DNA of 33,099 nucleotides, taken from contig JAMPBJ010000001.1 of assembly GCA_023666835.1 (NCBI GenBank), forward strand, positions 135,004-168,102, read 5' to 3'. The notes under the pieces were generated by a model, which worked only from the letters and a program-made list of their open reading frames with translations, searched no databases and was not told the origin of the DNA. The translations under genes and the position numbers were made by a program. This document shows, in pieces, positions 1-33,099 of this stretch; positions within the stretch are counted from its first letter, which is position 1; each line of letters opens with the position of its first letter. Origin of the DNA: Bacteroides sp. (GTDB lineage Bacteria > Bacteroidota > Bacteroidia > Bacteroidales > Muribaculaceae).

Positions 1-35
1 GCGAACGAGGGGTTTGAGCCCAAAATAGCGAAAAA

Positions 36-69
36 ACGACTTATATGATTTACAATATTTGTAAGTCGT
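36..69 (-). terminator. Hairpin terminator downstream of the MFS gene
   Basis: Arms ACGACTTA (36-43) and TAAGTCGT (62-69) are perfect inverted repeats around an AT-rich loop. Read on the minus strand, the hairpin is followed at once by a run of T (positions 36-31), as in an intrinsic terminator. It lies about 80 bp past the stop of the minus-strand MFS gene. Its loop sequence TATATGATTTA also occurs in the palindrome at 11382-11414. Confidence 0.6.
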
Positions 70-148
70 ATAGGGCGGGGGGGGGTAGATGCGAAGCAGG
101 CTGCACCGTATGGGGTGCGATCCGTTTATTGTAGGGTAGGCACTGTCG

Positions 149-1306
149 TCAGGTGTCGGAGGCGGTAGTTGACTGGCGATGGACGAGGATGAACAGCGAG
201 AGGGCGCCTATGGCTGCGAAGGGGACGCCTAAGAGGGCCGGAGAGGCCAGACTGAAGCCGTGGTACAGCATCATTGCGCCGAGCGATGCCGACACGGCGT
301 TTGACACGTTGAATGCGATCTGGATACCTGCTCCTCCGAGCATTTCGCCACCTTTGGCGTAGCGCACTATCAGATATTGCAGCGGTCCACCGATGCCAAA
401 AAGTCCGGCCGTGGCTGCAAACATCAGAACTACGGAAAGTATTTTAAGCGATGTGGCAAAATAGATGGCCGGCATTATCAGCACGAGCGCCAAGGCTATA
501 AAGCCGCTGACACGCGCTTCGCCAAAGCGAGTGGCGAGTTTGCCCGACAACGCGTTGCCAACAACCATACCGGCACCCGCCACCATCATGATCCAAGTCA
601 TGTCGGCCGTAGGGAATCCCACCACTTCGGTCATCAGCGGCTCTACATAGCTGAAATAGCAATAAACGCTTGCCTGACCGAAAAATACACCACCATAAAT
701 GAGCCAGGGACCGGGGTTGCGCAAGAAGGCAAACTGCCCCTTAAGGCTACTTTCAGGCAATGGTTTCATCACCGGTACCCAACAGCGGATGGCCACGAAA
801 CCGGCTACGCCACACAAAGCAACGATGGCAAACGACAATCGCCACACCAACAGATTGCTGATAAACGTTGACAACGGCACGCCAAACACATTTGCGATAG
901 TCATTCCTCCAACCATAACCGCCACTGCCACAGCGCCCTTGCCGGGGTCGGCCAGTCGGGAACAAACAATGGCACCGGCACCGAAGAATGCACCGTGAGG
1001 CAGGCCGGAAATAAATCTGGCGATCAACAGCGTATTGAAACCCAACGACAAAGCTGCAGCAGCATTGCCCACAACTATGATGGCACACAGCAAAAGCAGC
1101 AGCCTACGCAATGGTAGATTGCGAAACAGCAGCAGCAAAGGAGCGCCGATGGCAACACCGAGAGAGTAGGCCGAGATGAAATGACCGGCTTCAGCGATGC
1201 TGATACCAGTGCCCTTGGCCACATCGGTCAGAATTCCCATCATGCCAAACTCCGCTACACCGAGTGCAAAGGTGACGATAGCAAGTGCTACGAAACTTTT
1301 CTTCAT
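149..1306 (-). CDS. MFS transporter, AraJ/YdhP-like (DHA1 type)
   Basis: A 385-residue inner-membrane protein, the usual length for a 12-helix major facilitator transporter. The start MKKSFVALAIVTFALGVAEF and the following hydrophobic segments fit the AraJ/YdhP group of proton-driven efflux proteins, which export sugars, arabinosides or drugs. The substrate cannot be read from the sequence. Small glycine-rich motifs such as GLPHGAFFGAGA (about residue 100) fit helix 4 of this group. The ATG overlaps the uvrC stop by four bases (ATGA, 1303-1306), so translation is probably coupled to uvrC. It is the last gene of the minus-strand run and is followed by a terminator-like hairpin. Family assignment is firm; any role in drug resistance is unproven. 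Confidence 0.88.
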   Translation of the reverse strand: MKKSFVALAIVTFALGVAEFGMMGILTDVAKGTGISIAEAGHFISAYSLGVAIGAPLLLLFRNLPLRRLLLLLCAIIVVGNAAAALSLGFNTLLIARFISGLPHGAFFGAGAIVCSRLADPGKGAVAVAVMVGGMTIANVFGVPLSTFISNLLVWRLSFAIVALCGVAGFVAIRCWVPVMKPLPESSLKGQFAFLRNPGPWLIYGGVFFGQASVYCYFSYVEPLMTEVVGFPTADMTWIMMVAGAGMVVGNALSGKLATRFGEARVSGFIALALVLIMPAIYFATSLKILSVVLMFAATAGLFGIGGPLQYLIVRYAKGGEMLGGAGIQIAFNVSNAVSASLGAMMLYHGFSLASPALLGVPFAAIGALSLFILVHRQSTTASDT

Positions 1307-3135
1307 GATTCGGCAGGTTCGTCGGGTGAAGGATGAAGAGCCTGATAAATGATAGAAGCCTTCGACGGACCAATGACTCCCGCAATCTGATCGAGATCAG
1401 CCTCTTTGACGCGCTTCAGTGACCGAAAATGCGTCAGCAACATATCGCGTGTTTTAGGACCGATGCCCTGCACAGAATCAAGCATCGAAACGGTCTGCGA
1501 TTTGGATCGACGATTGCGGTGGTGAGTGATGCCAAAGCGGTGGGCCTCGTCGCGCATATGTTGCACAACGCGCAGAGTCTCACTATTCTTGTCGATGTAA
1601 AGCGGAATGCTGTCGCCCGGAAAATAAATCTCCTCCAAGCGTTTGGCAATACCGGCCACAGCAATGACGCCTCGCAAACCCATTGCGTCGAGCGCCTCCA
1701 CGGCCGCACTCAGCTGACCCTTACCGCCGTCGACCACAATCAGTTGCGGCAATTCCTCTCCCTCGTTCATCAACCGAGTGTAGCGACGCGTCAACACCTC
1801 TTTCATTGATGCAAAATCGTCGGGACCTACTACGGTTTTGATATTGAAATGACGATAGTCTTTTTTTGACGGCTTACCGTCGCGGAACACCACGCACGAA
1901 GCTACGGGGTTGGTTCCCTGAATGTTGGAGTTGTCGAAACACTCTATATGGCGGGGGAGCACCTTCAGGCGGAAATCGGCCTGCATGCGTTCGAGAAGTT
2001 TCTGAGTGCGTTGTTCAGGGTTGTGACGCTCCATATGTTTCAGCACATCAATCTTGTACTGGCGGGCATTTCGTTGCGAAACCTCCAGCAATTTGGCTTT
2101 GTCGCCACGCTGAGGCACCGTGAATTCCACGCCCTCCATCTCCACGTCGGGTTTCTCCTGCACCACGACTTCCTCATACTCAACACCCAGGCTCTTCGAG
2201 ATCTCGCTCATGGCATAACCAACTATTTGAGCCACAGACTCTTCCATGCGTCGCTTGTATTCCAGAGTGACACTACGAACCACAGCACCCCGACGCACAT
2301 GCATGTAGTTGACATACACATCGTTGCCGCCATCATCGTCGACTCCGAACACATCAACCTGATCGATGGTCTGGCTGACAATGACGCTCTTGGCCGTGTA
2401 GCGGAGCACCTTGTCGTAGATCAGCTTCAGCTGCTGTGCTTCCTCAAAACGTAGCTGCTCGGAGAGCTCCTCCATGTCGGCCCGGAGCTTGGCAAGCAGT
2501 TCCGAAAGATCGCCGCGCAGTATTTGCTTGATGCGGTCGATATATTTGCCATACTCCTCCTCGCTGATCTTGCCCACACACGGCCCGGGGCATCGCTTCA
2601 GATGATAGTCGAGACACAATCGGCCCTTTCCTTTTTGGATATAGTCGGGCGTGATGGCAAAGCGGCACGACCGCACCGGATAGATATCCTTGATCAGATC
2701 GAGCACAGCGCGGGCCGACGACGTGTCGGTGTATGGTCCGAAATACTTTGAACCGTCCTTGATGCGTTGACGCGTCATGAACACCCGGGGAAAATGCTCC
2801 TTTGTCACCACTATCCACGGATATGACTTATCGTCCTTGAGCAAGACATTGTAGCGCGGCTGATACTCCTTGATCATCGAATTTTCGAGATTGAGAGCAT
2901 CCTGTTCGGTCGGCACGACAATATATTTCATGTCGACGATGGCACGTACCAGGAGATTGGTACGTACACTGTCGTGAGTTCGGTTGAAATATGACGACAC
3001 ACGCCGCTTAAGGTTTTTGGCCTTGCCGACGTAGATGACCGTACCCTCCGAGTCGAAATACATATAGACTCCGGGGGTGGTGGGCAACATCCTGATTTTT
3101 TCTTCCAGTTCGGGCGATTTGCGATGCAGAGCCAT
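1303..3135 (-). CDS. uvrC: Excinuclease ABC subunit C
   Basis: UvrC makes the two incisions in nucleotide excision repair after UvrA and UvrB load onto damaged DNA. The 610-residue length is typical. The N-terminal GIY-YIG nuclease shows PGVYMYF at 21-27 and IYVGKAKNLKRRV from 34. A UVR segment (LSEQLRFEEAQQLKLIYDK) lies in the middle and would bind UvrB. The RNase H-like nuclease has ECFDNSNIQG, IVVDGGKGQL and DEAHRFGITHHR, carrying the expected Asp and His residues. A C-terminal helix-hairpin-helix (VQGIGPKTRDMLL) completes the protein. It lies 90 bp downstream of apt, with a hairpin between them, and its stop overlaps the MFS start, so it may be cotranscribed with that transporter. No damage is visible. 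Confidence 0.98.
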   Translation of the reverse strand: MALHRKSPELEEKIRMLPTTPGVYMYFDSEGTVIYVGKAKNLKRRVSSYFNRTHDSVRTNLLVRAIVDMKYIVVPTEQDALNLENSMIKEYQPRYNVLLKDDKSYPWIVVTKEHFPRVFMTRQRIKDGSKYFGPYTDTSSARAVLDLIKDIYPVRSCRFAITPDYIQKGKGRLCLDYHLKRCPGPCVGKISEEEYGKYIDRIKQILRGDLSELLAKLRADMEELSEQLRFEEAQQLKLIYDKVLRYTAKSVIVSQTIDQVDVFGVDDDGGNDVYVNYMHVRRGAVVRSVTLEYKRRMEESVAQIVGYAMSEISKSLGVEYEEVVVQEKPDVEMEGVEFTVPQRGDKAKLLEVSQRNARQYKIDVLKHMERHNPEQRTQKLLERMQADFRLKVLPRHIECFDNSNIQGTNPVASCVVFRDGKPSKKDYRHFNIKTVVGPDDFASMKEVLTRRYTRLMNEGEELPQLIVVDGGKGQLSAAVEALDAMGLRGVIAVAGIAKRLEEIYFPGDSIPLYIDKNSETLRVVQHMRDEAHRFGITHHRNRRSKSQTVSMLDSVQGIGPKTRDMLLTHFRSLKRVKEADLDQIAGVIGPSKASIIYQALHPSPDEPAES

Positions 3136-3160
3136 AAAAGCGGGTTGATTGTGAAAACAT

Positions 3161-3188
3161 AGCGGAACAAGGCAATCCTTGCTCCGCT
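3161..3188 (-). terminator. Terminator-like hairpin between apt and uvrC
   Basis: AGCGGAACAAGG (3161-3172) and CCTTGCTCCGCT (3177-3188) form a 12-bp stem with a four-base loop. On the minus strand the single mismatch becomes a G-U pair. The following bases read ATGTTTT, a short and imperfect T tail. It could reduce read-through from apt into uvrC. Confidence 0.5.
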
Positions 3189-3225
3189 GTTAAAACACCA
3201 AAAGAGGTGAATTTGTTATGGCGGA

Positions 3226-3750
3226 TCAATATATGATCAGCGAGCTGACCTCAGCATCGTCGGCAAACTTCGAGCGACCGTTGAGAGCGCTGAGCTCGAT
3301 GATGAAGTTGACATATATCTTTTTGGGGTTCATGCTCTTCACCAGCTCGTAGACAGCGGCCATTGTTCCGCCGGTAGCGAGCACATCGTCGTGGATCACC
3401 ACGATATCGTCTTCAGTGATGGCATCGCGATGGATCTCGATGGTGTCCTTGCCATACTCCTTATCGTAGGAGCAGCTGACGGTGTCGGCAGGAAGTTTGC
3501 CGGGCTTGCGGGCAGGCACGAAACCGGCGCCAAGCTCAAACGCCAGGATAGAACCTCCGATAAAACCACGCGATTCAACGCCCACCACCTTCGTCACGCC
3601 TTTATCGCGATAAAGCTGCGAAAGATCCCAGCCGATGATGTGGAGAGCACGCGGATCTTTGAATACCGTGGTGAGATCTTTAAACACAATTCCCTTCTGG
3701 GGAAAATCCATCACATCACGAACTTTAGATTTTACGTATTCCATATTCAT
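3226..3750 (-). CDS. apt: Adenine phosphoribosyltransferase
   Basis: Converts adenine and PRPP to AMP plus pyrophosphate in purine salvage, in the cytoplasm. The 174-residue length matches the family. The PRPP-binding signature is at residues 115-129, DIVVIHDDVLATGGT, with the usual pair of acidic residues and the ATGGT loop. VVGVESRGFIGG (55-66) and GFVPARKPGKLPA (76-88) are also typical of Apt. The window does not settle whether the first ATG or the in-frame ATG two codons later is used. It follows mnmG on the same strand with a 61-bp gap that holds the parS-like palindrome, and a terminator-like hairpin follows it. Confidence 0.97.
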   Translation of the reverse strand: MNMEYVKSKVRDVMDFPQKGIVFKDLTTVFKDPRALHIIGWDLSQLYRDKGVTKVVGVESRGFIGGSILAFELGAGFVPARKPGKLPADTVSCSYDKEYGKDTIEIHRDAITEDDIVVIHDDVLATGGTMAAVYELVKSMNPKKIYVNFIIELSALNGRSKFADDAEVSSLIIY

Positions 3751-3787
3751 TACGATTATATATTATTGATTTCGTTTCTTTTGACAA

Positions 3788-3803
3788 TGTTCCACGTGGA
3801 ACA
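3788..3803. other. parS-like 16-bp palindrome (candidate ParB site)
   Basis: TGTTCCACGTGGAACA is a perfect 16-bp palindrome and fits the bacterial parS consensus TGTTnCACGTGnAACA at every fixed base. It is in the short gap between the mnmG stop and the apt start. parS sites bind the chromosome-partitioning protein ParB and usually cluster near oriC; mnmG is itself often found near oriC or parAB. No parA, parB or dnaA gene is in this window. The match is seen directly; function is inferred. Confidence 0.7.
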
Positions 3804-3811
3804 ATCATCCG

Positions 3812-5692
3812 TTATCTACCCATAAGCAAAAGCAATATGTTGATGTCACTGGGCGAGATGCCGGGGATTCGTGAAGCCTGGGCGATGGTCTCGGGCTGTA
3901 TTTTTTTTAACTTATGTCGGGCTTCGGTGGAAATAGATTTTACAGTGTCATAGTCGATCTTCCCGCCGATTTTCACATCTTCAAGACGTGCGATCTTTGA
4001 AGCGATCATGCGTTCACGCTCTATATATCCATTATATTTTATCAAGATCTCTGCAGCCTCGATAATCTCTGCGCGGCGATTCTCTTCTATATTTTCATAG
4101 ATAAATCTACACAGCGGTTCGATGTGCTCAGCCAACATTTCAATATTGAGCTGGGGTCGCAAAATAAGATCGTAGAGCTTCACAGACTGACGAAGTGGGG
4201 CAACACCGATCGACTCAAACCACTCGTTGACCACTTCGGCCCTGACAGAATGATTCTGAGCAAAGGCAATCAGTGCATCGCGCTGAGCAATCTTCGACTC
4301 AAATAAACGGTAGCGTTCGTCGGAAGCCAATCCGATCGAATGGCCAAGCGGTGTGAGGCGCACATCGGCATCATCCTGACGGAGCAAGATGCGATATTCG
4401 GCACGCGAAGTGAACATGCGGTATGGTTCGTCGACACCCTTAGTCACAAGGTCGTCGATCAACACTCCAATGTAAGCCTGATCACGGCCGAGTTCCACAG
4501 CCGGTTCGCCGGCACAGTATCTGGCAGCATTAATTCCGGCAATCAAACCCTGGCCTGCCGCTTCCTCATAGCCGGTGGTGCCATTTACTTGCCCGGCGAA
4601 GAACAGCCCGTCGATGAGTTTGGTCTCGAGCGAATGTTTCAGCTGGGTGGGGTCAAAGAAATCGTATTCTATTGCATAGCCGGGGCGGTAAATGGCCACG
4701 TCGCGCAGAGCGGGGATGCTCTCAAGCGCTGCGATCTGCACGTCGAAAGGCAGCGACGATGAGAAACCGTTGAGATAATATTCCTGCGTGGTCTCGCCCT
4801 CCGGTTCCAGGAAGAGCTGATGCTCGGTCTTGTCAGCGAACGTGACGATTTTGGTCTCGATGCTCGGGCAATAACGCGGACCGATGCTCTGGATCTGTCC
4901 ATTGTAGAGCGGCGACCGGGGCAATCCCTCGCGGAGTATATCGTGGGTTGTCGAATTGGTATAGAGGATATGACACTCGCGCTGCCTGAGTTCGCGGTGC
5001 ACGTCGGGCAGGAACGAGAATTTATGGAAATCGTTGTCGCCCTGTTGCGGAGTGGTCAATGACCAGTCTACCGTGCGACCGTCGATGCGCACCGGAGTGC
5101 CCGTTTTCATGCGGTCGGCAACAAAACCAAGTTCTTTGAGTTGTTCTGTCAGGCCATAGGAGGCCGGTTCGGAAACGCGACCGCCCGGGGTCTGCACTTC
5201 GCCAACATGCATCAGTCCGTTAAGGAAGGTGCCAGCGGTCAGCACAACTGCCTTGGCATGGAATTCTACGCCCTGCGCCGTTGCGACACCGCTCAGTCGG
5301 CCGTCGGTAAACAGCAGACGGTTGACCGAGTCCTGCCACATTCGCAAGTTAGGGGTATTTTCAAGAGTTTCGCGCCAGATGGCTGAGAATTTCATGCGGT
5401 CGCTTTGGGCACGCGGACTCCACATGGCAGGACCCTTCGAGCGGTTAAGCATGCGGAACTGAATGGCCGAGCGGTCGGTGACGATGCCCATTTGACCGCC
5501 AAGAGCATCTATCTCTCTGACGATCTGGCCCTTTGCAATGCCGCCTACAGCCGGATTGCAACTCATCTGCGCAATCTTGTTCATATCAATGGTGATCAGA
5601 AGTGTCGATGCACCAAGACGAGCCGACGCAGAAGCGGCTTCACATCCGGCATGTCCGGCTCCAATCACTATCACATCATAGTCGAATCGCAT
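3812..5692 (-). CDS. mnmG: tRNA uridine-34 carboxymethylaminomethyl-modifying enzyme, FAD subunit
   Basis: MnmG works with MnmE to place a carboxymethylaminomethyl group on the wobble uridine of several tRNAs, using FAD and a folate one-carbon donor. The 626-residue length is typical. The N-terminal dinucleotide-binding motif is GAGHAGCEAA (11-20). The family signatures MSCNPAVGGIAKGQIVREID and GTFLNGLMHVGE follow, and the C-terminal helical domain ends with IPGISPSDINILLLLMGR, which includes the region that contacts MnmE and tRNA. It begins 6 bp after the ybeY stop, so the two are almost certainly one transcript. The parS-like palindrome sits just beyond its stop. Confidence 0.98.
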   Translation of the reverse strand: MRFDYDVIVIGAGHAGCEAASASARLGASTLLITIDMNKIAQMSCNPAVGGIAKGQIVREIDALGGQMGIVTDRSAIQFRMLNRSKGPAMWSPRAQSDRMKFSAIWRETLENTPNLRMWQDSVNRLLFTDGRLSGVATAQGVEFHAKAVVLTAGTFLNGLMHVGEVQTPGGRVSEPASYGLTEQLKELGFVADRMKTGTPVRIDGRTVDWSLTTPQQGDNDFHKFSFLPDVHRELRQRECHILYTNSTTHDILREGLPRSPLYNGQIQSIGPRYCPSIETKIVTFADKTEHQLFLEPEGETTQEYYLNGFSSSLPFDVQIAALESIPALRDVAIYRPGYAIEYDFFDPTQLKHSLETKLIDGLFFAGQVNGTTGYEEAAGQGLIAGINAARYCAGEPAVELGRDQAYIGVLIDDLVTKGVDEPYRMFTSRAEYRILLRQDDADVRLTPLGHSIGLASDERYRLFESKIAQRDALIAFAQNHSVRAEVVNEWFESIGVAPLRQSVKLYDLILRPQLNIEMLAEHIEPLCRFIYENIEENRRAEIIEAAEILIKYNGYIERERMIASKIARLEDVKIGGKIDYDTVKSISTEARHKLKKIQPETIAQASRIPGISPSDINILLLLMGR

Positions 5693-5698
5693 GACAGA

Positions 5699-6127
5699 TT
5701 ATATTTCTTTTAACAATGCAAGCGCCTCATCCTCATTGCGTTGCATGATTTCTCGTTCACCGGGACCCTTGTCGTTGATCCCGCACAAATGCAGCACACC
5801 GTGGATGATGACACGATGAAGTTCGACATCATACGTAGCGCCAACCACCTGAGCATTAGAGGCCACAGTGTCGAGGGAGATGAAAATATCACCGCTTATA
5901 CGGCGTCCGTGAGTGTTGTCGAAGGTGATAATATCGGTATAATAGTCGTGATTTAAAAATTGACGGTTGACCTCGAGGATTTTGTCATCATTACAAAATA
6001 TATAGTTCAACGGGCCGACAATTCGGTTGTGGGTGTCGGCAACGCATCGTATCCACTTGCCGACACGTTCAAAGTCGACAGCGGGCAGATCCACACCGTC
6101 GGCCATCCATTGAATCAGGTTATCCAT
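5699..6127 (-). CDS. ybeY: Endoribonuclease YbeY (rRNA maturation factor)
   Basis: YbeY is a metal-dependent endoribonuclease needed for 16S rRNA 3' end maturation and ribosome quality control. I choose the ATG at 6127 (142 residues). The frame is open further upstream, but that region is AT-rich, does not resemble the family and overlaps a likely promoter (6145-6178). The metal-site motif reads HGVLHLCGINDK, with H109 and H113 present. The third ligand, His in Escherichia coli YbeY, is Asp119 here. I recall a similar HLCGYKDK form in other Bacteroidota, so this is probably a lineage trait and not damage. It is the first gene of the run, 6 bp ahead of mnmG. Confidence 0.93.
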   Translation of the reverse strand: MDNLIQWMADGVDLPAVDFERVGKWIRCVADTHNRIVGPLNYIFCNDDKILEVNRQFLNHDYYTDIITFDNTHGRRISGDIFISLDTVASNAQVVGATYDVELHRVIIHGVLHLCGINDKGPGEREIMQRNEDEALALLKEI

Positions 6128-6144
6128 CCTTATTAAATTACTCA

Positions 6145-6178
6145 CAAAAGTAATAAAATATTTGAAAATATAGCCAAA
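6145..6178 (-). promoter_or_regulatory. Bacteroidota-type promoter for ybeY-mnmG
   Basis: On the minus strand TACTTTTG (6152-6145) matches the -7 consensus TAnnTTTG. TTTG (6178-6175) lies 22 bases upstream in the -33 position. The implied start of transcription is only about ten bases before the ybeY ATG at 6127, which supports that start codon. Confidence 0.5.
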
Positions 6179-6311
6179 CAATTTTTCTGAGCATTTTGCA
6201 AAACACGCCAAATACGGTCTTAATGCCTGGATTGATGCAATTTATGCAAAAATTAAGGCCACGAGAATCGAATATTTTCTTCACTACCGATAATCCATAC
6301 GAAATTTTCAC

Positions 6312-6319
6312 TACATTTG
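6312..6319 (+). promoter_or_regulatory. Possible -7 element for the C10 protease gene
   Basis: TACATTTG fits TAnnTTTG and lies 28 bases before the chosen TTG start at 6348, leaving a leader of about 20 bases. No clear TTTG is present at the -33 position, so the call is tentative. Confidence 0.4.
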
Positions 6320-6347
6320 TCCGTCATTCAGTCACACAATAATTCCT

Positions 6348-8888
6348 TTGAATATAAAAAACCATCTCAATCGATTTGCGACATTTATTGCAACGGCAGT
6401 AATTATGATTTTAGGGGTCGGGCTCACACAGGCAAGACAACTCTCACCCGAGGAAGCATTCGCCGCCGTAACCACGGCCGACCGAAAACTGATGAATCCA
6501 AACGGTTCGAACACGACTACGAGGTTCTCCCTGCTCCATACCGAAAAGAGTGCCGATCTCTCAGCCGTGTATGTGATGCAGTCGGGTAGCGAGATTCTGT
6601 TTGTCGCTGCCGACGACGTGGCCTCTCCCCTCTTGGGATGGTGCGACGCCGACGCCGGATTCGACGCCGAGTCAATGCCCGAATCAATGAAATGGCTTCT
6701 TGCAACCTACGCTGAAGAGATAGCATATGCGGTGGAGCATAACCTCCCCGCCTATCAGAGCGACATGCTCTCCACCCGCCCGGCCGACACATATGCCGTC
6801 AGCGGACTGAGCGACATCGCTCCTCTGCTATCCACCCGCTGGAACCAAAGCTCGCCATACAACGACAAATGCCCCGTGCTCAACGGCACACGTTGCCCGA
6901 CCGGCTGCGTGGCCACTGCTATGGCTCAGATCATCAACCACCACAAAAGCCCCGAGCGCGGCATCGGCCAGGTGCAATACACATGGAAACAAAACTCCAA
7001 CCAGACCCTGAGCCTCGACCTTTCGACACTCACATTCGACTGGGACAACATGTCCGACACTTACAGCTCGTCGAGCACCCAGGCTGAGAAAGATGCCGTG
7101 GCAACGCTGATGATGGCATGCGGCTACACCGTCAGCATGGCTTATACGGCCACCGAAAGCGGTGCACAGTCCAACGCCGTGCCTACGGCGCTCATCAACA
7201 ACTTCGGATTTGCCAAAACAGCCACATATCTCTCGCGCGAGGTCTATCCGCTGAACGAATGGATCGCACTGCTCCACAACGAGCTGGCCAACAATCGTCC
7301 CGTCTACTACTCAGGCCGCGACACCGGCGGCCATGCATTTGTGGTCGACGGCTACCGCAGTGGCAACTATTTCCACATCAACTGGGGCTGGGGCGGCACA
7401 AGCGACGGCTATTTCCTCATCACTGCCCTCGACCCGTCGCAGCAGGGAATCGGTGGCAGCTCGTCGGGCTACAACTACGACCAGGCCGCCGTCGTCGGTA
7501 TCCAAAAAGACTTTGATGGAGCAGACTACGTGGTTCGCCTCGAAGCCACCGATGACTTTTCGACATCGGCCAGCGAATACACCCGCTCTGACCTGGTGAT
7601 ATTCGGCGACACCCCCGACTATTTCATCGGCAACCAGACGGCCACCACACTCGAGCCTATATATTTCGGAGTGCGTCTGACCGACGTTTCCAACGGACAG
7701 ACGTCCATGGTGCTGATGGACTCCGACTACTCGCTGCCCCAGGGCTACGGCATACCCAACTTCTTCCTCTACGCCAGCCAATTCCCTACTTCGGGCGAAT
7801 ACATCGTCGAGGCGGCTGCCCGTGTGGCCGGCAAAGACTACCTCATTTATCCACCAATCAGATGCATACGCCAACTTCGGCTGACCGCCACGGCCGACCG
7901 ACTGGTTTTCACTCAGATAAAGGATGAGCCGGTCGTAGCAGTCGACGGCCTCACGCAGACATCGCGGTCATATTCGGGCACGTCGGTGACCATCGATGCC
8001 ACAGCACGCTGCACATCAGGCGAATTCTACGGCAAACTGACACCGAAACTCGGTATAATGCTGGGGTCGCGGCTCACCACCTTTGCCACCGGCAATGCCA
8101 TACTTGTCGACCTACCGGAGGGCGACTCCCTGCCGCTGTCGTTCGAAATACCGCTGTCGGGAGTCGTGGCCGGAAAGTACTATGTCGTGATCTGCAATCC
8201 GGCCGGCGATATCGTCAGCACCACTCCCCTGGAGGTCGAAGTGCTCGCTATGCCCGAAGGCACTCCGTCGCTGACCCTCACCGGCCTGAGCTGCAACGCC
8301 GACGAAGGGGAGGGCACATACCGGTCACCCTGGACCATCCCAACCAACCGCATCGAACTGCTGGCCACCGTTCACAACGAATCGGGACTATACAACGGTC
8401 GCATACGCGGCTTCATCTTCCCCCCGGCCGGAGGCACCAGCCTCGACTATCTGGGCGACCACAGTTTCATGGCCGGACCCGGCGAATCGGTCGAAGTAGC
8501 CATTAAGAGCGATCTCTACAGCCTTGCCGACGAGGAGACATATTTCTTCTGCCTCTACTACATCGACAACTTCACCACCTCAGGCACCGAGACTGCCGTG
8601 CGCTTTCCCGAATACTACTATATCACCACCTCCGGACGCCTGGCCGCCATCGAGGAGATAGCTGTCGATGGCGATGACATCGCTGCACGCTTCGAAGCAG
8701 GGCGATTACTGGTGGAATCAGCCACCGGAATCAGCCGCATCGACGTCTATTCGCTCACAGGCCAATTGCTCGCCGGTGCCTGCTTCGACACCGCTGTTGA
8801 CCGCGCTACTCTCGATGTGGCAGCCGGCCCGGTGATAGTGCTCGCAGTAGATGCTCAGGGACGCCGCCATGCATTCAAAGTGAAATAA
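6348..8888 (+). CDS. Secreted C10 family cysteine protease (streptopain/interpain-like) with C-terminal sorting-like domain
   Basis: An 846-residue secreted protease. I see no in-frame ATG that would keep the signal peptide; TTG at 6348 gives a basic, then hydrophobic N-terminus ending LGVGLTQA, a normal export signal. Residues about 31-150 fit the inhibitory propeptide of the C10 family (LSPEEAFAAV near the start). The catalytic cysteine is C187 in TGCVATAMAQI, the catalytic histidine is H329 in GGHAFVVDGY, and HINWGWGG (343-350) is the usual downstream motif. Residues after about 375 form long beta-rich domains. The last 55 residues (VYSLTGQLL ... HAFKVK) resemble a type A T9SS sorting domain. 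The family includes Streptococcus SpeB and Prevotella interpain, which cut host proteins. It stands alone, with its own promoter candidate. Substrate unknown. Confidence 0.9.
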   Translation: MNIKNHLNRFATFIATAVIMILGVGLTQARQLSPEEAFAAVTTADRKLMNPNGSNTTTRFSLLHTEKSADLSAVYVMQSGSEILFVAADDVASPLLGWCDADAGFDAESMPESMKWLLATYAEEIAYAVEHNLPAYQSDMLSTRPADTYAVSGLSDIAPLLSTRWNQSSPYNDKCPVLNGTRCPTGCVATAMAQIINHHKSPERGIGQVQYTWKQNSNQTLSLDLSTLTFDWDNMSDTYSSSSTQAEKDAVATLMMACGYTVSMAYTATESGAQSNAVPTALINNFGFAKTATYLSREVYPLNEWIALLHNELANNRPVYYSGRDTGGHAFVVDGYRSGNYFHINWGWGGTSDGYFLITALDPSQQGIGGSSSGYNYDQAAVVGIQKDFDGADYVVRLEATDDFSTSASEYTRSDLVIFGDTPDYFIGNQTATTLEPIYFGVRLTDVSNGQTSMVLMDSDYSLPQGYGIPNFFLYASQFPTSGEYIVEAAARVAGKDYLIYPPIRCIRQLRLTATADRLVFTQIKDEPVVAVDGLTQTSRSYSGTSVTIDATARCTSGEFYGKLTPKLGIMLGSRLTTFATGNAILVDLPEGDSLPLSFEIPLSGVVAGKYYVVICNPAGDIVSTTPLEVEVLAMPEGTPSLTLTGLSCNADEGEGTYRSPWTIPTNRIELLATVHNESGLYNGRIRGFIFPPAGGTSLDYLGDHSFMAGPGESVEVAIKSDLYSLADEETYFFCLYYIDNFTTSGTETAVRFPEYYYITTSGRLAAIEEIAVDGDDIAARFEAGRLLVESATGISRIDVYSLTGQLLAGACFDTAVDRATLDVAAGPVIVLAVDAQGRRHAFKVK

Positions 8889-8920
8889 TTTGTGCAATGT
8901 CGACAAAGTGATTAACTTTG
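8889..8920 (+). promoter_or_regulatory. Bacteroidota promoter for the glycosyltransferase-kinase pair
   Basis: TTTG (8889-8892), 20 intervening bases, then TAACTTTG (8913-8920) closely match the TTTG / TAnnTTTG arrangement of the main Bacteroidota sigma factor. It begins right after the protease stop codon and lies 23 bases before the next ATG. Confidence 0.7.
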
Positions 8921-8943
8921 CCTGCTGACAACCTCTAACCACC

Positions 8944-9690
8944 ATGATAAAGATCTCGGCAACCATATTGACCTTCAACGAGGAGCGCCGCATTGGCGAG
9001 TGCCTCGAATCGTTGCGCGACATTGCCGACGAGATCATCGTGGTCGACTCATTTTCCACCGACTCCACCCTCGACATCTGTCGCGCACATGGCTGCCGCA
9101 TCAGCCAGCGACGGATGGCCGGATTCGGAGCACAGCGTCAGTATGCCACATCACTGGCCTCGCACACCTACGTGCTTTCGATCGATGCCGACGAGGTGCT
9201 CTCCCCCACCCTTCGCCAGAGTCTGATGCAGTTGAAAGCCTCGACGCCGTCCCACCGCGTCTATGCCTTTTCGCGCCTGAATTTCTATTGCGGTTTTGCC
9301 GTGCGCCACTGCGGATGGTACCCCGACGTGCAAGTGCGCCTCTTCGACAAGCGTTTTGCCAACTGGGATCTCAGTGACATTTGTGAGCGCGTGATCTTCC
9401 GCGACAGCGTGACGCCCGAGCTACTTGAAGGCGACCTGATCCACAACCGCTGCGACACGCCTCGCGAATACAGCGACAAGCTCCACTCCATAGCCCGCAT
9501 AGCAGGCCGTCGGCTTGCCGGCGACAACCGAAGCACCGGGGCGCTGACAGCCACCCTCCATGCCGTCACAGCATTTTTGGACACCTACGTTGCCAAGCGC
9601 GGCTTCCTCGACGGGTCGGTCGGTCTGGCCCTTGCGCGCCACAACTTCACCGCCACCCGACAGGCCTATGCCGAATCGCGACACTTATAA
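8944..9690 (+). CDS. Family 2 glycosyltransferase, WaaE/LgtF-like
   Basis: A 248-residue GT-A fold glycosyltransferase that probably acts on the cytoplasmic face of the inner membrane in LPS core or surface glycan synthesis. The N-terminus ISATILTFNEERRIGECLES is the nucleotide-sugar binding start of GT2 enzymes. VVDSFSTDST (33-42) follows, and SIDADE (79-84) carries the DxD metal and sugar-nucleotide motif at D81/D83. GFGAQRQYA and the HCGWYPDVQVRLF segment are typical of the WaaE/KdtX/LgtF beta-1,4-glucosyltransferase group. The sugar and acceptor are not readable from the sequence. It lies 15 bp ahead of the nucleoside kinase and shares its promoter. Confidence 0.9.
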   Translation: MIKISATILTFNEERRIGECLESLRDIADEIIVVDSFSTDSTLDICRAHGCRISQRRMAGFGAQRQYATSLASHTYVLSIDADEVLSPTLRQSLMQLKASTPSHRVYAFSRLNFYCGFAVRHCGWYPDVQVRLFDKRFANWDLSDICERVIFRDSVTPELLEGDLIHNRCDTPREYSDKLHSIARIAGRRLAGDNRSTGALTATLHAVTAFLDTYVAKRGFLDGSVGLALARHNFTATRQAYAESRHL

Positions 9691-9705
9691 GTACACAACA
9701 AACAA

Positions 9706-11379
9706 ATGAACAGCAGCATACCCGTTTTTATCCAGAACCTCCAGACCTACATCGACATCGATGGCGGCGATTCACTCCTCGAACTCGGTGGCCGGTTAGC
9801 ACCACAGCTCGGTTTCGAACCCATCAACGCCCGGGTCAACAATAAGGCCGAAAACCTCAACTACCGGGTATTCTCGCCCAAAACGGTCGAATTCATGCCC
9901 TCGACATCGGAGACGGGCCGCCGCACCTACATCCGCTCGCTATGCATGCTGCTCTACTATGCTGTCAATGAAGTGGTGCCCGACGCCACTCTCCACATAG
10001 CCCACTCGCTGTCGCGTGGCCTCTTCTGCCGCCTGACCGACACCGACACTCCCCTCACCCCCGAAGTCGTCGGCCGCCTCAAGGCCGTCATGCAACGGCT
10101 CGTCGACCTCGACCTGCCGCTTGAACGACACGAAAAGCGCACCCAGGACGTGGTCGCAATATTCCGCGAGCAGCATCTATTCGACAAAGTGCGACTGCTC
10201 GAAGGACTGCACGAGCTCTACACCACCTACTACAGCCTCGACGGCCTCTGCGACAACTTCTATGGCGCCCTGGCTCCGCGCACCGGCATGCTCCGCGTAT
10301 TCGATCTTATTCCCTACCACGAAGGCATGCTGCTGCTCGGTCCGGCCGACGAGGACCCCTCGATGGCCGCCACGCCGATCGAACAAAACAAGATGTATTG
10401 CGCATTTGCCGACTATCGCCGCTTCAACCACATAGTCGGCGTCAGCAATGTCGGGCAGCTCAACGATGCCGTTGAAGCCGGCGACACGCCGATGCTCATC
10501 AATGTGGCCGAAGCGCTCCACAACAACCGCATAGCCACCATAGCCGACGAGATCACCGAGCGATTCCACAGCGGTTGCTGTCGCATAGTCATGATTGCCG
10601 GCCCGTCGTCGTCGGGCAAGACCACCTTCACCAAGCGACTGGCCATCCAGCTCACCACCAATCTGCTCGAGCCGCGCATGATCTCGCTCGACGATTACTT
10701 CGTCGACCGCCACCACACACCGCGCGATGCCAACGGCGACTTCGACTACGAGTCGCTCTACGCCCTCGACCTCAAGGCCTTTAACCGCGACCTCAACCAG
10801 CTCATCGAGGGTAGGGAAGTGGAGCTACCCTACTACAACTTCACCACCGGCAACCGCGAATACCGAGGCAACCGCATCCAGCTCAACGACAATTCCATAC
10901 TGCTAATCGAAGGAATCCACGGCCTCAACCCCGAACTGACAGCCGACGTCGATGAACGCCTCAAATACCGCGTCTACGTCTCTGCCCTGACGGCCATATC
11001 CATCGACGACCACAACTGGATACCCACCACCGACAACCGCCTGCTGCGCCGCATCATCCGTGATGCCCGTTACCGCGGGGTCGACCCAACCGAAACCATA
11101 CGCCGCTGGCCCAGCGTGCGCCGTGGCGAAGAGCGATGGATATTCCCTTATCAGGAAAATGCCGACGCCATGTTCAACTCCTCGCTACTGTTTGAACTCG
11201 GTGTGATGAAGCACCGCGGCGAGCAACTGCTGGCGCGTGTGCCCCACGACGTGGTCGAATATGCCGAAGCCGCGCGACTTTACCGCTTCCTGCAATGCTT
11301 CAAGCCCATATCCGAAGAGTTCGTGCCCTCCACATCGTTGCTGCGCGAATTTCTCGGTGGCAGCAGCTTCAAGTATTGA
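9706..11379 (+). CDS. Nucleoside (uridine) kinase with N-terminal TGS/ThrRS-like region
   Basis: A 557-residue protein combining two parts. Residues about 1-250 resemble the TGS and second N-terminal domains of threonyl-tRNA synthetase (VFIQNLQTYIDIDGG, then LLYYAVNEVVPDATLHIAHS). Residues about 290-480 are a phosphoribulokinase/uridine kinase domain with a P-loop GPSSSGKT (299-306) and SLDDYFVDRHHTPRD soon after, as in uridine kinases. The family is common in Bacteroidota and is annotated as a nucleoside kinase that would phosphorylate uridine or cytidine. What the synthetase-like part does is not established to my knowledge; nucleotide or tRNA sensing is only a guess. It is followed by a palindromic terminator. 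Confidence 0.9.
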   Translation: MNSSIPVFIQNLQTYIDIDGGDSLLELGGRLAPQLGFEPINARVNNKAENLNYRVFSPKTVEFMPSTSETGRRTYIRSLCMLLYYAVNEVVPDATLHIAHSLSRGLFCRLTDTDTPLTPEVVGRLKAVMQRLVDLDLPLERHEKRTQDVVAIFREQHLFDKVRLLEGLHELYTTYYSLDGLCDNFYGALAPRTGMLRVFDLIPYHEGMLLLGPADEDPSMAATPIEQNKMYCAFADYRRFNHIVGVSNVGQLNDAVEAGDTPMLINVAEALHNNRIATIADEITERFHSGCCRIVMIAGPSSSGKTTFTKRLAIQLTTNLLEPRMISLDDYFVDRHHTPRDANGDFDYESLYALDLKAFNRDLNQLIEGREVELPYYNFTTGNREYRGNRIQLNDNSILLIEGIHGLNPELTADVDERLKYRVYVSALTAISIDDHNWIPTTDNRLLRRIIRDARYRGVDPTETIRRWPSVRRGEERWIFPYQENADAMFNSSLLFELGVMKHRGEQLLARVPHDVVEYAEAARLYRFLQCFKPISEEFVPSTSLLREFLGGSSFKY

Positions 11380-11381
11380 TC

Positions 11382-11414
11382 TTATACGACCTATAAATCA
11401 TATAGATCGTATAA
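11382..11414. terminator. Near-perfect palindromic hairpin after the kinase gene
   Basis: TTATACGA (11382-11389) pairs with TCGTATAA (11407-11414) and CTATA with TATAG, with one mismatch and a five-base loop AATCA. It begins two bases after the kinase stop codon. It lacks a long T tail on the plus strand. It shares loop and arm sequence with the terminator-like hairpin at 36-69, suggesting a dispersed element family. Confidence 0.5.
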
Positions 11415-11422
11415 TCGCGAAC

Positions 11423-11453
11423 TTGGTGTTTTTGAAGGATTTTATTAACTTTG
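11423..11453 (+). promoter_or_regulatory. Upstream promoter (P1) of the SusCD locus
   Basis: TTG (11423-11425), 20 bases, then TAACTTTG (11446-11453) fit the Bacteroidota consensus. Transcripts from here would carry a leader of about 450 bases before the SusC start. Confidence 0.5.
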
Positions 11454-11495
11454 TAGTGGCGGGAGCGGTTTGCTTGGGCCAACGCTCAATATACG

Positions 11496-11555
11496 TTTCG
11501 AGTATTTCATGATTTTTTGCAAAAAATCGTACAACATTCCCCAATTAACTCGAAA
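11496..11555. other. Nested inverted repeats in the SusC upstream region
   Basis: GATTTTTTGCAAAAAATC (11511-11528) is a perfect 18-bp palindrome. It is flanked by an outer 8-bp inverted repeat, TTTCGAGT (11496-11503) and ACTCGAAA (11548-11555). The palindrome could be an operator for a dimeric regulator or an RNA hairpin in a P1 transcript; the sequence does not decide. Confidence 0.45.
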
Positions 11556-11614
11556 AGCGAAAAATCTTAACGTTCTTTAACATCAAAATGACACCTTTAT
11601 CAACTCCTTTTATC

Positions 11615-11622
11615 TAATTTTG
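11615..11622 (+). promoter_or_regulatory. Possible second promoter (P2) of the SusCD locus, -7 element
   Basis: TAATTTTG matches TAnnTTTG. No convincing TTTG is found at -33, as expected for a promoter that needs an activator. The leader from here would be about 280 bases. Confidence 0.4.
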
Positions 11623-11910
11623 TAGTAGAGAAAACAACCCTAATACCCGAAAAAACTGAAATCATAAGAAAATAACACAGCAATCAGAGCCCTGACAAGC
11701 CTGCCAGAGTTCTAATTTTTGCGCTTGATACATAAACATCAAACCAATCAATACAACATCAAACCAACCAAAATCAAACGAAACCTAAACTGAATCTCCC
11801 CACTTAAAGAAAACAACACAACCCAACTTCAACAATCTCCTCAACCAACCACGAGAAACAATCCAAAACAAACAATAACCAATTAATTATTAACCAACCA
11901 ACAAAAGATT
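11623..11910 (+). other. Long 5' leader of the SusC gene, G-depleted
   Basis: This stretch has no gene that I can support. Its last 180 bases (11731-11910) contain only six G residues and are dominated by A and C, with repeated CAACC, AAACC and ACAAC words. Such a transcript could form almost no secondary structure before the ATG. This would suit efficient ribosome loading without a strong Shine-Dalgarno sequence. Confidence 0.6.
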
Positions 11911-14900
11911 ATGAAGTCAAAGGTAACAAGCTTGTTATTGATGCTTTTACTCTTCCCTGTGATCAGTGTGATGGCACAGACATCACAAGTCAAGGGTATT
12001 GTAACTGACACAAGTGGCGATCCACTCGTTGGTGTTTCTGTAATTGTGAAAGGTACTTCTTTCGGAACTCAGACCAACATCGACGGCGAATTCAGTCTCA
12101 ACGCAAAACAAGGCGATGTGCTGAAATTTACTTACATCGGTTTCCGTCAGGTGGAACTCGCAGTCCCCGCCGACGGTAAGATCAATCTCGTAATGGAAGA
12201 GGAAGCCACCGCTCTCGACGAAGTTGTGGTGACCGCACTCGGTATCAAGCGCGAACAGAAGGCTCTGTCGTACAACGTGCAGACCATCAAAGGCGACGCT
12301 CTCACCTCCAACAAAGACGCCAACTTCATGAACTCACTCGCCGGCAAGGTGGCAGGTGTCAACATCAGCTCCAGCTCTGCAGGTTCGGGTTCGGCTGCCC
12401 GTGTGATCATGCGCGGTATGAAATCGCTCTCGGGCAACGACAACGCCCTCTACGTGATCGACGGTATCCCCATGTTTGACGTCAACACCGGTTCTGAAAG
12501 CGGCGGTACGATGGGTCACCAGCCCGGTTCAAGCTCCGTTGCCGACATCAACCCCGACGATATCGAATCAATGTCAGTGCTCTCAGGCCCCTCTGCAGCC
12601 GCACTCTACGGCTCTGCAGCCGCCAGCGGTGTTGTGCTCATCACCACCAAGAAAGGTACTGAAGGCCGTGCACGCCTGACCTACTCCAACACCACTCAGT
12701 TCCATCGCGCATGGATGACCCCGAAATTCCAGAACACCTACGGCAACGTGCCCGGTGAATTCACCTCTTGGGGCAACAAGCTCGAAACTCCCTCCAGCTA
12801 CGATCCGATGGACTTCTTCCAGACCGGCGTAACTGAAATCAACGCCCTCACCCTCACCGTGGGCAACGCCAAGAACCAGACATTTGCATCGGCTGCAGCC
12901 ACCAACGCTCCCGGCATCATGCCCGAAGCCGACTACAACCGCTACAACTTCTCTATCCGCAACACCACCAACTTCTTCAACGACAAGTTGACCCTCGACC
13001 TTGGTGCAAGCTACATCATCCAGAACAACAAGAACTTCGTAGGATCAGGCCACTACTTCTCGCCGATCCCCGCTCTCTGGTTGTTCCCCCGCGGCGAAGA
13101 CTTCAACGAAGTGCGCATGTTTGAACGCTTCGATCCCTCACGCAATATCATGACCCAGTACTGGGAGCCCAAATACGGCCAGGAAAACCTTGCCCTCCAA
13201 AACCCTTACTGGACTCAGAAACGCATGGACCGCACTGCCCGCAAACAGCGCTACATGTTCAACGCATCTTTGAAATATGACATCCTCCCCTGGTTGTATG
13301 TGATCGGTCGTGTACGCGTCGACAACCAGAACATCGTGTCGGAGCAGAAATACTATGCATCGACAGTGACCACCCTCGCAGGTTCACTCATGGGTATGTA
13401 TGGCAAGACCCGCACAATGGACCGCACCACTTACGCCGACATCATGGCATCGATGAACAAAAACTTCATCAACAACCGCCTAAACGTCAACATCCAGGCA
13501 GGTGCCTCTATCAACGATATGCTTGAAGAAAGCGACGCAGTCAGCGGCGGCCTCAACAAGGTGCCCAACGTGTTCACGGTAGGCAACATCGACAAAGCCA
13601 ACTTCAAACACAGCGACGCCGAATGGCACGATCAGATTCAGTCAGTATTCGGATCAGTCGAACTCGGCTGGGACAGCCAGTACTACTTGACCGTAACCGG
13701 TCGTAACGACTGGGCTTCAATGCTCGCATTCACCGACAAACTCAGCTACTTCTATCCTTCGGTAGGTGCCAGCTGGTTGATCAGCGAAACTCTTCGCGAC
13801 TATCTCCCCCAGGCCATCTCGTTCTTGAAAGTTCGCGGATCGTGGGCAGAAGTTGCAAAAGCTCCGGACCGCTATCTGACTCGTCCGCAGTTTGAATACT
13901 TCGATCAGACCGACCAATTCAAATGGCCGTCGATCCACTACAACCCCAACCTCAAACCCGAGAACACCAAATCATGGGAAATCGGTTTGAGCGCCAAGTT
14001 CCTCAACAACACCATCGGTCTTGAACTCACCTACTACAAGGCCAACACCTACAACCAGACCTTCCAGGTCGACGCATCTGCATCGTCGGGCTACGAAAAG
14101 AACCTCGTCCAGACCGGTAACATCGAAAACCGCGGTGTGGAAGCAGCTCTTACCTATCAGAACCAGTGGGGCGACTGGCGTTTCAACACCGGTATTACCT
14201 ACTCTCTGAACCGCAACAAAGTGATCCAGCTCGCCAACGGCGCACTCGATCCCGAAACCGGCCTCCCCATCGAGATGGAATACTACGCAGCCACCAGCTG
14301 CCTCGGTATGAGCGGCGGTCCTGCAATCCGTCTGTATGAAGGCGGCTCAATGGGCGACCTCTACAGCAACCTCCGTCTCCGCGAATCAGGCAACGGCTAT
14401 GTATGGAAAGATCCCGCAACCGGCAAAGTACAGCTCGAACAGGTTGACTACTTCAAGGTTGGTTCACTTCTGCCCAACTTCAACATGGGTTGGACCGGTA
14501 CTCTCGGTTGGAAAGACCTCAGCGTATCATGGGCTGTTACAGGTCGCTTCGGTGGCCGCGTCATCAGCGACACTCAGGCCTACCTCGACCGCTACGGCGT
14601 GTCGGAAGTATCCGCAGCTGCCCGCGACAACGGTGGTGTACCCATCCCCGGCAACGGCGTTGCTGATCCTCAGAACTACTACGAAACCATCTCCGGTGCT
14701 GCCGGCACATATTATGTATATGATGCAACCAACGTGCGCCTCGCTGACCTCACCATCAGCTACACTCTTCCCCGCACATTGCTCAAAAACATCGCCGACG
14801 TTACCCTCTCGCTCACCGGCAAGAACCTTTGGATGATCTATTGCAAAGCTCCGTTCGACCCCGAATCGACTTCAGCAACAACCAACAACTTCTATCAGGG

Positions 14901-14964
14901 TATCGACTACTTCCAGTCGCCGAGCCTCCGCACTTATGGTTTCAATGTTAAATTCACATTCTGA
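11911..14964 (+). CDS. SusC-like TonB-dependent outer-membrane transporter
   Basis: A 1017-residue outer-membrane barrel that imports glycan fragments together with its SusD partner, driven by TonB. A signal peptide (1-22, ending SVMAQ) precedes a carboxypeptidase-regulatory-like domain (about 26-98, VKGIVTDTSGDPLVGVSV). The stretch ALDEVVVTALG (101-111) leads into the plug, with LYVIDGIPMFD near 180-190. The barrel then runs to a C-terminal aromatic residue (YGFNVKFTF). Size and order match the SusC/RagA family. It is the first gene of a five-gene locus with the SusD ATG only 17 bp downstream. The coding sequence uses many GGT glycine codons where the preceding kinase favours GGC, which fits high expression. 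Confidence 0.97.
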   Translation: MKSKVTSLLLMLLLFPVISVMAQTSQVKGIVTDTSGDPLVGVSVIVKGTSFGTQTNIDGEFSLNAKQGDVLKFTYIGFRQVELAVPADGKINLVMEEEATALDEVVVTALGIKREQKALSYNVQTIKGDALTSNKDANFMNSLAGKVAGVNISSSSAGSGSAARVIMRGMKSLSGNDNALYVIDGIPMFDVNTGSESGGTMGHQPGSSSVADINPDDIESMSVLSGPSAAALYGSAAASGVVLITTKKGTEGRARLTYSNTTQFHRAWMTPKFQNTYGNVPGEFTSWGNKLETPSSYDPMDFFQTGVTEINALTLTVGNAKNQTFASAAATNAPGIMPEADYNRYNFSIRNTTNFFNDKLTLDLGASYIIQNNKNFVGSGHYFSPIPALWLFPRGEDFNEVRMFERFDPSRNIMTQYWEPKYGQENLALQNPYWTQKRMDRTARKQRYMFNASLKYDILPWLYVIGRVRVDNQNIVSEQKYYASTVTTLAGSLMGMYGKTRTMDRTTYADIMASMNKNFINNRLNVNIQAGASINDMLEESDAVSGGLNKVPNVFTVGNIDKANFKHSDAEWHDQIQSVFGSVELGWDSQYYLTVTGRNDWASMLAFTDKLSYFYPSVGASWLISETLRDYLPQAISFLKVRGSWAEVAKAPDRYLTRPQFEYFDQTDQFKWPSIHYNPNLKPENTKSWEIGLSAKFLNNTIGLELTYYKANTYNQTFQVDASASSGYEKNLVQTGNIENRGVEAALTYQNQWGDWRFNTGITYSLNRNKVIQLANGALDPETGLPIEMEYYAATSCLGMSGGPAIRLYEGGSMGDLYSNLRLRESGNGYVWKDPATGKVQLEQVDYFKVGSLLPNFNMGWTGTLGWKDLSVSWAVTGRFGGRVISDTQAYLDRYGVSEVSAAARDNGGVPIPGNGVADPQNYYETISGAAGTYYVYDATNVRLADLTISYTLPRTLLKNIADVTLSLTGKNLWMIYCKAPFDPESTSATTNNFYQGIDYFQSPSLRTYGFNVKFTF

Positions 14965-14981
14965 TCCACAACTCGACTATT

Positions 14982-16547
14982 ATGAACACTAAAATGTATA
15001 AAAATATAGCATCCTTGATGCTTGGTGGTGCACTCGTTTTCGGCACAGCAAGCTGTACCGACAAGTTCGAGGACTTCAACACCGACCCCAAGAATCCCAC
15101 AGTGGAACAGATGGAAGGTGACTTCGCCTACACCGCCACACTCATCGGCAACATGGTTCCCATCGTGGCTCTTGGTCAGGAAAACGACTTCCAGATGATC
15201 GATCAGATGATCGGTTGCGAATACGGCCACATGATGGCAGCCTCCAACAACTGGGGTACCGACGGTATGTTCGGCAACTACAATCCCCGCATCGGCTGGC
15301 AGGGTATCCCCTTCACCACTCTGATGCCTAAGTATATGTACACTCCCTTCTTCCAGATCCGCGACGTGTCGTCCGGCGAAGGTCTCGTGTACCACTGGGC
15401 CAACATTCTCCGCATCTACGGCACTCAGCGTGTCAGCGACTGCTACGGTCCCACTCCGTTCTCTATGATCGGTGGCGGCGACAGCTTCCAGGTTGAATAT
15501 GACGACACCCCCGACTTGTACAACTACATGTTTGAGGAACTCGACAAATCGATCGCAGTGCTCAAAACTGCCGTTGGCGGTACAGTATCGTCCACTCTCC
15601 AGCAGGCCGACGTGGTCTATGGTGGCGACATCGCCAAATGGGTGAAATTTGCCAACACACTCAAGCTCCGTATGGCAATGCGTATTGTCAATGCCAACCC
15701 GAACCTCGCCAAGCAGAAAGCAGAAGAGGCAGCCAACGATCCCGGCGGTCTCGTAGCCGATGCTACCGACGCAGCATGGTCAAGCTATATCCCCGGCGGC
15801 AACGCCCTCCAGAAGACTTCCGAACTCTGGGGTGAAGGTCGCGTCAGCGCCGACATCACCGCCTACATGAACGGCTATAACGACCCCCGTCTGCCGATCC
15901 TCGTGGCTCCCGCAGCCGATGGCTCATTCAACGGCGCACGTCAGGGTGTATATCGTTACCAAACCGGTTTCTCGACCTACTCACTGTCGACCACCAAATC
16001 CGACTCCAAACTGCTCTCCATGGCTGCTTGCGAATCGTGGTTCCTTCGTGCTGAAGGCGCTCTCCGCGGCTGGAACATGGGCGGTCAGTCGGCCAAAGAA
16101 TACTACGAAACAGGCGTACAAGTCTCTATGAACGAGCGCGGCGCTTCAATCGGCAACTACCTCGAAGGCACCGACGGTCCGGCCAACTACACTGCAACCG
16201 ACAACACGGCCTACAGCGTGAACGCCCAGACCACCATCTGCCCGAAATATGACGAATCCGCTTCATTTGAAACCAACCTCGAACGCATCATCGTTCAGAA
16301 ATGGCTTGGCAACTTCCCCAACGGTTGGGAATCATGGGCCGACTTCCGTCGCACAGGCTATCCCAAATGGTTCCCCATCTACGAGAACCGCTCGACCGAT
16401 GGTGTGACCACTTCACGCGGCATGCGTCGCATTCCGTTCCCTCAGTCGGAATTCAACACCAACGAAGCAAACGTGAAAAAAGCGATCCAGATGCTTGGCG
16501 GCCCCGACACCGGCGCAACCGACCTCTGGTGGTGTAAAAAGAACTAA
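14982..16547 (+). CDS. SusD/RagB-like surface glycan-binding lipoprotein
   Basis: A 521-residue lipoprotein that caps the SusC barrel and binds the incoming glycan at the cell surface. The signal peptide ends GTASC, giving a lipidated C25 followed by TDKFEDFN. An early acidic residue after the cysteine fits export to the surface in Bacteroidota. The N-terminal FEDFNTDPKNPT segment and the C-terminal GWESWADFRRTGYP ... RRIPFPQSEFNTN segment are characteristic of the SusD family, probably the SusD-like_2 branch. It directly follows SusC and lies 41 bp before the GH18 gene. Ligand is inferred from the neighbours to be a host-type glycan containing N-acetylglucosamine. Confidence 0.95.
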   Translation: MNTKMYKNIASLMLGGALVFGTASCTDKFEDFNTDPKNPTVEQMEGDFAYTATLIGNMVPIVALGQENDFQMIDQMIGCEYGHMMAASNNWGTDGMFGNYNPRIGWQGIPFTTLMPKYMYTPFFQIRDVSSGEGLVYHWANILRIYGTQRVSDCYGPTPFSMIGGGDSFQVEYDDTPDLYNYMFEELDKSIAVLKTAVGGTVSSTLQQADVVYGGDIAKWVKFANTLKLRMAMRIVNANPNLAKQKAEEAANDPGGLVADATDAAWSSYIPGGNALQKTSELWGEGRVSADITAYMNGYNDPRLPILVAPAADGSFNGARQGVYRYQTGFSTYSLSTTKSDSKLLSMAACESWFLRAEGALRGWNMGGQSAKEYYETGVQVSMNERGASIGNYLEGTDGPANYTATDNTAYSVNAQTTICPKYDESASFETNLERIIVQKWLGNFPNGWESWADFRRTGYPKWFPIYENRSTDGVTTSRGMRRIPFPQSEFNTNEANVKKAIQMLGGPDTGATDLWWCKKN

Positions 16548-16588
16548 TCAAACCATATCTTAATCAATCTTTAACCAATTATTCTAAA

Positions 16589-17605
16589 ATGAAAGGACTT
16601 AAAGCAATAATTTTTGCCGCAGCAGCTCTGATCACCGTACCCGCGGTGATCACCTCCTGCGACGATTGGACCGAGCCCAAGGCTGAAGATTTCTATCAGC
16701 CGCAGACGCCCGGCTATAAGAACAATCTCAAGGACTACTTCGCATCGCCCCACAAAGTGATGTTCGGTTGGTTCGGTTCGTGGACCGGCACTGCAAAAGC
16801 CAACTCTCTGGTTGGTCTGCCCGACTCCACCGACTTCGTCAGCCTCTGGCTCCAGTGGGGTCCGCTGACCGACGCTCAGCAGCAAGACCTCAAGGCATTC
16901 CAGGATCGCGGCTCACGCGCAGTGCTCTGCTGGCTTGCAACCAACATCGGTGAAAATATCACTCCGGGCTACAGCGGCGTTCCTCCCATCGAAGCTGCTC
17001 AGGAATATTGGGGATTCACCAACGGCGATGTTCCCTCTATGATCGAAGCAGCCAAGAAGTATGCCGACGCTATCGCCGACACTTGCGACAAATACAACAT
17101 CGACGGTTTCGACATGGACATCGAGGCTACCGGTACGCTAATCTATGCTTCCGACAACTCTGTCATGAACGAATTCCTCCGTCAGCTGCGCAAACGCTTC
17201 GACGAAAAAGGCCGAATGCTCGTGCTTGACATCCCCGGCGGTACAGGCTGGCTCGGCTACTACGACCGCCTGGACAACGACGTGCTCGAATCGGTTGACT
17301 ACATCTGCTGGCAGACCTACGAACTCGGTCACAGCGGTCTCGACAACTTCTTCAATGCCGTTAAGAACCGCGCAGGTAAAGGCGAAATCTTTGAGAACGT
17401 GATGAAAAAATCGATCGTGACAGCCACCTTCGAACGTGCATCTGACAAGGACCTCTTCCCCGTTCAGTCGACCTGGAAATACAGCGGCGGCATCGAACAC
17501 GCCGGACAGGGCGCATATCACATCGAATATGACTACCCGGGAAATCCTGACTATCCCTATGTTCGCAAAGGTATAACCACTCAGAACCCGCCGATCAATA
17601 ACTAA
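16589..17605 (+). CDS. GH18 lipoprotein, likely endo-beta-N-acetylglucosaminidase
   Basis: A 338-residue lipoprotein (signal peptide ending VITSC, lipidated C24) with a glycoside hydrolase family 18 barrel. The catalytic motif DxxDxDxE is intact as DGFDMDIE at residues 172-179, with E179 the predicted acid and D177 the residue assisting the substrate N-acetyl group. VESVDYICWQTYELG later in the barrel fits the conserved substrate-binding aromatic region. GH18 enzymes inside SusCD loci of gut Bacteroides, such as BT1044 and BT3987 of B. thetaiotaomicron, release N-glycans from glycoproteins by cutting the chitobiose core. The closest layout I recall is the BT1044 locus. Chitinase activity is an alternative but less likely in this setting. 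It is 23 bp ahead of the next gene. Confidence 0.88.
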   Translation: MKGLKAIIFAAAALITVPAVITSCDDWTEPKAEDFYQPQTPGYKNNLKDYFASPHKVMFGWFGSWTGTAKANSLVGLPDSTDFVSLWLQWGPLTDAQQQDLKAFQDRGSRAVLCWLATNIGENITPGYSGVPPIEAAQEYWGFTNGDVPSMIEAAKKYADAIADTCDKYNIDGFDMDIEATGTLIYASDNSVMNEFLRQLRKRFDEKGRMLVLDIPGGTGWLGYYDRLDNDVLESVDYICWQTYELGHSGLDNFFNAVKNRAGKGEIFENVMKKSIVTATFERASDKDLFPVQSTWKYSGGIEHAGQGAYHIEYDYPGNPDYPYVRKGITTQNPPINN

Positions 17606-17628
17606 CCCCAAAAATAGGAATATAATAC

Positions 17629-18831
17629 ATGAAAAAGATAGCAAGAAACCTGTTCGCTCTTGGACTCATCGCAACCGCATTCACTGCTTGCGATGATGCC
17701 AAAAACGATGTCATCGACAACATGGTCTACATCTCTGAGGCAGCCACTGAGCCCTCAACTGAGATCATCCTCGGCCAGGCCGGTGAAAAGACCACTACCA
17801 AAGTCAATGTGCGCATGGCTCAGAAAGCAGCCGTCGACACCAAAGTGACTCTCGCTCTTGACGAATCGGTGCTCACCGACTACAACAAGCGCAACGAGAC
17901 TGAATTCCAGCCCATGCCCGCACAGTATGTTGAATTCCCCACTGAAGTCGTGATCCCCGCCGGATCCACTCAGGCTGAAGTTGAAGTGACCATCACTTCG
18001 TTTGAAGGTGAAGCCGGTGTTGACTACGCAACTCCGATGCGAGTGACCTCTGCTTCGGGCGTTGAAGTTGCTCCCACTTCGAGCAAATTCATCATCCTTT
18101 TCGGTAAGATCCTCGTGCAGAAATGCCCGAAATTCTTCTACGACAGCAAGTTCCAGATCCCGTTTGCTGCTACTGAAACTCTCGACAGCTACACACTCGA
18201 ATGGTGGGTACGCGTTGTGAACCGTCAGGGCAACGGTGGTTTCTCGACCAACAACCAGGCCATCTTCAACTTCCAGGCCAACTACGAACTCTACATCCGC
18301 TTTGGTGACCTTACTTATGGTGGTAGCGACGGCCGCGCCGGAAAGCACGAATTCCTCCAGATCAAGACTATGGGTATCGACGCCAACTACGACTCGGGCG
18401 ACCCCAAAGACGAATCCAAGAAACTCCCCTGGGGTGAATGGATCCACTTCGCTCACAGCTACGACAACGCTACCGGCGACGTGATTCTCTACAAGAACGG
18501 TATCGAAGTCAACCGTGCAAACGGTGGAGCTGGCAAGCCCCTCGAACTGACAGGCGTTCAGATGTGCTCCAGCGGTTCTAACTACTTCAGAGACTACATG
18601 GAATTTGCCCAGGTACGTCTGTGGAAGACCTGCCGCACTGCTGCCCAGATCCAGAAGTATATGAAGAAAGAGGTTAAATACACCGATCCTAACCTCGTGT
18701 TCTATCTCCCGATGAACGAAGGCTCGGGCTCGACACTCCACGACGTTACCGGCAACGGCCACGATGCCACTATCGGCGACCTTGGCGGCAACTCTGAGGC
18801 ATACGCCTGGACTGAATACACATTCGAATAA
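17629..18831 (+). CDS. DUF1735 and LamG-domain surface glycan-binding lipoprotein
   Basis: A 400-residue lipoprotein (C21 in TAFTACDD) without catalytic motifs. Residues about 30-155 look like DUF1735, an immunoglobulin-like domain found in many SusCD-linked proteins (LALDESVLTDYNKRN and FPTEVVIPAGSTQAEVEV). Residues about 165-400 form a concanavalin-like LamG_3 lectin domain: TLEWWVRV, GEWIHFAHSYD, GDVILYKNGIEV, and VFYLPMNEGSGSTLHDVTGN. The acidic residues after the lipid cysteine suggest surface display. It most likely helps hold the glycan or glycoprotein for the GH18 enzyme. It is transcribed with the preceding genes; a strong hairpin follows 85 bp after its stop. Confidence 0.88.
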   Translation: MKKIARNLFALGLIATAFTACDDAKNDVIDNMVYISEAATEPSTEIILGQAGEKTTTKVNVRMAQKAAVDTKVTLALDESVLTDYNKRNETEFQPMPAQYVEFPTEVVIPAGSTQAEVEVTITSFEGEAGVDYATPMRVTSASGVEVAPTSSKFIILFGKILVQKCPKFFYDSKFQIPFAATETLDSYTLEWWVRVVNRQGNGGFSTNNQAIFNFQANYELYIRFGDLTYGGSDGRAGKHEFLQIKTMGIDANYDSGDPKDESKKLPWGEWIHFAHSYDNATGDVILYKNGIEVNRANGGAGKPLELTGVQMCSSGSNYFRDYMEFAQVRLWKTCRTAAQIQKYMKKEVKYTDPNLVFYLPMNEGSGSTLHDVTGNGHDATIGDLGGNSEAYAWTEYTFE

Positions 18832-18915
18832 TCAAACAGCTTGACTTTCAAGACAACCGATCAAAGTTCACAAAAACAAGATGGTTGAAATGACAGACCC
18901 ACAATCGTAGATAAT

Positions 18916-18952
18916 CGTTGCTACAGCCGCTCAAGCGGTGGCTGTAGCAACG
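18916..18952 (+). terminator. Strong hairpin inside the glycan locus
   Basis: CGTTGCTACAGC (18916-18927) pairs perfectly with GCTGTAGCAACG (18941-18952), with a further CGC/GCG pairing inside. A run of five T begins nine bases later (18962). It may be a partial terminator or an mRNA-stabilising 3' stem, reducing expression of the last gene relative to the first four. Confidence 0.55.
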
Positions 18953-19062
18953 ACATCGCGATTTTTATACGATCAGTTCTAACCATGATTGACAACCGAA
19001 CTCAACATCACAGCATTTCTTGAAAAAAGCAAACCAAAATCATCGCATATATAAAATCAAAC

Positions 19063-20439
19063 ATGAAAAAGTTTTTTAAATACGCAGCGCTATTTGCAGC
19101 AGCAATCGTATTGATGCCACTGGCAGCTTGCGACGATGACGATACCGTAGACCCCTACGACATCAACTACTGCTACGTCTACCAGCCCAGCCAGACGGAT
19201 GCCCGCCTTGAATACAAAGCCAACGGACAATTCCTCATCGACATCACCGATCCTCTGAAACTGATGCCGGTGCGCCTGACCAAAGCAGCTCCCAGCGATA
19301 TCACCGTCACTGTAGCCATCGATCCGAGCCTCGTTGAAGAATACAACACTACCAACGGTACGAACTATGTATTGCTTGAAAATGCTCAGATCGTAAACCC
19401 CAAACTCACTATTCTCAAAGGCGAGTATGTATCAGCCGACTCTATCACAGTATCGTTTGATCACAATGCGTTCCAGACTGGCGACGAAAACTACATTCTT
19501 CCCGTGGTGCTCAAGGACGCAAGCGGTCTCAACATCTCTAAGAGCAGCCGCATATTCCTGACTTTCACTTCGGAATACAAAGCCAACATCGTCACTTTGA
19601 CTTCAAGTCGCAACCTGATCATCACCAATGATCCCGATGAAACAGGCTGGGAAACAAAGAACACCAACGTGACCATCAACAACTTCCTCACCACCAAGTG
19701 GGCAGCTGACGATGCTATCACAGTGAAAGCTGAAGTTGACCCGACTCTCGTTGCCGACTACAACGCCGAATACGGAACAAACTACCAGACTCTTCAAGCA
19801 ACTGTCAATCCTTCGAATCTGGTTATCGCTGAAGGCGCATCTTCAGTAGCTCTCAACTTGACCCTGGGCGACTACACCGGAGTTGCCAACGATATCGAAT
19901 ACCTCGTGCCCGTGAAACTGACTTTGGTAAGCGGCGAAGGCGCTGAAATGGCTGTTGAAAACGAAGTTGCTTACATCCAGGTGATTGCTCTCCCTCTGGT
20001 TGTCAGCTGCACAACATCGACCAGCGGTTTGACCCAGATCTCACCCTCGAGCGACTGGACCGGTATTTCGCACACACTCAACTATGGCGATGAAGACTTC
20101 TCGTCAATCTTGTTGAGCAACAGTGGCTATTATGGTGTTGAAACCGGCGATCAACTCGTGGTTGACCTTGGCCAAGTCTACACCGACGTAAAAGCCTTCG
20201 GCTTCCAGTTCTATGCATGGTACTATGGTCTCTCTGATCTCAAAGATGTTGAAGTCAGCACCAACGGTACAACATGGACTTCGTACGGCGACTGGACTTC
20301 GACCAACACTTCGACTCCCAACCTTTATGTAGTGTTCTCGAAACCGGCTAAATTCCAGTATCTGCGTTTCACTGCCGGCGACTACAGCTACAGCGCGGGC
20401 TACGGTTGCTACATCCGTCAGATCAAATTCTACAACTAA
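19063..20439 (+). CDS. DUF1735 repeat and discoidin-like surface lipoprotein
   Basis: A 458-residue lipoprotein (lipidated C23 followed by DDDD, a good surface-export signal). Two copies of a DUF1735-like domain follow: IDPSLVEEYNTTNGTNYVLL (about 87-106) and VDPTLVADYNAEYGTNYQTL (about 226-245) are clearly related segments. The C-terminal 130 residues (ISHTLNYGDEDFSS ... GDQLVVDLGQVYTDVKAFGFQ ... YLRFTAG ... CYIRQIKFYN) look like an F5/8 type C (discoidin) carbohydrate-binding domain. The likely role is binding the target glycan at the surface. It is separated from the previous gene by 231 bp holding a hairpin, so it may be expressed at a different level. A strong terminator follows. Confidence 0.85.
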   Translation: MKKFFKYAALFAAAIVLMPLAACDDDDTVDPYDINYCYVYQPSQTDARLEYKANGQFLIDITDPLKLMPVRLTKAAPSDITVTVAIDPSLVEEYNTTNGTNYVLLENAQIVNPKLTILKGEYVSADSITVSFDHNAFQTGDENYILPVVLKDASGLNISKSSRIFLTFTSEYKANIVTLTSSRNLIITNDPDETGWETKNTNVTINNFLTTKWAADDAITVKAEVDPTLVADYNAEYGTNYQTLQATVNPSNLVIAEGASSVALNLTLGDYTGVANDIEYLVPVKLTLVSGEGAEMAVENEVAYIQVIALPLVVSCTTSTSGLTQISPSSDWTGISHTLNYGDEDFSSILLSNSGYYGVETGDQLVVDLGQVYTDVKAFGFQFYAWYYGLSDLKDVEVSTNGTTWTSYGDWTSTNTSTPNLYVVFSKPAKFQYLRFTAGDYSYSAGYGCYIRQIKFYN

Positions 20440-20481
20440 TCAGCTCTCACAAGCTGAAAAAGGTTAATGATAACCATCCCG

Positions 20482-20518
20482 ATACCGGGGCGCCGCTGTG
20501 GCACCCCGGTATTTTTTT
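20482..20518 (+). terminator. Intrinsic terminator of the glycan locus
   Basis: ATACCGGGGCGCC (20482-20494) pairs with GGCACCCCGGTAT (20500-20512) with one mismatch and a five-base loop. Seven T residues follow (20512-20518). This is a textbook rho-independent terminator, 43 bases after the last gene of the locus. Confidence 0.92.
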
Positions 20519-20551
20519 CGGCGTTGTGTCGGTGAGTGTGAATTTTATTTG

Positions 20552-20559
20552 TAATTTTG
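20552..20559 (+). promoter_or_regulatory. Possible -7 element for the LolD-like gene
   Basis: TAATTTTG fits TAnnTTTG and lies 18 bases before the ATG at 20578. No clear -33 TTTG is visible at standard spacing. Confidence 0.45.
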
Positions 20560-20577
20560 TGGACTATAGCAGACCGG

Positions 20578-21282
20578 ATGATACAGATCACTGACATACG
20601 CAAATCGTTTGAACACCTGCAGGTGCTCAAAGGTATCGACCTGGAGATAGCAGCGGGCGAGATCGTGTCGATCGTCGGGCCGAGCGGAGCAGGGAAGACC
20701 ACGTTGCTTCAGATCATCGGATCGCTCGACCGGCCCGATTCGGGTCGCGTCAGCTATGACGGCACCAACATCTTTTCGCTGTCAGAGTCGAAACTGGCCC
20801 GCTTCCGCAACCGCAACATCGGTTTTGTGTTTCAGTTTCATCAACTTCTGCCGGAGTTCACACTCGAGGAAAATGTGGCCATTCCGGCCATGATATCGGG
20901 CATGAGCCGCAAAGAATCGATGGCACGCGCACGCGAAATGATCGACTACCTGGGGCTGAGCCAACGCAGCGGCCACAAACCGGCGCAACTGTCGGGCGGC
21001 GAGCGCCAGCGCGCAGCCGTGGCCCGTGCGCTCATTTGCCATCCGAAGGTGGTGCTGGCCGACGAGCCCTCCGGAAGCCTCGACTCGGCCAACCGCGAAG
21101 AGCTTCACCGCCTCTTTTTCGACCTGCGCCGCGATCTGGGTCAGACATTCGTGATCGTGACCCACGACGAATCGCTGGCCCGCAAAGCAGACCGCACCAT
21201 AGAGATGCGCGACGGCCTTATCACCGGAATCACCCTCAACTCCCCTGCACCAACAACCGACATCAACGAATGCACCGACTGA
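20578..21282 (+). CDS. lolD: ABC transporter ATPase, LolD-like
   Basis: A 234-residue ATPase of the LolD/MacB group. In LolCDE it powers release of outer-membrane lipoproteins from the inner membrane. The Walker A motif is GPSGAGKTT, the Q-loop region [17 protein letters not shown], the signature [15 protein letters not shown], and Walker [14 protein letters not shown], which is close to LolD. I choose the ATG at 20578; the TTG 21 bases upstream sits on the -7 element. No LolC/E permease is adjacent; in Bacteroidota the permease is often encoded elsewhere. The 3' end overlaps the next gene by 13 bp, linking it to a NigD-like lipoprotein. A MacB-like or FtsE-like role is less likely but not excluded. 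Confidence 0.85.
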
Positions 21283-21938
21283 CACTCTGCATATTAACCA
21301 TCATCGCCACAGCAGCCACCTTATGGAGCTGCAACGACGGCGACACTGCTCCCGGGCCTCAGCTTCTGGAGCAGATAGCCACGTTCGACGGCAACCATGC
21401 CGGCAGCTGCATGTTCAGTTACCGCCAGCGCGATGACTCGCCGCTGATCACGCTGAGTGCTCGCGGCCAGATCGACGAATCGAAAACTCCCGCAGGAACG
21501 CGCCTGCTGGTCAGATACCGTCTGCCGGCCGGAATAGATCCGCTGACCGGCGGAGACGTTGAACTTGTGAGCCTGCAGAAGATACTGACCGACACGGTGG
21601 AAATCACCTCTGAAGCTCCAGCGGCCATCGGCGAGCTCTATCTGCTGAGCCTAATCCGCTCCGGAGAGTATCTCGACATTGCGGCACGCATGCCCTACAC
21701 TGCCCAACGCCGGCTTCAGGCCACCGCAACCACCGGCCCGGACCACCGCGCCGACCTCTATATCGATGCCACAGCCGGAGATGCCGAGCAAACCTCCACG
21801 GCCTACATGGCCAACGCCTACGGTTCTATCAGCATCGGACCGCTGTGGGAGCGCACCGACATCGACAGCATTGTGGTGCACGTCAACAATTCAAACAATA
21901 TCTATCGCTCTACGTTTACATTCAAGAAAACCATATAA
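21270..21938 (+). CDS. NigD-like lipoprotein, copy 1
   Basis: A 222-residue predicted lipoprotein (signal peptide ending TLWSC, lipidated C21). The ATG at 21270 lies inside the end of the LolD-like gene in another frame, so translation is probably coupled. The body is beta-rich and resembles NigD-like proteins of Bacteroidota, named after a gene in a Prevotella nigrescin bacteriocin locus; their function is unknown. It is a paralogue of the next gene: both show a conserved pattern of Leu-x-Tyr, an early Gly-x-Val block, and a near-identical end ([16 protein letters not shown] here, INNSTLSNAQSVFTFEK there). No bacteriocin genes are nearby, so I infer no immunity role. Confidence 0.75.
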
Positions 21939-21951
21939 AACAACAATTACG

Positions 21952-22692
21952 ATGAAAACCGCAAACAAACTCAAGACACTGGCTGCCATGATAGCCCTGA
22001 CAATCGCCTCAACGCTGACGCTGACATCATGCGTCGACAATGATGACGACAACGGCTACGGCGGCGACATATCCGGCGTGACAGCCCTCGTGACCTTCCA
22101 GGGCACAGTGGCCTCACCGACAGCCGACGGCAGCATACAGCGCATATCGACTTTCACATATTATCCGGTGGGCAACGGCCAGCCGTCGACATTTACGGCA
22201 GTTGGAGCTGTCGACAGCGACATCCAGATCGGCCGCCGCTGCATACTCGAATATATCCCCGTCGACTACAGCAACCCGACCGCTTCGGGCAATGTGACAC
22301 TGATCCGCTGCCGCCCGATTGCCACTTCGGAAGTGCAATTGGTTGATGCCGCAACAGCGCAGGCTGCCAACGCACCGATCGCCCTCGCGCGTACCGGTGG
22401 CAACTGGGAGATAAACCGCACAGGCTACTACATCAACCTGATAGCCAACATGCCGGTGTACAGCGACCGCAAATTTTTGATCTACGCCGACGAATCGACC
22501 GTCGATACCCAGACAGTAGAACTCTATCTGACCACCGAGGCTGAAGGCGAACCGACCGGAGTGACACAGAGCGTGATGGGATCGATCGACATCACCCAAG
22601 TGTGGCGCAACGCCAACGTGGAGCGTGTCAACATCCACATCAACAACAGCACGCTGAGCAACGCACAAAGTGTGTTTACCTTCGAAAAATAA
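21952..22692 (+). CDS. NigD-like lipoprotein, copy 2
   Basis: A 246-residue predicted lipoprotein (signal peptide ending TLTSC, lipidated C27, then VDNDDDNG). I start it at the ATG at 21952, because upstream in-frame codons lie inside the previous gene and encode nothing like a signal. It is a diverged tandem duplicate of the preceding protein, with shared blocks in the middle (GRRCILEYIPVDYSNPTASG) and at the C-terminus. The gap to the first copy is 13 bp and to the DUF3467 gene 24 bp, so the LolD-like, NigD-like pair and DUF3467 genes form a likely operon. Function unknown; the acidic stretch behind the cysteine suggests display at the outer membrane. Confidence 0.75.
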   Translation: MKTANKLKTLAAMIALTIASTLTLTSCVDNDDDNGYGGDISGVTALVTFQGTVASPTADGSIQRISTFTYYPVGNGQPSTFTAVGAVDSDIQIGRRCILEYIPVDYSNPTASGNVTLIRCRPIATSEVQLVDAATAQAANAPIALARTGGNWEINRTGYYINLIANMPVYSDRKFLIYADESTVDTQTVELYLTTEAEGEPTGVTQSVMGSIDITQVWRNANVERVNIHINNSTLSNAQSVFTFEK

Positions 22693-22716
22693 CATCTTAG
22701 CAAAACATATACCGAA

Positions 22717-23040
22717 ATGGAACAGAAAAAACAGGAACTCAAGATAGAACTCAGTCCGGAAGTGGCCGGCGGCCACTACAGCAACTTCACCGTGATCAGC
22801 CACAGCGGCGGCGAGTTTTTCCTCGACTTCATCACCGTGGCCCCTAACATGCCCCAAGCCAAGGTGCAGAGCCGCATCATCATGACGCCTGAGAATGCCA
22901 AAAACCTGCTGTATGCTCTGGGCGACAACATCAAACGCTACGAGCAGACATTCGGCGAAATCCAGCGCACCACGCCCAAAAACGGCGGAGGCAATGCAGG
23001 AAACGGCGAAATTCCCAATCCGTTTGCCAAACTCAACTAA
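22717..23040 (+). CDS. DUF3467 protein
   Basis: A 107-residue soluble protein. The sequence [20 protein letters not shown], then [30 protein letters not shown], is the DUF3467 pattern, conserved across Bacteroidota and some other phyla and of unknown function. The core ends near residue 86; the tail is a Gly/Asn-rich segment ending PFAKLN. No signal peptide or membrane helix is present. It is close behind the NigD-like pair (24 bp) and 71 bp before cysS. Confidence 0.88.
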
Positions 23041-23111
23041 GCGAGTGTTTACCTCTCCCCTCACCAGCAAAATCATCACATTCAAGCAACCTCAATAAAA
23101 GCAGATTTGAG

Positions 23112-24599
23112 ATGAAACCCAACCAACTGACCATCTACAACTCCCTTTCGCGAAACAAAGAGCTTTTCCGTCCGATCCACGAAGGCCGCGTAGGCATGTA
23201 TGTGTGCGGTCCGACGGTGTACGGCGACGGACATCTGGGCCATGCACGTCCGGCCATCACCTTCGACATCCTCTACCGCTACCTGACCCATCTGGGCTAC
23301 AAGGTGCGCTATGTGCGCAACATCACCGATGTGGGCCACCTGGAACATGATGCAGACGACGGCGAGGACAAGATAGCCAAGAAAGCGCGCATAGAGCAAC
23401 TGGAGCCGATGGAAGTGGTGCAGTATTATCTCAACCGCTACCACAAGGCCATGGATGCCTTAGGTGTGCTTCCGCCATCGATCGAGCCCCATGCGTCGGG
23501 CCATATCATCGAGCAGATTGAGTATATCAAGAAGATACTCGACAGCGGATATGCCTATGAAAGCAACGGATCGGTCTATTTCGACGTGCCCAAATATAAC
23601 CGCGACCATCGCTATGGCAAGCTCAGCGGCCGCAACATCGACGAGCTGCTGTCGGCCACTCGCACGCTCGATGGCCAGGAAGAGAAGCGCAATCCGGCCG
23701 ATTTCGCCCTGTGGAAGAAGGCACAGCCCGAGCATATCATGCGCTGGCCCTCGCCCTGGAGCGACGGATTCCCCGGCTGGCATCTGGAATGCTCCACCAT
23801 GGGCGAGAAATACCTAGGTGAGACGTTCGACATACACGGCGGCGGCATGGACCTGAAGTTTCCCCACCACGAATGTGAGATAGCCCAGTCGGTGGCCCAC
23901 AACGGCCACGACAGCGTGCACTACTGGATGCACAACAACATGATCACCATCAACGGTCAGAAGATGGGTAAATCGCTGGGCAACTTCATCACCCTCGACC
24001 AATTTTTCACCGGCGATCACCACCTGCTGACGCAGGCCTACTCGCCCATGACCATACGATTCTTCATACTCCAGGCCCACTACCGCGGCACGGTCGACTT
24101 CAGCAACGAAGCCCTGCAGGCCTCCGAAAAAGCACTTCAGCGCATGACCGAAGGCTACCGTCGCCTCCAGGCCCTCCAGCCCTCCGACAAGTCGACAATC
24201 GACGTCAGTGACCTCGAACAGAAATGCTACGAAGCCATGGACGACGATCTCAACACCCCGGTGCTGCTTGCCCACCTCTTTGAAGCCTGCAGCCTTGTCA
24301 ACCGCATCAACGACGGCCACGACACCGCCACAGCCGAGGATCTGGCCATCTTGCGCAGGATATTCGACACATTCCTCATCGAGATCCTGGGCATGCGCAT
24401 CGACTCAGCGGCCGCCGACGGCTCAGGAGCCGACATGAAGCCGTTTGAAGACGCCGTGGACCTGCTTCTGGAGATGCGCTCGCAAGCCAAGGCACAGAAA
24501 GACTGGGCTACCAGCGACCTGATCCGCGACCGCCTGAGCGCCATCGGTTTTGATGTCAAAGACACCAAAAACGGCTTTGAATGGAGCCTGAAGAAGTAA
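23112..24599 (+). CDS. cysS: Cysteinyl-tRNA synthetase
   Basis: Charges tRNA-Cys with cysteine. The 495-residue length is normal for a class I CysRS. The zinc ligand C32 precedes the HIGH-type motif HLGH (41-44) in [23 protein letters not shown] and HHECE supply further zinc ligands, and KMGKS is the KMSKS loop (near residue 280). The C-terminal DALR region contains [12 protein letters not shown]. Nothing is missing. It may share a transcript with the DUF3467 gene upstream and with the transporter gene 14 bp downstream. Confidence 0.98.
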
Positions 24600-24613
24600 C
24601 TTCGCGAAGTCGT

Positions 24614-25540
24614 ATGAGCGGCCACGTGGCATTGCTGCTGGCCAACCTTTTCTGGGGCATCATGTCGCCCATCTCAAAAGCTCTGCTTCTGGGAGGACAC
24701 CTGACGCCCCTGGCACTTTCGGCCATACGCATAGGAGGAGGAGCTCTGCTCTTCTTCCTGTGTTCGCTGGCACTCCCCTCCACCATTGCCCCGCGCGAAA
24801 AGATCAGGCGCTCCGACCTGGGCAAGATCTTTCTGGCCTCTATACTGATGATCAGCGCCAACCAGGGCCTTTTCATCCTCGGCATCGGCTACACCAATCC
24901 GATAGACTCCGCCGTGATGAGCTCGATGACACCCATGCTCACCATGCTTCTCGCCGCCGTGGTGCTCCACTACCCCATCACGCGGCTCAAATTTGCCGGC
25001 GTGATGCTCGGACTTGTCGGCGTTGTGATCCTTGTCGGTTCAGGCAGCCGTAACGCATCGGCCGAAAATGCCCTTCTAGGCGATTCTCTCTGCTTTTGCG
25101 CCCAGATATGCGCAGCACTCTACTACGTGCTCTTCAGTGGTCTCATCAAGCGCTACAGCCCCTTCACGCTGATGAAATGGATGTTCTGGATGTCGGCCGT
25201 GACCTACGTGCCTTTCTGCCTGCCCCAACTGCTGGCAGTCGACTATGCAGCCATGACCAGCGGCGAATGGTGGTCGATCGCTTACATCATCGTGTTTGCC
25301 ACCTGCATTTCTTATCTGACACTTCCCTATGCCCAACGGCGACTCAAGCCCACGGTTGTCAGCATCTACAACTATTTTCAGCCGCTGTTCTCGGCCATCG
25401 TGGCCGTGTGGCTCGGAGTAGGGGAGTTCGGCCCCGTCAAAGCGGCTGCCACTCTGCTCATCTTTGCCGGCGTATACTTCGTCAACAACAACACGACCGG
25501 ACCGCGGGCTACAAAGATACAACCCGGCAAGCCCGATTGA
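24614..25540 (+). CDS. EamA/DMT family transporter
   Basis: A roughly 308-residue inner-membrane protein with ten hydrophobic segments in two EamA repeats; the first begins right at the chosen start (MSGHVALLLANLFWGIMSP). Members move amino acids, metabolites or drugs out of or into the cell, and the substrate is not predictable here. I choose the ATG at 24614, 14 bp after cysS stops. An in-frame ATG at 24581 would overlap cysS by 19 bp and add 11 polar residues; it cannot be ruled out. The second repeat shows LPYAQRRLKPTVVSIYNYFQPLFSAIVAVWLG, typical of the family. The gene converges with the tonB-like gene. Confidence 0.88.
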   Translation: MSGHVALLLANLFWGIMSPISKALLLGGHLTPLALSAIRIGGGALLFFLCSLALPSTIAPREKIRRSDLGKIFLASILMISANQGLFILGIGYTNPIDSAVMSSMTPMLTMLLAAVVLHYPITRLKFAGVMLGLVGVVILVGSGSRNASAENALLGDSLCFCAQICAALYYVLFSGLIKRYSPFTLMKWMFWMSAVTYVPFCLPQLLAVDYAAMTSGEWWSIAYIIVFATCISYLTLPYAQRRLKPTVVSIYNYFQPLFSAIVAVWLGVGEFGPVKAAATLLIFAGVYFVNNNTTGPRATKIQPGKPD

Positions 25541-25601
25541 TCCCAAAATCGCAAAATTAGATCAAGGGGGGACAAGTTTATTGCACCGGACTGGAAAAGT
25601 G

Positions 25602-25635
25602 GTTATAAAAAGTTCGACAGTCCCATCTTTATAAC
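25602..25635. terminator. Weak bidirectional hairpin between convergent genes
   Basis: GTTATAAA (25602-25609) and TTTATAAC (25628-25635) form an 8-bp AT-rich inverted repeat between the ends of the transporter and tonB-like genes. On the minus strand it is followed within a few bases by TTTT. No better terminator is visible in this 111-bp gap. Confidence 0.35.
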
Positions 25636-25651
25636 AGTGCGGGACAGGGCC

Positions 25652-26449
25652 TTATTTGAAGATGAAAGTGATGCGGCCGTTTTCGGGAGATGTCTTCGAC
25701 GGGTCGGCCGCAATTTTTGCCGATTTGGCCAGCGAGATGCATTTTTGACGCACCGTCGGATCGGCGATGGTGGTGGGAGTGCCGAGCTCGGCACTGATCA
25801 CCTTACCTTCAGGACTTACTGATATGCGCACCGTCACGGTGCCGGGCACTGAGGAAGTGACTCCACGGCCTACGCTGATACCACGTCCGCCAACCGATCC
25901 GCTGCCGCTGCCGGCATAGGAGCTTTTCTGCGACGAATTGCCGTCGCCCGTGCCCTGAGTGCCGTCGCCAGAGCCTTTGGCACCGGCTGTCGGGCCGAAC
26001 TTGACACGATTGGCCGCCTCATCGCGGGCTTCCTTTTCGCGACGTTCGCGTGCCTTTTGGGCCTCAATTTCTGCTTGCGACGGGCCGGTGGGCTTTGGAG
26101 GAGTTTCCACCGGTTTGACTTTGACGGGAGAAGGTTGGGTAGATGTGATCACCGGAGCAGGTGCTTCTGCCGGAGTGCCCTCGTTGGTCAGGTCCTGAGC
26201 TTCAGGAGCGGGAGCCGAAGCACCCTCCTCGAGTTCTGACCCGCCCCCGGCTTCGACAGGGGGGAGCATCTCCACCTCCATGTATTCGTCGGCAAGCAGC
26301 ACGGCCGTGGTATCAGGCTTGGGCGGCCAGTTTTCAGCTGCAATGTTGCCATAGCCGAGTCTGGTCACGACGAGCCAAACCACAAACAGGGCGCATAGCA
26401 CCAGAGTGGCTGCAGCGGCGATCAGACGATATTTGGATTCGGTGGTCAT
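25652..26449 (-). CDS. TonB-like energy transducer
   Basis: A 265-residue protein anchored by one N-terminal membrane helix (about 9-30, IAAAATLVLCALFVVWLVV). A proline- and acid-rich periplasmic spacer follows, then a short charged helix (EIEAQKARERREKEARDEAA) and a Gly/Ser-rich linker. The C-terminal TonB-like domain has the typical pattern GTVTVRISVSPEGKVISAEL. TonB carries energy from ExbBD to transporters such as SusC. The Gly/Ser-rich linker and TolA-like charged helix are unusual, so a TolA-like role is possible. It overlaps exbD by four bases (ATGA). Confidence 0.85.
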   Translation of the reverse strand: MTTESKYRLIAAAATLVLCALFVVWLVVTRLGYGNIAAENWPPKPDTTAVLLADEYMEVEMLPPVEAGGGSELEEGASAPAPEAQDLTNEGTPAEAPAPVITSTQPSPVKVKPVETPPKPTGPSQAEIEAQKARERREKEARDEAANRVKFGPTAGAKGSGDGTQGTGDGNSSQKSSYAGSGSGSVGGRGISVGRGVTSSVPGTVTVRISVSPEGKVISAELGTPTTIADPTVRQKCISLAKSAKIAADPSKTSPENGRITFIFK

Positions 26450-26955
26450 TGGACTGCGGTTGCTGTTGATGTTGTGGCTGAAGCTTCTACCATGCCGTCG
26501 GCCGAAGCTGTCTTATCGGCAGTCTCCATCTTCGAGGGAGCCGCTTTGGTGGCGAGCACCATCTTCATGCCCTTGCGTGCGCCGATGTCGAGGATTTTGA
26601 CAATGTTGCCGTAGGGCACATCCTCATCGGCATAGATGGCGATAGTGAAAGCTTCGCCGGCAGGCATGCGCACCTGGGCGTCGACAAGATAGCCTTCAAG
26701 TGATTCGACCGAGGAGATCTCTACGGGAGATTCGTCGGCGTATTCAGCCACGATGCGACCGTCGGTGAACACATAGACGCGGGTGGCGGGGCGTATGGCC
26801 GTCTGCTCGGAGCTTTGGGGAAGGTTGAGTTCGAGAGCAGTGGGAAACACGTAGGTCGACGTGACCATGAAGAATATGAGGAGCAGAAATATGATGTCTG
26901 TCATCGACGCCATCGAGAAGATCGACGTCATGTCGTATTGTCGTTTTAAAGCCAT
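26446..26955 (-). CDS. exbD: Biopolymer transport protein ExbD/TolR
   Basis: A 169-residue inner-membrane protein with a single helix and a periplasmic domain. The helix contains the conserved proton-path aspartate in SMTDIIFLLLIFFMVTSTYV (D19). The periplasmic part includes VYGN-like segment DVPYGNIVKILDIGARKGMK, typical of ExbD. It extends about 35 residues past the usual end with a Thr/Ala/Ser-rich tail (METADKTASADGMVEAS), longer than common ExbD proteins. It sits between exbB and the tonB-like gene and is translationally coupled to the latter. Confidence 0.92.
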   Translation of the reverse strand: MALKRQYDMTSIFSMASMTDIIFLLLIFFMVTSTYVFPTALELNLPQSSEQTAIRPATRVYVFTDGRIVAEYADESPVEISSVESLEGYLVDAQVRMPAGEAFTIAIYADEDVPYGNIVKILDIGARKGMKMVLATKAAPSKMETADKTASADGMVEASATTSTATAVQ

Positions 26956-27007
26956 CTTTTGTCAGCTTGGTAAAGGGGGAGTGGGAAGTGTAGGGGAGAG
27001 GGAGTGG

Positions 27008-27664
27008 TCAGGCAGGTTCGTTGAGAAGATCCATGAACTCCATGGTCTTGGCCTCAAGCGAGAGCATGACGCCGTTGATGCGGGCCACGAGATAGTTGTA
27101 GGCAAACAGGGCTATGATGCCCACAATGAGACCGGCCACTGTGGTGACGAGCGCCTGGTAGATACCGTCGGCAAGCACGCTGATGCCGGCAGCGGATCCG
27201 GCTGAAGCGAGGCTGTAGAACGACTGCACCATGCCGATGACCGTGCCGAGGAATCCGAGCATTGGAGCACCGGCGGCGGTGGTGGCGAGCCAGGGGAGCG
27301 ATTTGCCCAGCGAGGCCACTTCGAGGTTGCCGGTGTTTTCGATGGTGACGAGCACGTCGTTCATCGGACGGCCGATGCGCGAGATGCCCTTGTCGATCAG
27401 GCGGGCGTAGGGAGTGTCGGAATTGCGGCACAAACGGTGGGCGGCCTCGATGTCGCCCTGATGGATATAGTCTTTGATCTTCTGCATGAAGCTGTCGTCG
27501 CTGCGCGAGGCACGACGGATGACAAGAGCACGTTCAACAAAAACGAAGATGCTGATGAGTGCAAGCAACGCGATAGGGATCATGATGAAACCGGCGTTGA
27601 GACATAGTTGCCAGAGATTGGGAGCCTGCTCCACCTGTGCGGGAGCTGTGGTAAGGAAGATCAT
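27008..27664 (-). CDS. exbB: Biopolymer transport protein ExbB/TolQ (MotA family)
   Basis: A 218-residue membrane protein with three helices. It forms the stator core that uses the proton gradient to drive TonB. The first helix is GFIMIPIALLALISIFVFVERALV; the paired helices near the C-terminus are PWLATTAAGAPMLGFLGTVIGMVQSFYSL and GIYQALVTTVAGLIVGIIALFAY, with the family's conserved T/G pattern. I choose the ATG at 27664. A GTG at 27721 in the same frame would overlap the end of pdxJ by 16 bp and add a tail of no visible use. It follows pdxJ by 41 bp and precedes exbD by 52 bp. Confidence 0.93.
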   Translation of the reverse strand: MIFLTTAPAQVEQAPNLWQLCLNAGFIMIPIALLALISIFVFVERALVIRRASRSDDSFMQKIKDYIHQGDIEAAHRLCRNSDTPYARLIDKGISRIGRPMNDVLVTIENTGNLEVASLGKSLPWLATTAAGAPMLGFLGTVIGMVQSFYSLASAGSAAGISVLADGIYQALVTTVAGLIVGIIALFAYNYLVARINGVMLSLEAKTMEFMDLLNEPA

Positions 27665-27705
27665 AGCGAGTGGCTGTTGGGGGTATGTGTTGTTGATGAG
27701 ATTAA

Positions 27706-28422
27706 TTACTGTTTGAGGCACGCCTTGTAGCGCTTCACCGTTTCGGGCAGGCCGAGATATAGCGAGTCGGAGATGATGGCATGGCCGATGGACACCTCGT
27801 TGAGATATGGAAGCGATTCGGCGAAAAACTTGAGATTTTCGAGATTGAGATCATGGCCGGCATTGACACCGAGACCTGCTTTGTGGGCAGCGACGCTTGC
27901 AGCCACAAAAGGAGCCACGGCGGCATCGCGGTCGGCTGCATAAGCGTCGGCATAGGGCTTGGTGTAGAACTCAACTCGATCGGCACCTGCCTTTGCTGCG
28001 GCTTTGATGTTGGCCGGATCGGTGTCGATGAAAATCGAGGATCGGATGCCGGCGTCGCGCAAGCGGTCGACGATACCTGTCAAAAACTCCATGTTGGCAG
28101 CCACGTCCCATCCGCCGTGTGAAGTCAGGTCGGTGGGAGCGTCGGGCACGAGTGTGACCTGTTCGGGCTTCACCTTCAGCACCAGGTCGAGAAATTCGGG
28201 CGAAGGATAGCCTTCGATGTTGAATTCGGTCTTCACCAAGGGGCGGAGCTTGAACACATCGTCGTGGCGGATATGGCGCTGGTCGGGTCGGGGATGCACG
28301 GTGATGCCGTCGGCACCGAGCCGTTCGCACTCCTCGGCAAAAGCCTGCACGTCGGGGATATTTTCGCCACGAGCGTTGCGCAACGTGGCCACTTTGTTTA
28401 TGTTAATACTGAGATTAGTCAT
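27706..28422 (-). CDS. pdxJ: Pyridoxine 5'-phosphate synthase
   Basis: Condenses 3-amino-2-oxopropyl phosphate with deoxyxylulose 5-phosphate to form pyridoxine 5'-phosphate, the last step of the DXP-dependent vitamin B6 route. The 238-residue TIM barrel is complete. Conserved pieces are [17 protein letters not shown] at the start, [31 protein letters not shown], and [19 protein letters not shown] near the end. It is the first gene of a minus-strand operon with exbB, exbD and the tonB-like gene, a linkage I recall in other Bacteroidales. It is transcribed away from the next gene from a shared promoter region. Confidence 0.97.
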
Positions 28423-28452
28423 TTTAAGAGTGTGGATATCCGAAAAAAATGC

Positions 28453-28498
28453 TAAATTTGCAAGTTATTACATACATGCAAATCTGACCACAAATTTA
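28453..28498. promoter_or_regulatory. Divergent promoter region between pdxJ and the ACT-like gene
   Basis: TAAATTTG (28453-28460) on the plus strand and the same word on the minus strand (28498-28491) both fit the TAnnTTTG -7 element, pointing outward toward the ACT-like gene and pdxJ respectively. Clear -33 elements are not seen on either side. Confidence 0.45.
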
Positions 28499-28524
28499 AT
28501 CAGAATAAAGGTAAGAAAAAAGAA

Positions 28525-28911
28525 TTGAAGACAAAAGATGGAATAAAAAACGCAAATGTGGGCGTGGCAACAGACTTGCGTCACTGCGCTCAGCTACTCT
28601 TTCCGGCGCAGCCCGAGAGCAGCGAGCTGACGGTGGAAGTGCCCAAGACTGACTACAGCGCATCGGCCATAGCCCGCGCCGTGGAGGATGCCGACGCCCA
28701 TTTGCTGAACCTCAACGTCACCTCAAGGCAGCCGATATCGGATCAGATGGTATCGGTCGATATCCGCATCAACCACCGCAACGGTGGCAGTGTGGCACGC
28801 TCGCTCGAACGCTACGGCTTCCGGGTGACCGATATCCATTCGGGCTTCGACGCCGACAGCGAGCTAACGCGCGAACGCATCGAAGAGCTGCTGAGAGGTC
28901 TTGAAGTATGA
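28525..28911 (+). CDS. ACT-like domain protein, apparently a CBS-domain protein without its CBS pair
   Basis: A 128-residue protein, apparently starting with TTG; a downstream in-frame GTG would shorten it further. Residues about 34-128 (ELTVEVPKTDYSASAIARAVEDADAHLLNL, then VSVDIRINHRNGGSVARSLERYGF) match, from memory, the C-terminal ACT-like domain of a roughly 220-residue CBS-domain protein encoded just before nadK in other Bacteroidales. There the N-terminal two-thirds is a pair of CBS motifs; here nothing of that pair remains and the promoter region lies where it should be. No stop codons or frameshift remnants suggest recent decay. The setting between pdxJ and nadK supports homology. Small-molecule binding is plausible but unproven. 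Confidence 0.65.
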   Translation: MKTKDGIKNANVGVATDLRHCAQLLFPAQPESSELTVEVPKTDYSASAIARAVEDADAHLLNLNVTSRQPISDQMVSVDIRINHRNGGSVARSLERYGFRVTDIHSGFDADSELTRERIEELLRGLEV

Positions 28912-28951
28912 TCATCGTCAAATTACATAAACTACGTCACACCGAAGCAAA

Positions 28952-29830
28952 ATGAAAAAGATAGTGATATTCGGCAACAAGTCGCAGAAAACGGGTTTCG
29001 AACGACTCGAAAACCTGTTTGCGGCGCTAAAGGCACACTGCGACCGGCTCGATATAGAGCTGCATCGCCGATACATGGACTTTCTGCATGCCAAAACGGG
29101 CATGCCGCTCGACAGCTTCAGGACCTTCGACATCTACGACGGCATGGCCGACATGGCGCTGAGCATCGGAGGCGACGGAACCTTCCTGACCACAGCCGCC
29201 TCCGTAGGGGCCTATGAGACCCCGATTCTCGGCATCAATTCCGGCCACCTGGGCTATCTGGCCACAACCGAGCTCACCGACGGCGAAGAGATCGCACGCC
29301 GCATCATCGAAGAAGACTACATGGTGGAGGAGCGTTCGCTGATCAGCGTGGAATGCTCCGAGCCGGTGGATCTGGTGCGCCGATACGCACTCAACGAGGT
29401 GGCCATACTCAAGCAGGACACCGCTTCGATGATCACAGTCAGTACATCGATCGACGGCCGGCCGCTGGCCAACTACCGCGGCGACGGCCTGATCATATCC
29501 ACCCCAACCGGATCGACCGGCTACAATCTGTCGGTTGGCGGTCCTATCATTGCTCCCACGGCATCGGACTGGGTGGTATCGCCTATAGCACCACATTCGC
29601 TGACCATGCGCCCGCTTGTGCTCACCGACGACCATATGATGGAGATAGCCACCGAATCGCGTGCCGATACGTATCTGCTGAGTGTCGACGGCAAAGCCAC
29701 TGCGCTGCCGCTCAACACCCGGGTGACACTGCGCAAAGCCTACCACTCGATCTATGTGGTGCTTCCGAGAGATTATAACTTCGTGGACAGTCTGCGTTCG
29801 AAACTTCTTTGGGGACTCGACAACATATGA
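28952..29830 (+). CDS. nadK: NAD kinase
   Basis: Phosphorylates NAD to NADP. The 292-residue length is normal. The nucleotide motif GGDGT is at 73-77 (SIGGDGTFLT), followed by GINSGHLGYLA, NEVAILK, and DGLIISTPTGSTGYNLSVGGPI, all conserved in the family. The ATG at 28952 is 40 bp after the ACT-like gene, and the stop overlaps the next gene by four bases (ATGA), indicating one transcript with coupled translation. Confidence 0.97.
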   Translation: MKKIVIFGNKSQKTGFERLENLFAALKAHCDRLDIELHRRYMDFLHAKTGMPLDSFRTFDIYDGMADMALSIGGDGTFLTTAASVGAYETPILGINSGHLGYLATTELTDGEEIARRIIEEDYMVEERSLISVECSEPVDLVRRYALNEVAILKQDTASMITVSTSIDGRPLANYRGDGLIISTPTGSTGYNLSVGGPIIAPTASDWVVSPIAPHSLTMRPLVLTDDHMMEIATESRADTYLLSVDGKATALPLNTRVTLRKAYHSIYVVLPRDYNFVDSLRSKLLWGLDNI

Positions 29831-30513
29831 TAGAGATTCATCGCAAATCGAATGCACGCAACGTGATAGCCCGTCGGAAATTCGACGGCACAACGAGTGT
29901 GACCATTCCGGCGCGAATGTCGATAGCCGAAGCCCAACCTATCATCGACCGTCTGATCGAGAAACTCAACAACCGCCCCACGACAATTATCACCAACAGC
30001 TACAGAGACGGACAGCAGATCGATTGCGGAGAAATAGTGTACAACTTCGGCCGACAGTCAAAACGTCCAAACATGGTGATCGCTCAAGGCTTCGCCAACG
30101 GTTTCAACATCGGGGTTGGAACCGGTATGGAGTGGGGGACACCGTCAACCGACAAAACGATCAACACCGTAGTGCTTCGCACGGCATCGGCCGTGGCCGA
30201 AAAAATATTGCTTGGACGAGCACGCGAACTGGCCCATCAGCTTGGAGTTGACGTGAGGGAATGGACCATAGGCCGCGGAATGCGCACGCTCGGCACCTGC
30301 CGCGCCGACGGACGGATCACGCTTTCGGCCATCAACATATTTCTGCCGCGGCATCTGCGCGACTACATCGTGTGTCACGAGCTCGCCCATCGCACCGAAA
30401 TGAACCATTCGTCTCGGTTTCACTCCCTTTGCAACCGCTACACCAGTGGCCGCGAAAAAGAACTGGTGGCAGAACTTAAAAACTTTCAATGGCCCATCAT
30501 ACGCAAATTTTAA
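29827..30513 (+). CDS. YgjP-type (M48-like) metallopeptidase, DUF45
   Basis: A 228-residue soluble protein starting at the ATG that overlaps the nadK stop. The zinc motif HELAH is at 184-188, and H194 in MNHSSRF is the likely third ligand, the hallmark of the YgjP/SprT-like group. The expected catalytic E185 is present. The front half has no clear domain that I recognise but includes the family's pattern of basic residues near IEIHRKSNARNVIARRKFDG. Physiological substrate is unknown. It follows nadK and precedes a small membrane protein gene by 37 bp. Confidence 0.85.
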   Translation: MIEIHRKSNARNVIARRKFDGTTSVTIPARMSIAEAQPIIDRLIEKLNNRPTTIITNSYRDGQQIDCGEIVYNFGRQSKRPNMVIAQGFANGFNIGVGTGMEWGTPSTDKTINTVVLRTASAVAEKILLGRARELAHQLGVDVREWTIGRGMRTLGTCRADGRITLSAINIFLPRHLRDYIVCHELAHRTEMNHSSRFHSLCNRYTSGREKELVAELKNFQWPIIRKF

Positions 30514-30550
30514 TCATCAACATACAAACACTCCAAAAAACACAAACACA

Positions 30551-31027
30551 ATGGACAACTGGTATTTAATCTACGAAGGACAGCAAGTGGGTCCTCTGTC
30601 GGTGGATCAACTTCTGGCCTACCGCCCAACTCCCAACACACTGGTATGGAAAGACGGACTTCCCGAATGGAAGCCTCTTTATAACTTCCCCGAGCTGATG
30701 AGTCGCGTCAACCAGCCGGCTCAGCCGCAAAACACGCATCAGGCCTTTGTTCCCCCGACATATTCACCTGCACCCGCACCTGCCAAGGACAAAACCGTGG
30801 CCGGTCTGCTGGCGATATTTCTCGGCGCATTGGGCATTCAGTACTTCTATTGCGGCAAGAGCACAGCCGGAGTGATCAGCCTGCTCATCTCGGTACTGAC
30901 CTGTGGCTTCGGCGCAGCAATTCTCGGGTTACTTTTCCTGATCCAAGGCATACTGATGCTGACGATGGATCAGCAGCAATTCGAGGCAAAATACGTCGAC
31001 AGCCCGTCAACGTTCCCTCTTTTTTAG
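30551..31027 (+). CDS. GYF_2 and TM2-domain membrane protein
   Basis: A 158-residue protein. Residues about 3-50 form a GYF_2 domain (WYLIYEGQQVGPLSVDQLL, then TLVWKDGLPEWKPL), which usually binds proline-rich peptides or partner proteins. A Pro/Ala-rich linker follows. The C-terminal part is a TM2 domain of two membrane helices (AGLLAIFLGALGIQYFYCGKSTAGVISLLI, then CGFGAAILGLLFLIQGILML). The combination is common in Bacteroidota and of unknown function. The ATG at 30551 is chosen because upstream in-frame codons lie inside the peptidase gene. The GYF-like domain would be cytoplasmic if both helices cross the membrane. Confidence 0.85.
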   Translation: MDNWYLIYEGQQVGPLSVDQLLAYRPTPNTLVWKDGLPEWKPLYNFPELMSRVNQPAQPQNTHQAFVPPTYSPAPAPAKDKTVAGLLAIFLGALGIQYFYCGKSTAGVISLLISVLTCGFGAAILGLLFLIQGILMLTMDQQQFEAKYVDSPSTFPLF

Positions 31028-31059
31028 AAGAATAATAGACAAAAAACGCTGAAAAGCGT

Positions 31060-31067
31060 TAACTTTG
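31060..31067 (+). promoter_or_regulatory. -7 element for the DUF2723 gene
   Basis: TAACTTTG matches TAnnTTTG. It is preceded at once by a small hairpin, AACGCT (31045-31050) GAAA AGCGTT (31055-31060), which may end the upstream transcript or bind a protein. The implied transcription start is near 31074. Confidence 0.55.
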
Positions 31068-31076
31068 CACCCAAAT

Positions 31077-31167
31077 AACGATGGCCGATGACCCGGAGCC
31101 CGATCTCCGCACTGAGACGGGGAGGGGGTGTCGGATATCGTTGTGACCTTAGATACAACCGATTTTT
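31077..31167 (+). promoter_or_regulatory. Candidate structured leader with attenuator-like layout
   Basis: AACGAT (31077-31082) can pair with ATCGTT (31137-31142), closing a GC-rich region that can itself fold: CCGA/TCGG, ACCC/GGGT and GGAG/CTCC helices inside. The same ATCGTT can instead be the start of a 9-bp stem, ATCGTTGTG (31137-31145) with TACAACCGAT (31154-31163, one bulged base), followed by a T run to 31167. The two folds exclude each other, as in riboswitches and attenuators. No known riboswitch class is recognised. A 21-codon open frame also spans 31081-31146. Confidence 0.45.
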
Positions 31168-31185
31168 ACCAACAGATTCTCAACG

Positions 31186-33099
31186 ATGAAAAGATACAAT
31201 CTGATCAACAATTCCTTGGGCTGGCTCTGCTTTGCCATAGCTGCCGTCACATATCTTATGACCTTGGAGCCCACGGCCAGTTTCTGGGATTGTCCGGAGT
31301 TTATACTCCAGGGATTCAAACTTGAAGTGGGTCACCCGCCGGGCAACCCGATCTTCATGTTGACGGCCCGCTTCTTCGCCAATTTTGCGTTTGGCGATGT
31401 GACGAAAGTGGCACTGATGGTCAATGCCATGTCGGGACTTTTGAGTGCCGGCACCATATTGCTGCTGTTCTGGACCGTGACTCATTTTGTGAAGAAGTTG
31501 GTGGTCAGCGACAACGCCGCTGAAGTGTCGCCGCTGAAGATGATTGTCATCTTCGGATCGGGTCTGTGTGGCGCGCTGATGTATGCCTGGAGCGACACGT
31601 TCTGGTTCTCGGCCGTGGAAGGTGAGGTCTACGCCTTCAGCTCGTTCTGCACGGCGCTGGTGATCTGGCTCATTCTCAAATGGGAAAACCGCGCCGACCG
31701 CCAGGGCAGCGACAAGTATCTGATACTGATAGCCTATGTGATCGGCATTTCGATTGCCGTCCACCTGCTCAACCTGCTTTGTATTCCTGCCATTGTGCTT
31801 GTGATCTACTACAAACGCAGTTCGAAGGCCACGGCCGTTGGATCGCTGATCGCGCTACTGATATCGTTTGTCATCGTGGCACTGATACTCTACGGCATCG
31901 TGCCCGGACTGATCAACGTGGCACAGAAATTTGAACTCTTCTGCGTCAACACGCTGGGCATGTCGTTCAACACCGGTGTGATCATCTATGGTGCAGTGAC
32001 ACTCGTGTCGTTTGCATGGACATTGCGTTGTCTGGTCAAGTACCGCACCACAAACCCGACGTTGCTTAAGGTGTCGTTCTTGATCAGCGTGCTGCTTTCG
32101 GGCATATTGCTAGTGGGCAACGGAATTTTACTACCCACGCTTTTGTTTGCAGCACTCGTGTTTGTGCTCTTCAAGCTGCGCCGCCTGCCGGTGCGCGCTC
32201 TCGGGCTGGCCACGATGAGCATTTTCGTGATATTCATCGGCTACTCGTCGTATGCCCTTCTGCTTGTGCGCTCGTCGGCCCACACGCCTATGAACCAGAA
32301 TGCACCCGACAACGTCTTTGCCCTCGCCTCGTATCTCAACCGCGAGCAATACGGCGACCGTCCGCTCATCTATGGCGAAACCCTCAGCTGGGTCTATGGC
32401 CAGGACGGCACACCCCAGGCACAAAACGGAGTGGTTCGTGTGGTGAAACCCGACGGCAGCCTCGAGCTCAAGCAAAACGAAGTGCGCGACGAATATGCGC
32501 GTGAGATAAAATCGAATCCCGACGATCCGGACCGCTACCACTTCACCGGCACCAAAAAGGAATATGTGTCGGCATCGGATCTTGAAATGCTCTTCCCACG
32601 CATGTACAGCAGCGGCCATCTGCACAGCTACGACGGCTGGCTGATGGGAGGCCTCGAAGGCCGACCGGTCGATGCCGAGCTCTACGTGGACGAAGCCGAC
32701 AACGTGATGCGCACTGTGCCGATGCAGAAAGCCACTTTGGCAGAAAATCTGCGCTTCTTCTTCGTCTACCAGCTCAACCACATGTATTGGCGCTACTTCA
32801 TGTGGAACTTCGCCGGACGTCAGAACGATTATGCCGGCCAGGGCGAACCGACCCACGGCAACTGGCTTTCGGGCATTCCGGCGCTCGACAACGCCCGACT
32901 GGGCGACCAGTCGCTTCTACCCGACGAACTGGGCAAAGGAAACAAGGGTCACAACGTGTTCTTCATGCTGCCGCTCATCATGGGTCTGATCGGTCTGCTG
33001 TGGCAGGCCGGATGCGGCAAACGCGGCATCGAGCAGTTCTGGGTAGTGTTCTTCCTCTTCTTCATGACCGGCATAGCCATCGTGCTCTACCTCAACCAG
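31186..33099 (+). CDS. DUF2723 membrane protein (GT-C, TMEM260-like), 3' end outside the window
   Basis: The reading frame is open from the ATG at 31186 to the window edge, 638 residues so far. The N-terminus KRYNLINNSLGWLCFAIAAVTYLMTLEP, then SFWDCPEFILQGFKLEVGHPPG, is the conserved DUF2723 start, with the acidic residues in WDCPEF and the HPPG loop that resemble the active-site loop of GT-C enzymes. Many membrane helices follow, with a large soluble stretch from about residue 370 to 530. The human homologue TMEM260 is an O-mannosyltransferase, so a role in protein O-glycosylation is plausible; Bacteroidota carry out general O-glycosylation of exported proteins. The gene sits behind an attenuator-like leader. 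The true length cannot be seen. Confidence 0.85.
   Translation, partial: MKRYNLINNSLGWLCFAIAAVTYLMTLEPTASFWDCPEFILQGFKLEVGHPPGNPIFMLTARFFANFAFGDVTKVALMVNAMSGLLSAGTILLLFWTVTHFVKKLVVSDNAAEVSPLKMIVIFGSGLCGALMYAWSDTFWFSAVEGEVYAFSSFCTALVIWLILKWENRADRQGSDKYLILIAYVIGISIAVHLLNLLCIPAIVLVIYYKRSSKATAVGSLIALLISFVIVALILYGIVPGLINVAQKFELFCVNTLGMSFNTGVIIYGAVTLVSFAWTLRCLVKYRTTNPTLLKVSFLISVLLSGILLVGNGILLPTLLFAALVFVLFKLRRLPVRALGLATMSIFVIFIGYSSYALLLVRSSAHTPMNQNAPDNVFALASYLNREQYGDRPLIYGETLSWVYGQDGTPQAQNGVVRVVKPDGSLELKQNEVRDEYAREIKSNPDDPDRYHFTGTKKEYVSASDLEMLFPRMYSSGHLHSYDGWLMGGLEGRPVDAELYVDEADNVMRTVPMQKATLAENLRFFFVYQLNHMYWRYFMWNFAGRQNDYAGQGEPTHGNWLSGIPALDNARLGDQSLLPDELGKGNKGHNVFFMLPLIMGLIGLLWQAGCGKRGIEQFWVVFFLFFMTGIAIVLYLNQ

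Follow-up and report, generated by a model that had tools for sequence, protein, structure and literature searches.

Palindrome in the gap between mnmG and apt

Is the 16-bp palindrome between mnmG and apt in this Muribaculaceae genome a parS site at which ParB loads onto the chromosome, and, if so, does it mark the neighborhood of the replication origin? An earlier note on this DNA had proposed both. The window, i.e., the whole stretch of 33,099 nucleotides that was analyzed, corresponds to positions 135004–168102 of contig C3 in an assembly (G000) of 1,785,936 bases and 11 contigs, which is approximately 79% complete. The features around the palindrome, whose gene names agree with NCBIfam models, are as follows:

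3226..3750, minus strand: apt, matching NF002636 and TIGR01090 above the cut-off; the next gene downstream
3788..3803, no strand (palindrome): putative parS site TGTTCCACGTGGAACA, 0 mismatches, the sole match with at most one mismatch, at a conserved position
3812..5692, minus strand: mnmG (gidA), matching TIGR00136 (E 2.8e-242); the anchor gene of the site
5699..6211, minus strand: ybeY, matching TIGR00043 above the cut-off; the upstream neighbor of mnmG

The sequence is perfectly palindromic and matches the parS consensus TGTTNCACGTGNAACA with 0 mismatches, and the claim of the earlier note that all 16 bases fit this consensus was borne out, including agreement at all 14 fixed positions. Its placement in a gap beside mnmG was also correct. 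The mnmG–apt gap measures 61 bp, and the palindrome lies inside it, 8 bp beyond the mnmG stop codon (codon end at 3812, minus strand), with the apt start (3750) 37 bp downstream. On the other side of mnmG, the gap to ybeY is only 6 bp long here and carries no parS, while in a number of Bacteroidota from outside the order parS lies in this gap.

Two other regions of the window were judged by eye from their translations. Positions 6348–8888 encode a look-alike of large secreted C10-family (streptopain-like) peptidases, with a TTG start in the ORF list. Positions 11911–20439 form an operon-like run with a SusC/SusD-like pair, then a GH18-like enzyme and two surface-lipoprotein-like genes, and this run looks like a glycan-utilization locus.

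The window contains one exact parS match and two further matches with three mismatches. For matches with up to three mismatches, three were observed versus 1.22 expected, and three were reached in 11 of 100 shuffles; the two three-mismatch sites are near the chance level. These two sites and the shortness of the motif are the points in favor of a chance match, to which we give a negligible probability. The expectation for 14 specified bases in 33 kb is approximately 1e-4 by simple arithmetic, which agrees with the earlier statement that a random exact match was very unlikely, the site is exact and unique in its own assembly, and chance is refuted by the retention of the site beside mnmG in relatives (described below). 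The search of the whole genome for the 16-mer with up to one mismatch, which the earlier note had suggested, returned this palindrome as the single match, with no scatter. As the assembly is approximately 79% complete, a second parS could be missing from it.

Occurrence of the site in related genomes

Genomes of the same genus, family, order, and phylum were searched, and the reversed parS pattern served as the background control. The same-genus search (up to two mismatches) covered six of seven genomes, and each of the six had exactly one exact site; the remaining matches had two mismatches, and in five of these genomes the reversed control gave more matches than the real pattern. The seventh genome of the genus, G099, has four matches with at most one mismatch.

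At the family level, a match with at most one mismatch was found in all 119 genomes (own genome included), with exactly one match in 85 and more in 34. The reversed control was present at the same threshold in 52 of the 119, and one-mismatch matches alone can therefore be background; the position beside mnmG is stronger evidence than one-mismatch presence in the family. Exact sites were found in 54 of 79 genomes of the order and in none of the other 25 (reversed control, 0/79), and in 65 of 89 genomes of the phylum and in none of the other 24 (reversed control, 1/89), with the own genome included in both sets.

When up to two mismatches were allowed in 12 genomes, the reversed control was equal or higher in eight. 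The real pattern exceeded the control in the other four, i.e., G111 (3 vs. 2), Parabacteroides gordonii G284 (29 vs. 3), G288 (22 vs. 11), and G289 (27 vs. 19). At least two of the 29 matches in P. gordonii are exact, and two exact ones lie 330 kb apart on its contig C1. P. gordonii may thus hold many ParB sites, and having a single site is not universal.

Retention of the site beside mnmG

Named mnmG loci were fetched by mnmG regardless of the site, and the best 80 of 587, mostly Bacteroidales, were used; the closest relative among these best 80 was Duncaniella, with 76% identity, and the named mnmG relatives suggest that the family is Muribaculaceae. All 80 loci include the 3' end of mnmG, and the interval from −60 to +250 of its stop was searched. 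The site was present in 75 loci (58 exact and 17 with one mismatch), lying 0–15 bp after the stop in 57 of the 75, with a median distance of 8 bp. No site with up to two mismatches was found in this interval in the other five, one of which (L114) has an exact copy approximately 1.5 kb before the mnmG stop. A search of these intervals in the 80 loci with 200 shuffled palindromes (158 distinct) yielded no match with at most one mismatch.

Loci fetched by the site gave the same picture. Among 30 such loci from the family, the mnmG end is covered in 29, and the site adjoins it in every one of them (28 exact); among 30 from the order, it is covered in 23, and again every one has the site next to it. 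The distance to mnmG was searched in 80 of the 98 order and phylum genomes with listed exact-site positions, which leave out 20 of the 65 exact-site genomes from the phylum set, and the site was within 500 bp of mnmG in 74 of these 80 (33 of 36 in the order and 41 of 44 outside it). For the 18 genomes outside this search, mnmG adjoins the site in all their fetched loci. The six exceptions were G219, G266, G258, G167, G175, and G186, in which the site was 1.7–25.5 kb away on the same contig (three genomes) or on another contig (three genomes). The side of mnmG differed by lineage. Within the order, the site was on the 3' side only in 29 of 33 genomes; outside the order (n = 41), it was 5' only in 19, on both sides in 14, 3' only in seven, and 5' plus inside mnmG in one.

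The information content averaged 1.98 bits at the 14 core positions and 0.37 bits at 50 flanking positions for 30 family sequences, and 1.92 and 0.25 bits, respectively, for 71 of the 80 named loci; these rows were picked for a site with at most one mismatch at or after the stop, and the core values are high by construction. The comparison of core and flanks shows that the flanks of the site have diverged among relatives. Separately, parS-like copies (at most one mismatch) were seen at approximately +600–750 or +1100–1270 from the mnmG stop in 11 relatives (L062, L064, L071, L075, L110, L115, L117, L123, L125, L128, and L133).

The conserved position also bears on two readings that do not involve ParB. 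A 3'-terminal hairpin in the mnmG transcript, acting as a terminator or stability element, would fit a palindrome situated 8 bp past the stop, as a perfect copy could fold. By eye, the palindrome is followed on neither strand by the T-run expected of an intrinsic terminator. Furthermore, the inner pair at positions 5 and 12 in the 75 named copies is C-A in 30, T-G in 20, C-G in 16, T-A in eight, and A-G in one, leaving this pair unpaired in the sense RNA of 31 copies (C-A or A-G) and in the antisense RNA of the 20 T-G copies and the A-G copy. Because the pair varies in this way, the hairpin is kept in neither RNA strand, and this variation, together with the fact that 19 of the 41 genomes outside the order have the site 5' only of mnmG, argues against an RNA element, which we consider extremely unlikely.

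The short distance to the apt start would likewise suit an operator for a transcription factor controlling apt or an mnmG–apt operon. However, apt is not a constant neighbor: 21 of the 80 named mnmG loci yielded no apt (three of the 21 extend less than 1500 bp past mnmG), and 18 of these 21 retain the site beside mnmG. A regulator would seldom have just one site per genome, and the match to the ParB consensus at every fixed position also counts against an operator, making this explanation highly improbable.

Partner proteins ParB and ParA

The earlier note had made its reading depend on the presence of a ParB homologue, and one with parS-type residues was found. The genome has one ParB match (TIGR00180, E 3e-55) at C3:48494–49030 on the minus strand, and a ParA gene directly adjoins it. 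The best solved-structure match of this protein is a ParB family protein, and it aligns to both ParB and Spo0J structures. In Caulobacter numbering, assigned in the alignment by counting from the GK.R motif, it has Q162, G170, K171, R173, N178, G201, and R204, with K at 172, and it also carries GERRYR and ENIQRE; the expected recognition and CTP motifs are thus present.

By E-value, the best NCBIfam match of this ParB was the Noc model TIGR04285, which scored below its cut-off (241.8 vs. 315 bits). R173 and G201 are described as absolutely conserved in ParB orthologs, with Q and R in Noc, in the sections of PMC7383237 that concern these residues. The Noc-type Q173/R201 combination does not occur in the ParB studied here, which has R and G instead. 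These residues at the switch positions therefore support parS rather than a Noc-binding site (NBS).

Distance to parAB and dnaA, and search for a condensin

In the own genome, parAB is 90 kb from the site. In eleven other one-contig cases, parS and parB are separated by 0.4–2.2 Mb in linear distance: 872 kb in G098, 716 in G111, 631 in G286, 697 in P. gordonii (G284), 519 in Duncaniella (G285), 733 in G202, 883 in G251, 1340 in G253, 404 in G246, 2159 in G200, and 708 in G237. These separations represent the 12 of 21 ParB-searched genomes in which the best ParB match and parS are on one contig; the G286 value rests on a one-mismatch site, and weaker ParB-family matches in G284, G110, and G286 were left out. 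Should the single-contig genomes be closed circles, parS and ParB would be at most approximately 1.3 Mb apart by the shorter path. The dnaA gene of the own genome is on contig C4; by contig arithmetic, its distance from the site is at least approximately 210 kb.

The SMC hinge (PF06470) gave no match in 10 of 11 genomes, G253 being the only one with a match. As a control, the hinge was detected in 10 of 14 named genomes and missed in Caulobacter. Caulobacter has an SMC, and the negative result is therefore not firm. The search covered hinges of the PF06470 type. According to the portion of PMC10197239 that treats this point, no known condensin was found in Muribaculum intestinale or Bacteroides caecimuris.

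Possible proximity to the replication origin

The earlier note had further placed the segment in the origin-proximal domain. This part of its proposal gained support from relatives and met conflicting evidence in the own genome. In P. gordonii, where parS is at 2.25 Mb, the strand-corrected third-position skew changes sign (minus to plus) in the interval 2.28–2.40 Mb, and in G251, where parS is at 2.567 Mb, it switches within 2.47–2.70 Mb. All eight placeable 16S genes (three in G251, two in G253, and three in P. gordonii) are directed away from parS, G251 being taken as a closed circle; a fourth P. gordonii gene, the G286 gene, and the G013 fragments are on other contigs, and the search detected no 16S rRNA in the own assembly, which is approximately 79% complete. 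The rplB gene is directed away from parS in G251, G253, P. gordonii, and Duncaniella and is on another contig in the remaining five of nine genomes (own included). The authors of PMC10197239 located the origin of 12 gut genomes, M. intestinale among them, from GC skew and clusters of parS; they state that these placements are supported by read coverage and caution that dnaA is not always at the origin.

The earlier note had recommended setting the positions of the 16-mer against GC skew and the location of dnaA and parAB. In the own genome, parAB lies at a distance of 90 kb, and dnaA is on a different contig. A local maximum of the cumulative skew falls at 136–140 kb, where the site lies (138.8 kb); the skew then declines to 480 kb and climbs above the value at the site by 740 kb. 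The change from plus to minus at the site is the opposite of the usual sign of an origin and the sign usual for a terminus. We rejected this maximum as decisive proof of an origin, given its local extent, its sign, and the orientation of the marker genes.

Genes are mostly on the minus strand at 30–110 and 130–140 kb and mostly on the plus strand at 140–180 kb, and the mostly plus stretch at 110–130 kb breaks the strand pattern around the site. The rpoB and rpoC genes, named by their motifs, are on the plus strand at 282–284 kb and directed away from the site, while rpsA (named by eye) is on the plus strand at 97–99 kb, head-on toward the site from 40 kb. Three tRNA genes were found in 13 stretches, all directed away from the site and too few to weigh. 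In Duncaniella, plus-strand rpoBC lies 28 kb and plus-strand rpsA approximately 275 kb to the left of parS, both directed toward it, and the strand-corrected skew is weak, without a clear switch at parS. In both genomes, parAB is on the minus strand further left, as is rplB in Duncaniella.

Clusters of DnaA boxes were tried as an origin marker and rejected: no three-box cluster was found in the first 200 kb of contig C3 with at most one mismatch or in 740 kb with a relaxed box. Two exact boxes 0.5 kb apart, at C3:97919 and C3:98438, lie inside the repeats of rpsA (GLIHI coding motif), and such rpsA-internal boxes are a trap for origin finders. As a separate observation, the coding strands of contig C3 and of Duncaniella contig C11 are C-rich at third positions. 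The strand-corrected skew of the own genome turns from plus to minus near parS, opposite to that of P. gordonii and G251, and GC-skew origin calls in the family may therefore mislead.

A parS that lies away from the origin in this family, with the origin nearer to parAB and rpsA, would account for the plus-to-minus flip at the site, the plus-strand rpsA to its left, the plus-strand rpoBC and rpsA to the left of parS in Duncaniella, and the minus-strand parAB (with rplB in Duncaniella) further left. Against it stand the skew switches near parS in P. gordonii and G251, the own rpoBC and three tRNA genes directed away from the site, and, in the part of PMC10197239 that reports them, parS- and skew-based origins backed by read coverage, Muribaculum included. 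We regard this arrangement as unlikely, although a serious candidate. Proximity of parS to the origin is likely for the phylum, and the evidence in the own genome is conflicting.

Proposed role of the site

Because the comparison reveals its retention beside mnmG in relatives, we consider it very likely that the palindrome is a chromosomal, centromere-like parS, and it is predicted to be probably the only one on the chromosome. The ParB loading site proposed in the earlier note is thus strongly supported as a predicted identity by the single site, the parS-type ParB with its ParA, and the retention beside mnmG.

The mechanism that we propose follows studied ParABS systems, and the steps of the CTP-dependent ParB clamp are taken from them (in part from PMC7333895). 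A ParB dimer would recognize the palindrome through its helix-turn-helix, bind CTP, close as a clamp, slide into the DNA of mnmG and apt, and build a partition complex. Nucleoid-bound ParA would then move this complex, and the newly copied site would segregate early.

An ancestral origin gene cluster is mnmG-rsmG-parAB-dnaA. The proximity of parS to mnmG probably dates back to such a cluster, from which parAB and dnaA would have moved away, leaving parS with mnmG. The genes gidA, parA, parB, and dnaA are listed among origin genes in the relevant text of PMC2099444. More broadly, we lean toward the view that the centromere of Bacteroidota is a fixed, mnmG-tied locus of phylum age, usually with one or a few parS that directly adjoin the gene on its 3' or 5' side, despite parAB (and here also dnaA) being elsewhere, and that it may operate in many lineages with no recognizable SMC, via ParA alone or an unknown condensin.

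The site itself is of a known kind, and what stands out is its tie to mnmG throughout the phylum. We found no description of an mnmG-anchored parS in Bacteroidota in the literature that we covered, which did not extend to the survey by Livny et al. (2007), and such a description may be published. The site offers a sequence-only landmark of the centromere for Bacteroidota, in which dnaA may not mark the origin (PMC10197239, in the part cited above), and a well-defined predicted site for studying ParABS in bacteria without a detected SMC hinge. It also raises the question, which can be tested, of why parS has kept its place at mnmG while parAB has relocated.

Comparison with known systems

The closest known system is the chromosomal parS of ParABS (16 bp, TGTTNCACGTGNAACA), which the site resembles in sequence, in its one or few copies, and in the accompanying parS-type ParB and ParA. 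It differs in location, as the usual parS is beside parAB, whereas here a single copy is beside mnmG, with parAB 90 kb off. The NBS of Firmicutes is also a palindrome bound by a ParB paralogue, and binding is predicted here. The NBS sequence is different from parS, and Noc has Q and R at the switch positions, at which the own ParB has R and G. Lastly, the parS sites of M. intestinale and B. caecimuris, as presented in the portion of PMC10197239 devoted to them, likewise belong to gut Bacteroidales, and there parS together with GC skew placed the origin.
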